A stretch of 55,821 nucleotides of DNA. Source: Candidatus Galligastranaerophilus intestinavium. GTDB taxonomy: Bacteria > Cyanobacteriota > Vampirovibrionia > Gastranaerophilales > Gastranaerophilaceae. The DNA lies in the NCBI GenBank assembly GCA_018716625.1, contig DVJQ01000010.1:1-55821 (forward strand), written 5' to 3'. The notes under the pieces are model-generated. The model did not search any database. It saw only the letters and a list, made by a program, of their open reading frames with translations, and was not told the origin of the DNA. Position 1 is the first letter of the stretch. Each line of letters begins with the position of its first letter. Position numbers and translations under genes: made by a program. Shown piece by piece: positions 1 to 55,821 of this stretch.

Positions 1-958
1 TTATTGCTCTGACAACAGCAACTCTTTTTGCTCCGTTTGATATAACCTCGTCAATTGTATTGGAATCAATGGCGCCGATAGCATAAAAAGGTATATTGAC
101 GTTTTGCGCAGCCCATCTCAGATATTCAAGCCCTGCTGCCTCTCTTTTGGGTTTTGTCGGGGTTTTGTATACCGGACCTACCCCTATGTAGTCTGCGCCG
201 TTTTGAACTGCCTCAAGTGCGTCCTGTTCTTTGTGGGTAGAAATGCCTATAATCATTTTCTCTCCCAAAATTTTTCTTGCACTTTTTATGTCAATGTCGT
301 CTTGACCCAAATGCACCCCGTCCGCATTTAGTATTTGTGCCAAGTCAATCCTGTCATTTACTATAAAAAGTGCTCCGTACTCACTTGTAATTTGCCTGAT
401 TACTCTGCCGTACTCTATTATTTTTGCTGCAGGTTTTGTCTTTTCTCTCAACTGTACAATGTTTACTCCGCTTTTTATTGCAAGGGCGACTCTGTCCAAA
501 AATTCTTCATCAGAGTTAAAATTATCAGAATTTGTAACAAGATATAATTTTTTATCTTTCAACAGGTATTTTTTTATGTCCATTTTTATTTTTTCATCCA
601 TTGTTTTCTCAAGTGTATAACTTTTATAGCGGTATTTGTCAGGCAAATTTGCGTATTCATTCAGAACTCTAAGTGCTTGTTGCAGTCTTTTTGAGTTGGA
701 GCGAAAAATCATATCAAGATTTTTTTGCCCAATCATTTCTTTTGTAGGGTTTAAAATATCAACCCCAACATCATTTTTAGTATCTCTTGAATTTATCAGT
801 TCGTTGTACTGTTTGTCAAAAAAAGTGCACAAACTGTGGCGCATGTTTTTATACTCTTTTGACATTTCTTTGTCATTAAGTTCAAAACGTGCAATTTCTT
901 CAAGTACCCTAAGTGCTTCTGTGGCGCGGTTTAGATTGGCATCTGTTATTCTTTTCAA
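1..958 (-). CDS. thiE: Thiamine-phosphate synthase, ThiD2-ThiE fusion (3' end beyond window)
   Basis: Joins HMP-pyrophosphate and thiazole phosphate to make thiamine phosphate in the cytosol. I translated this strand by hand. Residues ~1-125 begin KRITDANLNRATEALRVLEE, the ThiD2-type N-terminal domain that cyanobacterial and some other ThiE proteins carry. Residues ~135-319 are the ThiE TIM barrel, with LYLVT, QLREK, VNDR, DGVHLGQDD, GISTH and GVGPVYKTPTK. The gene runs off the window edge after about 319 codons, probably only a few residues before its end. I chose a TTG start because an in-frame stop lies two codons upstream, AAGGG sits 7 nt before it, and the ThiD2 domain begins immediately. 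It is divergent from the sigma-factor gene. Confidence 0.9.
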   Translation of the reverse strand, partial: MKRITDANLNRATEALRVLEEIARFELNDKEMSKEYKNMRHSLCTFFDKQYNELINSRDTKNDVGVDILNPTKEMIGQKNLDMIFRSNSKRLQQALRVLNEYANLPDKYRYKSYTLEKTMDEKIKMDIKKYLLKDKKLYLVTNSDNFNSDEEFLDRVALAIKSGVNIVQLREKTKPAAKIIEYGRVIRQITSEYGALFIVNDRIDLAQILNADGVHLGQDDIDIKSARKILGEKMIIGISTHKEQDALEAVQNGADYIGVGPVYKTPTKPKREAAGLEYLRWAAQNVNIPFYAIGAIDSNTIDEVISNGAKRVAVVRAI

Positions 959-989
959 AATTTAACCCTTATAAAATACTGCCTATGTG

Positions 990-995
990 ATTATA
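990..995 (-). promoter_or_regulatory. Candidate -10 box for thiE
   Basis: A perfect TATAAT on the minus strand about 32 nt before the thiE TTG, in the divergent gap shared with the sigma-factor gene. I see no convincing -35. The implied leader of ~25 nt includes the AAGGG ribosome site. The gap is too short for a TPP riboswitch. Confidence 0.4.
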
Positions 996-1042
996 TAACA
1001 AAGATTATGGTTTATTAAGGGCTTTGGTTTTAATTTTTGATT

Positions 1043-1624
1043 ATGAACTACAAAGTAAAAAACAACAGTCTTGATGAACTTATTGAAATGGCACGTAATG
1101 GTGATATGGAGGCTCTTGAAGAAATTATAAGACGCCAGCAGAAAAATGTTTTTGCCACCCTTTATTACCTTAATGCCAAACCTGACGAGATTATGGATTT
1201 AACACAGGAAATACTTTTTAAAGTGGCTAAAAATATACGTAAATTGAAAAATCCAAAAACTTTTAAATCCTGGTTAAATCAAATAATAATTAATCAGTTT
1301 TATGACACTTTGAGAAAAAAACAAAAGTCGGTTAAAAAAGTTTGCCTTGATAGTAGCCCTGATGCAAAAAACGAGCTTGAAATTCCGGATTTTGCTTCAA
1401 ATCCTTATCAAAGAGCTTTAGATAAAGAATTGGAACGTGCAATAAAATGTTCAATTCATAAATTGCCAGACCCTTTTAAAATGGCAATTATCATGAGAGA
1501 GCTTCAAGGATTAAGTTATGAAGAAATTGCACAGGCTACAAATTCAAATATTGGTACCGTAAAGTCAAGAATTGCACGCGCAAGGTTAAAGCTGCAAGAA
1601 TACTTGAAGCCCTATATTAATTAA
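1043..1624 (+). CDS. ECF-type RNA polymerase sigma factor
   Basis: A small sigma-70 family protein that would direct RNA polymerase to an alternative promoter set. Region 2 is visible around residues 10-95 (NGDMEALEEIIRR, DLTQEILFKVAKNI, FKSWLNQIIINQFYD). Region 4 is at the C-terminus (LPDPFKMAIIMRELQGLSY, EEIA, then IGTVKSRIARARLKLQEYL). Length ~193 residues, normal for ECF factors. I prefer the ATG two codons inside a possible TTG start at 1037; neither has a good ribosome site. An anti-sigma gene follows after 10 nt, so the two are surely co-transcribed. Target regulon unknown. Confidence 0.88.
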   Translation: MNYKVKNNSLDELIEMARNGDMEALEEIIRRQQKNVFATLYYLNAKPDEIMDLTQEILFKVAKNIRKLKNPKTFKSWLNQIIINQFYDTLRKKQKSVKKVCLDSSPDAKNELEIPDFASNPYQRALDKELERAIKCSIHKLPDPFKMAIIMRELQGLSYEEIAQATNSNIGTVKSRIARARLKLQEYLKPYIN

Positions 1625-1634
1625 AGGAGAAAAA

Positions 1635-2090
1635 ATGCTAAAGGGAAATTTGACATGTGAGGATATCTCAAGACTTATTTTGCCCTACATTGACGATAAG
1701 TTAAATGAGGACAAAAGAAACAGGGTTGCGCTGCATCTTAGAAATTGTCCTTTTTGTATGGAAAAATACAGAATAATAAAATCCCTTTTTGACACAATTA
1801 AGCAAAAAAATATTCAAAGAGCAAAAAAATTTCAGCAATACAAGCTTTTGAGCGCATATTGCGATAATGAAGTTTCGCAAAATACAAAAGATAATATTGA
1901 AGCATCTTTGGCTTTATCATGCGATTTGGTGCGTAGGGTTTTAAAAATTAATACACTAAAAAAAATACTAAATGACACGTTTGAGAAAAAATTCGAAAAT
2001 ATTGAGCTTAATCTTGAAAAGAAGGTTATTGAAAGGCTTAAATCGCAAAGCATTGCTTCTAGAATTAAGAAATTTTTTTTAAAAAATTAG
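1635..2090 (+). CDS. Zinc-finger anti-sigma factor, apparently cytosolic
   Basis: Probable antagonist of the sigma factor immediately upstream. Residues 8-41 fit a ZAS/zf-HC2 anti-sigma domain, with Cys8 and the diagnostic H34-x3-C38-x2-C41. A second stretch (~70-115, LLSAYCDNEVS onwards) looks like a decayed copy that has lost the HxxxCxxC ligands. There is no transmembrane helix; the protein ends in a basic tail, so signalling would be sensed in the cytoplasm rather than across the membrane. Strong ribosome site (AAAGGAGA) before the ATG. Its stop interlocks with that of the convergent gene (shared TTAG). Confidence 0.8.
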   Translation: MLKGNLTCEDISRLILPYIDDKLNEDKRNRVALHLRNCPFCMEKYRIIKSLFDTIKQKNIQRAKKFQQYKLLSAYCDNEVSQNTKDNIEASLALSCDLVRRVLKINTLKKILNDTFEKKFENIELNLEKKVIERLKSQSIASRIKKFFLKN

Positions 2091-2425
2091 TCCTTTTTGT
2101 TTTCGGCAATTTCCACAACTACACCGTTTTCTCTTAATGCCTGAATAAAGCTGTCTGCAGCTTGTTTTTGTATTTGTTGAGGCACAACTCTTAGCAACTC
2201 TACGGTTTTTGAAATAACAGGGTCTTTGTCGTACCAGCGATTTCCATTGTATGGTTTTACCATTTCATAAAATCTGTCGAGAGCTTCTTTTGAAACTTTT
2301 TCCTCTACTTTTTGCAAGAAAATTTCTGCTTGAGAATGAAGCTCGCTTTGATAATCTTTTAAAAGATTAATTATTTCAAGTAATAGTGGGTCATAATCAT
2401 ACCAGCGTTTATACTTGTGAGTCAT
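2087..2425 (-). CDS. Conserved small protein with two RWYD-DP repeats
   Basis: Unrecognised 112-residue soluble protein built from two copies of one unit: R7-W-Y-D-x-D-P13 and R63-W-Y-D-x-D-P69. Each is followed by a predicted amphipathic helix of similar pattern (LLLEIINLLKDYQ versus ISKTVELLRVVPQQ). No signal peptide or membrane segment. It overlaps the 3' end of murA by 17 nt, and its ribosome site (GGAGGG) is encoded by the Leu-Gly-Gly codons at the end of murA, so translation is probably coupled to the wall gene. Function unknown; the context suggests a link to cell wall or growth. Confidence 0.7.
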   Translation of the reverse strand: MTHKYKRWYDYDPLLLEIINLLKDYQSELHSQAEIFLQKVEEKVSKEALDRFYEMVKPYNGNRWYDKDPVISKTVELLRVVPQQIQKQAADSFIQALRENGVVVEIAENKKD

Positions 2426-3728
2426 TTAACCCTCCTAAGGTTTTTATTGTTTCTGCATCATCCGGTACTCTTGAAACACAAACACCAAGCCCCTTTAGTT
2501 TTTCAGTAAATTTTTCATAACCTCTGTCAATGTGGTGTAAGCCATGAATTTCACTTTCGCCGCGAGCCATAATAGCTGCAACTACAAGAGCTGCTCCTGC
2601 ACGCAAATCTGGTGCAGTTACGGATGTTCCAACCAAACAATCAACCCCTTTTATTATTGCGTGGTTTTTGCTTTGTTTGATGTTTGCACCCATTTTCCAA
2701 AGTTCGGCTATGTGCATAAATCTGTTTTCATATAAACTTTCCGTAACAACGCTTATGCCGTTTGAAGTGGATAAAAGTGCCATTGCAAGGGCTTGTAAGT
2801 CTGTAGGGAATCCCGGATAGGGCTGTGTTATAAAATTCATCGGTAAAAGTCTTGAGTTTGAAGAAACTTCCATGACGTTTGGTTCCAATAACTTAATTTT
2901 TGCACCCATTTCAAGGAGTTTGCCCGTAAAAATTGTTAAATGGTTTGGAAACACGTTTTTTATAATCCCATGACCTTTGGAACCTATAATTATACTCATA
3001 TAAGTTCCGGCTTCAATTCTGTCAGAGATTGTGGTGTATTCAACACCATGTAAGTCTTCTTGTCTTACGCCATAAATTGATATTTCATTTGTGCCAGCGC
3101 CCTCAATTTTTGCGCCCATTGCTTTAAGGAAGTTTGCCAAGTCGACAATTTCAGGTTCTTGTGCAGCATTTTGTATTCTTGTTGTACCTTGGGCAAGAAC
3201 AGCTGCCAGCATTATATTTTCCGTTGCACCAACAGAGGGGATATCAAGACATATATCAGCCCCCCTAAGTTGTGTTGCTTTGGCATGTACATAGCCTTGC
3301 TCTATTTTGCACTTTGCCCCAAGTGCTTCAAGGCCTTTTATGTGAAAGTTTACTCGTCTTTCACCTATCTTGCATCCTCCGGGGAGCGCCACTTTTGCCT
3401 CTTTCATTCTGCCGACAAGTGCGCCTAAAACCACAAAAGAAGCACGCATTTTACTTACAAATTTGTCTGAAGCAACTACACTTGTGAGGTTTTTTGCATT
3501 AATTTCAACAAACTTATTTGTTTTGTCGTAGTTGCATTTTGCCCCAAGGCACTCAAGCACATCCAACATAATTTCAACATCGGTAAGCTCGGGGACATTG
3601 TGTATTTTTGAAACGTCGCTTGCAAGAAGCGCTGCAGCCATAAGTTTCAGCACTGCATTTTTTGCCCCGCTGATACTTACTTCGCCCTCAAGTGGACGAG
3701 AGCCGCTTATGATTAATTTATCGCTCAA
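2409..3728 (-). CDS. murA: UDP-N-acetylglucosamine 1-carboxyvinyltransferase MurA
   Basis: First committed step of peptidoglycan synthesis: transfers enolpyruvate from PEP to UDP-GlcNAc in the cytosol. The 439-residue EPT fold is full length. GAKNA with Lys23-Asn24 is near the N-terminus. The loop PGGCKIGERR places the catalytic, fosfomycin-reactive cysteine at residue 119. The start is TTG, preceded at good distance by GGAGG; no ATG competes. It follows murE by 70 nt at the end of the rsmH-ftsL-ftsI-murE run, an unusual position since murA is normally outside the dcw cluster. Confidence 0.97.
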   Translation of the reverse strand: MSDKLIISGSRPLEGEVSISGAKNAVLKLMAAALLASDVSKIHNVPELTDVEIMLDVLECLGAKCNYDKTNKFVEINAKNLTSVVASDKFVSKMRASFVVLGALVGRMKEAKVALPGGCKIGERRVNFHIKGLEALGAKCKIEQGYVHAKATQLRGADICLDIPSVGATENIMLAAVLAQGTTRIQNAAQEPEIVDLANFLKAMGAKIEGAGTNEISIYGVRQEDLHGVEYTTISDRIEAGTYMSIIIGSKGHGIIKNVFPNHLTIFTGKLLEMGAKIKLLEPNVMEVSSNSRLLPMNFITQPYPGFPTDLQALAMALLSTSNGISVVTESLYENRFMHIAELWKMGANIKQSKNHAIIKGVDCLVGTSVTAPDLRAGAALVVAAIMARGESEIHGLHHIDRGYEKFTEKLKGLGVCVSRVPDDAETIKTLGGLNDSQV

Positions 3729-3798
3729 GCTGCCTCCATTTCAATCTTTATTCTAATACAAGAATAAAAGTTTGAAAACATTTTTTTACATTTTAGTG

Positions 3799-5259
3799 TT
3801 AATTACAAAAAACTTTGGCAACTTCTTCCCTGTCATCAAAGTGTATAGTGCGGTCTTTCAGGATTTGATAGTTCTCATGCCCTTTACCTGCAACTATTAC
3901 AACGTCTTTTTCACTTGCAAGATTTTTTAACATTTTAATTGCTTCAGCCCTGTCAGGTTCTACAAAAACACTCTTGGGGTTGATTAATTTAAGCCCCGAT
4001 AAAATATCCGTTATTATTTGTTGCGGATCTTCAGAGCGCGGGTTGTCTGATGTGACAATTATCTTATCACTTAATGATTGAGCAATTTTACCCATTTTGG
4101 GACGTTTTGTAGCATCTCTGTCCCCTCCGCAGCCAAACAGGCAAATTAAACTACCGTCTTTTGGGGTAAGTTCTCTTGCTGCTCTTAGGATGTTTTCCAA
4201 CCCGTCAGGCGTGTGGGCGTAATCAACAATAACCAAAGGTGCCGTACAAACTATTTCAAAACGTCCTGCAACACTTTTTGTAGTTTCTAGTGCTTGCTTG
4301 GCAACTTCAAGCGGAATATTGTTTGCAAGGGCGCAGCCTATTGCGGCAAGTGCGTTATACACACTAAACATGCCGTTTAACATGAGTTTTATATCTGTTT
4401 TTTGATTTTCATATTCACATGTAAAACTTACGCCTGATGAGGTAAACTCTATATTTTTAGCCATTAAATCGGAATTATTCTTAACGCCGTAAGTTATGAC
4501 TTTTACATCTTCTGGGACTTTTTCAATAAGTCTTTTTGCATATTTGTCGTCATTGTTGATAATCGCGTAAGAGCCTTCTTCAAGATTTTCAAAGAGTTTT
4601 GCTTTTGCGTTAAAATAATTATCCATTGTTATATGAAAGTCTAAGTGGTCTTGTGTTAAATTTGTAAAAACGGCACCGGAGAATTTGCATTTTCTCACTC
4701 TGTGTTGTTCTAACGAGTGCGAACTCACCTCTGTAACAACATTTAAGATGTCTGATTTTAGTATTTTTTGTAAAGTATGTTGCAACTCAGGTGCCTGTGG
4801 TGTTGTGTGTTTTGCTTCCAAGTATTCGCTTGTGGAAGAAAGCTTATAGCCAAGTGTACCTATAAGTGCGCATTTTTGTGAATTTTGTTCAAATATTTTT
4901 TGTATAAGGTGAGTAACGGTTGTTTTGCCGTTAGTGCCCGTAACGCCTATTAAATTAAGTTCTTTTGAGGGATTATGATAAAAGCAGGCTGATAAATCAG
5001 CAATTTTTTCCTGTGTTGATTTTACAATAAGTTGCGGAATTTCAATATTCATGGGCTTTTCGCACATAAGCGCAACTGCGCCTTTTTCAAAAGCCATTTG
5101 TGCAAAGTCATGTCCGTCAACGTGCTCACCTTTTAAACATACAAAAATCTCATGTGAATTAATTGTATTTGAATTATATGATATTCCAAGTATGTCTGTG
5201 TCTTTGTAGTTTAGAACCTCATCAGGTGCGACTTCCTTTATAATTTTACTCAATTCCAT
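3799..5259 (-). CDS. murE: UDP-MurNAc-tripeptide ligase MurE, meso-DAP type
   Basis: ATP-dependent ligase adding the third stem-peptide residue in the cytosol. Domains: N-terminal UDP-binding part (~1-95), central Mur ligase domain with P-loop TGTNGKTT (107-114) and the carbamylated-lysine motif YFNAK (Lys219), and a C-terminal domain with DNPR at 405-408, which marks meso-diaminopimelate specificity rather than lysine. Length 486, normal. Ribosome site GGAGAG. Lies 38 nt after ftsI and before murA in the same transcription unit. Confidence 0.96.
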   Translation of the reverse strand: MELSKIIKEVAPDEVLNYKDTDILGISYNSNTINSHEIFVCLKGEHVDGHDFAQMAFEKGAVALMCEKPMNIEIPQLIVKSTQEKIADLSACFYHNPSKELNLIGVTGTNGKTTVTHLIQKIFEQNSQKCALIGTLGYKLSSTSEYLEAKHTTPQAPELQHTLQKILKSDILNVVTEVSSHSLEQHRVRKCKFSGAVFTNLTQDHLDFHITMDNYFNAKAKLFENLEEGSYAIINNDDKYAKRLIEKVPEDVKVITYGVKNNSDLMAKNIEFTSSGVSFTCEYENQKTDIKLMLNGMFSVYNALAAIGCALANNIPLEVAKQALETTKSVAGRFEIVCTAPLVIVDYAHTPDGLENILRAARELTPKDGSLICLFGCGGDRDATKRPKMGKIAQSLSDKIIVTSDNPRSEDPQQIITDILSGLKLINPKSVFVEPDRAEAIKMLKNLASEKDVVIVAGKGHENYQILKDRTIHFDDREEVAKVFCN

Positions 5260-5297
5260 TTTGTTCTCTCCAAATCAATGCAAAAATTATTTTACTC

Positions 5298-7016
5298 TTA
5301 AATTTCATTTTTGTTAACATTTTTTTTCTTGTCGGGGTTAAGATTCATAATTTTAACAAGTTCTGTTGTAATATCTTTAAAAATTGGTGCAGCGACTGTT
5401 GAACCCCATATAGCTTCACCGTTTGGACTGTCTACCACTACATATACAAGAATTTTGGGGTCAGATGCGGGTAAAAAGCCGACAATTGAAGTGTATAATT
5501 TATTTGAATAGCCCGCACCGTTATCAAGAGGACGTCTTGATGTACCTGTTTTTGCTGCAATGTAGTATTCATCCATTTTTACATTGCTTTTACCGTTTTC
5601 AAGTGCCTTAACAAGTATCCAGGTCAAATCATGAGCTGTTTGTTCGCTCATAACGCGTCTTTTGATAATTTTTTGCTCAAGTTCTTCAGGCGAATATTTT
5701 ATAACATGAGGTGTTATCCAGACTCCGTTGTTTGCAATGGCTGCTACTGCTGAAGCCATTTGAATTGCCGTAACTGAGGCGCCGTATCCGTAGCCCATTG
5801 CCCCATGGGTTGCAACATCCCAGCTTTTTGGCGGCGGAAGAATGCCCGAGGATTCTCCGGGCAAGTCAATTCCTGTTGCTTCGCCAAAATTAAATGTCTT
5901 GAGAGTATCATAAAACTCTTGTGGAGTCATCATTTGTGACACTTTTGCGCTTGCAACGTTACTTGAGTGCTCAAAAAGATATGCTAAGTCGATTAAACCG
6001 GGGTTTCTATTCCTGTCGTAATCATAGTTTTTAATTTCCCACCAGCCGATTTTCATTTTGCCGGTGTCAAGAATTTTTGTATTTTTATCAACTTTTCCGT
6101 TTATCATGGCAGATGCGACCGTAATCACCTTAAAAGTTGAGCCGGGTGGATATACATCTGTTATTGCCCAATTTTTCATTTCATTCATTGAATATTTTTG
6201 GTAATTATTGGGGTCGTAATACGGGTAAGCTGCAAGTGCTAAAATCTCCCCTGTTTTAGGATCTAAAACTATTACCGCCCCGCGCAGCGCCTTTGTTTTT
6301 TGTACGGTTTTATTAAGGTATTTTTCGCAAATGTGTTGTGCGGCGGAATCGATTGTTAAATTGAGTGTTTTACCTTTAATCGGTGCGGCTATGTCCTCGG
6401 GGTTTGTGTTAAAGTTGTAAATAATGTCGCCGTTAGGGGTTTTTTCATAACTTATATTTTTGTCAAAATATTCTAAATAATCTTTTGCCACATATTCAAT
6501 TCCGCCTGCAACGTCGGCATCTGAGTTATAGTAACCCAAAACATGTGAGGCAAGAGTACCTTGCGGATATGTTCTTTTGTTTTTTACCTCAAGAGATAGC
6601 TCACGCAGTCTTTTTGCCTTAATTGCCTCTGCTGTTTTTCTATCCAGTGATTTTTTTATTAAAATAACACTTTCATCTTTTGCCAATGTTTTTGAAAGTG
6701 ATGATACAGGTATATTTACAAGCGGAGAGAGGATTTGCGCCAATTCCTCGGGTGTGTGATCATAATACATCGGGTGTGCATATAAATTAAAAGATGTATT
6801 ATCTGATGCCAGTTTAAAGCCGTTTCTGTCTAATATTTCACCTCTTAGAACAAAAAGCTTTGAGGAACGTTGCTTTTTGGCACGGTCACGATAGTGTCTG
6901 ATGTCTGCAACTTGTATCAAAAAAAGGTAAACAAGCAATATGGCAATAAAAGTACTAAAGCCAAATTGCAAACATCCTATTCTTTTGTCAAATTTTTTGT
7001 AGCGGTCTTTGCTCAT
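5298..7016 (-). CDS. ftsI: Class B penicillin-binding protein FtsI (septal transpeptidase)
   Basis: Cross-links peptidoglycan at the division site. N-terminal membrane anchor at ~20-38, then a pedestal domain with LRGEILDRNG, then the transpeptidase domain. Its three catalytic motifs are present: S293-T-F-K296, S351-S-N353 and K489-T-G491. Length 572. No PASTA domain. Start is an ATG 4 nt after the ftsL stop with no obvious ribosome site, so translation probably relies on coupling with ftsL. The gene order rsmH-ftsL-ftsI-murE is the classic dcw order and supports FtsI over PBP2. Confidence 0.94.
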   Translation of the reverse strand: MSKDRYKKFDKRIGCLQFGFSTFIAILLVYLFLIQVADIRHYRDRAKKQRSSKLFVLRGEILDRNGFKLASDNTSFNLYAHPMYYDHTPEELAQILSPLVNIPVSSLSKTLAKDESVILIKKSLDRKTAEAIKAKRLRELSLEVKNKRTYPQGTLASHVLGYYNSDADVAGGIEYVAKDYLEYFDKNISYEKTPNGDIIYNFNTNPEDIAAPIKGKTLNLTIDSAAQHICEKYLNKTVQKTKALRGAVIVLDPKTGEILALAAYPYYDPNNYQKYSMNEMKNWAITDVYPPGSTFKVITVASAMINGKVDKNTKILDTGKMKIGWWEIKNYDYDRNRNPGLIDLAYLFEHSSNVASAKVSQMMTPQEFYDTLKTFNFGEATGIDLPGESSGILPPPKSWDVATHGAMGYGYGASVTAIQMASAVAAIANNGVWITPHVIKYSPEELEQKIIKRRVMSEQTAHDLTWILVKALENGKSNVKMDEYYIAAKTGTSRRPLDNGAGYSNKLYTSIVGFLPASDPKILVYVVVDSPNGEAIWGSTVAAPIFKDITTELVKIMNLNPDKKKNVNKNEI

Positions 7017-7022
7017 AGTGTT

Positions 7023-7544
7023 TTAGTAGCCCATAGACCAAGCATTTTTCTGGTTGTTGTCGCGATTTTCAAAGTTAACGTTTGGAATTTGTGCTGCAGA
7101 AAGTTCTACAACTTTTGTTGCTCTCTGTAATATGTTTGATTTTGCAACCGCCATGTCTACATTGTAGTATGATTGCAAATTGTCGAGTTTGTTTTGCAGG
7201 TCTTCATTTTCATAATTTAGCGCAAGTGTTTCTTTTCTTATTTGATTAAGGGAAACCTCACCCATGGTTACAAAATAATAACTGACAAGACAAACCATTA
7301 CCAAAAAGCCGAGCAGTGCGCACAAAAATGTGTTAATTCTTGCTATTACAAGCTCTCGGTATGATTTTTCTTTTACAAAATATCCGCTTATAATTTGATT
7401 GCCGGATGTTTTTGTGTATCTGCCGGCTCCCATTTTAATGCCGTTTTCAATAGGAGGTACGGCTTTTTTTTGCACCTTTCTAAGTTGCGGGTTCATATTG
7501 TTTTTTTTATTATTTTTATTGTTATTAAAAGAAAGCGAACTCAA
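7023..7544 (-). CDS. ftsL: FtsL-like division protein
   Basis: Bitopic protein of 173 residues: an Asn/Lys-rich cytoplasmic head (~1-75), one transmembrane helix (~LCALLGFLVMVCLVSYYF), then a periplasmic coiled coil (NYENEDLQNKLDNLQSYY) with a short tail. Sequence identity to FtsL is low, as usual for this family; the call rests on topology, coiled coil and position between rsmH and ftsI. FtsL works with FtsB/FtsQ to activate FtsWI. The cytoplasmic head is longer than in E. coli FtsL. TTG start with AGGAGA 6-7 nt upstream. Confidence 0.72.
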   Translation of the reverse strand: MSSLSFNNNKNNKKNNMNPQLRKVQKKAVPPIENGIKMGAGRYTKTSGNQIISGYFVKEKSYRELVIARINTFLCALLGFLVMVCLVSYYFVTMGEVSLNQIRKETLALNYENEDLQNKLDNLQSYYNVDMAVAKSNILQRATKVVELSAAQIPNVNFENRDNNQKNAWSMGY

Positions 7545-7561
7545 GTTATCTCTCCTGCAAT

Positions 7562-8485
7562 TTAAACTCTTCTTGCAACTCTAAGCTTGGCACTCCTTGA
7601 TGGAGGATTAAGCTTTATTTCTTCCTCTGATGCGCAAATCGGTTTTTTGTTTACCAATTCGACTAGCTTTCCTTCGCATCTGCAAACAGGAATGCTCTTG
7701 TCACATCTGCAATTGAGTGAGAAATTCTTGAGCAGTGTCTTTGCAAGCCTGTCTTCCAGAGAATGAAAAGTTATTACACTTATTATAGCACCAGTGTCCA
7801 ATAATGTAACCACATCTTTTAATGATTTTTCAAAATTTAACAACTCGTTATTAACTTCAATTCGTATTGCCTGAAAAACCCTTGTGGCACAATGCGTTTT
7901 AGTATTTGTCTTTGGTGTGGATTTTCTTATTATATCAACAAGCTCCAGCGTTGTGTTAATCGGTCTTGAATTTACAATTGCGCGTGCAATTCTTTTAGAG
8001 TAGTGTTCTTCACCGTATTTTGAAAAAATTTCAACAAGTTGTGATTCTTTATATTTATTTACAACATCCCATGCGCTGAGTTTTGAGTTTTCGCCAAATC
8101 TCATATCAAGCGGGGAGTCTTTCATAAAGCTGAAACCTCTTGATTGACTTGTAAGTTGGTGATAAGAGGCGCCTAAATCATATATTATTCCGCCAGTGAT
8201 TTTTTTAATCCCCATTTTTTCAAGATTTTCTCTTATATTTGTGTAGCTGTCATGAATTATTGTGAGATTTTTATATTCGCAAAGGCGCTCTCTTGAGGCG
8301 TTTATAGCGTCAATATCAACATCAAATGAGATTAATCTGCCTTTTTGTGAGATTTTTTTTAATATAAGTTCACTGTGTCCGCCGCCCCCAAGAGTGGCAT
8401 CTACAAATATTTTGTCGGAATTGTCGCAATTAAGGGCATCAATTGCTTCGTTTAACATTACGCTGTAGTGATTAAATTCTTGCAT
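7562..8485 (-). CDS. rsmH: 16S rRNA m4C1402 methyltransferase RsmH (MraW)
   Basis: SAM-dependent methyltransferase acting on 16S rRNA C1402. Typical family features: HYSVMLNEAIDAL at the start, the SAM-binding VDATLGGGGHS, DLGASYHQL, SPLDMRF, and the C-terminal TFHSLEDR. About 307 residues, full length. A GTG five codons upstream is open but overlaps the preceding stop. I prefer the ATG because the family N-terminus starts there and a TATAAT box lies exactly 6 nt before it. First gene of the division cluster. Confidence 0.95.
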   Translation of the reverse strand: MQEFNHYSVMLNEAIDALNCDNSDKIFVDATLGGGGHSELILKKISQKGRLISFDVDIDAINASRERLCEYKNLTIIHDSYTNIRENLEKMGIKKITGGIIYDLGASYHQLTSQSRGFSFMKDSPLDMRFGENSKLSAWDVVNKYKESQLVEIFSKYGEEHYSKRIARAIVNSRPINTTLELVDIIRKSTPKTNTKTHCATRVFQAIRIEVNNELLNFEKSLKDVVTLLDTGAIISVITFHSLEDRLAKTLLKNFSLNCRCDKSIPVCRCEGKLVELVNKKPICASEEEIKLNPPSRSAKLRVARRV

Positions 8486-8491
8486 AAAAAA

Positions 8492-8497
8492 ATTATA
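8492..8497 (-). promoter_or_regulatory. -10 box of a leaderless rsmH promoter (candidate)
   Basis: TATAAT on the minus strand, preceded directly by TG and followed by six T residues and the rsmH ATG. Transcription from this box would start on or within a base of the A of ATG, so the mRNA would lack a leader. No Shine-Dalgarno sequence is present. It would also drive ftsL-ftsI-murE-murA. Confidence 0.5.
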
Positions 8498-8499
8498 CA

Positions 8500-9192
8500 C
8501 TAATCAAAAAATCTGTAGTAAAAAAGCGTAAAAATTGCTTGCAGTGCGTCTTTTGCCTTGACCTTTTTGCCTTCGGAGTATGCTCTTGCATTATATGAAA
8601 TTGCAACTTCTTTTAGACGAAGTTTATTTTTTATTACTTTTGCGGTAATTTCCGGTTCAAAATCAAATTTTTTGGCTCTTATTTTAAAATCTTTTATTTT
8701 TTCGCGCCTGAAAGCCTTGTAGCATGTTTCCATATCCGTAATTTTTGAGCCGTAGAGGATGTTTGTAAGTGCTGTTAAGAACTTGTTTGCAAAAAGACTT
8801 AAAAACAAAAAAGACTTTTCCTGTGATTTTTCTTTCAGCCTTGAACCATAGACTACATCTGCTTCATCATCCACTATGAGTTTTAAAAGTTTTGAATAAT
8901 CGCAAGGATTATACTCTAAGTCTGCATCTTGTATAACAACTACATCGGCTGTTGCGTTTTTAATCCCCGTTGCAACAGCGGCACCCTTGCCTTGATTTTT
9001 GTCGTGAAATATTACTTTGTGGTTTTTGATTTTTGACAAAATTTCTCTTGTTGAATCATCAGAGAAGTCATCAACAAGTATGAGTCTTTTTTCAAGAGAG
9101 CAAAAGTCAGTTTCTTCAAGCTTTTTTATTACTGTTTCAATAGTTTTTTCTTCATTAAATACAGGAACTATTATGTCGAGTGTTTTTACCAT
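8500..9192 (-). CDS. Glycosyltransferase family 2, dolichyl-phosphate-mannose-synthase-like
   Basis: 230-residue GT-A enzyme that would transfer a sugar from a nucleotide donor to a lipid-phosphate or glycan acceptor on the cytoplasmic face. Visible motifs: DIIVPVFNEEKTIE, LVDDFSDDSTRE, the GKGAAVATGI loop, and the metal-binding VIQDADLEYNP. No C-terminal membrane helices, so it is the short DPM1-like form. Acceptor cannot be read from sequence. Ends one base into the alternative rsmH GTG. Confidence 0.85.
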   Translation of the reverse strand: MVKTLDIIVPVFNEEKTIETVIKKLEETDFCSLEKRLILVDDFSDDSTREILSKIKNHKVIFHDKNQGKGAAVATGIKNATADVVVIQDADLEYNPCDYSKLLKLIVDDEADVVYGSRLKEKSQEKSFLFLSLFANKFLTALTNILYGSKITDMETCYKAFRREKIKDFKIRAKKFDFEPEITAKVIKNKLRLKEVAISYNARAYSEGKKVKAKDALQAIFTLFYYRFFD

Positions 9193-9198
9193 AAATCA

Positions 9199-9207
9199 AT
9201 TGTAACA
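9199..9207 (-). promoter_or_regulatory. Extended -10 of a leaderless GT2 promoter (candidate)
   Basis: Reads TGT-TACAAT on the minus strand followed by TGATTT and the ATG of the GT2 gene: an extended -10 (TGn) with 6 nt to the start codon and no Shine-Dalgarno. Confidence 0.5.
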
Positions 9208-9231
9208 AATTTTTTGAAATATGGCAGTATA

Positions 9232-9690
9232 TTAAAATTTCTGAATTGACTGTATTGGTCCTGAAAATATTTCTTTACCTTTTTGATAAAGAAATATGCC
9301 GCTGTATATATATGATACTCCTGCGCTTATGTCATTTTTTTCAAGATTGTTTATGCTTATAAAAACACTGAGTGCGCTTTTATCCTTTTTTTTAAAATTG
9401 CTTGTAATTGTATAGTAGTTGTTATTCCCGTTAAGGGTAAAACTTGTGCCCTCAAGATTAAGCAAACCTGCACTTTTTTCGACCGTTTTAAGCGCACAAG
9501 CTCCAATTTCAGATGTTGATTTTGTATTTTGTGCTTGTATTTGTATATTTGCTATTATTTCGTTTGCAATATTTACAACGCTGTGCTTTGCTCTCCAAAA
9601 CAATGATAGTTCTATAATTGAAAGAAATATTGACATAATAATAAGAAAGACAAAGCTAAACTCAAGAATACTTTGGGCTAATTTTTTCAT
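9232..9690 (-). CDS. TadE-like pseudopilin
   Basis: 152 residues with the N-terminal pattern of TadE/TadG proteins: MKKLAQSILEFSFVFLIIM, a short basic stretch, an E five residues into a hydrophobic helix, then an extracytoplasmic domain with a Cys. Such proteins are processed by prepilin peptidases and assembled in Flp/Tad pili, or act as surface pseudopilins. No Tad ATPase or secretin is in this window. Starts inside the stop of the preceding gene (ATGA overlap), last gene of a four-gene operon. Confidence 0.7.
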   Translation of the reverse strand: MKKLAQSILEFSFVFLIIMSIFLSIIELSLFWRAKHSVVNIANEIIANIQIQAQNTKSTSEIGACALKTVEKSAGLLNLEGTSFTLNGNNNYYTITSNFKKKDKSALSVFISINNLEKNDISAGVSYIYSGIFLYQKGKEIFSGPIQSIQKF

Positions 9691-10070
9691 AGATTTATCA
9701 TCTTCTTTAAGCGCTCTATAACCGTCTTTTTATCTATGTTTGGGTATATGAGAGAGTCTTTGTGATATTTGTTATATTCTTCAATAATATTAAAAGGCAG
9801 GGGGCTGCCATCGCTCAGAATATTTGCAATGTCCTCAAGATACGAGTCTTGTTCTGTGCGATACATCTCGTCTTTTTTTCTTAAATCTTCGTCTGCCTCA
9901 AAGTGCACCAGTGCATGAAAGGCGGCATTTAGAGTTGTGTCCCCAAGGTTTTTAGGATACTCTTTAAGTGCTTGCAATACGGTAATTTTCTGTGCAAGTA
10001 CATCTAAAATCAGCCCCGATACTTTCTTTCTATCCTTTATATATTGTGCATTGTTGTTCGTATTTTGCAT
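9687..10070 (-). CDS. Hypothetical protein between BlaI-like and TadE-like genes
   Basis: Unrecognised 127-residue hydrophilic, mostly helical protein (MQNTNNNAQYIKDRK start). It has no signal peptide, membrane segment or Cys. I placed the start at the ATG 2 nt after the BlaI-like stop; the frame is open further upstream only through the overlapping gene. It overlaps the TadE-like gene by 4 nt, so the three are translationally linked. Acidic middle part (HFEADEDLRKKDEMY). No function proposed. Confidence 0.65.
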   Translation of the reverse strand: MQNTNNNAQYIKDRKKVSGLILDVLAQKITVLQALKEYPKNLGDTTLNAAFHALVHFEADEDLRKKDEMYRTEQDSYLEDIANILSDGSPLPFNIIEEYNKYHKDSLIYPNIDKKTVIERLKKMINL

Positions 10071-10072
10071 TT

Positions 10073-10435
10073 TTAATTCACCATGATAGCGGGAGTGTCG
10101 TTTTCGCACATTGATTTTGTTATGTGCATAAGTCTTGTCATGTCCCCGTTGCAATATCTTGCAGCTATCTTTTTTAATGATGTTGCTATTATATCTGAAT
10201 TTGAATATGCCGTTCTGTAAAAGAATTTTTTGCCTTGTTTTATTCTTAAAAGCATTTCTTTTTCAAACAGTCTGTCCATAACTGTTTTTATAGTTGTATA
10301 GGCGCGTTTTGTATTATCTGTTTTTGATAAAAATTCCCATACATCTTTTACCGAGTTTTTATATATGCCTGACTTTTCAAGTTCCCACATTGCATTTAGT
10401 ATTATGCTCTCAAGTGATCCATGTTTAAAATTCAT
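10073..10435 (-). CDS. BlaI/MecI/CopY-family transcriptional repressor
   Basis: 120-residue winged-helix DNA-binding protein. The family pattern is clear: LESIILNAMWELEKSG, VKDVWEFLS, then AYTTIKTVMDRLFEKEMLLR (recognition helix) and the wing GKKFFYRTAY. In BlaI systems the repressor is cleaved by a BlaR1 (M56) sensor; none is encoded nearby, so the inducing signal here is unknown. Ribosome site AAAGGAT. Probably autoregulates the lipoprotein-BlaI-TadE operon it sits in, but I found no clear palindromic operator. Confidence 0.8.
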   Translation of the reverse strand: MNFKHGSLESIILNAMWELEKSGIYKNSVKDVWEFLSKTDNTKRAYTTIKTVMDRLFEKEMLLRIKQGKKFFYRTAYSNSDIIATSLKKIAARYCNGDMTRLMHITKSMCENDTPAIMVN

Positions 10436-10453
10436 TTTTATATCCTTTACAGT

Positions 10454-10804
10454 TTAGTATCTTGTTTTAAAATGTTCTGCATCAAATCTTACGTCTTTTG
10501 GTCCAAGATTTGTTTTGTCTTTGATTTGAAATCTGTAACCTGTTGTATTTACAACTGATTCGTCTTTGTATATGTAAACTCCTGATTTTGTTCGCGTTAT
10601 TGGCCCTTGATCTTCTTTTTTAGATTTCCCCTGTGTTTGAGTACTGTTTAGAAGGTCTAAGACTTTATGTCCGGGCATTTTGTGCGTGTTGACAAAGTTT
10701 TCTTTTTGATTGCAGCCACATAAGCAAGTCAAGGTAACAGCTCCCAACAAGCAATACGCTATAAGTGATGTTGCTTTTTTAAATTTTATCTCCATAATGC
10801 GCAT
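10454..10804 (-). CDS. Small lipoprotein
   Basis: About 117 residues. Basic N-terminus, hydrophobic helix and lipobox L28-C-G-C31 predict lipidation and anchoring by Lgt/LspA. The mature part is polar with no family I recognise (motif SGVYIYKDESVVN). I chose the ATG giving MRIMEIKFKK because it lies 7 nt after an extended -10 box; a further ATG three codons upstream would overlap that box. First gene of the operon with the BlaI-like repressor and TadE-like protein. Confidence 0.7.
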   Translation of the reverse strand: MRIMEIKFKKATSLIAYCLLGAVTLTCLCGCNQKENFVNTHKMPGHKVLDLLNSTQTQGKSKKEDQGPITRTKSGVYIYKDESVVNTTGYRFQIKDKTNLGPKDVRFDAEHFKTRY

Positions 10805-10811
10805 TACTACC

Positions 10812-10820
10812 ATTATAGCA
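10812..10820 (-). promoter_or_regulatory. Extended -10 of a leaderless lipoprotein promoter (candidate)
   Basis: TGC-TATAAT on the minus strand, a perfect extended -10, followed by GGTAGTA and ATG. Seven nucleotides separate the box from the start codon, so the transcript should begin at or next to the ATG. Drives the lipoprotein-BlaI-TadE operon. Confidence 0.55.
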
Positions 10821-10856
10821 CTTTATAATTTTTTTTACACCTCATTATTAACTTTT

Positions 10857-10884
10857 TTACAAAAATTGCAAAATATTGTAAAAT
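10857..10884 (+). promoter_or_regulatory. Candidate promoter of the GT6 gene
   Basis: TTACAA, 16-nt spacer, TAAAAT. A short leader of ~12 nt would follow, containing the AAAGGAGAG ribosome site. Back-to-back with the lipoprotein promoter. Confidence 0.4.
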
Positions 10885-10903
10885 TGTACGAAAAGGAGAG
10901 ATT

Positions 10904-11698
10904 ATGAATATTGGTGTTTTATGTGTTGCAACGGGCAGGTATGTGTGTTTTTGGGATGAATTTTATAAAAGCGCCAAAGAATTTCTCTTTAAGAACCATA
11001 ATGTCCACTTTTTTGTGTATAGTGATGCTTCTGAAATAAATTATGAAGATAATGACGATGTGACAAAGCTTTTTGCTCAATCGTCAAAATGGCCTATAAG
11101 CGTTTGTGATAAGTTTGCAATTTTATTAAGCAGAAAAAAATTTTACAAGGATTTTGATTATCTTTTTCACTTTAATATCAATATGAAGTTCATTGCGCCC
11201 ATTGGGGATGAAATATTGCCTGATAAGGATAACGGGTATCTGTGCGCTTGTGAATGGATTAATCATAAGCTAAAAGGCGTGGTTGATAATTTCCCTTATG
11301 AGCGAAATTCACGCTCACTTGCATATATTCCCTACGGTGAGGGCAGCCATTACTTTATGAGCGGTGCATTTGGCGGAAGAACAAAAGAATACATAGAGAT
11401 GTGTTCTGAAATTGAAGATAATATCAGACGGGATTTTCAAGACGGGATTATCGCAATATGGCATGACGAGAGCCATTTTAACAAATATATGTTAAATAAA
11501 AACCCGCTTATTATGCCAAGCGGCTATATAATTCCTGAAAATTGGAAAATTAAAAGTTGCAAAAACAACCGCAGAGGTTTGCTTTTAAACAAAAAACATT
11601 GGAAGTACGGCGGTCAAAGCTATCTGAGAGGTATAAGCGATAAGAAAATTACGCCCTTTAAATATTGGGTTTCAAAACTTTTTAATGTAAAGGTTTAG
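10904..11698 (+). CDS. Glycosyltransferase family 6 (histo-blood-group A/B type fold)
   Basis: 264-residue retaining glycosyltransferase of the GT6 family, whose animal members make ABO and alpha-Gal antigens. Diagnostic features: WHDESHFNKY at 186-195 (the GT6 signature near the acceptor site) and FMSGAFGG around 151-158. Where animal enzymes have DXD this one has N91-I-N93, the NXN substitution described for bacterial GT6 enzymes, which work without metal. No signal peptide. It would add alpha-Gal or alpha-GalNAc to a surface glycan; which sugar cannot be decided by eye. Good ribosome site. Stop interlocked with the convergent GT8 gene. Confidence 0.85.
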   Translation: MNIGVLCVATGRYVCFWDEFYKSAKEFLFKNHNVHFFVYSDASEINYEDNDDVTKLFAQSSKWPISVCDKFAILLSRKKFYKDFDYLFHFNINMKFIAPIGDEILPDKDNGYLCACEWINHKLKGVVDNFPYERNSRSLAYIPYGEGSHYFMSGAFGGRTKEYIEMCSEIEDNIRRDFQDGIIAIWHDESHFNKYMLNKNPLIMPSGYIIPENWKIKSCKNNRRGLLLNKKHWKYGGQSYLRGISDKKITPFKYWVSKLFNVKV

Positions 11699-12624
11699 AA
11701 TTTATACTCCGTATTTTTAACTATTCTCATAAAGTCTTTGCGCCTGTTTTCTTTTAAAAAGAAGCAAGGATACATTTTGATGTGCCAAAACATTTGACAG
11801 AGTTTTTTGTGCATAAAAAGTACTGTGTTTCTTATTTTAAGTTGCTGTTTATCGTTTGAAAACGGTGTTTTTGCAAAGTATTCCCAAAACTTTTCGCGAT
11901 AAATGTTGTAAAACCCTATCTTCCAAGGTTTAATACCCGCAAAGTGCGCAATAGTCGGATGTAAATCGTTTGGAAAATAAAAGTTTATTGTAATAAAGTT
12001 GTATTTTCTGTCCATTTGCTTTACATGTCCCAAGAGCACTGCATTCATGATATCTTGATCGCTATAGCTTAATTTTTCCCAGTTTGCCTTCAGATAGTCA
12101 AACATCTTTTTTTCAATGTTGTCTTGGCGCATTTTTTCTAAATCCAAAAGACAAACGCCGGCATTAAAGTAAAAATTATTTGAATTTTGCTCAAAACCCA
12201 TGCGCGCCATATGTAAATGCCCGCCCATATCCTCAACACATGCCGCGTACTGCGAAGGACTGAGTTGTGTAAAAAACAATTCCGAGAGGCTTTTTAAAAC
12301 TATTAAGTCGCAATCAAGATATAATATTCTCTTAACATCTTTTAGCAGTGAGGGTAACATAAGCCTGTAAAGTGTGGGTATGGTTACATCTTTGCATACG
12401 CCGTTATTGAAATATGGTTCAAAAATAGAATTATCTATTTTATGAAAAACCACATTTCCGCACTGTTTAAGTTTTTCCATATTATCTTGTTGTAGTTTTG
12501 AATATAGTATATGAAAAATCAATTCTTCATCGGGGTTTTTATTTTCATTGGCACTTTTTATTACTACTGCCGCGTATTTTGAATAATTGTCATCTGTTGA
12601 CAAACATATATCTAGCTTTTTCAT
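11695..12624 (-). CDS. Glycosyltransferase family 8
   Basis: 309-residue retaining glycosyltransferase like LPS galactosyl/glucosyltransferases. N-terminal DICLSTDDNYSKYAAVVI, metal-binding D104-C-D106 in ILYLDCDLIVL, then YFNAGVCLLDLEKMR and SDQDIMNAVL. C-terminal HFAGIKPW is the GT8 HxxGxxKPW motif. The basic, aromatic tail could associate with the membrane. Likely acts on lipooligosaccharide or another surface glycan with the GT6 and GT2 genes beside it. No Shine-Dalgarno; a TGn-extended -10 lies 7 nt upstream. Confidence 0.88.
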   Translation of the reverse strand: MKKLDICLSTDDNYSKYAAVVIKSANENKNPDEELIFHILYSKLQQDNMEKLKQCGNVVFHKIDNSIFEPYFNNGVCKDVTIPTLYRLMLPSLLKDVKRILYLDCDLIVLKSLSELFFTQLSPSQYAACVEDMGGHLHMARMGFEQNSNNFYFNAGVCLLDLEKMRQDNIEKKMFDYLKANWEKLSYSDQDIMNAVLLGHVKQMDRKYNFITINFYFPNDLHPTIAHFAGIKPWKIGFYNIYREKFWEYFAKTPFSNDKQQLKIRNTVLFMHKKLCQMFWHIKMYPCFFLKENRRKDFMRIVKNTEYKF

Positions 12625-12631
12625 GTTATTT

Positions 12632-12640
12632 ATAATATCA
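12632..12640 (-). promoter_or_regulatory. Extended -10 of a leaderless GT8 promoter (candidate)
   Basis: TGA-TATTAT on the minus strand, then AAATAAC and the GT8 ATG: an extended -10 with a 7-nt interval to the start codon and no ribosome site. Confidence 0.45.
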
Positions 12641-12675
12641 TAAACCTTGAGATTGAAAAAGGATTACGGATAAAA

Positions 12676-13656
12676 ATGGAACCTCTTGTAAGCGTTATAA
12701 TGCCTGTATATAATACACCTGAGCCTATTTTAAGAGAAGCAATTGAGAGTATTTTAAACCAGACTTTAAAAAATTTTGAATTTATAATTATAGATGACTG
12801 TTCAAAAAAAAGTATTCAGCCCATAGTTGACAGTTATTGCGATAACAGAGTTATCTTTTTAAGAAATAAAGAAAATTTAGGTGTAACGGGTGCCCCAAAC
12901 GTTGGTCTTGATAATTCAAGAGGTGTTTATATTGCAAGAATGGACTCGGATGACATAGCTCATCCTGACAGATTAAAAATGCAGGTAGATTTTCTTGAGA
13001 ATAATCAGAATATAGACATTTTAGGAACGGCTTTTGAAAAATTTCCGAAAAAGAAAATTGTTCGTCTGCCGCTTGATGATAAAGCCATAAAACTTGCAAT
13101 GATTTTTAACTATAACGCTATTTGTCACCCCTCTGTTATGATTAGAAAATCAACAATTGATAAATTAAAAATCAGGTACGAAAAAAAGCATGAAGTCTGC
13201 GAGGACTATGGTGTTTGGCTAAAGTATATTAATGATGTTAAGTTTGCAAATTTGAACGATGTACTTTTAAAATATCGCTGGAACGGAAATAATATTTCAA
13301 AAAGGAAAACAAAACTGCAGAGCGCAAACACTCAAATACTTATGTTTAAGGCTCAGGGAGAATATTTCGGGGTTGATTATAAGCCCGCTATAGAGGTGGT
13401 TGCAAAATGCAGAGATGACAAAATTGTAATTTCTTCAGATTTAATTGTAATGAATGATTTTATTAAAGAAATAAAAAATAAATTAAAATCTGCAATGCCC
13501 GAGTGCCAATATAGTGTAAATCGAAATTTTTATAAAACCTTTTTAAAAAAATGCGTGAGCGATATAAGTTTTATTCAAATACTTTTTTCAAAAGAGTTGA
13601 ATGATATTATTAAACTTTCACTTTTTGAAAAGTTGGGCATGATTATCGGTATATAG
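12676..13656 (+). CDS. Glycosyltransferase family 2 (surface glycan)
   Basis: 326-residue inverting glycosyltransferase. GT-A core in the first ~220 residues: LVSVIMPVYNTPEPIL, FIIIDDCS, ENLGVTGAPNVGL, and the DXD-type ARMDSDDIAHP. GTAF and EDYGVWLKY match the usual acceptor region. The C-terminal ~100 residues are unassigned. Divergent from the GT8 gene; with GT6 and GT8 it forms a small glycan-assembly cluster. A GGA 6 nt before the ATG is a weak ribosome site. Confidence 0.88.
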   Translation: MEPLVSVIMPVYNTPEPILREAIESILNQTLKNFEFIIIDDCSKKSIQPIVDSYCDNRVIFLRNKENLGVTGAPNVGLDNSRGVYIARMDSDDIAHPDRLKMQVDFLENNQNIDILGTAFEKFPKKKIVRLPLDDKAIKLAMIFNYNAICHPSVMIRKSTIDKLKIRYEKKHEVCEDYGVWLKYINDVKFANLNDVLLKYRWNGNNISKRKTKLQSANTQILMFKAQGEYFGVDYKPAIEVVAKCRDDKIVISSDLIVMNDFIKEIKNKLKSAMPECQYSVNRNFYKTFLKKCVSDISFIQILFSKELNDIIKLSLFEKLGMIIGI

Positions 13657-13657
13657 T

Positions 13658-15325
13658 CTATTTTGTCATGTTTTTGGAGCGCAGTTGTCTGTGGAATGTT
13701 ATTGCAAATCTGTGTGCTTCATCTCTTATTCTTTGAAACAGATGTAATGCCGGAGAATTTAGTGCAAAAATGACTGGCTGAGTTTTGTTTGGCAAAAATA
13801 CTTCTTCTTCGCGTTTTGCAAGAGATACTATATCTAAATTCAGTCCCATTTCTTTCATAACTTCAATAACGCTTGAAAGCTGCCCTTTGCCGCCGTCAAT
13901 TATTATTAAGTCAGGAGGTTGAATTTCGCCGGATTTAATTCTTTTAAATCTCCTTTTTAAAATTTCTCGCATGCTTTTAAAATCGTCAACTTCGCCTTTT
14001 TCAAGAGTTCTCAGCTTGTATTTTCTGTATTTTGATTTTTTTGGCATACCGTTTTCAAAATATACGCCTGAGGCAACGGTATTTGTCCCTTGAATGTGCG
14101 AGATGTCGTAGCACTCAATTGTGTGGGGGAACTTTTTGAGGTTAAGTTTTTCCATTAAATAAGTGCCGACTTCATTGTAGTCATTTTGTATAATAGTAAG
14201 TTCTTTTAATTTTGCCTGCTCAAGATTAAATTCTGCGGTATTTTGCGCCATTGTAAGCATTTCTTTGTCGCGTTGTGATTTTGCTTCGTTTATGCTTACG
14301 GTTTTGCCAAGTCGAGCACTCAGCCATTTTTCATAGAGTTCAATGTCGTCAAGTTTTGTGCCGAGAGTTATTTTAGAGGGTATTTCAGTATCCGTAATTA
14401 TCCCGTAATACTCCCTGAGGACAGCTTGTGCTATTTCATTTATGTCATTTACCTGCGAATTTGCAAGATGAGAGAATGTGAAATCTTTTTTATTTATGAG
14501 CCTGCCTTGCCTTACCTGTAAAATTGTTGCGCAGTATAGACTGTCTGATTTTACAATGCCTACAAAATCTTGGTTTATACGGGTGTTTTCACTGACAACT
14601 TTTTGTTTTTCCATTGTCTTTTTAATGTCGTTGTAGCTGTCGCGATACCTTGCTGCCTTTTCAAATTCAAGATTGTCGCTTGCTTTTTTCATCTCGTTTT
14701 CAAGCGCTTTTAAAAGTTCGCCTTGTCTGCCCGATAAAAAAAGCTCCACATCTTTTAGTATTTTTTTATAATCTTCGCTTGTTATGAGTTTTTGGCAAGG
14801 TGCGCTGCATTGCCCTATGTCATAGTAAAGACAAGGACGGGATTTAAACTTTGGTGTTTTGCATTTTTTAAGCGGAAAAATCTTGCCGAGAGTCTCAAGT
14901 GTGCAATACATTGCGCGAGAATCCGTATATGGCCCAAAGTACTTACCCTTTTGCATGTTTTTGTTTGCTTTTCTTACGACTGTAATTCTCGGGTATTCTT
15001 CATCAGTTATCAAAAAATAGGGGAATTTTTTATCGTCTTTAAGTAAAATGTTGTATTTGGGTTTGTATTTTTTGATAAGTTCAGATTCAAGTATTAGCGC
15101 CTCAACCTCTGTGTTTACAACAATACATTCAACTTTAACAATCTGCGGCACCATAACCTGAAGCTTTGGCGAGTCTTTTTTGTCGCCTACAAAATAGCTG
15201 TTTACGCGATTGTACAAGTTTTTTGCTTTGCCGATGTAAATTATCTCTCCGTTTTTATCAAAATACTGATAACATCCGGGGAGTTTTGGCATTAGCTTAA
15301 TTTGCTTTTTAATGTCTGTATTCAT
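13658..15325 (-). CDS. uvrC: Excinuclease ABC subunit C, lacking C-terminal HhH domain
   Basis: Makes both incisions in nucleotide excision repair with UvrB. Domains in order: GIY-YIG nuclease (~15-95, GCYQYF and IIYIGKAKNLYNRV), Cys-rich [4Fe-4S] region (~155-180, CKTPKFKSRPC and GQCSAPC), UVR/UvrB-binding segment (~205-235, LEFEKAARYRDSY), and the RNase H-like nuclease (~375-545, ECYDISHIQG, DLIIIDGGKGQ). It stops right after DEAHRFAITFHRQLR, 8 residues later, so the tandem helix-hairpin-helix domain normally at ~550-610 is absent. I checked beyond the stop and found no HhH coding. Overlaps the DUF192 gene by 17 nt. Confidence 0.95.
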   Translation of the reverse strand: MNTDIKKQIKLMPKLPGCYQYFDKNGEIIYIGKAKNLYNRVNSYFVGDKKDSPKLQVMVPQIVKVECIVVNTEVEALILESELIKKYKPKYNILLKDDKKFPYFLITDEEYPRITVVRKANKNMQKGKYFGPYTDSRAMYCTLETLGKIFPLKKCKTPKFKSRPCLYYDIGQCSAPCQKLITSEDYKKILKDVELFLSGRQGELLKALENEMKKASDNLEFEKAARYRDSYNDIKKTMEKQKVVSENTRINQDFVGIVKSDSLYCATILQVRQGRLINKKDFTFSHLANSQVNDINEIAQAVLREYYGIITDTEIPSKITLGTKLDDIELYEKWLSARLGKTVSINEAKSQRDKEMLTMAQNTAEFNLEQAKLKELTIIQNDYNEVGTYLMEKLNLKKFPHTIECYDISHIQGTNTVASGVYFENGMPKKSKYRKYKLRTLEKGEVDDFKSMREILKRRFKRIKSGEIQPPDLIIIDGGKGQLSSVIEVMKEMGLNLDIVSLAKREEEVFLPNKTQPVIFALNSPALHLFQRIRDEAHRFAITFHRQLRSKNMTK

Positions 15326-15659
15326 CAATCTCTATTTTATCACCAATTTTGACCTTGGGGCAGAGATTTACAAATTCTATCGTATATTTTGCTCTAAAGA
15401 CGGGTTTTAAAATCAAAAATGGTGGAATATTAAATTTATAATCAATTACATTAAAATTGCTGTCCAAAAAAATAGCGTTAAACCTAAAAAATACAAACAA
15501 AGAGTGTATCCAAAAGGCATTTTTAAAAATAAGAATTTTTTGCTCTTTTGGTTTTATTTGAAACATTAGCCCTAAAAATCTTTTAAGAAAGGAGTCTTGC
15601 ACATAGGCATTATTTGATAATAAGTTATTGTTTAAAAATATTTTTGTTTTTTTTGTCAT
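15309..15659 (-). CDS. DUF192 family protein
   Basis: ~116 residues fitting DUF192: KRFLGLMFQ near the start, then WIHSLFVFFRFNAIFLDSN in place of the usual WMxxMxFPLDVVFLD, a PP motif in the loop, and C-terminal KIGDKIEI. Many homologues are exported; here I see no signal peptide. Function of the family is unknown. A GTG two codons upstream could also start it. Leads into uvrC with overlapping reading frames. Confidence 0.75.
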   Translation of the reverse strand: MTKKTKIFLNNNLLSNNAYVQDSFLKRFLGLMFQIKPKEQKILIFKNAFWIHSLFVFFRFNAIFLDSNFNVIDYKFNIPPFLILKPVFRAKYTIEFVNLCPKVKIGDKIEIDEYRH

Positions 15660-15684
15660 AAACACTGGTATTTTTTAAAACATC

Positions 15685-15693
15685 TGATATAAT
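15685..15693 (+). promoter_or_regulatory. Extended -10 upstream of the small plus-strand gene (candidate)
   Basis: TGA-TATAAT, a perfect extended -10; a second TATAAT lies 11 nt further on. They would give a leader of roughly 80-90 nt before the following small gene, which has its own strong ribosome site. No clear -35. Confidence 0.45.
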
Positions 15694-15788
15694 GAATATA
15701 TAATACTATAAACGTAGTAGTAAATATATCGCATACAATCTCAATCATCAAATGGAATTTATTAGCATACACCGCCAAGGAGGCAGAT

Positions 15789-16070
15789 ATGATTTTAGAA
15801 TACAAAATAGATGAACTTAATGTACAGAGCGCATGGCTAAAGACGCTTTATGACCTTGTAGATGAATTAAACTGCAAGTGTCAGACGTTTTTTGAGGAAA
15901 GCTACAACCCCAAAATGAAATGTTTTGGTTCCGTTCGCATTGTAAAAATTGTAGGTTCTAATTCAATGCTTGGCTGGTTAAAGCTGAGAATGGAGCGCTA
16001 TACTCATTTTATTGACTCTCTCAATTCTCAGAACACAAGTTTTACAACCTCTTTCAATGATGATGATTAA
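15789..16070 (+). CDS. Hypothetical 93-residue protein
   Basis: Unrecognised small soluble protein. Helical N-terminal half (YKIDELNVQSAWLKTLYDLV), a central Cys-containing part and an acidic, Asn/Ser/Thr-rich tail. It is a real gene by its strong AAGGAGG ribosome site, its own promoter and the terminator just after its stop; it appears monocistronic. No signal peptide or known motif. Confidence 0.7.
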   Translation: MILEYKIDELNVQSAWLKTLYDLVDELNCKCQTFFEESYNPKMKCFGSVRIVKIVGSNSMLGWLKLRMERYTHFIDSLNSQNTSFTTSFNDDD

Positions 16071-16077
16071 AGCATAC

Positions 16078-16102
16078 AAAAGCCGCCATAAAAGCGGCTT
16101 TT
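16078..16102. terminator. Bidirectional intrinsic terminator
   Basis: Perfect 9-bp stem AAAAGCCGC / GCGGCTTTT with a 7-nt loop and T/A tracts on both sides. It serves both the plus-strand small gene and the convergent rplY. Confidence 0.85.
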
Positions 16103-16119
16103 GATTATATGTTATTGTT

Positions 16120-16407
16120 TTATGCAAGTTTAAATTCAATGTTTAAAACTTGATTTGTTGAGTAATTTTTTTGTAGCTCTTGAATTACCACATTATATTT
16201 TTCACTGCCGACATTTAGTTCAAAAACTGCATCTCTGTTGTTTCTTGTGGACATTTCAAATTCATGTGCGCATATTTGAACATTTTTTGAATCCATCCCT
16301 TTTCCGTACACAGTTGCAGGAATAAAGCCTTGAGCTCTTATTTGGCGTGGGTTTTTGTCTGTTTCGCGTTCTTTAGCGTTTAATTTGATGATGGTAGATT
16401 CTGCCAT
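16120..16407 (-). CDS. rplY: 50S ribosomal protein L25
   Basis: 5S rRNA-binding protein of the large subunit. 95 residues, the short E. coli form without the C-terminal CTC domain. Typical start (KLNAKERE, RQIRAQGFIPATVYGKG) and VVIQELQKN. Ribosome site AGGAG before the ATG. Single gene bounded by the terminator and a divergent folP. Confidence 0.92.
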   Translation of the reverse strand: MAESTIIKLNAKERETDKNPRQIRAQGFIPATVYGKGMDSKNVQICAHEFEMSTRNNRDAVFELNVGSEKYNVVIQELQKNYSTNQVLNIEFKLA

Positions 16408-16457
16408 TTTATTTTTTCTCCTAAAATTATTACTTTGGTGTTATTCTATTATATGTG

Positions 16458-16463
16458 TAAAAT
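16458..16463 (+). promoter_or_regulatory. Possible -10 of folP
   Basis: TAAAAT preceded by TG, 6 nt before the folP ATG, with no ribosome site. Same spacing as the clearer leaderless candidates but a weaker hexamer. Confidence 0.3.
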
Positions 16464-16469
16464 CTTAAA

Positions 16470-17621
16470 ATGCAATTTAGTATGAGAATAATTTCAAAAA
16501 ACTTTATAGAAAATGAAATAAAAAATGTAGGTTTCAGTGCCGACTATCTTGAAATTGGGCTAAATAAACACAAATTTTTATCACTAAAGGTTGAAAACCT
16601 AAGAGCAGTCGAGGCAAATATCCTAAAGCAAACTGCACTTTCTTGCTCTTGTGATTGCGCTGTTCACAGAAATTGCATTGATTGCAAGGTTGAACACTCA
16701 GACTGTATTTTATCCGGTACAATTTCACAGCTCATAAATGTATCTAAAAAACTCAGAGTACAGCCTTTTTCAATGTCACGATTGAGTGATGATATTTTAA
16801 AACAGATTATTTGCTCAAAGAATTTTGCCAAGTCAAAAATTATGGGAATTTTAAACTTGACCAGCGATTCTTTTTCGGACGGTGGCGAATTTTTAGAGTT
16901 TAATGCGGCTTTTAGGCATGCCGAGCTTATGATTGAGCAAGGGGCAGGGATTATTGATATAGGTTCAGAGAGCACAAGACCAAAATCGCTGCCTGTTGAG
17001 GAGGATATCCAAGCAGAGCGAATTTTGCCTGTTGTAGAGTTTCTTAAAAAAAATCATCCCGACATTTTGCTAAGCGTTGACACAAGAAGTTCAAAAGTTG
17101 CCAATTTAGTGCTTGAGGCAGGGGTTGATATTATAAATGATGTGTCGGGACTAAAATATGATAAAAATATGGCGAAGACTCTTTGTAAATACAACTGCGA
17201 TGTTGTAATTATGCATTCTCGCTCGACTCCTTATGATATGGACGATTGTTGTAATTATAAAAATCTTGTTGATGATGTTTATCTGGAATTAAAAAAACAG
17301 TGTGATTATGCTCTGGGGGAAGGTATAAAACCAGAGAGAATCATTATAGATGTAGGCTTTGGTTTTGCAAAAAATTATGAGCAAAATTTTGAACTTATGG
17401 CAAGAATAGAAGAATTTAAAAGTCTAGGCTACAGAATTCTTGCAGGTGTTTCAAGAAAGAGATTTCTTCAGGAGTGTTGCGGAGCAAAAACGCCAAAGGA
17501 TGCAGATGAAATAACGGCATTGTCCTCAGCTTATTTTGCCTTAAAAGGTATTGATTACATAAGAGTACATAATGTTGAAAAAAGCCTTTCTGCAATAAAA
17601 TTTGCACAGGCTCTCAGATAA
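16470..17621 (+). CDS. folP: Dihydropteroate synthase with N-terminal extension and Cys cluster
   Basis: Condenses pterin pyrophosphate with p-aminobenzoate in folate synthesis. The TIM-barrel core spans ~122-383: KIMGILNLTSDSFSDGG, DIGSESTRP, LLSVDTRS, NDVSG, VIMHSR, IIIDVGFGFAK and GVSRKRFL. The first ~120 residues are an extension also seen in some clostridial-type DHPS (ANILKQ). Here it carries six cysteines within 21 residues (C59, C61, C63, C69, C72, C79), which look like a metal or Fe-S site. The start is uncertain between two ATGs 12 nt apart. Divergent from rplY. Confidence 0.93.
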   Translation: MQFSMRIISKNFIENEIKNVGFSADYLEIGLNKHKFLSLKVENLRAVEANILKQTALSCSCDCAVHRNCIDCKVEHSDCILSGTISQLINVSKKLRVQPFSMSRLSDDILKQIICSKNFAKSKIMGILNLTSDSFSDGGEFLEFNAAFRHAELMIEQGAGIIDIGSESTRPKSLPVEEDIQAERILPVVEFLKKNHPDILLSVDTRSSKVANLVLEAGVDIINDVSGLKYDKNMAKTLCKYNCDVVIMHSRSTPYDMDDCCNYKNLVDDVYLELKKQCDYALGEGIKPERIIIDVGFGFAKNYEQNFELMARIEEFKSLGYRILAGVSRKRFLQECCGAKTPKDADEITALSSAYFALKGIDYIRVHNVEKSLSAIKFAQALR

Positions 17622-17642
17622 CTTATTTTTTCATAAGTTTTT
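17620..17642 (+). terminator. Possible weak terminator after folP
   Basis: AACTTAT, six-nt loop, ATAAGTT followed by TTT. AT-rich 7-bp stem that also encodes the C-terminal codons of the convergent YkgJ-like gene. Confidence 0.35.
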
Positions 17643-18036
17643 CAAGTACTTCGCTAAAAGGTATGATAGGTGTAAATTTGTACCCGCAACCATCGCTTAG
17701 GCTTGCGCCCATCATAAATATTTCCTCTTGGGGGTAGTCTCTGCATATTCTGTCGCGTTTTTTGTGGTTTTTGCACAGCTTTGTTATCGGATCAAGATTA
17801 TTGCAGCGAAAAATTAACCCTGTTTCATCTTTCCCGACAACTTCAAGGTCATTATAAAAGTAGTGTAAATTTTTGAGTTTGTTAAATGTTTCCTCATCCT
17901 TTAGAATATTTTTGCCATGTTTAACATAAATTTTTTCACAACACCTCCCGCAACAGTTGCACTTACCGCTGCGGTAATACTTCCTTTTTAAAATATAAAG
18001 GTAATAAAACCTTTTTAATTTATGAAGCAATTTCAT
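17623..18036 (-). CDS. YkgJ-family cysteine cluster protein
   Basis: 137 residues with the zinc- or iron-chelating CxCC pattern: CNCCGRCC near residue 26, then FRCNNL, LCKNHKKRDRICRDYP, and a late Cys in DGCGYKF. This is the UPF0153/YkgJ arrangement; the family may bind a metal or Fe-S cluster but has no settled function. Basic amphipathic N-terminus, no signal peptide. Start overlaps the end of the upstream gene by 17 nt. Confidence 0.85.
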   Translation of the reverse strand: MKLLHKLKRFYYLYILKRKYYRSGKCNCCGRCCEKIYVKHGKNILKDEETFNKLKNLHYFYNDLEVVGKDETGLIFRCNNLDPITKLCKNHKKRDRICRDYPQEEIFMMGASLSDGCGYKFTPIIPFSEVLEKLMKK

Positions 18037-18352
18037 TTAAAAAGTTGTCGTTTGACAAAAGCGAAAATATCGCCTCATCGTCATCTATCGAAATTTCGCC
18101 ACTCATAACTTTTGATATAACAAGAGCATCGGCACTTTTATCATCTTCATCGCTAAGTGCGAGGTCTGTAAATTTCTTGATGTCTTGTTCTCTCTCGTAA
18201 AGTTTTAGTGCTGTGTCGGATATATTTGATTCATCAACAAATAAACCGACATCGTCACTGTTATATATTCCTTGTGAGCCAAGAGAAGATATCTTGCTTA
18301 TTGAGTTTTGCGATATTGCTTCATTGTGCTCGTTAGATATTCTATCCAACAT
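18020..18352 (-). CDS. Hypothetical acidic protein, faintly FlgM-like
   Basis: 110 residues, acidic, no signal peptide. The C-terminal half (SNISDTALKLYEREQDI then VISKVMSGEISIDDDEAI) follows the FlgM anti-sigma-28 layout: a SDxAxKL motif, a helix, V-x-x-I-x-x-G-[EY]-x-x-D, and a last helix. The match is by eye and weak. FlgM would bind the flagellar sigma factor. Ribosome site AAGGAC. Translation coupled to the YkgJ-like gene. Confidence 0.45.
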   Translation of the reverse strand: MLDRISNEHNEAISQNSISKISSLGSQGIYNSDDVGLFVDESNISDTALKLYEREQDIKKFTDLALSDEDDKSADALVISKVMSGEISIDDDEAIFSLLSNDNFLNEIAS

Positions 18353-18518
18353 GACCCAAGTCCTTATTCATTCACATGTATAGTATCCAATATTTAGAAG
18401 AAAATTGTATCAATCTTTAGGTCTATTTTTTATCTTCCTTTTATAATAATATAGACTATTAACAATGTAAAAAGCAAATTTTTATGATATATTTATCTGG
18501 GTAAGAGAGGATAAAATT

Positions 18519-20048
18519 ATGGAAAATCAAAAACGTGTATTACTTTGCATCCTTGACGGATGGGGCATTTCTAACGATACAAAATACAATGCCATAGCAG
18601 TAGGTAAAACGCCAAACTATGACAACTTTTTAAAAACCATGCCGCACACACAAATTCATGCGGATGGTAATAATGTAGGTTTGCCAAAGGGACAGATGGG
18701 AAATTCCGAGGTAGGTCACTTAAATATCGGCGCAGGCAGAATAGTCTATCAGGAATTAACCAGAATAAACAAAGCAATTGAGGAAGGTAAATTTTTTGAA
18801 AATCAAGAGTTTTTAAATGCAATTAACCATGTAAAGAAAAATAATTCTTCACTGCATATTTACGGGCTTGTTTCCACAGGCGGTGTACACAGCTCGATTG
18901 AACATTTAAAGGCGCTTATAAAAATGGCTGCACAAAACGGTTTAAAAGATGTTTATGTACATGCTTTTCTTGACGGGCGCGACACTCCTCCGCAAAGTGC
19001 TAAAGAATTCCTTTTGGATGTTGAAAATACGCTGAAGGAATATAATTTACCTCCTATTGCAAGTGTAATCGGCAGATATTGGGTAATGGACAGAGATAAG
19101 CGCTGGGAAAGGGTTGAGAGAGCTTATAACGCACTGCTGCTCTCTGAAGGCAACAGTGCAAAAAGTGCAATAGAAGGTCTTGAAGAATCTTATAAAAACG
19201 GCAAAAACGATGAATTTGTCGAACCTATAGTTGTCGGCGGCAAAAGAATAGAAGATAATGACGCGATAATATTTTTCAACTACAGACCCGACAGGGCAAG
19301 GGAAATTACAAGCGCCATAGCGCTTGATGACTTTAGCGGTTTTGAGAGAAAAGTTAAAAGAGATAACCTATATTATGTTTGTATGACTCAATATGATGAA
19401 ACATTCCCGTTGCCTGTTGCATTCAAACCGGAAAAACTTACAAATATTTTGGGTCAAGTACTTGATGATAACAATGTTAAAGAATTCAGAACGGCAGAAA
19501 CCGAAAAATATGCACATATTACATTTTTCTTTAACGGAGGTGAAGAAACACCCTTTAAGCTTGAAACAAGAAAGCTTGTTGCTTCGCCTAAAGTTGCAAC
19601 TTATGATTTAAAGCCTCAGATGAGTGCTTATGAAGTTTGCGACAACGTTTTAGAGGCACTTGATAACAAAGAATACGGTTTTATACTTGTTAATTTTGCA
19701 AACCCTGATATGGTTGGACATACTGGTGTTATGGATGCCGCAGTAAAGGCAGTTGAAGCCGTTGATGAATGCGTGGGTAAAATTGCAAAAAAAGCCCTTG
19801 AAAACAATGTTGAAATGATTGTAACAGCAGACCATGGCAATGCGGAGTGGATGTATAACGAGCAAACACACTCCCCTCAAACTGCCCACACTACAAATCA
19901 GGTCCCGTTTATACTTGTTACGGGTGATATGCAAAATGCAAAGCTAAAATCAACAGGTGCTCTGTGTGACATTGCTCCCACCGTGCTTGATTTGTTGGGA
20001 ATTAAAAAACCGCAAGAGATGAGCGGTGAAAGCCTAATTGAACACTAG
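18519..20048 (+). CDS. gpmI: Phosphoglycerate mutase, 2,3-BPG-independent
   Basis: Interconverts 3- and 2-phosphoglycerate in glycolysis; binuclear Mn alkaline-phosphatase fold. CILDGWG at the N-terminus, catalytic Ser63 in GNSEVGHLNIGAGRIVYQ, HAFLDGRDTPP, RPDRAREIT, and C-terminal metal ligands in NFANPDMVGHTG, TADHGNAE and HSPQTAHTTNQVP. 509 residues, full length. Ribosome site GAGAGG. Monocistronic: its terminator follows at once. Confidence 0.97.
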   Translation: MENQKRVLLCILDGWGISNDTKYNAIAVGKTPNYDNFLKTMPHTQIHADGNNVGLPKGQMGNSEVGHLNIGAGRIVYQELTRINKAIEEGKFFENQEFLNAINHVKKNNSSLHIYGLVSTGGVHSSIEHLKALIKMAAQNGLKDVYVHAFLDGRDTPPQSAKEFLLDVENTLKEYNLPPIASVIGRYWVMDRDKRWERVERAYNALLLSEGNSAKSAIEGLEESYKNGKNDEFVEPIVVGGKRIEDNDAIIFFNYRPDRAREITSAIALDDFSGFERKVKRDNLYYVCMTQYDETFPLPVAFKPEKLTNILGQVLDDNNVKEFRTAETEKYAHITFFFNGGEETPFKLETRKLVASPKVATYDLKPQMSAYEVCDNVLEALDNKEYGFILVNFANPDMVGHTGVMDAAVKAVEAVDECVGKIAKKALENNVEMIVTADHGNAEWMYNEQTHSPQTAHTTNQVPFILVTGDMQNAKLKSTGALCDIAPTVLDLLGIKKPQEMSGESLIEH

Positions 20049-20056
20049 TTTTTATG

Positions 20057-20090
20057 ATTGCCCCTTGGCTATACAGGGGGCAATTTTTTG
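20057..20090 (+). terminator. gpmI terminator overlapping the lgt stop codon
   Basis: Stem ATTGCCCC / GGGGCAAT with a 12-nt loop, followed by TTTTTT on the plus strand. The same DNA, read on the other strand, encodes the last residues and stop of lgt. Confidence 0.8.
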
Positions 20091-20869
20091 GATTTATTAA
20101 TTGTCCAAATGCAACCTATAGCGCCAGTTATAAAAAGCAAAACGCTTGCAATTTGAGCTATTGGAACTGTTCCGATATTTAAAACGCTGTCTGTTCTTAT
20201 TCCTTCAATTATAAATCTGCCTATTGAATAGAGCATAAAGTAGGAATAAAAAATCAGCCCGTCGCGCTCTTTTTGTACTTTTCTTACGCCAAAAAACAGT
20301 ATTAAAAATATAAGAATACAAAAGAGTGATTCATATAAAAAAGTCGGGTGAAAATAGCTGTAAGAATAGTATTCTATTGGTCGATATGATGGTGCGATAT
20401 ATAGTTTCCAAGGTAAATTACAAGGTGTTCCAAATGCCTCGGAGTTGAAAAAATTCCCCCATCTGCCGATTATTTGACCCATAACAAGCCCGTACGTTAT
20501 TACATCGGCATATTTTAAAATACTTAATTTTTTCTTTTTAAAGTACAGTATGCCTGCAATTACCCCGCCTAAAATAGCGCCGTGGATTGATATTCCGCCA
20601 TGCCAGAGTGCTATAATTTCGCTTGGTTTTAAAATGTAGTAGTCAATGTTTAAAATTACATAATATGCTCTTGCGCAAATTATTCCGCTTATTATCAAAA
20701 TCGGATAAAAATCCGTCAAAATGTCTATATCAACTTCTCTGTAGTACTTTTTTGCAATAAAATTTGCAGTTAAAATGGCGCAAATTATTGCAAAAAACAT
20801 CACTACCCCGTACATTTTTATTTCGTACCCGCCAAGTACAAATGCGGTTGAAAAGGGTGAGGTAAACAT
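20069..20869 (-). CDS. lgt: Prolipoprotein diacylglyceryl transferase
   Basis: Inner-membrane enzyme that moves diacylglycerol from phosphatidylglycerol to the lipobox Cys of prolipoproteins, such as the two in this window. 266 residues, about seven membrane helices. Signature GRWGNFFNSEAFG and AIWHGGISIHGAILGG (conserved HGG) are present, as is the late GIRTDS. The gene directly upstream encodes a lipoprotein, 2 nt away. Confidence 0.95.
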   Translation of the reverse strand: MFTSPFSTAFVLGGYEIKMYGVVMFFAIICAILTANFIAKKYYREVDIDILTDFYPILIISGIICARAYYVILNIDYYILKPSEIIALWHGGISIHGAILGGVIAGILYFKKKKLSILKYADVITYGLVMGQIIGRWGNFFNSEAFGTPCNLPWKLYIAPSYRPIEYYSYSYFHPTFLYESLFCILIFLILFFGVRKVQKERDGLIFYSYFMLYSIGRFIIEGIRTDSVLNIGTVPIAQIASVLLFITGAIGCIWTINKSKKLPPV

Positions 20870-20871
20870 TT

Positions 20872-21492
20872 CTACTCAATATCCTGTGTTTGTTCCTGAT
20901 ATTGCCCAAGCTTATATTTTTGCGAATATTTAGAAATTGTTTCTTCAAGATAATTTATTTGAGCTTCCACTTCTTCCTTGTCATTTGACTGTGGTTTTAG
21001 CTCAAGATACTTTTTGTATAATTCTGTGGATGAATTTAGTGTGTCAACAAGGTATTTTGCTTCTTCTTCACTTATGTTTTTAAGCCCGTCTGTTTCATCG
21101 TCTTGGGTTTCTGCTGTTTGAGGTTCTGTGTTTGTTTGGTCGTTTTCATCTTCTTCCAAGATTTTAAGTGCGTCGCTTTCTTTTGCAACAGCTAAAGAAT
21201 AGTAAGAGTCTGCAAACTCGGGTTTAATTTTTATTGCTTCTTCAAGTTGTGTTTGTGCTTTTTTGAATTCTTGTGCACTTATGTACGCAACGCCCAGATT
21301 ATATCTTGTTTCAAATATTGTTCCGTCTAAATCCACGCTTGACTCAAGTCTGCTAATTGCACCTTGTATGTCGCCTTTTTGCATAAATTCCTGAGCTTTA
21401 TTGTTTAGTTCTTGTATTGCAATATTGTTTATACATGCGCTGCAAAGTACGCTTACAAAGAGTATTGCTAAAAATAGTGTCAATTTTTTCAT
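20872..21492 (-). CDS. TPR-containing lipoprotein
   Basis: 206 residues. Signal peptide ending CSA-C20 (lipobox with an unusual Cys at -3), then at least two tetratricopeptide units at ~27-105 (NNKAQEFMQKGDIQGAISRLE, FETRYNLGVAYISAQEFKKA, FADSYYSLAVA). An acidic low-complexity linker and a C-terminal coiled coil follow. Probably a periplasm-facing scaffold. Ribosome site AAAGGG. Sits between the AsmA-like gene and lgt on the same strand. Confidence 0.8.
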   Translation of the reverse strand: MKKLTLFLAILFVSVLCSACINNIAIQELNNKAQEFMQKGDIQGAISRLESSVDLDGTIFETRYNLGVAYISAQEFKKAQTQLEEAIKIKPEFADSYYSLAVAKESDALKILEEDENDQTNTEPQTAETQDDETDGLKNISEEEAKYLVDTLNSSTELYKKYLELKPQSNDKEEVEAQINYLEETISKYSQKYKLGQYQEQTQDIE

Positions 21493-21571
21493 ATTTTTTC
21501 CCTTTTGAATTAAATTTTATAATCAAATTTTATGCCTTGCAAGTATGTTAAGCTGAAATTAATCTTTTGTA

Positions 21572-24500
21572 CTAGTTCAACCAGTTAAAGCTTTTTACAT
21601 ATTTATCCGAGTTCAGCTCTCCTTTTATTTTTGCAAGGAACAATCTGTAATCGTCCGCAGATATTTCAATAAGCGGTATTTTATTTACATTGTCAACAAT
21701 TTGCGATTTTGTGCCATCTTTCAGTTTGTTTCCGGTTAAAGTACTAATTAGCGAGTTTAGTGAAGCATTTCCCGCTGCTCCAAGGACGTTACTTACTTTT
21801 TTTGAAAGCCTGCCGAGTATTTCTATGTCAGCATTGTCGTTGATTATGTCGTAACCTCCGTATATAAATAAGCTCAGGTTTGTTCCTTTTGAAAAAATTT
21901 CAAGCGCGCTTATTTTGCCGTTTTCAACATCAAAGCTACCTCTTATGGTTGAAAATTCGCCTGTTTTGTAGGGAGTTAATACTTCAATTAAGTTGTTAAG
22001 AGTAAGACCTAAAATGCCGCTTTTTATGAGGTTTCCTGCTCTTAGAAGATATTCAAGAGAGCCGAGTTTTGGCATTTTTCCGTTATTTACACTAAAATTA
22101 ACCCTTCCTGTTACAAGTTTTATGTCTTGAGCACTTTGTGGAATTTTGCCTTTTAGGTGTATTTTTGCATTCATCCTGCCGTAAATTTGATTTTCAAGAC
22201 CGAGAAAGTCTTTGCTCAGCGCGTTTGCGTCGCAATTTTCAACAATCGAATCAATGTCAAAGACCATAGATACAATATCAAAATTACCCCTTGAGGCAAC
22301 CTTGCCTTCTGCAATGTCAAAGTTTACATTATCAATGTTGAACATATAACCTGTAGGATTTGAAAAAATCATTGCCAAATTTTGTGCCTTTATGTCGTAC
22401 AGCTCAACATCCTGTGCTTTTGCACTACCTTTTAATATTACTAAATCTTGAGGTTTGAAAACAATGGGTTGTCCGGGGACTATGTCTGAAGAGCCCTTTG
22501 GCAGTTGTGAAATCCCCTCAAATAGCTGTGAAAGACTTGTTTTTCTTGATTTTATGTCTAAATTTTCAACAACAATCGGAAAAGTTTGTTTGTTTTTTAT
22601 ATTTGCATTTATTTCAATATCCGAGTCAAAGCTTTTTCCGTTCATTTTTGCTTTAATTATATTTTTTTCGACATCAAAATCCATGTCGTTGATTTTTGTG
22701 TTGTAAAAGGGCATGTTTATGTTTTGAAAGTTTATTTTTCCTGTTGCCGCAGGCATAAAAACATTCCCGTTTAAATGCAGATTGCAGGTAAAAAGTCCTT
22801 GTTTTAAAATTGATTTTTTAAAAATTACATTGAAAATTTTTGCGGTTACGGGGTTTGGCGTATATATGTGAAAATTTTCAAATTTCAAATTTTTGTTTTG
22901 CGATACAACCTTGCCGCCGGCTTTTAACATTGTAAGAGGCGTAGGCTTGTTATTTTGAGAGTAGATGTATTTTATGTACTTTGCGGAATTTATCTTTGCG
23001 ACATTTTTTGTAAAATCACTTTTGATTTCAAATTCTCTTTCATATTCTGTATCACCCGCGTTTGCACCCATATATGTTATATCTGTTTCTTTAGGCAGTG
23101 TTAAGTATGATATTATCGAATAGTTGTTGAAATCTCCTTTTATTCTGCCCTTTAGCCTAATTTCGCCTTTTATTTTTATGGGATAAGTTAAATAAGGATT
23201 AATTATCCTGTCTGCTGCAATTTCATCTATATTTGTCGAGAACATGGTGTTAAAATCAGGGTTTTTAGATAAATAATTTTTTATTGTAGAGTCAATGTAT
23301 ACAGGCGTGTTGCCATAGGTAAGATTTAGTGCATCTAAATGAATTTTTTGTCCAAATAGCTTAATGGAGCCGCTTTTTAGGACAAGCGGAATTTGTTGTT
23401 TTAAATTCATTAAGCTTATGTCATTGAATGTTACTTTACCGTATGGCGTGTTATTTTTTATGTTTAAATCCAAATTCATCTCGCCGTCGAATTTGCCAAA
23501 TTCTTCAAAAAGAGATTTTTGGGTTTTTGCGCTCAGGTAGTTTTTGAATTTTTCAATATCTGAGAGTTTTATAGATGTTGCTTTCAGTTTTAAATTTGCA
23601 TTGGGTTTTTCTAGAATATTGCTTACTGTGCCTGATGATTGGATATTTGTGTCAAAAAAGTCAATTAATGAGTCTGAGATTATTATGTTGGAATTTTTAA
23701 TTATATATTTGCCCTTTTTAAACCTTACGTTTTTTGATCTGTCCGTATTTTTTGGAGTAAAATTGCCGTTTAGGGTAATTTTTGAAAGGTCTGCATTTTT
23801 ATAGTCCGATGATATTTCGCCCTTTGCGTTTATATTTGTGTCAAAGATAAAATCAAGCGCACTAATAGGGGTGTTTTGCAGTAAAAATTTCAGGTCTTTA
23901 TTGTTAAAATAATTTTGTTTTTTTACGTCTTGGACTAAATTTGAAAATTGCATAGATTTTAAATTTGTTTGTAAATCAAATTTTAATTTTGTATCTTTTG
24001 CGGACAAATTTTTGTTGCTCGGTGTTATATTTGCTTTAATATTGCCGCGAGCACCCTTATAGTCCCCACTGAGGTCAATTTTATAGTCTTTTGCATATGC
24101 AATATTGCCAATAACGTTGTTAAAAGAGTAATTTGGTGCAATTATTGCATTTATTGAGTTTAGCTTTATATCGGCATTTGGTGTTATGTCATCTAAGAAC
24201 CCTAAGCCCTCAAGGCTCTTTGCCTTTCCTTTAAACAGTATTGTTATGTTAATTTTTCCGTTTGCAGATTTTACAAAGCTGATATCTCCGCTGAAAGGTT
24301 TTATAAGTTCGCTTGTTTTAACCATATTGAGGGCATTTTGAGCTGAGATATTGTTTATTTTTGTTTCAATATCAATATTGTTGTAGTCATCAGCATACCC
24401 TTTAAGCGCAAACTCTCCGTCGTGCATTTTTGCGGACGTGTCTTTTATGTTTATGACTTTATTGTTGAAATCAAGCTCTATTTTTCCTTCTTTTAATTCT

Positions 24501-26119
24501 GCATTTAGTCCGTTTAGAGAGGCATTTATACCTGTGCCGAAAAATTTTCCGTTAACAATTGCATCGTATATTGTTCCTGTTGCTCTTATGTGTATTTTCC
24601 CTTTGCCTGATATTTTCATAAAAGGCAGAGGTCCCAGTTTGAAACCTATTACCCTTTGAACAGGTATCAAATATTTATGCGCATAGGCCAAATCTACCGC
24701 ATCTGATGAAATTACATCATAATCTCCCGCTTGTTTGCCGTAAAGTTCGGAATATCCTTTTACATCTACAAATTGATTGTTGGGAGCAGGAACATGAACA
24801 TCAACATTAACCCTGTCTTTGACAAAATTACACTTAACATTTGCTGTTTTAAAATTTTTGGGCCTTTCAAACAGATAAATATCGCGAATAAAAGCCTCTC
24901 CGTTTATGTCGGGTTTTTTGTAATTACCTGAAATATTTAAAAGTCCATCCAGTCTGGCATATGGTTTTGCAGCTTTCAGCTCGTTTATAACGTCAGTTTT
25001 ATATACCACAATGCCCGCAGGGATAAGGTTAATAAGACTCATAAAGTCGCTGTCGTTAATTTTAAGATTTATATCAGGTTTTATTTTATTGGTTTTGTAG
25101 TTTTTTAATTTACCGCTAAAGCTTGTATTTATATCTTTTGATTGAAATGTTGAGGGTAAAACCTCTATAAAGTTATTATTTGCGACAAGTTTAAGCTCCA
25201 GTTGTGCAGGATTTGTAAGGCTCCAGCCGCTTTTTTTGTTATTGTACAAAAAATCGCCAAACAAGTCTTTTGTATTTGCTTTTATTAAAAATTCGTTTTG
25301 CGGCTTTTCTTTTGTCTTTAAAATTGTCAAGTCCGCAATACCTTCAATGTTGTTGAATTTTATGTTTGAAAATTCATTAATGTATGGCAGATAAGGTTTT
25401 AGAGAAATGTTTTTAATTAAAATATCGATGTCTGTGTCTTTAGAATCAATATATTTATTTGTCGGTAACTTTAGCACTGCTTTAGCTTCAATATTTGAAG
25501 TTGTACAAAAATTGTCACTTTGTTCGCAAATGCTAAGTTTGGTTTCTGTGTTAAATTTTATATTTTTTTTCCGCTCTGCTATGTTTGCATAGAAATTTTC
25601 AGATTCAACAGTTGCCGTTTTCAGATATTTGTCATCTTTAAACAATACTTTACTTTGCTTTATTTTTAGTAGTGTTTTATCAAAGTTTAATTTTAGGGGA
25701 AAAGATTTATCCTGTGTGATATATTTTTCAAAATTAAATTTTCCGTTTTTATCTCTGTGCAAATTTATATTCATATTTTGTGCCTCAATATAAGGTATTG
25801 AGAGGTTTTTAAAAATAAGAGGCAGTAATTTTACTCTGAATTTTATGTTATTTGCGCTAAATAATCTTTTATCAGACGCGTCAATACTTATATTTTTGGC
25901 GGATATTGCAAGAGATAATCCGAGTGTTGTTGAAATTTTCGGGCCTTCAATGTTTAAATCCAACCCTGTTTGTTGTTTTGTAATATTTTCAATTTTTTGT
26001 GCGGTTAAAAAATGGTTTGCACAAAAACCAAGCAAAAAGTACACACAACAGCAAAAGCCAATTAATGCCGTTGTAATAATAAGTATTTTTTTATTGAAAA
26101 TATTTTTAATTGTCCGCAT
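21572..26119 (-). CDS. Large AsmA-like envelope protein (1515 residues)
   Basis: N-terminal membrane anchor (~10-33), then an AsmA-type start (QQTGLDLNIEGPKIS, LSLAISAKNISI, FEKYI) and a very long run of beta-rich repeats. It ends in an AsmA-like C-terminal domain (FSVNNGKMPKLGSLEYLL, GEFSTIRGSFDVENGKI, ILGRLS). Proteins of this AsmA/YhdP/TamB superfamily form hydrophobic grooves that bridge inner and outer membranes and carry phospholipid. Same C-terminal block as the 1188-residue paralogue ~4 kb away; both end in a KSFxW motif. Divergent from the small exported protein. -10 box 6 nt before the ATG, no ribosome site. Confidence 0.82.
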   Translation of the reverse strand: MRTIKNIFNKKILIITTALIGFCCCVYFLLGFCANHFLTAQKIENITKQQTGLDLNIEGPKISTTLGLSLAISAKNISIDASDKRLFSANNIKFRVKLLPLIFKNLSIPYIEAQNMNINLHRDKNGKFNFEKYITQDKSFPLKLNFDKTLLKIKQSKVLFKDDKYLKTATVESENFYANIAERKKNIKFNTETKLSICEQSDNFCTTSNIEAKAVLKLPTNKYIDSKDTDIDILIKNISLKPYLPYINEFSNIKFNNIEGIADLTILKTKEKPQNEFLIKANTKDLFGDFLYNNKKSGWSLTNPAQLELKLVANNNFIEVLPSTFQSKDINTSFSGKLKNYKTNKIKPDINLKINDSDFMSLINLIPAGIVVYKTDVINELKAAKPYARLDGLLNISGNYKKPDINGEAFIRDIYLFERPKNFKTANVKCNFVKDRVNVDVHVPAPNNQFVDVKGYSELYGKQAGDYDVISSDAVDLAYAHKYLIPVQRVIGFKLGPLPFMKISGKGKIHIRATGTIYDAIVNGKFFGTGINASLNGLNAELKEGKIELDFNNKVINIKDTSAKMHDGEFALKGYADDYNNIDIETKINNISAQNALNMVKTSELIKPFSGDISFVKSANGKINITILFKGKAKSLEGLGFLDDITPNADIKLNSINAIIAPNYSFNNVIGNIAYAKDYKIDLSGDYKGARGNIKANITPSNKNLSAKDTKLKFDLQTNLKSMQFSNLVQDVKKQNYFNNKDLKFLLQNTPISALDFIFDTNINAKGEISSDYKNADLSKITLNGNFTPKNTDRSKNVRFKKGKYIIKNSNIIISDSLIDFFDTNIQSSGTVSNILEKPNANLKLKATSIKLSDIEKFKNYLSAKTQKSLFEEFGKFDGEMNLDLNIKNNTPYGKVTFNDISLMNLKQQIPLVLKSGSIKLFGQKIHLDALNLTYGNTPVYIDSTIKNYLSKNPDFNTMFSTNIDEIAADRIINPYLTYPIKIKGEIRLKGRIKGDFNNYSIISYLTLPKETDITYMGANAGDTEYEREFEIKSDFTKNVAKINSAKYIKYIYSQNNKPTPLTMLKAGGKVVSQNKNLKFENFHIYTPNPVTAKIFNVIFKKSILKQGLFTCNLHLNGNVFMPAATGKINFQNINMPFYNTKINDMDFDVEKNIIKAKMNGKSFDSDIEINANIKNKQTFPIVVENLDIKSRKTSLSQLFEGISQLPKGSSDIVPGQPIVFKPQDLVILKGSAKAQDVELYDIKAQNLAMIFSNPTGYMFNIDNVNFDIAEGKVASRGNFDIVSMVFDIDSIVENCDANALSKDFLGLENQIYGRMNAKIHLKGKIPQSAQDIKLVTGRVNFSVNNGKMPKLGSLEYLLRAGNLIKSGILGLTLNNLIEVLTPYKTGEFSTIRGSFDVENGKISALEIFSKGTNLSLFIYGGYDIINDNADIEILGRLSKKVSNVLGAAGNASLNSLISTLTGNKLKDGTKSQIVDNVNKIPLIEISADDYRLFLAKIKGELNSDKYVKSFNWLN

Positions 26120-26125
26120 GTGGCT

Positions 26126-26131
26126 ATTATA
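26126..26131 (-). promoter_or_regulatory. -10 box of a leaderless AsmA-like gene promoter (candidate)
   Basis: TATAAT on the minus strand followed by AGCCAC and the ATG. Six nucleotides between box and start, no Shine-Dalgarno. Confidence 0.5.
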
Positions 26132-26215
26132 CTATTTCATCCTGTTGCAGTAAAAGTTCTTCATATTTTTTAATTTCTTTTGGCAAAATTAAAAAAATAG
26201 CTTAATATTATAATT

Positions 26216-26776
26216 ATGAAAAGAATAGTTTTGACAATTGTCCTTATGGCTGTTTTTATACTCAGTTTTCTAAGTAGCGCTAATGCTAAGAATTTATGCC
26301 TTAAAGAGGGGTCTTTTGTTTTGGTACATGCGACAAAAAACTTCACTACGGACACGCTACAGGAGGGTGATAGGGTGTATTTTGTTGCTCCGAGTGACGT
26401 TTGGCTTGATGAAACAAAAATTGTGCCAAAAAACTCCGTATTTTTAGGATATGTCAGTATGCTTAAAATGCCTGTTAAGGGCGTAAATGCTGCTCTTAGT
26501 ATTAAAATTACAAACATTACTCTGCCTGACGGCTCAACAAAAGAGTTTTCAGGCAGATTAACAAACGGTAAAAGTGATGTTATAGGAGGTGAGCTTACAC
26601 CACCTGCCTCTTATAATAAAATGACACATCTTTACCAATCCAGATTGCATTGGTCAGGCACAACCCAGTGGGTACCAAGCGGGGAGTATGAATATGGACA
26701 ACACAGGGGTGTTGTTCCGGGGCAGAATTTGTTTATAGTTGCTGATTCTCCCTATTGTTGCAGTGCAAGAGATTAA
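26216..26776 (+). CDS. Exported protein with VirB10-like beta domain (tentative)
   Basis: 186 residues. Clear Sec signal peptide (MKRIVLTIVLMAVF, cleavage near ANA-KN). The mature part has the rhythm GSFVLVHATKNF, EGDRVYFVAP, a P-x-N/G-S-x-x-x-G turn, then an I-x-I-x-x-I-x-L-P-D-G strand pair. This resembles the TrbI/VirB10-type beta domain and the next gene, but the match is by eye. Two adjacent Cys near the C-terminus (YCCSAR) and one after the signal may be disulfide-linked by the VKOR-DsbA system. TATAAT lies only 1 nt before the ATG; TAATAT ends 7 nt before it. Confidence 0.6.
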   Translation: MKRIVLTIVLMAVFILSFLSSANAKNLCLKEGSFVLVHATKNFTTDTLQEGDRVYFVAPSDVWLDETKIVPKNSVFLGYVSMLKMPVKGVNAALSIKITNITLPDGSTKEFSGRLTNGKSDVIGGELTPPASYNKMTHLYQSRLHWSGTTQWVPSGEYEYGQHRGVVPGQNLFIVADSPYCCSARD

Positions 26777-26841
26777 GAAAAATTATTAAACTTTACTATC
26801 AAAATTTATAGTGTATATTAAAAATAGGATAAGGAGGAGAC

Positions 26842-27552
26842 ATGAAAAATTTATTTTTAAAATCTGCAGGTGTTGTACTATGCATGTCTTTGCTAACAAG
26901 TGCAAATACTGTTTATTGTGCTTCTAATTACTCTTTTGATAAAGCTACTTCCAATACAAACTATAGTACGCTTCAGGGCAAAGTTGTTTATGTTCCGGTA
27001 GGAACTACTGCAAGCGCTGTTCTTTCGCAGGAAATTAATTCGCAAACATGTTCTAAAGGCACCAATGTTTACGCAACCTTGGATAAAAATTTTGTTTATG
27101 AAGGAATTACTGTTGCTCCGGCGGGCTCTATGCTTAACGGTACCGTAGTTGATTGTCAAAAAGCAGGTCTTGGCAACAGAAACGGTCAAGTTGAGATTCG
27201 TTTTACCTCAATCCGCACTCCTCAGGGGTATAATATCCCTGTTAGTGCAATGATTTTAACTACAGACGGCAGTGGTGTTTTAAGGGGCGGTGCAACAAAA
27301 GATTCTGCAAAAGACTATGGTAAAAACGTCGCAATAGGTGCTGCGGGAGGTGCTGTGTTGGGTACGGCCTTAGGACCTCTTTCAGGCGGCAAAGTCGGCA
27401 AGGGTGCAATATATGGTACAGCAGTTGGCGGCGGACTAGGTTTGCTAAATGCAGCTAGACAATCGGGTGAAAGTGTTACAATTCCAGCAAATGCTGCTGT
27501 TGAGATTTATTTTGACCAACCTATAACGCTTAGTGCTCCAAGCGGTTATTAA
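26842..27552 (+). CDS. Exported protein with VirB10-like beta domain and glycine zipper
   Basis: 236 residues. Signal peptide (cleavage near VYCA-SN). A beta domain at ~50-150 (GTTASAVLSQEINS, GTNVYATLDKNF, VAPAGSMLNGTVVDC, IRTPQGYNIPV) has the pGT...S-K/P-G...iPkGS...G pattern of TrbI/VirB10 C-terminal domains. A glycine-zipper segment follows (~165-205, GAAGGAVLGTALG and GTAVGGGLGLL), typical of envelope proteins that insert in membranes. Strong GGAGG ribosome site. Upstream of and co-oriented with tonB-exbB-exbD. Confidence 0.65.
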   Translation: MKNLFLKSAGVVLCMSLLTSANTVYCASNYSFDKATSNTNYSTLQGKVVYVPVGTTASAVLSQEINSQTCSKGTNVYATLDKNFVYEGITVAPAGSMLNGTVVDCQKAGLGNRNGQVEIRFTSIRTPQGYNIPVSAMILTTDGSGVLRGGATKDSAKDYGKNVAIGAAGGAVLGTALGPLSGGKVGKGAIYGTAVGGGLGLLNAARQSGESVTIPANAAVEIYFDQPITLSAPSGY

Positions 27553-27592
27553 TAAAATAGTAAATCGGCTAATTTAAAATAATTTATTTTGT

Positions 27593-27598
27593 TTGACA
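27593..27598 (+). promoter_or_regulatory. Perfect -35 hexamer upstream of the TonB-like gene
   Basis: TTGACA 35 nt before the TonB-like start. The -10 that should follow at 16-18 nt is poor (TAAGTA). May allow separate transcription of tonB-exbB-exbD-AsmA. Confidence 0.3.
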
Positions 27599-27633
27599 AT
27601 TAAGCCAATGAATACATAAGTAAACGAGAAATT

Positions 27634-28830
27634 ATGACAAAGCTAAGAGATAGATTTGATATTGATGATTCGGATAATATGACAGATGTGGAGTATAAAA
27701 CACTCCCAAACAGTTTTGAGGATGATACAGATGAGCTGTCTTTAAGGAATTCCCTTATTGTTTCTGCTATATTACACCCTATAGTGTTTTTTATTGTATG
27801 GGCTTTAATTGCGTTTGCAATTAGTCTTAATTTCTTCCAGAAGCCTGCGCTCAAGCCAAGAGATATTGAGTTTGTGTTAACTCAAAACGAAGCCCCTCCT
27901 ATCAACAAGAACACAAAATATCGCTCCGATAAAAATTCAAGAGCAGGCGGTATTCATGACCCCAAAAGGGTAGTGTCTATACCAAGTGCTCCTTCAACTC
28001 CAAGCAAAAAATCGGTTGCTGCTCCTTCAAGTGTTCCAAAACAGGTTACAAAGCCACAGAAACAGCAAGCTAAGCCTAAAACGACTCCGTCTAAAACTCA
28101 GGTCAAAACGCCTCAAAAGCAGCGAGTGCAAGATGTGCCTAAAAAACCTCAACCGGTAAAGGCGCCTTCGCCCTTGTTTAAGCCCAGTATCAGACCGTCG
28201 GCTACACCACCAAAAACTCAGGCTCCAAAATTGACTCAGGCGCCAAAAAGCCCATTTTCGGTAGCTGTTCCAAAGAGCTCTGCTCCCGTAGGACCTGCAC
28301 CAACGTATGGTTCAGGCAGTGGTACAAAAGCTTCAAGTTCGGGTTCTTCATCAGGCTCATCTTCTCGCTCAAGTGGCATGCCTGCACCGCAATTTTCAGC
28401 TTCTAAGGGCGGCTCGGGCTCCTCTGCTTCAAGAGGCTCAACAGGCTCAAGAGGCTCAGGTTATTCAGGCGGTAACGTTGGCAATCCCGGACCTGGAAAT
28501 CCTTCAGGCCCTCCGGGGATTGATGCAATAAGACAACCAAATTGGGGTCCTTATATGAGAGATTTGGAAGCAAGGATTAAGCGCAATTGGAACCCTCCTA
28601 AGGGAGATCAAAGTAAGCGTGTAGTGCTTCTCTTTAAAATCGGTCGTGATGGCAGATTGCTTTCCATACAAACAGTCAAAAGCTCAGGTCAACCGTTGTC
28701 CGATACGGCTGCAAAGACGGCTGTAGAGCTTACAGCTCCGTTCAAACCGTTACCTCCGGAGTTTAAAGGCAGTAGTATAGATATTGAGTTCACATTTGAC
28801 TACAATGTGCTTGGTGCAAGTTACAGATAA
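27634..28830 (+). CDS. TonB/TolA-like energy transducer
   Basis: 398 residues. Acidic cytoplasmic tail, one membrane helix (~41-66) containing S44-A-I-L-H48, matching the Ser-x3-His motif of TonB/TolA helices that engage ExbB/ExbD. Then a long Pro/Lys/Gln linker and a Ser/Gly-rich stretch (to ~290) able to span the periplasm, and a C-terminal TonB/TolA fold (~300-398: YMRDLEARIKRNWNPP, VVLLFKIGRDGRLLSIQ, ELTAPFKPLPPEF). Transmits proton-motive force to an outer-membrane partner. No TonB-dependent receptor, TolB or Pal is in the window. First gene of the motor operon. Confidence 0.88.
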   Translation: MTKLRDRFDIDDSDNMTDVEYKTLPNSFEDDTDELSLRNSLIVSAILHPIVFFIVWALIAFAISLNFFQKPALKPRDIEFVLTQNEAPPINKNTKYRSDKNSRAGGIHDPKRVVSIPSAPSTPSKKSVAAPSSVPKQVTKPQKQQAKPKTTPSKTQVKTPQKQRVQDVPKKPQPVKAPSPLFKPSIRPSATPPKTQAPKLTQAPKSPFSVAVPKSSAPVGPAPTYGSGSGTKASSSGSSSGSSSRSSGMPAPQFSASKGGSGSSASRGSTGSRGSGYSGGNVGNPGPGNPSGPPGIDAIRQPNWGPYMRDLEARIKRNWNPPKGDQSKRVVLLFKIGRDGRLLSIQTVKSSGQPLSDTAAKTAVELTAPFKPLPPEFKGSSIDIEFTFDYNVLGASYR

Positions 28831-28863
28831 TAAGTAAAATACAGAAAATGAGGATATAAAATT

Positions 28864-29511
28864 ATGGAACTTTTTTTAGAATCAATTAAAATGGATTGGC
28901 CGGTTTTAACTCCGATATTCATTTGTTCAATTCTTACAATTGCTGTTGCAATAAACAGATTTTATTATTACAAGAAAAATGACCGTAACATAGGTGAGTT
29001 TATACAAACTTTGCAAAGAGCACTTGTAAAAAATAACATTGGCGCCGCACAAAGAGCCTCTGTACAACTTGGTGGTATTATAAGCGAAATGGTTGATGAA
29101 GGTTTAAGAATATACACTGAGCAACGTTCCGGTTTTTCCAGAGCTTATGATATTTCATCCAGCCTTGCAACAAGAAAACTCGAAAAAGGTTTGACAATCT
29201 TAGGTACTGTTGGTGGTGTTGCCCCGTTTCTAGGTTTGTTCGGTACGGTTGTACGTATCTTGTATACATTCCAAGACTTGGCAGTTCAAGGTAATCAGTC
29301 TGCAGCGGTTGCAACGGGTATTGCCTCAGCTCTTATCGCTACGGCTTTTGGTCTTGGCGTTGCAATTGTTGCTGTTGTTCTGTATAACTATTTTCAATCT
29401 GTTGTTTCCAGATTTGAAAGTGATTTTAAATTAATTAAATTGGTATTTTTAAGCTTTATTGACTCTGATGAAGAAGTAAAAGTAGACGAATCAGGCTCAA
29501 TAGCTCTGTAA
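28864..29511 (+). CDS. ExbB/TolQ-family proton channel
   Basis: 215 residues with three membrane helices: one near the N-terminus (VLTPIFICSILTIAVAI), and two around TVGGVAPFLGLFGTVVRIL and GIASALIATAFGLGVAIVAVV, the conserved MotA/TolQ/ExbB pore region. The cytoplasmic loop carries the usual helical segment. Forms a pentamer that uses proton flow to move ExbD and TonB. 33 nt after tonB and 12 nt before exbD. Confidence 0.93.
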   Translation: MELFLESIKMDWPVLTPIFICSILTIAVAINRFYYYKKNDRNIGEFIQTLQRALVKNNIGAAQRASVQLGGIISEMVDEGLRIYTEQRSGFSRAYDISSSLATRKLEKGLTILGTVGGVAPFLGLFGTVVRILYTFQDLAVQGNQSAAVATGIASALIATAFGLGVAIVAVVLYNYFQSVVSRFESDFKLIKLVFLSFIDSDEEVKVDESGSIAL

Positions 29512-29523
29512 TTTGAGGTAAAA

Positions 29524-29976
29524 ATGGCTATAAAACTAAGTGCGGATGGCAAAAAGCCCGTATTTAACGAAATAAACATAACACCCTTAACGGATATTTT
29601 CCTTGTACTTTTAATCATTATGATGGTTATTGCGCCAAGTTTCCAATCTATTGATAAAAACATTACAATCCCTGAAATTAACTCTGGCGTAAGTATCGAG
29701 GAGAAAAACGCTACAGTTTCTCTTACAAAAGAGGGTGAACTTTTTCTAAATGGTGAGAAAGTTAACTATGATTCTCTTGAAGGCAAACTTTCTTCCCTTG
29801 TTGCAAACATGGAAAAAAAGGAAGTTGTTGTTAAGGCTGATGAAAAAGCAAAAAGCTCAGACATCATGAAAATAATGCACAGCGCACAATCCGCAGGATT
29901 TGAAAAATTGGTTGTGGCAGGCGAACCTTTGAGTAAAAAAGAGCAAAAAGAGCTTATGGAAAATGGTGAACAATAA
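29524..29976 (+). CDS. ExbD/TolR-family protein, first copy
   Basis: 150 residues: short cytoplasmic tail, one membrane helix in NITPLTDIFLVLLIIMMV with the proton-path Asp24, and a periplasmic ExbD domain (VSLTKEGELFLNGEKV, VVVKADEKAKSSDIMKIM). Its extended tail (KKEQKELMENGEQ) is absent from the second copy. Shares a 68-bp near-identical DNA segment with the next gene over the membrane helix. Overlaps that gene by 1 nt. Confidence 0.92.
   Translation: MAIKLSADGKKPVFNEINITPLTDIFLVLLIIMMVIAPSFQSIDKNITIPEINSGVSIEEKNATVSLTKEGELFLNGEKVNYDSLEGKLSSLVANMEKKEVVVKADEKAKSSDIMKIMHSAQSAGFEKLVVAGEPLSKKEQKELMENGEQ
29563..29630 (+). repeat. Copy 1 of a 68-bp near-identical segment in the exbD pair
   Basis: Begins TTTAACGAAATAAACATAAC and encodes FNEINITPLTDIFLVLLIIMMV. 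It matches copy 2 at 66 of 68 positions, with 47 consecutive identical bases including third codon positions. Confidence 0.9.
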
Positions 29977-30362
29977 TGAAAAGACAGACTTTTAACGAAA
30001 TTAACATAACGCCCTTAACGGATATTTTCCTTGTACTTTTAATCATTATGATGGTTATAGCTCCCATGCTTGACCAACAAGGTTTAAATCTTGCTATACC
30101 TGATTATGTTGAAAAAACTCAAAATACAAATGATGAAAATAAAATTTTAACCGTTACGGTAAGTGCTGATAATAAGTATTATGTTGATGGTGAAGAAATT
30201 GCCGAGAATGATTTATTTAACACTATAAAAAATAAATCTCAAACGTTAACGGACGGATTAATGATTGAAGCGGAAGGCGACAGTCAACATGGCTGTGTTG
30301 TAAAACTTATGGATACGGCTCGAAATGCGGGAGTAAAGAGTATTTCTCTAACTGAGATATAG
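29976..30362 (+). CDS. ExbD/TolR-family protein, second copy
   Basis: 128 residues: very short tail, membrane helix with Asp16, then a periplasmic domain (LTVTVSADNKYYVDGEEI, LMIEAEGDSQHGCVVKLM) that is clearly diverged from copy 1. Two different ExbD subunits with one ExbB suggest a heteromeric ExbD pair in the motor. Start codon overlaps the preceding stop (TAATG). 29 nt before the AsmA-like gene. Confidence 0.92.
   Translation: MKRQTFNEINITPLTDIFLVLLIIMMVIAPMLDQQGLNLAIPDYVEKTQNTNDENKILTVTVSADNKYYVDGEEIAENDLFNTIKNKSQTLTDGLMIEAEGDSQHGCVVKLMDTARNAGVKSISLTEI
29991..30058 (+). repeat. Copy 2 of the 68-bp exbD segment
   Basis: Second copy of the segment in the first exbD gene; two mismatches in 68, whereas sequence outside it is diverged at both DNA and protein level. 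Confidence 0.9.
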
Positions 30363-30391
30363 CTTATTGTTATTTGCACAAAGGATTGAAA

Positions 30392-33300
30392 ATGATTTTT
30401 AAAAAAATAAGAAACAACCCTGAGCTTCTAAAGCTTTCTTTGAGAGTTTTAATTGTGGTATTTTCTTTTTTTGCAGTTTTATATGCTGCTTTTTTATTTG
30501 TTTTGCCTAATGTAGTTGACATAAATAAGTTTACCCCGCAATTAAATGCCCAATTGGAGCAACTTAGCGGGTTTAAACTTGTTTTGAAAAATCCTAAGTT
30601 AAAGACTACTTGGAGGCTTGGTGTAAAAGTTCTTGCAGATAGCGTATCTCTTAAATACGATAATGACGAAGATTTTTTAACATTGAGTTCACCATCGGTT
30701 GAAATTAACCTTCCTACACTTGTTTTAGGTCATCTTAATTTAGATAAGATTTACTTTCCTGAAGCAAAAATAGCCCTTGTTTTTACGAAAGATAAAAAAT
30801 ATACTCTTGAGAAATATATAATTAAGGCGCTTGAGTCTGCAAAGAATGATGCAGCTGATAATTCTAAAGGGAAAAAACCCTTGCCTGTTGAATTGAGAAA
30901 TATAAATATTGTTTCAAACAACTTTCTTGTTACCCTTGATGATAAAAATATTAACAAAACATTTGTATTAAATGCGAATGGCACCAAAATTTCACTTTCG
31001 TCACTGAGCGGGCCTTTAAAAGTTACCACAAAAGGGTATTTGGGCGCTTTGGGTAATGATACCAACTTTGTTGATTTTGATATTAAGCTGCAAACAAAAT
31101 TACCTGAATTTGGACAGCAAGAAAGTAAAAAAGAAGCTGATAATTTTGACTTTGACTTTAATTTTAACCCGCTGGTCGGGCTTGATATGTTTGCTCTGCA
31201 ATCAAAACTGAATGTTGATTTAAAAGTTTCGGATTTGGGTGAGAAATTTAGCGCAAAAGGGTACTTCAATCTTGATGATTTGTCTATAAAAATTAACGAT
31301 TACCAACTGCCAAAAAGTTTTATTAAAACTGATTTTGACAAAAACACAATAAAATCCGATTCTAATATTTTTATCTCAAAAGATGAGTTTATCCTTGCAA
31401 AAAATTCACTGACAACGGGTAAAAAGTCAAAAATTGACCTGAGCGTAAAGACTGATAAGATTTCACTAAACAATGTTAAAAATCTTATTTTTTCTGTTCT
31501 TGAGATGTTTGCGATAAATAACGATTTGAAATCCGCCTCTGCTACAGGTGAATTTGAGTGTGATTTTAACTTAAAGAGTGATTTTAAAAAAGTGCAATCA
31601 TCCGGAAAATTGCTGCTTAAAGACGGGAATATTATCTACCCCAAGGCTTCTTTAAAGCTTAGCAATATTAATTCGCTTTTGGATTTTAACGGTAATAAAA
31701 TTGATATTAAAGACACAAGTGCGCTGCTTAACGGTTCTAAGTTTTCACTAACAGGCTCAATTGATAATGATACCAATACCGACATTAAAATTCAGTCGGA
31801 TCCTTTGAAAGTGTCTGACATTATAAAGCTTGCAAAAGAGTTTGCAATAATTAAGGAAAATGACATAAAAGACTACTCTTTTGGTACAGGTACTCTAAGC
31901 GTACTTGTAAATATAAAAGGTAAGTTGCAAAATATAGTGCCAAGTGCCGATATTGTTCTTGATAAATTTACTATGACTGTTAAAAGTCTTAAAATGCCCG
32001 TTTCTCTTGAAAAATTAACCATTGTTGTAACTCCCGATGATAAAGATAAAAATAATTTTATTGCAAAAGCCGATGCGCTGAATTTCCTTGCTGCAATGAA
32101 AAACCCCGCTTTTTCAATCAAGGCTCCAAAATGTTCAATTAATGCCGATTCTAAAAACTTACAAATTCTGCCGTTTAATCTTGCGCTGCAGGGTTCAAAC
32201 GTGAACGTTTCGGGCTCTTTGAATAATTATATGACAAAGCCTGAGATACTATTGAATTTCAATGGAAAAATTGCGCCCGATACTGTCTTGTCGTTTGTAC
32301 CGTCAAAGAGTAAAAAATATGTTTCTTACAAGGGGCAAATGCCTATTGAAGGCTCACTTAGCGGTAGTTTAGACGATGTAAAAATCGATACAACAATTAG
32401 CTCAGACTCAAATAATTATATAAATGTAATTGATATAAAAAATATACAAAATGCTCAAAATAAACTTGTTGCAAATCTTAATCTAAAGGGCGACAGTTTA
32501 GTTCTTAACAATATTGCACTTAACTCAAGGGGTGCAAATGTTGCAACACTTAGCGGTCGTGTGAATAAAATATACTCGGCTGCGCCTCAGTTTGCCCCTC
32601 TTAATATCGTTGTGCCAAATGCCTTAGGTATTAGCATTGCTGTATTAGATAAGTTATCTTTCGAACTTGTAAATAATATTGCGCTGAGTGGAAATATTTA
32701 CTCTCCATCTATTGCAGGCAGCGCAAACATTTCAAATGTTTCTTACCCTCCTTTTGGGGCAAGTATTGCAAGTTTGATTTTAAACTTTAATAAATCCGTA
32801 ATTAATGCGCAAGCAAGCGCTATTAAGCTTGCAGGTTCCGACTTTTCGGGTAATGCTGAAATATCATCAAACTTTGGAAAAATAATAACCGTCAATTCTC
32901 TGAATTTTAACTCAAGCTACATTGATTCTGATGCAATAATGAAATTGACGGCGTCTATGCCTAATACTCAAACCTCTGCAGGGCCAAGTCTGCCTCTTGC
33001 TATAAAAAAGGGAAGTGCAAAAATTTCAAAATTGAAATCAGGCAACATAATTGCGCAAAATATTACCTCTGATTTTACACTAAAAGATAACCTGTTTACG
33101 CTTTCAAACATTGTAGCAACTTTTGCGGACGGTAAAATAACGGGCGAAGCTACATATAACATTGCAAATACTAGGGTTACGCTTGACGGTGTCGGCAAGT
33201 CTTTGAATGCAAAAAAAGCAGCATCTTGCTTTGAAGGCGGCAGTTCTCTTATTGTAAGCGGAGTTTTAAACGGTATAGCTAAATTGAATTTAAGAGGAAA

Positions 33301-33958
33301 TACCTTTGAACAGCAATTGAGAACTCTAAACGGTCAGGTTATGTTTGATATTTCTAACGGTCAATACGGCGAGGCTGCTCGCTTTGAGAGATTTTTACAT
33401 GCGGGAAATCTTTTGACACAAAGTATTTTAAATCTGAATCTGAATCAAACCATATCTGCAGTTACAAGCAGAAATACAGGCGAGTTCAAAAGCATGGAAG
33501 GAAAAATATCCTTATCAAACGGTTGGGCTAATATTACAAGTTTTGAGTCCCAAGGTCCTAATATGAGCTTGTATGTTACAGGAAAGTATAATCTTTTGAC
33601 TTCAAACAGTGACCTTAAAATTCTTGGCAGAATTTCCTCATCCATTGTAAGTGTCCTTGGGCCGATAGGTTCCTTTTCACTCAATTCTGTAGTAAATAAG
33701 TTGCCTGAAAAGGGCCTTGCAATTTTAAATACAATTAAAACAATTGCTCCTGCAAATCCTTTGTTTGAGGATATTAAGCAAAGCGATTTAGATAAAATAC
33801 CTTCTTTAAGTACTGTTTCAAATAACTCTGCTTCAAAGGATTTTCAGGTAATTATAAGCGGGCCGGTCACAAAAACAACCTCTATCAAATCATTTAAGTG
33901 GGCAAACAAGGAAAGTGCCTCAAGCACAACAAACACTGTGCAAAGCAGTTCAAATTAG
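30392..33958 (+). CDS. AsmA-like envelope protein co-transcribed with the ExbBD motor
   Basis: About 1188 residues. N-terminal membrane anchor (~17-38), AsmA-type domain (VVDINKFTPQLNAQLEQLSGF, LEKYI), long beta-repeat body, and an AsmA-like C-terminal region (NGQVMFDISNGQYGEAARF, TGEFKSMEGKISLSNGW, ILGRIS) sharing order and motifs with the 1515-residue paralogue, then a Ser/Thr-rich tail after KSFKW. Predicted role: bridging and lipid movement between membranes. I chose the ATG after AAAGGA rather than a TTG 18 nt upstream. Last gene of the TonB-ExbB-ExbD-ExbD run; stop interlocks with the convergent M16 gene. Confidence 0.82.
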   Translation: MIFKKIRNNPELLKLSLRVLIVVFSFFAVLYAAFLFVLPNVVDINKFTPQLNAQLEQLSGFKLVLKNPKLKTTWRLGVKVLADSVSLKYDNDEDFLTLSSPSVEINLPTLVLGHLNLDKIYFPEAKIALVFTKDKKYTLEKYIIKALESAKNDAADNSKGKKPLPVELRNINIVSNNFLVTLDDKNINKTFVLNANGTKISLSSLSGPLKVTTKGYLGALGNDTNFVDFDIKLQTKLPEFGQQESKKEADNFDFDFNFNPLVGLDMFALQSKLNVDLKVSDLGEKFSAKGYFNLDDLSIKINDYQLPKSFIKTDFDKNTIKSDSNIFISKDEFILAKNSLTTGKKSKIDLSVKTDKISLNNVKNLIFSVLEMFAINNDLKSASATGEFECDFNLKSDFKKVQSSGKLLLKDGNIIYPKASLKLSNINSLLDFNGNKIDIKDTSALLNGSKFSLTGSIDNDTNTDIKIQSDPLKVSDIIKLAKEFAIIKENDIKDYSFGTGTLSVLVNIKGKLQNIVPSADIVLDKFTMTVKSLKMPVSLEKLTIVVTPDDKDKNNFIAKADALNFLAAMKNPAFSIKAPKCSINADSKNLQILPFNLALQGSNVNVSGSLNNYMTKPEILLNFNGKIAPDTVLSFVPSKSKKYVSYKGQMPIEGSLSGSLDDVKIDTTISSDSNNYINVIDIKNIQNAQNKLVANLNLKGDSLVLNNIALNSRGANVATLSGRVNKIYSAAPQFAPLNIVVPNALGISIAVLDKLSFELVNNIALSGNIYSPSIAGSANISNVSYPPFGASIASLILNFNKSVINAQASAIKLAGSDFSGNAEISSNFGKIITVNSLNFNSSYIDSDAIMKLTASMPNTQTSAGPSLPLAIKKGSAKISKLKSGNIIAQNITSDFTLKDNLFTLSNIVATFADGKITGEATYNIANTRVTLDGVGKSLNAKKAASCFEGGSSLIVSGVLNGIAKLNLRGNTFEQQLRTLNGQVMFDISNGQYGEAARFERFLHAGNLLTQSILNLNLNQTISAVTSRNTGEFKSMEGKISLSNGWANITSFESQGPNMSLYVTGKYNLLTSNSDLKILGRISSSIVSVLGPIGSFSLNSVVNKLPEKGLAILNTIKTIAPANPLFEDIKQSDLDKIPSLSTVSNNSASKDFQVIISGPVTKTTSIKSFKWANKESASSTTNTVQSSSN

Positions 33959-36825
33959 GCGGGGTGTATAACTTCGCCCAAGCTTTCTATGTAGCTCATT
34001 TGATTTTCTATTGTATCAGGGCTTGCCAAAATGGAGATTGTAGGTTTATTTTTGAAAATGTGATTAGCAGCTTGTGTAACATCTTCAATTGTAATTGAGT
34101 CAATTGCTTTTACATATTCGTCAATTCTTTTAATACCATAGGGCAGTGTCATATTGGTCGAGAGCAAATCTGTTTCGCTTGAGGGTAATTCTGTTTGCTT
34201 CGCAATTCTTTGTTTGAGCTGCATTTTTGCAGAGTCAAGTTCTTCTTGTGTGACGGGTTCTTTTAAAAGTTTTTGTACTTGAGTGTCAAAACCGTCAAGA
34301 CATTTTTGCAAATTGTCGTATTTTATGTCGTTTTGTGCTTTATCATCCGTTGTTGATGTTATAAACATGGTTAAAATGCCTGTATCTTCAAACGATTGAA
34401 CTTGGGATGATACTCTGTAAGCCAGTTTTTGTTTTTCGCGCAGTTCTTGAAAAAGCCTTGAAGCGGGTGAACCGCCTAAAATTTCGTTTAACAGTTCAAA
34501 CTTTACGTCGTCTTTTATGTTGCCGGACATTTTAAAAGAATATGTTTTATAAATTTGCGCTTGGTTTAATTCCGCACTGTCCAATATGACTTTTGTCGAT
34601 TTGTTGGGTTTAAAAATATTTGTAAATTTTGGTGTAAAATCTTTGAAGGCAACAGGACTTTGCGAGATTTTTTGAAGCGCACTTTGTTTTGTTGCGGGGT
34701 ATTTTTTAAACGGTGCGGTTACGACAAAATTTGATGAGCCTTTGTTTAACATATCGCTATAGTGTTTTATGACATCGTTTAAGGTCATTTTATCGAGCCC
34801 TTCAAGAATTTCTCTTGCTGAGCCAAAATACCCGGGATACAATTGAACAAGCATATTGTCCGAGCCGTCTTTATCTATGGATTCAAAATAACTTCTTATT
34901 TTTGTTTTAGCGGCCTCAAAGTCCTCTTGAGAGAAGTTTGGATTATACATAATTTCATTTAGTATATCAAGCGTTGAATCCAGATTTTGCGCCATGCAGT
35001 TTGCATTAACCAAAATTTGAAAACCATTGGAGTCAAATGTGTAGTCTATTCCGTTTGAATTTGTAAGCATACTCATTTGCTCTTTTGTGCGAATTGATGA
35101 GCCCTTATTGAGTAATTCAGTTAAAACATAAGGTATGGCAAGATTTTTGGGCAATGCTTGAATAGCACTTATTCTCCAGTTTAGGTAGCAAACATCTGAT
35201 TTATCGGAATTATTAAGTGCAATGTGAGTGTTATTTTTTAGCCTGTATTCTTCAATGCCTGTTGTGTCAATTTTTCTTGAACCGAATGAAATTGAGGCTG
35301 CTGCAGATTTTGGCTGTTTTTTAACAAATTTTGATTGTTGATAGTTTTTAAGTATTTGCTCATCACTTACGGACGTTGGATGAACAATCGCCATTGACAC
35401 CTTATTCAAATCAAGATATTTTTGCGCAGCGTTAACTATGTCATTTGGAGTCAGTGAGTTTATTATGTTTTGCATTTGAGAAATATCTTGCAAATTTCCG
35501 TCCAGATAGCCGCTCCCTATTGTTTCGCAAATGTTTTCCGCACTTTCAAAATTCATTGCCAAAGCCTTTGACAATGTACTTTTTATGGTGCTCATTTCAT
35601 ATTCGTTTGGCGGATTTTTTGATAAATCAAGAATTGCATCATAAAATGCGTCAATTGCTTTTTGTTCGTATTGCGGCGGTGTATTTAATTGAACAAAAAG
35701 TGCTTGCGGGTCGTCTTTTTTCAGGCCGACTTTTTGCATACTGAGATAACTGTAAGAATTTAATTGCGAAAGGGATTTTGTCAGCCTTGAGTCCGAATTT
35801 CCCTCAAGCAAGACTGCAAGTGCCTCAAGGGTTATTGAGTCTTTTAAATTGTTTGACGACGGCGCTGCAAAGCCCATAATAACATTTGTAGAGTTTGAAA
35901 TCGGTGTTTTTAAATCTATTCTCACCGATTTTTCTATTGGTGTCAGAGTTTCTTTTCTTATGTCGTTAGCGCGCACTTTTGCGTCTTGTCTGAATTCTTT
36001 TGCAAGTATTTCTATTGCTTCGTTAGGGTTTACATCGCCTACAACTACTGTGTATAGTGAATCTGGCGTGTAGTGCTTTGACCAGTAGTCAACAACATCA
36101 TCCCTGTTTAAGTTATTAACCGTTTCTATAGAGCCTGCTACAAGATTTTCTGATTTAGAGTCAATTTGAAATAAATTTCTTACAACCTCATTTGCTGCAA
36201 CTGTTGTAACATCATCGTTTATCATGCTGATTTCAGACGTTACGGGCCCTTTTTCCTTTTCCAGCATTTCGTTGTAGAATTTAGGACGCAAAATCATATC
36301 CGCATGCATCATTGCCGCTTGTTTAAAGTCCTTTATATTCATTATCCCTGAGGAGATGTAATAATCTGTCTGCGCGTAATCGGTTGATGCGTTTGTGCTT
36401 GCGCCCATTTTGGTTACATCTTTAAAAAATTGTCCGGGGGCAAGTTTTTCGCTGCCGTTAAATAAATTGTGCTCTATAAAGTGACTTATGCCGCGAATCC
36501 TGTCGGTTTCATTCATCGAACCTGAATCTACAAAGGTTTTTAGTATTGTTGTGCCCTCTCTTGGCAAAATTGCTACCCTTTGGCCGCTTTTTAACATATA
36601 AGTATATATGTTTTCTCCAAAAGGTGTTTGAAGTGTTCCAAGGTAGGAATATTCCCCTGCAATTTTTGGGTTTACAAGTGTGGGATTTATAGGGTTAGCC
36701 ATATACATCGGCATTACCTGATAGGGCGGATTTGTGTATGTAAATTGCCCCTTTGCTTGGTATACACCTCTTTGGTATTGTGGTATAAAATTTTGATTAT
36801 AATTATAATTAATATTTGGCAACAT
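33955..36825 (-). CDS. M16 (pitrilysin/insulinase) metallopeptidase, two-lobed
   Basis: 956-residue zinc peptidase. Inverted zinc motif H115-F-I-E-H119 in the first lobe, with the downstream ligand region EKGPVTSEI, and an inactive second lobe from ~510 on (RLKNNTHIALNNS, GGSPASRLFQELREKQKLAY). Such single-chain enzymes enclose and cut small unfolded peptides. The N-terminal ~65 residues are rich in Tyr, Pro and Asn and contain no signal peptide, so it is probably cytosolic unless exported another way. AAGG 10 nt before the ATG. Confidence 0.9.
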   Translation of the reverse strand: MLPNINYNYNQNFIPQYQRGVYQAKGQFTYTNPPYQVMPMYMANPINPTLVNPKIAGEYSYLGTLQTPFGENIYTYMLKSGQRVAILPREGTTILKTFVDSGSMNETDRIRGISHFIEHNLFNGSEKLAPGQFFKDVTKMGASTNASTDYAQTDYYISSGIMNIKDFKQAAMMHADMILRPKFYNEMLEKEKGPVTSEISMINDDVTTVAANEVVRNLFQIDSKSENLVAGSIETVNNLNRDDVVDYWSKHYTPDSLYTVVVGDVNPNEAIEILAKEFRQDAKVRANDIRKETLTPIEKSVRIDLKTPISNSTNVIMGFAAPSSNNLKDSITLEALAVLLEGNSDSRLTKSLSQLNSYSYLSMQKVGLKKDDPQALFVQLNTPPQYEQKAIDAFYDAILDLSKNPPNEYEMSTIKSTLSKALAMNFESAENICETIGSGYLDGNLQDISQMQNIINSLTPNDIVNAAQKYLDLNKVSMAIVHPTSVSDEQILKNYQQSKFVKKQPKSAAASISFGSRKIDTTGIEEYRLKNNTHIALNNSDKSDVCYLNWRISAIQALPKNLAIPYVLTELLNKGSSIRTKEQMSMLTNSNGIDYTFDSNGFQILVNANCMAQNLDSTLDILNEIMYNPNFSQEDFEAAKTKIRSYFESIDKDGSDNMLVQLYPGYFGSAREILEGLDKMTLNDVIKHYSDMLNKGSSNFVVTAPFKKYPATKQSALQKISQSPVAFKDFTPKFTNIFKPNKSTKVILDSAELNQAQIYKTYSFKMSGNIKDDVKFELLNEILGGSPASRLFQELREKQKLAYRVSSQVQSFEDTGILTMFITSTTDDKAQNDIKYDNLQKCLDGFDTQVQKLLKEPVTQEELDSAKMQLKQRIAKQTELPSSETDLLSTNMTLPYGIKRIDEYVKAIDSITIEDVTQAANHIFKNKPTISILASPDTIENQMSYIESLGEVIHPA

Positions 36826-36975
36826 GAAATTCTAACCTTTAACTATTAAAAAACAATAACACAAATTTATTGCCTAATGTATATCTAAAACTTAATTTAT
36901 TGTTACAAAGAATTATGCAAAAAAATATTGTTTCAAGTATTATATAATTAATAAATTGATTGGAGCATTCCAAAT

Positions 36976-38055
36976 ATGAATAATAAAAAACAAATCGGTA
37001 TACCCAGAGCATTATCTTATTATAATTATTTCCCCTATTATTACGGTTTCTTTTCGCATTTGGGGATTGACATTGTACTTAGCTCTCCTACTACCAAAAA
37101 AACCCTTTCAGACGGTTCTGCGCTTGTTGTAACGGAAACATGTCTGCCGATAAAGGTTTATGTGGGTCACATTGTAGAGCTTGTTAACAAGGGTGTAGAC
37201 AAAATTTTTGTTCCCTCAATTCAATCTATTGCTCCTAAAATATACAACTGCTCTAAAATACGCGGTTTGCCCGATCTTATAAGAAATGTTGTTAAGGGTG
37301 ACTTTGAGATTATCGAGGCTACTTTAGACAAATCCGAAAAAAATCTCGGCTTATATGAATTTTTAAAACAGGCGGTAAAACCTTTTGGAATTTATGATGA
37401 AAAACTTATAAAAGAAGCTTCGCGCGCAGGTTTTGTTGTTCAAAATAATTTTAGAGTAATGATGCAACAAGGTTTAGATTTTGAAGAAGCATTAAAAAAT
37501 GCAAAAAGCGGTAAAGTTGTTATTGCTCCAAAACAGGAAGAATCCTCAGGAGTAATTCATGTGGCACTTGTTGCCCATGGGTACAATATTTACGATAAAA
37601 AAGCAAGTATGGATATTTTCAAAAAACTCCGAAATATGGGAGTAGTTGTGCACAGTGCATATCAGCTAACCGACGGTGAATTACAGAGCGGAATAAAAGC
37701 GCTTGATACCAGTGAATATTGGGCAAATCAAATGGAAGTAACCGGATGTGCAGGACACTATTTAAAAAGTGACAAAATTGACGGAATAATTACAATAACC
37801 GCGTTTGGTTGCGGCCCTGATTCACTTATGATTGAAGACATTAAAAGGAAAGCGAAAAATTTCTCTAAGCCGCTTTTAAATTTATCAATAGACGAGCACA
37901 CAGGCGAGGCTGGTTTTGTAACAAGGCTTGAAGCCTTTTGTGATATGCTCTTTAGAAACAAAAGAGTAAAACTTACCAAAGCTTTGGAGGGCAATATTTC
38001 ATCAGATGTAAAAACCCTTCAGGATATTAATAATACCTTGATGCTTGGTAAGTAG
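36976..38055 (+). CDS. Acyl-CoA dehydratase activase-related protein (DUF2229)
   Basis: 359 residues beginning IGIPRALSYYNYFPYYYGFF, with SSPTTKKTLSDG, ETCLPIKVYVGHIVEL and IQSIAPKIYNCSKIRGLPD: the DUF2229 pattern found with activators and components of 2-hydroxyacyl-CoA dehydratases. Later Cys residues (VTGCAGHY, FGCGPDSL) fit an Fe-S site. Here it stands alone, without the ATPase activase or dehydratase subunits, so its substrate is unknown. GGAG 11 nt before the ATG; TATAAT box about 30 nt upstream. Confidence 0.82.
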   Translation: MNNKKQIGIPRALSYYNYFPYYYGFFSHLGIDIVLSSPTTKKTLSDGSALVVTETCLPIKVYVGHIVELVNKGVDKIFVPSIQSIAPKIYNCSKIRGLPDLIRNVVKGDFEIIEATLDKSEKNLGLYEFLKQAVKPFGIYDEKLIKEASRAGFVVQNNFRVMMQQGLDFEEALKNAKSGKVVIAPKQEESSGVIHVALVAHGYNIYDKKASMDIFKKLRNMGVVVHSAYQLTDGELQSGIKALDTSEYWANQMEVTGCAGHYLKSDKIDGIITITAFGCGPDSLMIEDIKRKAKNFSKPLLNLSIDEHTGEAGFVTRLEAFCDMLFRNKRVKLTKALEGNISSDVKTLQDINNTLMLGK

Positions 38056-38056
38056 T

Positions 38057-38326
38057 TTAATCGTTTGATTCATCTTCGATGATAGCTTGGGAAACGAGTT
38101 CAAACTCGTCCTCATCCTCTATTGTTTCAAAAATATAGTCTGAGTCATCCTGTTTTAGCCGCATAAGGACAATTTCACATTCTTCTTCATTGTCTATATC
38201 TGCATCTAGTGGCAGCAAAAGCGCATAATCCACGTCATTAACATTTACTATATCAAGAAGTTTAAGCTCAACTTCTTCACCGTTTTCGCCAATTGTTTTA
38301 ATGATTTCAAAATCGTTGTCTTTCAT
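38057..38326 (-). CDS. DUF1292 family protein
   Basis: 89 residues, strongly acidic; EVELKLLDIVNVNDVDYALLLP and the LMRLKQDD...ETIEDEDEFELV pattern are DUF1292. Same neighbour as in Firmicutes, where a DUF1292 gene follows the ruvX homologue. Start placed at the ATG after AAAGGGAT, 2 nt after ruvX ends. Function unknown. Confidence 0.8.
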   Translation of the reverse strand: MKDNDFEIIKTIGENGEEVELKLLDIVNVNDVDYALLLPLDADIDNEEECEIVLMRLKQDDSDYIFETIEDEDEFELVSQAIIEDESND

Positions 38327-38328
38327 AT

Positions 38329-38757
38329 TTATCCCTTTTCGTTTATATAATCTTGTAAAATCAGGCATGCGCTTTTAATATCTACAAGCCCTTTGTTTTT
38401 TGTGTATTTTTTTCCTTCTTTTTTTAAAATTTCTTCGGCCTCAAAAGAAGTCAACCTTTCGTCATGATATAAAATTTTATATTTGCCATCAAGCGGCTTA
38501 ATAAAATCTATGCAATTTTGTGCCTGTGCGCCCAATGTACCGTCCATATTGTAAGGCACACCTATTAAAATTGTATTTGTATTATATTTTTGACATATTT
38601 TTTCTATTTCATCAAGGGCCATTTTATCACCCCCTTTTGTAGTTTTTCTTTCGATTAAACCTTCGGGTGAAGCTATAATGTGCATAGGGTCGCAAACTGC
38701 AACACCTATCCTTTTTGTACCTATATCAAGTGCTACTATTCTTTCTTTTATATCCAT
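38329..38757 (-). CDS. ruvX: Holliday junction resolvase-like RuvX (YqgF)
   Basis: 142-residue RNase H-fold nuclease implicated in pre-16S rRNA processing and Holliday junction cleavage. Motifs: IVALDIGTKRIGVAVCD (first catalytic Asp), ILIGVPYNMDGT, YHDERLTSFEAE, and the C-terminal DIKSACLILQDYI with the last Asp. ATG chosen inside an open TTG; overlaps the upstream gene by 10 nt. Confidence 0.93.
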   Translation of the reverse strand: MDIKERIVALDIGTKRIGVAVCDPMHIIASPEGLIERKTTKGGDKMALDEIEKICQKYNTNTILIGVPYNMDGTLGAQAQNCIDFIKPLDGKYKILYHDERLTSFEAEEILKKEGKKYTKNKGLVDIKSACLILQDYINEKG

Positions 38758-40376
38758 TGTGACCAATTTTCTTCTAACGTTTTTATGATTTCCTTAGCAT
38801 TTTTGTTGTCATTTGATATTTGCCTTTTTTTGATAAAAATATTTTCTGTCGCATTTACTGATTCTGTTTTTTGTAAAAAATGAGCGTATACACTCTTTTT
38901 TATTATATGAGTGAGCAATTTTTCAAGCATTGTTGTATCCAAAGTTGCACTATAAAGAATATTTGCGCTGTTTTGCATATTTGTTTTTTTAAGTATATAG
39001 CATTGAAAGTATATTTTCTCTTTAAATTTTTCAATATAGTCTGTGTCTGCAAGCATTTCTTTTATTGTTGCATTCAATTCTTGCTCTATTTGTTTGATAT
39101 CAGGTGCGCAATTATCTATATTTTGCACAAGTTTTGACAGCGTTTGATGATTTTCGCAATTATAGTACCAGCTTGAAAACAAATCTGAGTTTAAGATTTT
39201 TGTGATTAATTTTTCCGCTTTATCATTTTTCTCCAGATTTTCTTTCAGTAAATCATGAAAGTTTATTTCTTTTGCGTTTGTATCATAGGTTATTTCGCGC
39301 CAGCATATAAATTCATAAGGTATAACCGTTTTTCCGCTCCAGCCTCTTGAGCTTAGAGTGTCAAAAATAAGTTTGCCTTCTTCGACTGAAAGTTTTGCAT
39401 GAAGTGAGGATTTAAAAAAGCGCAAAAGTATAACTTCAAAGTCTTTTTTTGTTACCTCGTCAAAACCAAAAGTGCTTATAGGGCCTTTTTGCAAATTAAA
39501 GACGGTAAAAAATGTTTGGATTGTGCCTTTATCTTTTTCTCTTGCAAAAACACAGGAAATGTTTGAGTTTCCGTCCGCACAGGAGTACCAAAAACCAAGC
39601 GGTTTTGAATTTTTTAAAAGTTGAGCATAGACTTCTTTTTTGTCAATATTTGTGTCAAAACCCATAAGCGACATTTTTTTGTATGATTTTTTTGCAAGCT
39701 GAGCAAGTTTTTTATCGCCGCAGTTTTTTGAGCACCAATTAAGTGCTTCAAGTGCAAAGTATGATTTAGAATCTGCAAGTGCCTGTATTATTTTTTCATC
39801 AATTAAAACATTTGGATAAAAATATGCAAAAGGTGATAGAATGTTGGCAAGCCCATCGCCGCTATAATCATCTATTATAGAGCTAATTAACATATCTCTG
39901 TCGTTTGGGTTTACGGTAAAATAAAAATCAAAAAAATCAATTTTTGTTTCAGGACTGATTTTTGCCTCATCTAAAAATTTTTTTGTTTCATTGTCAATAA
40001 TTTCATCAGGATTTTTTATGTGCGATTGAATAAAATCATAGTCGATTTTTTGACCTTGCTCTCTTAAAATATTTATCAGATAAAGTTTTTTTACATCGGG
40101 AACGGAATTTTTGTTAAGCAGAGGAAAAATAGCCTCAAGAAGCATTTTTGGGCTTGAAATATTAAAAAGTAACAAAGTCAGAACGCTGTCGTAAATTTCG
40201 TTTGTAGCGGTTATTTCCTTTAAAAGTAACTCGGTTACAAACTTTTTATCATTAACTTTATTGAGTGTTTTTATACACTCCTCGACTTCAATATCGCTTG
40301 GAAATTTGGCGCTTTTAAATTTTAATATTGACTGTAAGACTTGCGCTCTAATTTGAATTTTATTTGAGGCTGTCAT
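38748..40376 (-). CDS. Conserved helical protein of unknown function
   Basis: 542 residues, no signal peptide. N-terminal ~250 residues are all-helical with repeated pairs (FVTELLLKEI, LLLFNIS, YFALEALNWCSKN), like a degenerate HEAT/ARM solenoid. A middle part (~255-375) is mixed alpha/beta (GFWYSCADGNSNISCVF, FFTVFNLQKGPIST). The C-terminus is helical again. It lies in an overlapping operon between a zinc-finger protein and ruvX (ATGA and 10-nt overlaps). I do not recognise the family; the partial gene at the window's right edge has a similar repeat flavour. Confidence 0.7.
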   Translation of the reverse strand: MTASNKIQIRAQVLQSILKFKSAKFPSDIEVEECIKTLNKVNDKKFVTELLLKEITATNEIYDSVLTLLLFNISSPKMLLEAIFPLLNKNSVPDVKKLYLINILREQGQKIDYDFIQSHIKNPDEIIDNETKKFLDEAKISPETKIDFFDFYFTVNPNDRDMLISSIIDDYSGDGLANILSPFAYFYPNVLIDEKIIQALADSKSYFALEALNWCSKNCGDKKLAQLAKKSYKKMSLMGFDTNIDKKEVYAQLLKNSKPLGFWYSCADGNSNISCVFAREKDKGTIQTFFTVFNLQKGPISTFGFDEVTKKDFEVILLRFFKSSLHAKLSVEEGKLIFDTLSSRGWSGKTVIPYEFICWREITYDTNAKEINFHDLLKENLEKNDKAEKLITKILNSDLFSSWYYNCENHQTLSKLVQNIDNCAPDIKQIEQELNATIKEMLADTDYIEKFKEKIYFQCYILKKTNMQNSANILYSATLDTTMLEKLLTHIIKKSVYAHFLQKTESVNATENIFIKKRQISNDNKNAKEIIKTLEENWSQWI

Positions 40377-40642
40377 TTTTTTGTGCCCCAGAGCATATCA
40401 ATTATTCTCTGTGCTTCTGCCGAGAGTGCGCCATCTTGCAGTATTAAATACTGTACCGCAATAAGGGTGCATTCCGAGCATATATTTACCCCCGGACCCT
40501 TTACAAGTTTTGGCACCATTGTATTTGGTCTGCCGCAAAAACTGCAATACTCTAATTCAATTTTTGGCGGCTGTTCCTTTGTTTCCGTATGTTTTTTTGA
40601 CTTTGAACCTATTGAAACTACTTTCTGCTCTTTATCGCTCAT
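40373..40642 (-). CDS. Standalone ClpX-type zinc-finger protein
   Basis: 89 residues. Polar N-terminus, then the four-Cys ClpX zinc-binding domain: C33-S-F-C36-G-R and C55-S-E-C58, with KLVKGPGVNICSEC between. In ClpX this domain dimerises and binds substrates and adaptors. The AAA+ part is absent, so this could be an adaptor-like or independent zinc protein. It heads the operon with the helical protein, ruvX and DUF1292. Confidence 0.85.
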   Translation of the reverse strand: MSDKEQKVVSIGSKSKKHTETKEQPPKIELEYCSFCGRPNTMVPKLVKGPGVNICSECTLIAVQYLILQDGALSAEAQRIIDMLWGTKK

Positions 40643-40703
40643 ATAAAACCCAAATAACTACACACTATTATTCTATATTTTTTTTGTCGTTATTACAAGA
40701 AAT

Positions 40704-41216
40704 TTACATTTGTCTGAGTTTTTTTGCTTTTTGTAATTTTAATATATTATTTTTAAATTTTTCTTTTTGTTCGGTGTTTAAGTACTCGCTCTTGTCTATG
40801 TTTAAAAAAAGTTCTTCGAATTCTTTTTGAGATATTTGCGTGCTCTCCAAAACTTTATCGGTATAAAAATCAGGATAATCGTCAGGTGTGGAAACTTGTG
40901 TTATTTTTTGCCAGTTTTTGTACTCAAATACCATATCCTCAATTGATATTCCAAGCGGTTCGCTGTATATCTTGAGTTTTGACAAAAGAATTTTTTTGTA
41001 CATTATAAGTTCTTGAACTACATATGAATTTTCGCAGCAAACATATATCTTTGACCCTTTTATTTTGTAGGGTTTTGAAGTAAGAGCAAATTTTTTACCG
41101 GCAATTTGTCCCCAAAATGAGAATATTGTAGAGTATTTAAAGGCAACCTGAGCCTTTTTGGAATTAAAAATTCCCTCGTTTAAAATATCTGAAATTATTG
41201 TTGCATCGTTGTTCAT
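40704..41216 (-). CDS. dciA: DciA-like (DUF721) replicative helicase operator
   Basis: 170 residues; the N-terminal ~95 match DUF721/DciA: WGQIAGKKFALTSKPYKIKGSKIYVCCENSYVVQELIM is the usual W-x-x-I-G...V.v.s..w..eL pattern. DciA helps load or move DnaB in bacteria that lack DnaC. The C-terminal half is extended and charged. The start lies 4 nt beyond the U-tract of the metK terminator, so expression depends on read-through or an internal promoter. Confidence 0.75.
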   Translation of the reverse strand: MNNDATIISDILNEGIFNSKKAQVAFKYSTIFSFWGQIAGKKFALTSKPYKIKGSKIYVCCENSYVVQELIMYKKILLSKLKIYSEPLGISIEDMVFEYKNWQKITQVSTPDDYPDFYTDKVLESTQISQKEFEELFLNIDKSEYLNTEQKEKFKNNILKLQKAKKLRQM

Positions 41217-41220
41217 TGTA

Positions 41221-41257
41221 TTAAAAAAGACGGCACGATATATATAACGCGCCGTCT
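41221..41257 (-). terminator. metK terminator
   Basis: On the minus strand, a 10-bp stem AGACGGCGCG / CGTGCCGTCT (one mismatch) with an AT loop, followed by a T run. Located between metK and dciA. Confidence 0.8.
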
Positions 41258-41270
41258 GAGTTAAAAAGTA

Positions 41271-42536
41271 CTAATTTGCGCAAGCAAGTGCTTGTTCTTT
41301 TAATTTGTTTGCAAGAGATGTATCTTCCCAAGGTACATCAAAATCTGTTCTTCCGATGTGTCCGTATGCAGCTAATTTTTGATAGAATTTGCCGCCATTT
41401 TTAGCGGGAAGATTTCTCAAATCAAATTGTTTGATAATTGCTGCAGGTCTAAGGTCAAAATTCTTTTCAACAAGTTTTGCAAGGCATTCATCATCAAGTT
41501 TGCCTGTATTGAAAGTATCAACAAGAATTGAAACAGGATGACTTACACCGATAGCATACGCAAGTTCTACTTCGCATTTTTCAGCTAAGCCTGCGGCAAC
41601 AATGTTTTTTGCTACCCAACGAGCAGCATATGCTGCCGAGCGGTCAACTTTTGTAGGGTCTTTGCCCGAGAATGCACCGCCGCCATGGCGAGCATATCCG
41701 CCGTATGTATCTACGATAATTTTTCTTCCGGTTAAGCCCGCATCACCTTGAGGTCCGCCAATTACAAATCTGCCTGATGGGTTGATTAAATATTTTGTTG
41801 TTGAATCCGGCTTAATTGCATCATTTGCAAAAACAGGTTCAATGACGTATTTAATCATATCTTCGCGGATTTGTGCCTGTATTTTTTGATTATCGCTAAC
41901 TCCGTTAATTTCGGGGTCATGTTGAGTGGATATAACTATTGTGTCTATTCTTGCGGGTTTTCCGTCTACATATTCAACCGTAACTTGTGATTTTCCGTCA
42001 GGTCTTAAATAGTTAACAGTTTTGTCTTTTCTTACTTTTGAGAGTTGAAAAGCCAATCTGTGTGCAAGTGAAATAGGCAGAGGCATAAGTTCGGGTGTTT
42101 CATTGCAAGCGTAGCCAAACATAATACCTTGATCGCCCGCACCAATGTCAAGCGTTTCGTCTTTTGAGGTGTCGGCGTTATCGTTTCTTGTTTCAAGAGC
42201 TTTATTTACACCGCCCGCAATATCGCTTGATTGTTCATCAATGCTTGTCAGAACGGCACATGTTTTATAGTCAAATCCGCCGCCTTCTTCGCCGTTGTAA
42301 CCTATTGATTTAATTGTATTTCTTACAACGGACGGAATATCTACATAGCAGTTAGATGTAATCTCACCGCAAACAAGCGCCATACCGGTCGTTACGGTTG
42401 TTTCGGCAGCAACTCTTGATTTTGGGTCTTTTGTTAAAAATTCATCTAAAATAGCATCAGAAATTTGGTCACAAACCTTATCGGGATGACCTTCTGTAAC
42501 AGATTCAGATGTGAATAAAAAATTTTTTAATGCCAT
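41271..42536 (-). CDS. metK: S-adenosylmethionine synthetase
   Basis: Makes SAM from methionine and [22 protein letters not shown] (catalytic His17, Asp19), [18 protein letters not shown], the hexapeptide-type [16 protein letters not shown], and [18 protein letters not shown]. 421 residues, slightly long because of an insertion in the central domain. GGAG before the ATG. I see no SAM riboswitch in the 116-nt gap to aspS. Confidence 0.97.
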
Positions 42537-42589
42537 TAATACTCACTCCAATTATATATAACAATACCAGTGTAACTTAAAAAAAATCG

Positions 42590-42617
42590 TGGTCAAATAA
42601 TATTTTTATTTTATAAT
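42590..42617 (+). promoter_or_regulatory. Candidate aspS promoter
   Basis: TGGTCA, 16-nt spacer, TATAAT. The leader of ~30 nt contains AAGAGGA before the aspS ATG, an ordinary leadered arrangement. Confidence 0.5.
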
Positions 42618-42652
42618 TACTTTATAAAGAGAATTTAAGAGGATTAAAAAGC

Positions 42653-44431
42653 ATGGAATTGTCTTACAAAAAACAAAATTGTACTCAGGTAAATGAAGAT
42701 TATATAGGTAAAGAATGTACGCTTGCAGGTTGGGTTTCAACTGTGCGTGACTTGGGCGGAATTATATTTGTTGAAGTTCGTGACAGAAGCGGACTGTTTC
42801 AGGTTGTTGCAGACCCGAAAATTAATCCTCAGGTTTATGAAAAATTCCAAGAGTTAAGGAGTGAATTTGTAATCCAAGTTACGGGCAAAATTTCAAAACG
42901 CCCTGACGACACTATTAACGAGAAATTAAAAACAGGTACAATTGAAATGTATCCTGAAAATATCGAAATATTATCAAGAGCAATTGCGCTACCTTTTGTT
43001 TTGGATGATGAGAGCGTATCTGAAGAAGTAAGGCTTAAATATCGCTATCTTGATATAAGACGTGAAAAAATGCTTTCTAACCTTACATTAAGACATAAAA
43101 TTGTTGCAGCAATTAGAAATTATCTGAATGAAAACGATTTTCTTGAAATAGAGACACCTAATCTGACAAAAGCAACTCCCGAAGGTGCGCGTGATTACCT
43201 TGTACCAAGCAGGGTTCATGACGGTAAGTTTTACGCGCTTCCTCAGTCACCACAGATTTTTAAACAACTCCTTATGGTCGGCGGTATAGAAAAATACTAT
43301 CAAATAGCACGTTGCTTCAGGGACGAAGACCTGCGTGCCGACAGGCAGCCTGAGTTTACTCAAGTAGATATTGAGATGAGCTTTGTAAAACAGGACGATG
43401 TTATTAAAATGGCTGAAGGTCTTGTGGTTGATGCTTTTAAAGCGGCAGGAGTTGAGGTTAGCGCTCCTTTTAAAAGACTTACTTGGAAAGAGGCAATGGA
43501 AAAATACGGTTCTGATAAGCCTGATACTCGTTTTGGCTTAGAGCTTTTCGATGTATCTGATGTCATGGCGGCATCAACCTTTGAGGCATTTAAGTCTGTT
43601 GTGGAAAAAGGCGGAACTGTTCGTGCAATTAAAATTCCGGGTATTGCAGGATACTCAAGGAAAGAGATGGATGATGTAAGAAATCTTGCAATTTCATTTG
43701 GTGCAAAAGGTCTTGCTTGGGTTACTTATTTGGAAGATGGCAGCGTAAAATCGCCCGTATTTAAGTTTTTAACCCAAGAACAAATTGACGAAATTCAAAA
43801 CAGAGCAGATGCCAAAAAAGGTGATATCGTATTTTTTGTTGCAGATACTCATAAAATTGTTTTTGACGTTTTGGGCAGATTCAGACTTTACTTTGGTGAC
43901 AGATTAGGTTTAATTGACAAATCAAAACATGACCTGCTTTGGGTTGTTGATTTTCCGTTGTTTGAATATTCTCAAGAAGAAGACAGATATGTCAGTGTTC
44001 ACCACCCCTTTACAATGCCTGCTTATGAAGATATTGACAAATTAGAAACTGATAAAGCACATGTAAAATCAATTGCATATGACGTTGTGTATAATGGTAA
44101 CGAGCTTGGCGGAGGTTCTATCAGAATTCATGACCCGCTTATTCAGGAAAAAGCTTTTAGGGCTCTTGGGTTAAGTGACGATGATATTAAAAACAAATTT
44201 GAGTTTATGATTAATGCATTTAAGTACGGCACACCTCCTCATGGCGGTATTGCCTTGGGTCTGGACAGACTCGTTGCGCTTTTGGTAAGGGCAAATTCGA
44301 TAAGAGATGTAATTGCATTTCCAAAGAATGCTCAAGCAAAATGTGTAATGACGCAAGCTCCCTCTGATGTTTCTGAAGCGCAATTGAGAGAGTTACATAT
44401 TAAGCTGAGAAATTTGCCCAAAATAAATTAA
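42653..44431 (+). CDS. aspS: Aspartyl-tRNA synthetase, bacterial type
   Basis: Class II synthetase. N-terminal OB anticodon-binding domain (~1-110, LAGWVSTVRDLGGIIFVEVRDRSG), catalytic core with motif 2 FRDEDLRADRQPEFTQVDIEM and motif 3 GIALGLDRLVALL, and an inserted GAD domain (~290-410), as in bacterial AspRS. 592 residues. The bacterial-type OB fold leaves open whether it is discriminating or also charges tRNA-Asn. Confidence 0.97.
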   Translation: MELSYKKQNCTQVNEDYIGKECTLAGWVSTVRDLGGIIFVEVRDRSGLFQVVADPKINPQVYEKFQELRSEFVIQVTGKISKRPDDTINEKLKTGTIEMYPENIEILSRAIALPFVLDDESVSEEVRLKYRYLDIRREKMLSNLTLRHKIVAAIRNYLNENDFLEIETPNLTKATPEGARDYLVPSRVHDGKFYALPQSPQIFKQLLMVGGIEKYYQIARCFRDEDLRADRQPEFTQVDIEMSFVKQDDVIKMAEGLVVDAFKAAGVEVSAPFKRLTWKEAMEKYGSDKPDTRFGLELFDVSDVMAASTFEAFKSVVEKGGTVRAIKIPGIAGYSRKEMDDVRNLAISFGAKGLAWVTYLEDGSVKSPVFKFLTQEQIDEIQNRADAKKGDIVFFVADTHKIVFDVLGRFRLYFGDRLGLIDKSKHDLLWVVDFPLFEYSQEEDRYVSVHHPFTMPAYEDIDKLETDKAHVKSIAYDVVYNGNELGGGSIRIHDPLIQEKAFRALGLSDDDIKNKFEFMINAFKYGTPPHGGIALGLDRLVALLVRANSIRDVIAFPKNAQAKCVMTQAPSDVSEAQLRELHIKLRNLPKIN

Positions 44432-44494
44432 AATTTACTAGCAAAAAATAATTTTTTTGTGCATTGTATTTATACATATGTGCAAGGAGAAAAT

Positions 44495-45181
44495 ATGAAT
44501 ATTTGCAAACTTGGCAACAGCTTATATATAAATAACACTGCTAAAAATAGTGTTGGTGCTAATGGTTTAAACAAAGGTGTGGTAAGTAGCGCCAACTGTT
44601 TAATGAATAAAATAGAATTAAATAAAGACACTTTTTCCTTTTGTGGTACAAGTGCTGTAAAGTCTAAGAAAAATATTTTAGTAGATGCCATAAGAAATTC
44701 TATTGAGCCTGCAGTAAAAAAGAAAGACGTGCCCTTGATATTATCAAGTCTTGGGTTTGATATAAGTGTTGATAAAGATGGCTTGGTTTCTATAAACGGC
44801 AGTTATGACAGCAGGCATGTCTTGTCTGATATTGGCTTTGCTGATTTAGGGATTGACGAGAACATGATTTTGGCAAAAATAAAGAGAATTGATGGTAATT
44901 GCTCGATTAATCCCTCAAAAGTTGTTAAAAAAACAGGTGCCTTGCAAGAGGTCAGTGGCGATTTCTATGGTACAAATGTAAAAAATTACGAGAATTTAAA
45001 ATATATTGGCGGTAATGCATTCTTTGCTGATGATGTCCATGATTACAAAATATCTTCCCCTCTTCAGGTTCATGGCATTGCATATTTTAGTGAGTCATTA
45101 GATAGAATTGATAATGATAATAGTGTAAACAACCCTATCGATTCGGTTAGTGCCAGCGAAATAGTAAGTTTTACCTTATAA
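44495..45181 (+). CDS. Hypothetical protein with strand-turn repeats
   Basis: 228 residues starting MNICKLGNS after a good AAGGAG site; an upstream TTG/ATG reading is less likely. No signal peptide. The C-terminal half has spaced units of the kind ...LQEVSGDFYGTNV, LKYIGGNAFFADDV, LQVHGIAYFSESL, suggesting a short solenoid of repeated beta strands. Low-complexity, Asn/Ser-rich N-terminus. I do not recognise the family. Ends against the convergent serine hydrolase gene. Confidence 0.65.
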   Translation: MNICKLGNSLYINNTAKNSVGANGLNKGVVSSANCLMNKIELNKDTFSFCGTSAVKSKKNILVDAIRNSIEPAVKKKDVPLILSSLGFDISVDKDGLVSINGSYDSRHVLSDIGFADLGIDENMILAKIKRIDGNCSINPSKVVKKTGALQEVSGDFYGTNVKNYENLKYIGGNAFFADDVHDYKISSPLQVHGIAYFSESLDRIDNDNSVNNPIDSVSASEIVSFTL

Positions 45182-46342
45182 TTTAAGAATTCCGTTGTAT
45201 ATAATTTTGGAAGCTTCTTGTATCATGTCCCTTGCGCTGTAGTCGTTAAAGGGTCTTTTGACAAGCATAACCACAATATATTTTTTGCCGTTTTGTGCAT
45301 ATACAATTCCCGCATCACCCAGCATGGTGCCTATGTCACCTGTTTTGTGTATTAAAATTGCTTCTTGGGGTAGTCCTGCTTGTAAAAGTCTTCTGTTTTG
45401 CACATTTGCCATGTATTCTTTTATTACTATTTTGCTCTTGTCGCTTAAAAAATTGGGGTTGTCGATATTGTACAACATAGTAGCAATTTGCCTTGCACTT
45501 ATTTTGTTTGTACCTTCCAAATCCGGCAGCCTGTTTTCAAGTTTTATTTTATCTAATCCGTACGAGCGTAATGATGAGTTAATTGCGCCAATTCCACCTG
45601 CTTCTTCTATGAGCATGTTTGTTGCAGAATTGTCAGAATGCGTAATCATTATTTTTGCAAGGTAATCAACGCTGTAGTATTTGTTTAGTGCACTATATTG
45701 AAGTTCACCCGAGCCTGATGTTTTGTTTTTGTGATCATATAAAAGTTTCTTTGATAAATCTGTTGAATTAGTACCGTCTTGTGCACTACGGTCTATTTTT
45801 CTGAACAGTTCAAAAAGAATGGGAAGTTTTATTATGCTTGCCGCAGGAAAAATTTCATCCGCATTGATTGCAATTTCGCCTGCTTGCGTGTATTCCCATA
45901 CATAAACAGAAGGGTGCATTTTTGGATACTTTGCAAACAGTACCTCGAGATCTTTTTTGATTGTTGTAAGTTCAGATGATGCAAGTATCGGGATTATTGT
46001 CTGAAATTCTTTTTGAGGACTTACAAGCAAATGTTCGCCAAAAAGTTCGGAATTGTATAAATAGTTCAAATGTGGAGAAATAAACGGTTTTACATCAGGT
46101 TTAAAATGCCTGTTTAGAACTCTGTTTAGAATTATGGGTTCAAAGTAATTGCTCCAGAGGTTTGGTGCTGCATAGTATGAAAAAGCCGAGAGAAATATAC
46201 TTAAAAACAAAAATCTTATGAGAACAACAAAAATATTTTTCTTCTTTGTTTTTTTTCTTTGTAAATGACGCTTAGGGTACATTTTTACAGTACCATAATC
46301 ATAATTTTCTGTGTATTGCTGTTTTCTTAACGGCTGCGGCAA
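45176..46342 (-). CDS. Membrane-anchored class A beta-lactamase-fold serine hydrolase
   Basis: 388 residues: basic cytoplasmic tail, one membrane helix (~38-60), linker, then a beta-lactamase2 domain (~125-388) with all three penicillin-recognising motifs: S169-I-I-K172, S236-D-N238 and K333-T-G335. At the omega-loop position of the deacylating Glu166, the aligned text RLPDLEG has no ExxxN pattern, so efficient beta-lactam hydrolysis is doubtful; a wall-directed role is likelier. Resembles cyanobacterial serine hydrolases. TTG start with GGAG 8 nt upstream. Confidence 0.82.
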   Translation of the reverse strand: MPQPLRKQQYTENYDYGTVKMYPKRHLQRKKTKKKNIFVVLIRFLFLSIFLSAFSYYAAPNLWSNYFEPIILNRVLNRHFKPDVKPFISPHLNYLYNSELFGEHLLVSPQKEFQTIIPILASSELTTIKKDLEVLFAKYPKMHPSVYVWEYTQAGEIAINADEIFPAASIIKLPILFELFRKIDRSAQDGTNSTDLSKKLLYDHKNKTSGSGELQYSALNKYYSVDYLAKIMITHSDNSATNMLIEEAGGIGAINSSLRSYGLDKIKLENRLPDLEGTNKISARQIATMLYNIDNPNFLSDKSKIVIKEYMANVQNRRLLQAGLPQEAILIHKTGDIGTMLGDAGIVYAQNGKKYIVVMLVKRPFNDYSARDMIQEASKIIYNGILKL

Positions 46343-46438
46343 ACTAACTCTCCATCACTCTATATTTACATTTTAGCCAATATTCAACAAAAGCACATAG
46401 TATATTCATATGAAAAAAAACAAAAACTAAAAAATATA

Positions 46439-46447
46439 TGTTATACT
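46439..46447 (+). promoter_or_regulatory. Extended -10 of a leaderless promoter (candidate)
   Basis: TGT-TATACT followed by ATCTGCC and the ATG of the next gene. Extended -10, seven-nt interval, no ribosome site. Would drive the small exported protein, the GGDEF-like protein and hisF. Confidence 0.55.
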
Positions 46448-46454
46448 ATCTGCC

Positions 46455-46844
46455 ATGAAGAATATTAATATTGCCAAACACCGTCTAGCATTTATACTTG
46501 TGTTTATGTTTTTATTTTTAAACAATGGATTCGCATATGCCGATACTGTTGTTGCAACAAACATGACATCAAAAGGCAGAATAAAAACTGTTAGTGCAGG
46601 ATTGATTTTAATTAGAGATAACGGTTCTGATTTAACATATCGCAGAGAAGTTAATAACGAATATTTTGGTGATGTTGTCATGTATAAGAAAAATTTTTTC
46701 TCGCGTAATATTATGGAGTTGATGGGGCGTATCGAGAGCCTTGATAGGCAAAATGCCATTATATATACTCCTGCGGGAAAAATTGAAATTCAAAGATACA
46801 AAATAAAAGATATAATTATGAAGGTACCAAGCAAAGGATATTAA
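46455..46844 (+). CDS. Small exported protein
   Basis: 129 residues; N-terminal signal peptide (hydrophobic FILVFMFLFL, cleavage near AYA-DT), then a small beta-rich domain (GRIKTVSAGLILIRDNGSDLTYRRE, NAIIYTPAGKIEIQRYKIKD) reminiscent of Sm/SH3-like barrels, which is a guess. 1 nt before the GGDEF-like gene and probably its co-transcribed periplasmic companion. Confidence 0.65.
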   Translation: MKNINIAKHRLAFILVFMFLFLNNGFAYADTVVATNMTSKGRIKTVSAGLILIRDNGSDLTYRREVNNEYFGDVVMYKKNFFSRNIMELMGRIESLDRQNAIIYTPAGKIEIQRYKIKDIIMKVPSKGY

Positions 46845-46845
46845 A

Positions 46846-47727
46846 ATGATGAACATAGTATTTTATGGGCAAAACGGCGGAAGCGAGTATTGTAATTTAG
46901 TTTCCAATACAAACGATGAGTTTATGGTTAGAGAGTTGGATTTTTCAGAGGTTAAAAATTACAAAAGTGTTAATCCGGCTGTTGTTGTTATGGATGCACC
47001 GATTGATGAAATCAGAAATGTGTGTGCAGTTACAAAGTTTGAAACATCACTTTTGATTATTGTAGATGAAATTCCCGAAGATTTAACCGTAAGAGCCGAT
47101 GTTTTTGATTTTATTGAAAGACCTGTAAATCCCAAGGAGCTTAATGTAAGAGTTGAGGCATTGGCTAAAGGTGCAAAATATAGAATTAATTTAAAAAGGC
47201 AATCTGTTACTGACGAACTTACAGGGCTTTATAACAGAAAGTATCTTCATCACAGATTAGAAGCAGAGATGTCCAGAGCAAAAAGGTATGGTACGCAACT
47301 TTCATGTCTTTTGATTGATATTGACTTTTTTAAAACAGTAAATGATATGTATGGTTACGACTGGGGCGATGTATTATTGAAAAAAATTGCTCAAATGCTG
47401 GAAGCTTTGGTTAGAAAAGAGGATATTTTAACCAGATACGGCGATGAGGAGTTTATTCTTATATTGCCAAACACATCTGAAGATAATGCTTATATTTTTG
47501 CCGAAAGATTCAGACGTGATATTGAAAAAATGGAATTTATACCTGCAAATGAAGAAGAACGTCATCCTATAACAATCTCAGGCGGCATTTCATCTTACCC
47601 GTTCCTTGAAAATGTAGACGAGAATGTCAATACAATTATCAGATATGCGGAACATGCTTTATATGCGGCAAAAAAACATGGAAAAAATCAGATAGTAGAA
47701 TTTTCTAAAATGAATTTGGATTATTAA
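46846..47727 (+). CDS. Receiver-like/GGDEF protein with a variant GDEEF motif
   Basis: 293 residues. Residues ~1-108 resemble a response-regulator receiver: Asp50 at the end of a predicted strand (VVVMD), but the usual paired acids near the N-terminus are missing and the Lys of the KP motif is Arg (ERPVNPKEL). Residues ~118-290 are a GGDEF domain with [22 protein letters not shown] and YGYDWGD. The signature reads G199-D-E-E-F203, with Asp where the second Gly normally is, so cyclic-di-GMP synthesis may be lost or altered. Its stop overlaps the hisF start. Confidence 0.85.
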
Positions 47728-48500
47728 TGCTGGCAAAAAGGATTATCCCTTGTCTTGATGTAAAAGACGGTCATACCGTAAAAGGCGTAAATTTTGAAAA
47801 TTTAAAATATGCAGGTGACCCTGTTGAACTTGCAAAAAAATATTCAACTCAGGGTGCTGATGAACTTGTTTTTCTTGATATTAGTGCAACTAATGAGAAG
47901 CGAAAAACAATTGTTGAATTGGTCCAAAGAGTCGCAAAGAATGTATTTATTCCTTTTACGGTAGGTGGTGGCATAAATTCGCTTGATGATATAACGGCAA
48001 TTTTAAATGCAGGTGCAGATAAGGTTTCCATAAATTCTGCTGCCGTAAAAAATCCCGACCTTATTTCGCAATGTGTCAACTATTTTGGCTCGCAATGTAT
48101 TGTTGTGGCAATTGATGCAAAATTAGTTGATAATGATTATTATGTTTTTATAAATGCGGGAAAGATTAATACGGGAATGAAGCTTATAGAATGGGTAAGT
48201 GAAGTTGAACGGCGTGGTGCGGGCGAGATACTTTTGACTTCTATGGATTTTGACGGGACTCAAAAAGGTTTTGACATAAAAATGAACAAGATTGTTTCGG
48301 ATTCTGTTAAAATTCCCGTAATAGCTTCCGGTGGTGCGGGTCCTGATTTTATGCATTTTGTTGATGTGTTTAAAAATACAAATGTAGATGCCGCGCTTGC
48401 TGCCTCTATTTTTCATTTTGATGCATTATCGGTTAATGTTTTAAAATCTAATCTTGAAGATTTTGGAATTGTAACAAGAAAAACAAAAAGTCAGGTTTAA
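47727..48500 (+). CDS. hisF: Imidazole glycerol phosphate synthase subunit HisF
   Basis: Cyclase half of the glutamine-dependent enzyme linking histidine and purine synthesis. Half-barrel pair with catalytic Asp11 (PCLDVKDG) and the second Asp in VVAIDAK; phosphate sites VGGGINS and ASGGAG. 257 residues. Overlaps the GGDEF-like gene by 1 nt, so it is expressed with it. Other his genes are not here. Confidence 0.97.
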
Positions 48501-48516
48501 ACCTGACTTTTTTTAA
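48485..48516 (+). terminator. hisF terminator
   Basis: Perfect palindrome AAAAAGTCAGGTTT / AAACCTGACTTTTT followed by more T. The hisF stop codon lies inside the stem. Confidence 0.85.
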
Positions 48517-48544
48517 TGGTATTAATGGGGGGGAACAATGAAAC

Positions 48545-49402
48545 CTAGCTAAAAGCTTTAAATGAGCTTTCAATATTGCTTTGTATAACTTTTTGTACTG
48601 ATTCGTACTCTGTTTCAACTGCTTTGTGTTGTGTTTCTAATTGCTTTTGGTCTGTTTCTAATTTTTTATCTTGCGCTTGAACCCTTGCTGTTGCAGTTTG
48701 ATATTCTGCTTGGGCTGTTGCATCGTCGTCTGTATAATATGTATCTTGTATTTCTGTCATTCCTGACCAGCTTATCGGATTCCATTCGGACATCGTTGTA
48801 GTAGTATCAGCTTCATCGTTTCCGATAAGATTACCGTTTTCATCGACAAGCATTCTTTGTTCAATAATAAATCTGCCGTTTCTCAAGCCTTCTTGGAAGT
48901 AGTTTTCGCTTTCGGATGTATCTGATAGTCTGCTGTCAACTACATATACTTCATATATTCTTTGTCCGTTGTAGGTTCCTGATACTATTGCCTGATTTCC
49001 GTTGTTCTGAACAGTAACTGTACTTACATTGCCATTTCCGTTTGGATAGCCTGCTTCTTCAGAGTTGCTTGGTAATTCGGAGCTATTTGAAACAACTAAT
49101 TTACCGCTTGCATTTCTGATTCGATAAATTGAATTTGTTCCGCCATCTTCGTCAACACCGTATTGCATAAGGTTTCTGTAGGTCAAGTTTACTGTTTGTG
49201 TTTGGTTTGCCTGTCCTTGTACAACGGTTCTTGTTAGCTTCATTTGTCTGTTTGCAGTTTTTCTCGCATACTCTGATGCTACTGTTTCAAGCTCACTTGC
49301 AAGTGTTAGCCTTTGTTGCGATATATCTTGAGTTCTGTACTCAAGATCACTTTTTCTTGCGGTAAGCAGTAGCAATCTGCCTTGACTTGCTGCTAGTCCC
49401 AT
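48545..49402 (-). CDS. Flagellin-shaped coiled-coil protein, lineage-specific
   Basis: 285 residues. N-terminal helix MGLAASQGRLLLLTARKSDL continuing to ~60 with heptads, a Gly/Asn/Thr-rich variable centre (~75-215), and a C-terminal coiled coil (AQDKKLETDQKQLETQHKA, then VQKVIQSNIESSFKAF). No signal peptide. The helix-variable core-helix plan is that of flagellin-like and type III-secreted surface proteins, though I see no flagellin signature. I associate MGLAASQ-type starts with Melainabacteria proteins of unknown role, from memory. AAAGGTGG before the ATG. Confidence 0.7.
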   Translation of the reverse strand: MGLAASQGRLLLLTARKSDLEYRTQDISQQRLTLASELETVASEYARKTANRQMKLTRTVVQGQANQTQTVNLTYRNLMQYGVDEDGGTNSIYRIRNASGKLVVSNSSELPSNSEEAGYPNGNGNVSTVTVQNNGNQAIVSGTYNGQRIYEVYVVDSRLSDTSESENYFQEGLRNGRFIIEQRMLVDENGNLIGNDEADTTTTMSEWNPISWSGMTEIQDTYYTDDDATAQAEYQTATARVQAQDKKLETDQKQLETQHKAVETEYESVQKVIQSNIESSFKAFS

Positions 49403-49678
49403 ATTATACCACCTTTACATTTCTTACTTATATAAAAACATATAATATATACAAAATGCATACAAAATATATATTGTTACATATCTTTACATAAGTTTTT
49501 GTAATCCTTTCCGGATTGTTGTTCCCGTTATTACAATCCTTGTACTATTAAATTCGGCACCAACGTGAAAAAACTTTAAAAATTCTTTATTTTTCGTTAA
49601 GAATTGTTAAATAGTTTAATAAATATTTAGTTAATGAAATTTTTTGCCTTTTAAGTTAGAATAGCTTGTGGGGGAATT
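49403..49678. other. Divergent intergenic region with inverted repeats
   Basis: Longest gene-free stretch (276 nt), between the coiled-coil gene and the VKOR-DsbA gene. It holds AT-rich promoter-like sequence, a 7-bp inverted repeat GGATTGT (49513) / ACAATCC (49533), with GTAATCC (49501) just before, the small palindrome TACAA-TCC-TTGTA, and a second 7-bp repeat AATTCTT (49581) / AAGAATT (49599). A possible -10 TAGAAT is at 49657. I see no ORF or RNA gene. Confidence 0.5.
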
Positions 49679-50869
49679 ATGGATAAGAAAAAGACAATTT
49701 TAATAACTCTACTTGCATTGATTGGTTTTGCGCTTACTATTGAATTAACTTTAATATTTTTCAAGGTAAATTTTAATGATACTTTCAGTGCCAGTTTTTG
49801 TTCGGTTAATAATTTAATCGACTGTGACGGAGTAGCTAAAACTAATTATTCCTTGTTTTTGGGAGTACCGCTCTCCTTGTGGGGGATGTTCTTTTATTTG
49901 TTAACCTTGTTTTTAAATTATGTACATATTATTCAAAATAAATTCAAAAATACTATTTTTGATGTGTTTAAAAACCCAAAAAGCTACATTGCAACATTAG
50001 GGTTAATTTCTTTTTCTATTTCAATGTGTCTTGCAACAATTTCGATTTTTAAAATCAATAAAATTTGTGTACTTTGTTTTATTACTTATTTTATCGATCT
50101 TTTTATTGCAATTTGTGCAAAAAGTAAGGGCAGCTTTTTTGTTGAAGATATAAAAAATACAATTTTTGACTTTATCGAAGGTGTAAAAAAATACACTGTT
50201 CTTTTTGTTGTTGTACTTTTTGCATTTATCGGCTTTGTTAGTTATACAAGTGTTTCTTTAGTTTTTTCTCCTCAACAAAAAGTTCAAAAATCTTTTGATG
50301 AATTTATTAAGATGGATAAAAACAAATACGCGGTTTCAGGCAATGTTATGGGCAATCCAAACGGTGATAAAATATATGTATACAGTGATTTTATGTGCCC
50401 ATTTTGTCGTGTTACAAATATAATGGTTTCAAAATTTGCCCATGAGGAAAAAAGAGTCTTAATAATTCATGAAAATTATCCTCTTGATACGGAGTGCAAT
50501 AAATACATCCCCCATACTGTTCACCCGGGCGCATGTACACTTGCAAGGTATGCTCTTGCCGCAAAAAAACAAAATAAGTATTGGGATATGGCAAATCTTA
50601 TATTTGATGAACACCCGACAAGTGAGGCTGAAATTTTAAGGCTGAGTGAAAAGATTAACATTGATATTGCAAAGCTTGTTGAAGATGTAGGTTCTACTGA
50701 AGTGCAAAATGAATTATTAGCTCAGATTGACAGTGCATATAAGCGTGGAATTTTTGGTACACCTACTATTGTAATTGATGATATACCGTATACAAGTGCT
50801 ATGCCTTATTATAGAATTAAAACACTGTATTCTCAGGCACTAAAACGACACAAGAGGGCACAGAGGTAG
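49679..50869 (+). CDS. VKOR-DsbA fusion, disulfide-bond formation protein
   Basis: 396 residues. Five membrane helices (~6-28, 58-88, 103-125, 131-148, 180-197) form a vitamin K epoxide reductase domain with loop cysteines C41 and C49 and quinone-side C130-V-L-C133. A periplasmic DsbA/thioredoxin domain follows (~220-396) with C240-P-F-C243 and cis-Pro in GTPTIVI. One protein thus oxidises substrates and returns electrons to quinone. Such fusions are typical of cyanobacteria. GGGGG before the ATG. Overlaps queH by 1 nt. Confidence 0.93.
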   Translation: MDKKKTILITLLALIGFALTIELTLIFFKVNFNDTFSASFCSVNNLIDCDGVAKTNYSLFLGVPLSLWGMFFYLLTLFLNYVHIIQNKFKNTIFDVFKNPKSYIATLGLISFSISMCLATISIFKINKICVLCFITYFIDLFIAICAKSKGSFFVEDIKNTIFDFIEGVKKYTVLFVVVLFAFIGFVSYTSVSLVFSPQQKVQKSFDEFIKMDKNKYAVSGNVMGNPNGDKIYVYSDFMCPFCRVTNIMVSKFAHEEKRVLIIHENYPLDTECNKYIPHTVHPGACTLARYALAAKKQNKYWDMANLIFDEHPTSEAEILRLSEKINIDIAKLVEDVGSTEVQNELLAQIDSAYKRGIFGTPTIVIDDIPYTSAMPYYRIKTLYSQALKRHKRAQR

Positions 50870-51423
50870 TGTCCAAGGTTTTACTTCACGCTTGTTGCGC
50901 CGTTTGCGCGGGATATCCGCTAAAGTTGTTGCAAAGAGAAGGTTTTGAGCCTGTTGTGTATTTCTATAATCCAAATATTTATCCAAAACAAGAGCACGAC
51001 AGAAGGTATCAGGAGCTTGTGAAATATTCTCTAAAAGAGAGATTTGAACTGATTTTTGGCGGATTTAATCCTCTTGATTTTGAAAATATTGCACTTGGGC
51101 TTGAAAATGAGCCTGAGAAGGGCAGAAGATGTTCCAGGTGTTTTGAGTTGCGACTTGTTAAAAGTGCAATGTGCGCAAAGGATATGGGTATTAACTTTTT
51201 TACGACTACACTAACGGTAAGTCCGCACAAAAGTTCAAGCCAAATTTTTAAAGTTGCCGAAAATGTTGCAACTCAATATGGGTTGGAATTTCTAAAATAT
51301 GATTTTAAAAAACATGACGGCTTTAAAATTACCCAGCAAATAGCAAGAGAAAATAATATGTACAAGCAGACCTACTGCGGGTGCAAGTATTCTATTTACA
51401 AAGAGATTGAATCGCAAGTTTAA
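50869..51423 (+). CDS. queH: Epoxyqueuosine reductase QueH
   Basis: Last step of queuosine tRNA modification (epoxide to Q), the QueG-independent DUF208 enzyme. Adjacent C9-C10 in HACCAVCA, GRRCSRCFELRL and the late YCGCKYS provide the Fe-S/Fe ligands; TTLTVSPHKSS is conserved. 184 residues. GTG start overlapping the previous TAG. Its last 32 nt overlap the convergent rpe. Confidence 0.92.
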   Translation: MSKVLLHACCAVCAGYPLKLLQREGFEPVVYFYNPNIYPKQEHDRRYQELVKYSLKERFELIFGGFNPLDFENIALGLENEPEKGRRCSRCFELRLVKSAMCAKDMGINFFTTTLTVSPHKSSSQIFKVAENVATQYGLEFLKYDFKKHDGFKITQQIARENNMYKQTYCGCKYSIYKEIESQV

Positions 51424-52045
51424 TATTGTCACTGTTGAAAATATAGCTGCCTGCAACAAGAGAGTTTGCGCCTAATTTTGTACATATTTTTGATGTTTTG
51501 TTGTTGATTCCGCCATCTACTTGTATATATAAGTTGTCTTTTTTGTAAATACGTGCGTACTCTTTTATATCTGCGATTTTTTGTACACATTCATGAATGA
51601 ATTTCTGCCCGCCAAACCCAGGCTCAACCGTCATTATCAGTACCAAATCAAGATATGGAATATATTTTTCAATTGCACTTGCGGGTGTTTTGGGCTTTAT
51701 AGATAATCCTGCCAATTTTTTTGCCGTTTTTATTTCTTTTATTATGTCTAAAGTCAAATCGCTTTGAGCTTCCAGATGAAACGTTATAATATCAGAACCT
51801 GCATGTATAAAATCACTTACATATTTTTTGGGATCACTAATCATTAAGTGTACATCAAGTGTTAAATCCGTAATTTTTCTAAGAGATTTTACCACAGGTG
51901 CGCCTATTGTAATATTTGGCACAAAGTGTCCGTCCATAACATCTACATGTACCCACCTTGCTCCTGCTTCTTTGAGTTTTGTTATATCGCGCTCAAGATT
52001 TGCAAAATCTGCGGATAATATTGATGGAGAAATTATTGGTTCCAT
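51392..52045 (-). CDS. rpe: Ribulose-phosphate 3-epimerase
   Basis: Pentose phosphate/Calvin cycle epimerase, TIM barrel. SPSILSADFANLERDI, HVDVMDGHFVPN, DVHLMISDP, VEPGFGGQKF and QVDGGIN carry the metal-binding and catalytic residues. 217 residues. GAGGGG before the ATG, which lies inside the end of rnc (13-nt overlap). Last gene of the pyrH operon. Confidence 0.96.
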   Translation of the reverse strand: MEPIISPSILSADFANLERDITKLKEAGARWVHVDVMDGHFVPNITIGAPVVKSLRKITDLTLDVHLMISDPKKYVSDFIHAGSDIITFHLEAQSDLTLDIIKEIKTAKKLAGLSIKPKTPASAIEKYIPYLDLVLIMTVEPGFGGQKFIHECVQKIADIKEYARIYKKDNLYIQVDGGINNKTSKICTKLGANSLVAGSYIFNSDNIKLAIQSLCK

Positions 52046-52770
52046 TGCCCCTCTCTTTTTAGGTATTCCAGTGCATTTTTTGCTGCATCCTGCTGTGCTG
52101 ATTTTTTTGATTTGCCAAATCCTCTTCCAAGGATTTTATCTTCAAAACTTACTGTAACTTCAAAAGTTGAGTTGTGTTCAGAGCCTGTTTTAGAAATTAG
52201 TGTATATTCCGGTAATGTGTGATTTTTTTCTTGCGTGTATTCTTGCAGTTGTTGTTTCGGGTTTATTTTTTCTAAATTTTCTTCAATTTCACATAAATCA
52301 CATGAAAAATTACTTATAATAAAATCTTCAACTTTTGTATATCCGCAATCTTTGCAAGTAAGATAAATTGCGCCTAAAAAAGCTTCAAATGCACAGGCTA
52401 GGATTGACTGTTTTTTTTCTCCACCCATTTTTCTTTCGTTTTTAGACATTAAAATAAAATTATTCAAGCCTATTTTTGTCGCAAATTGGGCGAGTGTTTT
52501 GTCGGCAACAATTTCTCCACGTATCTTTGATAATATACCCTCTTTGTAGTTGGGATATTTTAAATATAAATACTTGCTTATGGTCAGTTTTAATACTGCA
52601 TCACCTAAGAACTCGAGTCTTTCGTAAGAACATTCAAGAGGTATATCCATTTCATGGACATAGGATGTATGTCGCATTGCTTTCTCAAACAGTGAAAAAT
52701 CGTCGCTGTCCGCAAAGCCCAATTTGCCCAAAAACTCACAATATAAGTGCTCTCTATCCGAAATAGACAT
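52033..52770 (-). CDS. rnc: Ribonuclease III
   Basis: Double-strand RNA endonuclease for rRNA and mRNA processing. N-terminal RNase III domain with the signature ERLEFLGDAVLKL and the second metal-site FEAFLGAIYL; C-terminal dsRNA-binding domain (~165-240, NPKQQLQEYTQ...GKSKKSAQQDAAKNALEYL). 245 residues. Starts 17 nt inside cdsA. Confidence 0.96.
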   Translation of the reverse strand: MSISDREHLYCEFLGKLGFADSDDFSLFEKAMRHTSYVHEMDIPLECSYERLEFLGDAVLKLTISKYLYLKYPNYKEGILSKIRGEIVADKTLAQFATKIGLNNFILMSKNERKMGGEKKQSILACAFEAFLGAIYLTCKDCGYTKVEDFIISNFSCDLCEIEENLEKINPKQQLQEYTQEKNHTLPEYTLISKTGSEHNSTFEVTVSFEDKILGRGFGKSKKSAQQDAAKNALEYLKREGQWNQ

Positions 52771-53659
52771 TTATTGCACCTTGTATGTATTTAAAAAATT
52801 CTATTATTATATTGTGCCCGCAGGCAAAGTTTACAAAGTAATAGTAAGCAACGGGAAGCGCAAAAAGGTACCCGTCTGTCCTGTCAAGTATACCCCCATG
52901 TCCGGGCAAAATATTGCTGGAGTCTTTTACGCCGGCATCTCTTTTAACGAGCGATTCGGACAAATCACCAAGTTGAGATGAAATTGTTATAAGTAATCCT
53001 GCAACCAGTGCATGCAAAAGAGTTAATTTCGTATAAAATACACCAAAAGACGCCACTATCAGTGCCATAATTGTTGCACCAAGTGCACCTTCGACTGTTT
53101 TTTTAGGACTAATAACGGGCGAAAGTTTATGTTTCCCAAATTTTGAGCCAAAATAATATCCGCCGATGTCTGTTGCAACAACTATCAAGAATACAAATAT
53201 AACAAGCCAAAGCCCTTCGTTTGTTCCAATTTGAAAAGCATTGATTCTGTCCGCACTTATTTGTCTTATTAAAAGTAAATGACAAGGAAGCCAGCCGCAA
53301 TATAAAAATCCCAGAACCGTCGTTGCGACGTTTACTATATAGGGTTGCCTACCCATAAATAGTACCATTAAAAACGATGCCATTATCGCAAGAGATATTA
53401 TTGAGGGCAGAAGATCAAACCTTCTAAAAAATATTAATATTGCAAATGCTAAATCTGTAAGCAAAATAAGTGATAAACTCGGGTGGAAACCCTTTGTTCT
53501 AAGTATTTTTACATACTCGACAGAACCTAAAAATATCACAACAAGCAGGAATCCTAATATAGGTAATCCCCCCATAAAAAGACACAACAGTGCAATAATC
53601 GAAAATATTACACCTGTAACAATCCGCATTATTTTATTTTGCTTTTGAGTTTCTTCCAC
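52754..53659 (-). CDS. cdsA: Phosphatidate cytidylyltransferase
   Basis: Makes CDP-diacylglycerol for phospholipid synthesis in the inner membrane. About eight membrane helices; C-terminal CDS signature SQLGDLSESLVKRDAGVKD followed by LPGHGGILDRTDG. 301 residues. GTG start overlapping the frr stop. uppS, often between frr and cdsA, is not here. Confidence 0.94.
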   Translation of the reverse strand: MEETQKQNKIMRIVTGVIFSIIALLCLFMGGLPILGFLLVVIFLGSVEYVKILRTKGFHPSLSLILLTDLAFAILIFFRRFDLLPSIISLAIMASFLMVLFMGRQPYIVNVATTVLGFLYCGWLPCHLLLIRQISADRINAFQIGTNEGLWLVIFVFLIVVATDIGGYYFGSKFGKHKLSPVISPKKTVEGALGATIMALIVASFGVFYTKLTLLHALVAGLLITISSQLGDLSESLVKRDAGVKDSSNILPGHGGILDRTDGYLFALPVAYYYFVNFACGHNIIIEFFKYIQGAINVYFG

Positions 53660-54219
53660 TATACCGTTAAGACCTCTTTTTCTTTTTCAATTACAACTTC
53701 ATCAACAATTCCGATATATTTGTCTGTGAGTTTTTGTACTTCGTTTTGCGCGTCTTTTACTGCATCTTCCGGCATATTTTCAGACTTTTCAAGTTTTTTT
53801 ACTTCGTCTGTCATATCGCGACGAACATTTCTTATTGCAACTTTTGCATTTTCGCCCATTGCCTTAACGTCTTTTGAAAGCTGTTTACGTCTGTCTTGTG
53901 TAAGAGGCGGAAAAGTTAAGCGTACAACTACACCGTCAGAGTTTGGTGCAATCCCAAGTTCTGCTTTAACAATAGCTTTTTCAATTTCTTTGATTATTGT
54001 TTTGTCAAAAGGTGTTATAACAAGAGTTGTGCCTTCTGATACGCTCACTTGTGCCATTTGGCGCAATGGAGTAGGTGCGCCGTAGTAATCAACGGTAATT
54101 TTGTCCAAAATAAGCGGGTTGGCTCTGCCTGTCCTTACTGTTGCTAACTCTTTTTTTAATTGTGCAACACATTTTTCCATTTTGTCTTTGCCTGAATTTT
54201 TAATTTCGTCGACTGACAT
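53659..54219 (-). CDS. frr: Ribosome recycling factor
   Basis: Splits post-termination ribosomes with EF-G. 186 residues: ATVRTGRANPLILDKI, VDYYGAPTPLRQMA, RLTFPPLTQDRRKQL and the C-terminal helix. GGAG before the ATG; 2 nt after pyrH. Confidence 0.97.
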   Translation of the reverse strand: MSVDEIKNSGKDKMEKCVAQLKKELATVRTGRANPLILDKITVDYYGAPTPLRQMAQVSVSEGTTLVITPFDKTIIKEIEKAIVKAELGIAPNSDGVVVRLTFPPLTQDRRKQLSKDVKAMGENAKVAIRNVRRDMTDEVKKLEKSENMPEDAVKDAQNEVQKLTDKYIGIVDEVVIEKEKEVLTV

Positions 54220-54221
54220 TT

Positions 54222-54944
54222 TTATTCTCCTACATATGTTCCAATATTTTCATTATTTAAGATTTTTATAATACTGTCTTTTTTAGCAAAATCAAATACA
54301 AAAATGGGTATATTATTTTGCTTGCAAAGTGAGCACGATGTTAAATCCATAACTTTAAGATTATTAACAATGATGTCATCGTATGAAATTTTGTCGTATT
54401 TTTTTGCGTTCGGATTAATTCTGGGATCATCGTTATATACGCCATCTACACCATTTTTTGCCATAAGCATGGCTTGCGCGCCTATCTCTGCTGCTCTAAG
54501 TGCTGCTGCAGTATCTGTTGTAAAGAAAGGATTACCTGTACCTGCAGCAAAGATAACTACCCTGTTTTTTTCAAGATGACGAATTGCTTTAAACCTTATA
54601 TAAGGTTCTGCGATTTTGTGAATATCAATGGCAGATTGAACCCTGCATGGTACGCCGATTTTTCTTAATTCGCTTTGGAGTGCAATGGCATTCATAATGG
54701 TTGCAAGCATGCCGACGTAATCTCCGGATGCTTGATCCATGCCAAGTTTTGCTGAGTTTTTCATGCCGCGAAAAATGTTCCCGCCGCCCACTACAACTGC
54801 GATTTGCACATTTAAGTCATGAACTTTTTTTATTTCGTGCGCAATCATCTCGACAGGTTTTGGATCTATTCCAAACTCTTGTTCACCTAACAAAGCCTCT
54901 CCGCTAATTTTTAGCAGTATTTTTTTATATTTTAATTCTGACAT
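54222..54944 (-). CDS. pyrH: UMP kinase
   Basis: Phosphorylates UMP to UDP; amino-acid-kinase fold. KISGEALLG, VVGGGNIFRG, and AAGTGNPFFTTDTAA are typical. 240 residues. AAGG 7-8 nt before the ATG. First gene of the pyrH-frr-cdsA-rnc-rpe run, in which every pair overlaps or is 2 nt apart. rpsB and tsf, usual upstream partners, are not adjacent. Confidence 0.96.
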   Translation of the reverse strand: MSELKYKKILLKISGEALLGEQEFGIDPKPVEMIAHEIKKVHDLNVQIAVVVGGGNIFRGMKNSAKLGMDQASGDYVGMLATIMNAIALQSELRKIGVPCRVQSAIDIHKIAEPYIRFKAIRHLEKNRVVIFAAGTGNPFFTTDTAAALRAAEIGAQAMLMAKNGVDGVYNDDPRINPNAKKYDKISYDDIIVNNLKVMDLTSCSLCKQNNIPIFVFDFAKKDSIIKILNNENIGTYVGE

Positions 54945-54999
54945 GATTTAGCCTTATAAAACTAACTTAAACTAATTATACAAGAAAATCAATTCGATG

Positions 55000-55005
55000 T
55001 ATAAT
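55000..55005 (+). promoter_or_regulatory. -10 box of a leaderless promoter (candidate)
   Basis: TATAAT preceded directly by TG and followed by TGTAAAT and an ATG: 7-nt interval, no ribosome site. Confidence 0.5.
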
Positions 55006-55012
55006 TGTAAAT

Positions 55013-55821
55013 ATGAATTTAAACACTAAAAATGCAAAAAATATTATCTCAAAAGACGTGAATGTTTCAAAAAAAGCTGCTGCCGATATTGTAGACGGTT
55101 GCGACTTTGATAGTTATAAAACTCTTTGTGAAAATTCCTGTGAAATATTTGATTTTTTAATAGATAAGATAATTAAAAATCTTGCATCTTCTACAAATAA
55201 AACTAATTTAAAAAGTACATTTGAATTTGCTAAGCTTTATAACCCTGTTTTTGAAGATTATATACTCTCGTCTTGGTTTAAATTTGCGGATGACGATTTA
55301 ACCGATAGTGTTTTAGATATGTTGGAAAATGGCAATATAGATCAAAAAATTTATGCTGCAAAGTATTTTACCAAGGTAAAGGACCCTCTTGCACTGGATA
55401 GTTTAAATAAGTTTGCTTTTAGCGAAAATGCAGAGTTGTCCTGTGCTTGTGCCTGCGCTTTAAGTTCTTTTGGTGATACAAAAGCAAGAAATATTTCACT
55501 TGAAGCACTAGGCAGTGGCGATGATTTTAAAAAATATTATGCAATGAAATTTTTAGTTGCATATTCAAATGTTAACGATTTAAAAATTATAATTGATAAT
55601 TTAAATTCCTGTCTTTTTGCCTCAGAAATTGCACAAGATATTTTATATAAGTATAACTATGAAAATTTGTGCAAACTTTTTGGTGCAGATAGTGCAATTT
55701 GTGTTTATGATGAGATTATTAGCGCATATCCTGAGGATGTTTCGCTTGAAACGGTTTATGATTTTGACATATTGGGTTTTGTTAAAATTTTAAAGAGTAG
55801 CACAGATTCATATTTACAAAG
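55013..55821 (+). CDS. Helical-repeat protein, 3' end beyond window
   Basis: I translated 269 codons open to the window edge, starting MNLNTKNAKNIISKDVNVSK. It is all-helical with repeated helix pairs: IYAAKYFTKVKDPLALDSL, LSCACACALSSFGDTKARNI, YAMKFLVAYSNVNDLKII, typical of HEAT-like solenoids. No signal peptide in the visible part. Function unknown; possibly akin to the helical protein in the ruvX operon. Divergent from pyrH. Confidence 0.72.
   Translation, partial: MNLNTKNAKNIISKDVNVSKKAAADIVDGCDFDSYKTLCENSCEIFDFLIDKIIKNLASSTNKTNLKSTFEFAKLYNPVFEDYILSSWFKFADDDLTDSVLDMLENGNIDQKIYAAKYFTKVKDPLALDSLNKFAFSENAELSCACACALSSFGDTKARNISLEALGSGDDFKKYYAMKFLVAYSNVNDLKIIIDNLNSCLFASEIAQDILYKYNYENLCKLFGADSAICVYDEIISAYPEDVSLETVYDFDILGFVKILKSSTDSYLQ

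Follow-up and report, generated by a model that had tools for sequence, protein, structure and literature searches.

The open reading frame at positions 10904-11698 of the window, the whole 55,821-nucleotide stretch of DNA that was analysed, is on the evidence of its sequence and predicted structure a divergent but genuine bacterial GT6 enzyme and a cousin of the human ABO enzyme. It is a fixed gene of a Gastranaerophilaceae genus and is under strong purifying selection. We give a probability of roughly 0.6 to the reading that the protein is an active, metal-independent, retaining GT6 that would add alpha-1,3-linked Gal or GalNAc to a surface glycan, and that its acceptor is probably recognised otherwise than in ABO or BoGT6a. 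The NXN state is already known in bacterial GT6 enzymes; less ordinary are the presence of the gene at the same site in every known species of the genus and the changed sugar pocket. The gene and its neighbours are as follows.

10073-10435, minus strand: BlaI/Penicillinase_R-like regulator, conserved left flank (PF03965, E 6e-16)
10454-10813, minus strand: small predicted lipoprotein-like gene, left-side marker of the site, flanked by the BlaI-like gene and GT6 (ORF, synteny)
10904-11698, plus strand: GT6 glycosyltransferase gene, 264 aa (Pfam, PDB sequence match, AlphaFold and fold match, alignment)
11695-12624, minus strand: GT8 glycosyltransferase, convergent with GT6 with a 4-nt overlap (Pfam PF01501, E 4e-38; synteny)
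12676-13656, plus strand: GT2 glycosyltransferase, optional part of the cassette (Pfam PF00535, E 1e-32; synteny)
13658-15328, minus strand: uvrC, conserved right flank (TIGR00194, E 7e-176; synteny)

The GT6 frame has an ATG start with an AGGAGAG ribosome-binding site just 5' of it and runs for 264 codons with zero internal stops. It matched Pfam PF03414 (Glyco_transf_6) at E = 3e-32 with 112 bits, above the cut-off of 25. The top PDB match was BoGT6a (4ayj, E = 8e-45, residues 1-242), followed by human ABO and bovine alpha-1,3-galactosyltransferase (alpha-1,3-GalT). An AlphaFold model made with 28 homologues had a mean pLDDT of 93.3 and a pTM of 0.90. Its superposition on BoGT6a covered 240 residues at 1.2 A with Z 34.6; the ABO enzymes (Z about 31) and alpha-1,3-GalT (Z 30) also matched, which indicates a GT-A fold of GT6 type. 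The Pfam and PDB matches and the superposition therefore bear out the GT6 assignment made in the initial annotation, and the motifs that it had listed were all found in their places: N91-I-N93 (nt 11174-11182), GAFGG at residues 154-158, and WHDESHFNKY from residue 186. Since the gene is conserved in all 15 congeneric genomes, its chance occurrence is excluded. NCBIfam NF041524, a family 6 glucosyltransferase subfamily, gave 217 of 250 bits (E 2e-64), which is below the subfamily cut-off and suggests that the protein is related to, yet divergent from, that subfamily.

BoGT6a of Bacteroides ovatus (PDB 4AYJ, 4CJ8) shares with the window protein its fold, NXN, the catalytic WHDE, a short form with one domain and no membrane anchor, and 36-38% identity. 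The catalytic region holds W186-H187-D188-E189, K230 and R242. In the alignment, E189 and K230 pair with BoGT6a Glu192 and Lys231, and the equivalents of Tyr13, Asn95, Asn97 and Arg243 are also retained. Structures of BoGT6a show the diphosphate held by Asn95, Lys231 and Tyr13 together with the peptide nitrogen of Ala96 (PMC3961637). A divalent metal is not needed by BoGT6a but is needed by a bacterial GT6 that carries DXD, and NXN, the published rule among bacterial GT6 enzymes, goes with metal independence (PMC3961637). NXN was seen in 17 of 17 aligned rows of the GT6 clade. The initial annotation was thus right that NXN replaces DXD but not in making it a peculiarity, because NXN is the bacterial GT6 norm (PMC3961637) and is expected here, not novel. 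We infer, soundly in our view, that the protein is metal-independent; Asn91, Lys230 and Arg242 would be used in place of the metal ion. Human GTA and GTB share the GT6 family and fold and have a WHDESHLNKY motif, but they carry DXD and depend on metal.

A maximum-likelihood tree of 51 GT6 proteins, in which Bacteroidota were thinly sampled (three sequences), placed the protein inside the bacterial NXN enzymes, in agreement with the initial annotation. The genus formed one clade (100/99) that grouped with the relative G017 (100/98). Joined by G426 and G427, they formed a larger clade (96/82) within the bacterial NXN set (96/97). The DXD forms, which came from cyanophages, huge phages, a phylum-mate and an actinomycetote, were set apart (85/63), and the vertebrate enzymes had a branch of their own. 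Both the tree and the motif rule out kinship with the DXD enzymes of phages and cyanobacteria, a tempting idea for a host related to cyanobacteria.

The genome to which the window belongs, as one contig, measures 1.76 Mb and is 98.95% complete. NCBI taxonomy places its order, Candidatus Gastranaerophilales, within Candidatus Melainabacteria. The gut-type bacterium predicted from the letters alone was a correct call. The nearest relatives are in MAGs, 70-84% identical and mostly of Candidatus Gastranaerophilales. A single copy of the gene is present in every one of the 15 genomes of the genus, one fragmented genome holding it as two contig-end pieces. Beyond the genus its distribution is patchy, with a GT6 match in 18 of 368 family genomes. 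The gene is thus fixed throughout a genus of a non-photosynthetic cyanobacterial gut lineage. No publication on GT6 in Melainabacteria was found in the literature searched, although absence there is not proof.

Within the genus, GT6 occupies one syntenic site with the order BlaI-like gene, GT6, GT8, optional GT2 and uvrC. The same BlaI-like gene adjoins GT6 in all 15 genomes, and GT6 is followed by GT8 and uvrC in each of the 14 in which the far side is assembled. In 10 genomes a GT2 separates GT8 from uvrC; it is absent in 4 and unassembled in 1. The Pfam matches (PF01501 and PF00535) confirm the GT8 and GT2 neighbours that had been read from the window. Of 60 family genomes sampled, 51 have the BlaI-like gene itself. 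In the window, the stretch 9687-10435 (minus strand), which holds this gene and a small gene of no assigned family, adjoins a division and cell-wall cluster (rsmH, ftsI-like, murE).

An empty site was seen in a related genus (G256, locus L099), where 79 bp separate the BlaI-like gene from uvrC and the gene order is otherwise the same; the G256 genome is absent from the list of family genomes with a GT6 match. In two further genera (G427 and G426), a GT6 of the same clade adjoins the same BlaI-like gene, accompanied by GT2 and by GT8 and/or an epimerase. This pattern fits a glycosyltransferase cassette that was gained before the genus radiated and was lost or never present elsewhere. Horizontal acquisition, as proposed in the initial annotation, can stand at best as an ancient gain, which the empty site and the patchy family distribution would allow. 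A recent gain does not stand, given that the gene is fixed at one site, and recent transfer was also rejected on base composition, which is native (GC z -0.16, GC3 z 1.35). Carriage by phages was searched for at the DNA level, with zero matches in 50,697 phage records. At the protein level, phage matches were at most 38% identical and were mostly the cyanophage forms. A plasmid search returned only two distant Bacteroidota records.

Strong purifying selection was seen in dN/dS, which was read from close pairs only because most pairs in the genus are saturated at silent sites. The three closest pairs gave 0.020, 0.042 and 0.056 for GT6, in line with the 0.022-0.060 of FtsI and below the 0.05-0.10 that GT8 gave in close pairs. 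The GT6 frame is intact in all 13 genomes of the genus in which the gene is fully assembled. GT6 values as low as those of FtsI, the intact frames, and the retention of Glu189, Asp188, Lys230 and NXN make it very improbable that this GT6 is in decay or has weak catalysis and is retained for some other reason. Two observations point towards a weak enzyme. One is that the position of BoGT6a Arg73, a donor-sugar contact, is Lys in the window protein (Lys70) and in most of the genus, with Arg in G003 and G013; this replacement may alter turnover or donor preference. The other comes from the relatives G426 and G427, the deepest members of the clade (L102 6562-7353, L103 5570-6376), which have Gln at the catalytic Glu, the change called E192Q in BoGT6a, and Phe in place of the Trp in WHDE. 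BoGT6a with Gln at this position retains 4e-5 of wild-type activity (PMC3961637), and both genera may have a conserved low-activity or altered enzyme.

The sugar pocket differs consistently from that of GT6 enzymes with solved structures. Trp118 (nt 11255-11257) stands at the position of the acceptor-contacting His, which is His122 in BoGT6a and His233 in human GTA. Trp was found here in 18 of 18 clade members, covering the genus and three other genera, while 32 of 36 readable rows outside the clade have His; bovine alpha-1,3-GalT has Gln. The alignment of this column is gap-free from a conserved I-L-P anchor 11 residues before it, and the residue pairing is taken from the sequence alignment, the model superposition being almost gap-free. 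His122 of BoGT6a touches a GalNAc that occupies the acceptor site in a hydrolysed complex (PMC3961637), and the contact of His233 in a human hybrid enzyme is with the donor GalNAc (PMC4692239). Therefore, loss of the His bears on the handling of both acceptor and donor sugar. Since this sugar-contacting residue is Trp in the whole clade, the classical A/B acceptor should not be assumed, and recognition of the acceptor probably differs from that in ABO or BoGT6a; the acceptor itself may differ from fucosylated beta-galactose.

Further differences from BoGT6a are Thr134 to Pro131, Asn69 to Ser and Thr70 to Val. Pro at the Thr134 position is found in the whole clade and is common elsewhere too. 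The tripeptide at 266-268 is Met-Ser-Gly in the window protein, and Met-Gly-Gly in some species, compared to Leu-Gly-Gly or Met-Gly-Ala in GTA and GTB. Gly at 268 is as in GTA. These tripeptides are outside the combinations studied in PMC6351642, and the transferred sugar may be either Gal or GalNAc.

The loss of the His also bears on whether the enzyme is of the linear alpha-Gal type, adding alpha-Gal to a non-fucosylated Gal like the vertebrate alpha-1,3-GalT. The bovine enzyme likewise lacks the acceptor-loop His and has Trp residues in the same loop (QAWW), and the loop of the window protein, CEWINH, has Trp instead of His there. However, the rest of the loop sequences are dissimilar, Met-Ser-Gly stands against His-Ala-Ala at 266-268 (PMC6351642), and the tree shows zero affinity of the window protein to the distant vertebrate enzymes. 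The bovine enzyme also differs in carrying DXD. A linear alpha-Gal identity is improbable, though slightly less so than a weak or decaying enzyme.

The genome content suggests which glycan is modified. The window genome has lpxC and a Kdo-transferase (waaA-type) gene and, therefore, probably makes the Kdo-lipid A base. The adjacent GT8 is nearest to the LPS 3-alpha-galactosyltransferase (WaaI) model NF011718 (E 1e-20), at 74 of 461 bits and below the cut-off. Because of these two genes and the similarity of the GT8 to LPS-core GT8s, the target would be a growing surface glycan, most likely the outer core or O-chain of LOS/LPS. The inferred role in LOS/LPS assembly draws on the GT8 similarity and on what the genome contains; linkage to an LPS operon plays no part in it. 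We tentatively suggest that the Trp pocket arose from an ABO-type His pocket and that GT6 caps a sugar laid down by the GT8, for example an alpha-linked hexose of the LOS core, rather than fucosylated beta-galactose. GT6 and GT8 would then be a fixed, genus-defining surface-glycan module. This proposal is plausible but falls well short of being probable.

Gut-microbe GT6 enzymes are discussed as a source of blood-group-like or alpha-Gal-like antigens, perhaps shaping natural antibodies. A true A/B-like epitope, with GalNAc or Gal alpha-1,3-linked to Fuc alpha-1,2-Gal, could be made here as by BoGT6a, BgtA and WbnI if the fucose were added by an unlinked GT11; we consider this a somewhat more doubtful reading than capping of a GT8-laid sugar. 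Helicobacter mustelae BgtA (blood-group A) and E. coli O86 WbnI (B) are, like BoGT6a, bacterial GT6 enzymes, and act in surface polysaccharide (PMC4202792). They differ in their reported Fuc-alpha-1,2-Gal acceptors, and were compared by description, not by sequence. In known systems, GT11 provides the alpha-1,2-fucosylation that precedes A/B synthesis (PMC4202792).

Each of the 15 genus genomes was found to carry at least one unlinked GT11. A blood-group-like product is thereby still possible, and an H-type (fucosylated) acceptor would fit after all. Across the family, GT11 was present in 32 of 117 genomes sampled, 5 of these 32 from the window's genus. The gmd gene is also present in the window genome. 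GT11 and GT6 occur together more often than expected: GT11 was found in 15 of at most 19 GT6 genomes versus 17 of 98 without GT6 (Fisher p 3e-7, kinship-blind), a denominator that takes four GT6 genomes with no GT11 listed to have been sampled. The excess persists without the window's genus (p 8e-5) and when counted by genus (p 0.015), again by kinship-blind Fisher tests. GT11 is also next to or near GT6 in many other Gastranaerophilaceae, in Phocaeicola and in Prevotella. It is often beside or fused to GT6 in relatives with the His form, and it is adjacent or fused in G017 as well, although the GT6 there has the Trp form.

Against an A/B epitope stand the Trp and, with its wider occurrence, the Pro at the Thr134 position. 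Also, a GT11 linked to GT6 was looked for in the 15 genus loci and found in none of them; the genomic partners there are GT8 and GT2, in contrast to an adjacent GT11. Blood-group mimicry is thus possible, but the pocket change argues against a plain A/B synthase label. A pocket that is consistently unlike those of known structures provides a defined test of what the "ABO-like" genes of the gut make. True A/B-type epitopes are more to be expected from those family members in which GT11 adjoins GT6 or is fused to it.

One such member (L146, G500:C118, 190-1686, minus strand) has a single 498-aa ORF in which GT11 (PF01531) precedes GT6 (PF03414); with this natural fusion one protein could carry out both steps, H first and an A/B-type structure next. 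The fusion and G440 (L144) are predicted to produce true A/B-type structures. Large ORFs adjoining GT6 in two other loci (L109 8752-10578 and L112 6477-8228) were matched by both GT2 and GT11 queries, which suggests GT2-GT11 fusions.

Several minor observations were made in the window and at other GT6 loci. Local GC at 27000-29000 of the window is 0.42 against an average of 0.35, in a region spanning the ORFs at 26842-29511. GT6 is present as two adjacent ORFs in L113 7883-8747 (G377) and L150 1850-2607 (G522), which are disrupted genes or assembly errors. A tandem pair of GT6 genes was seen in a Synergistaceae MAG from goat reticulum (L034 5180-6846). Finally, two phage genomes of about 635-642 kb (L094 and L098; LR745206 and LR756502) have GT6 genes of the DXD type.
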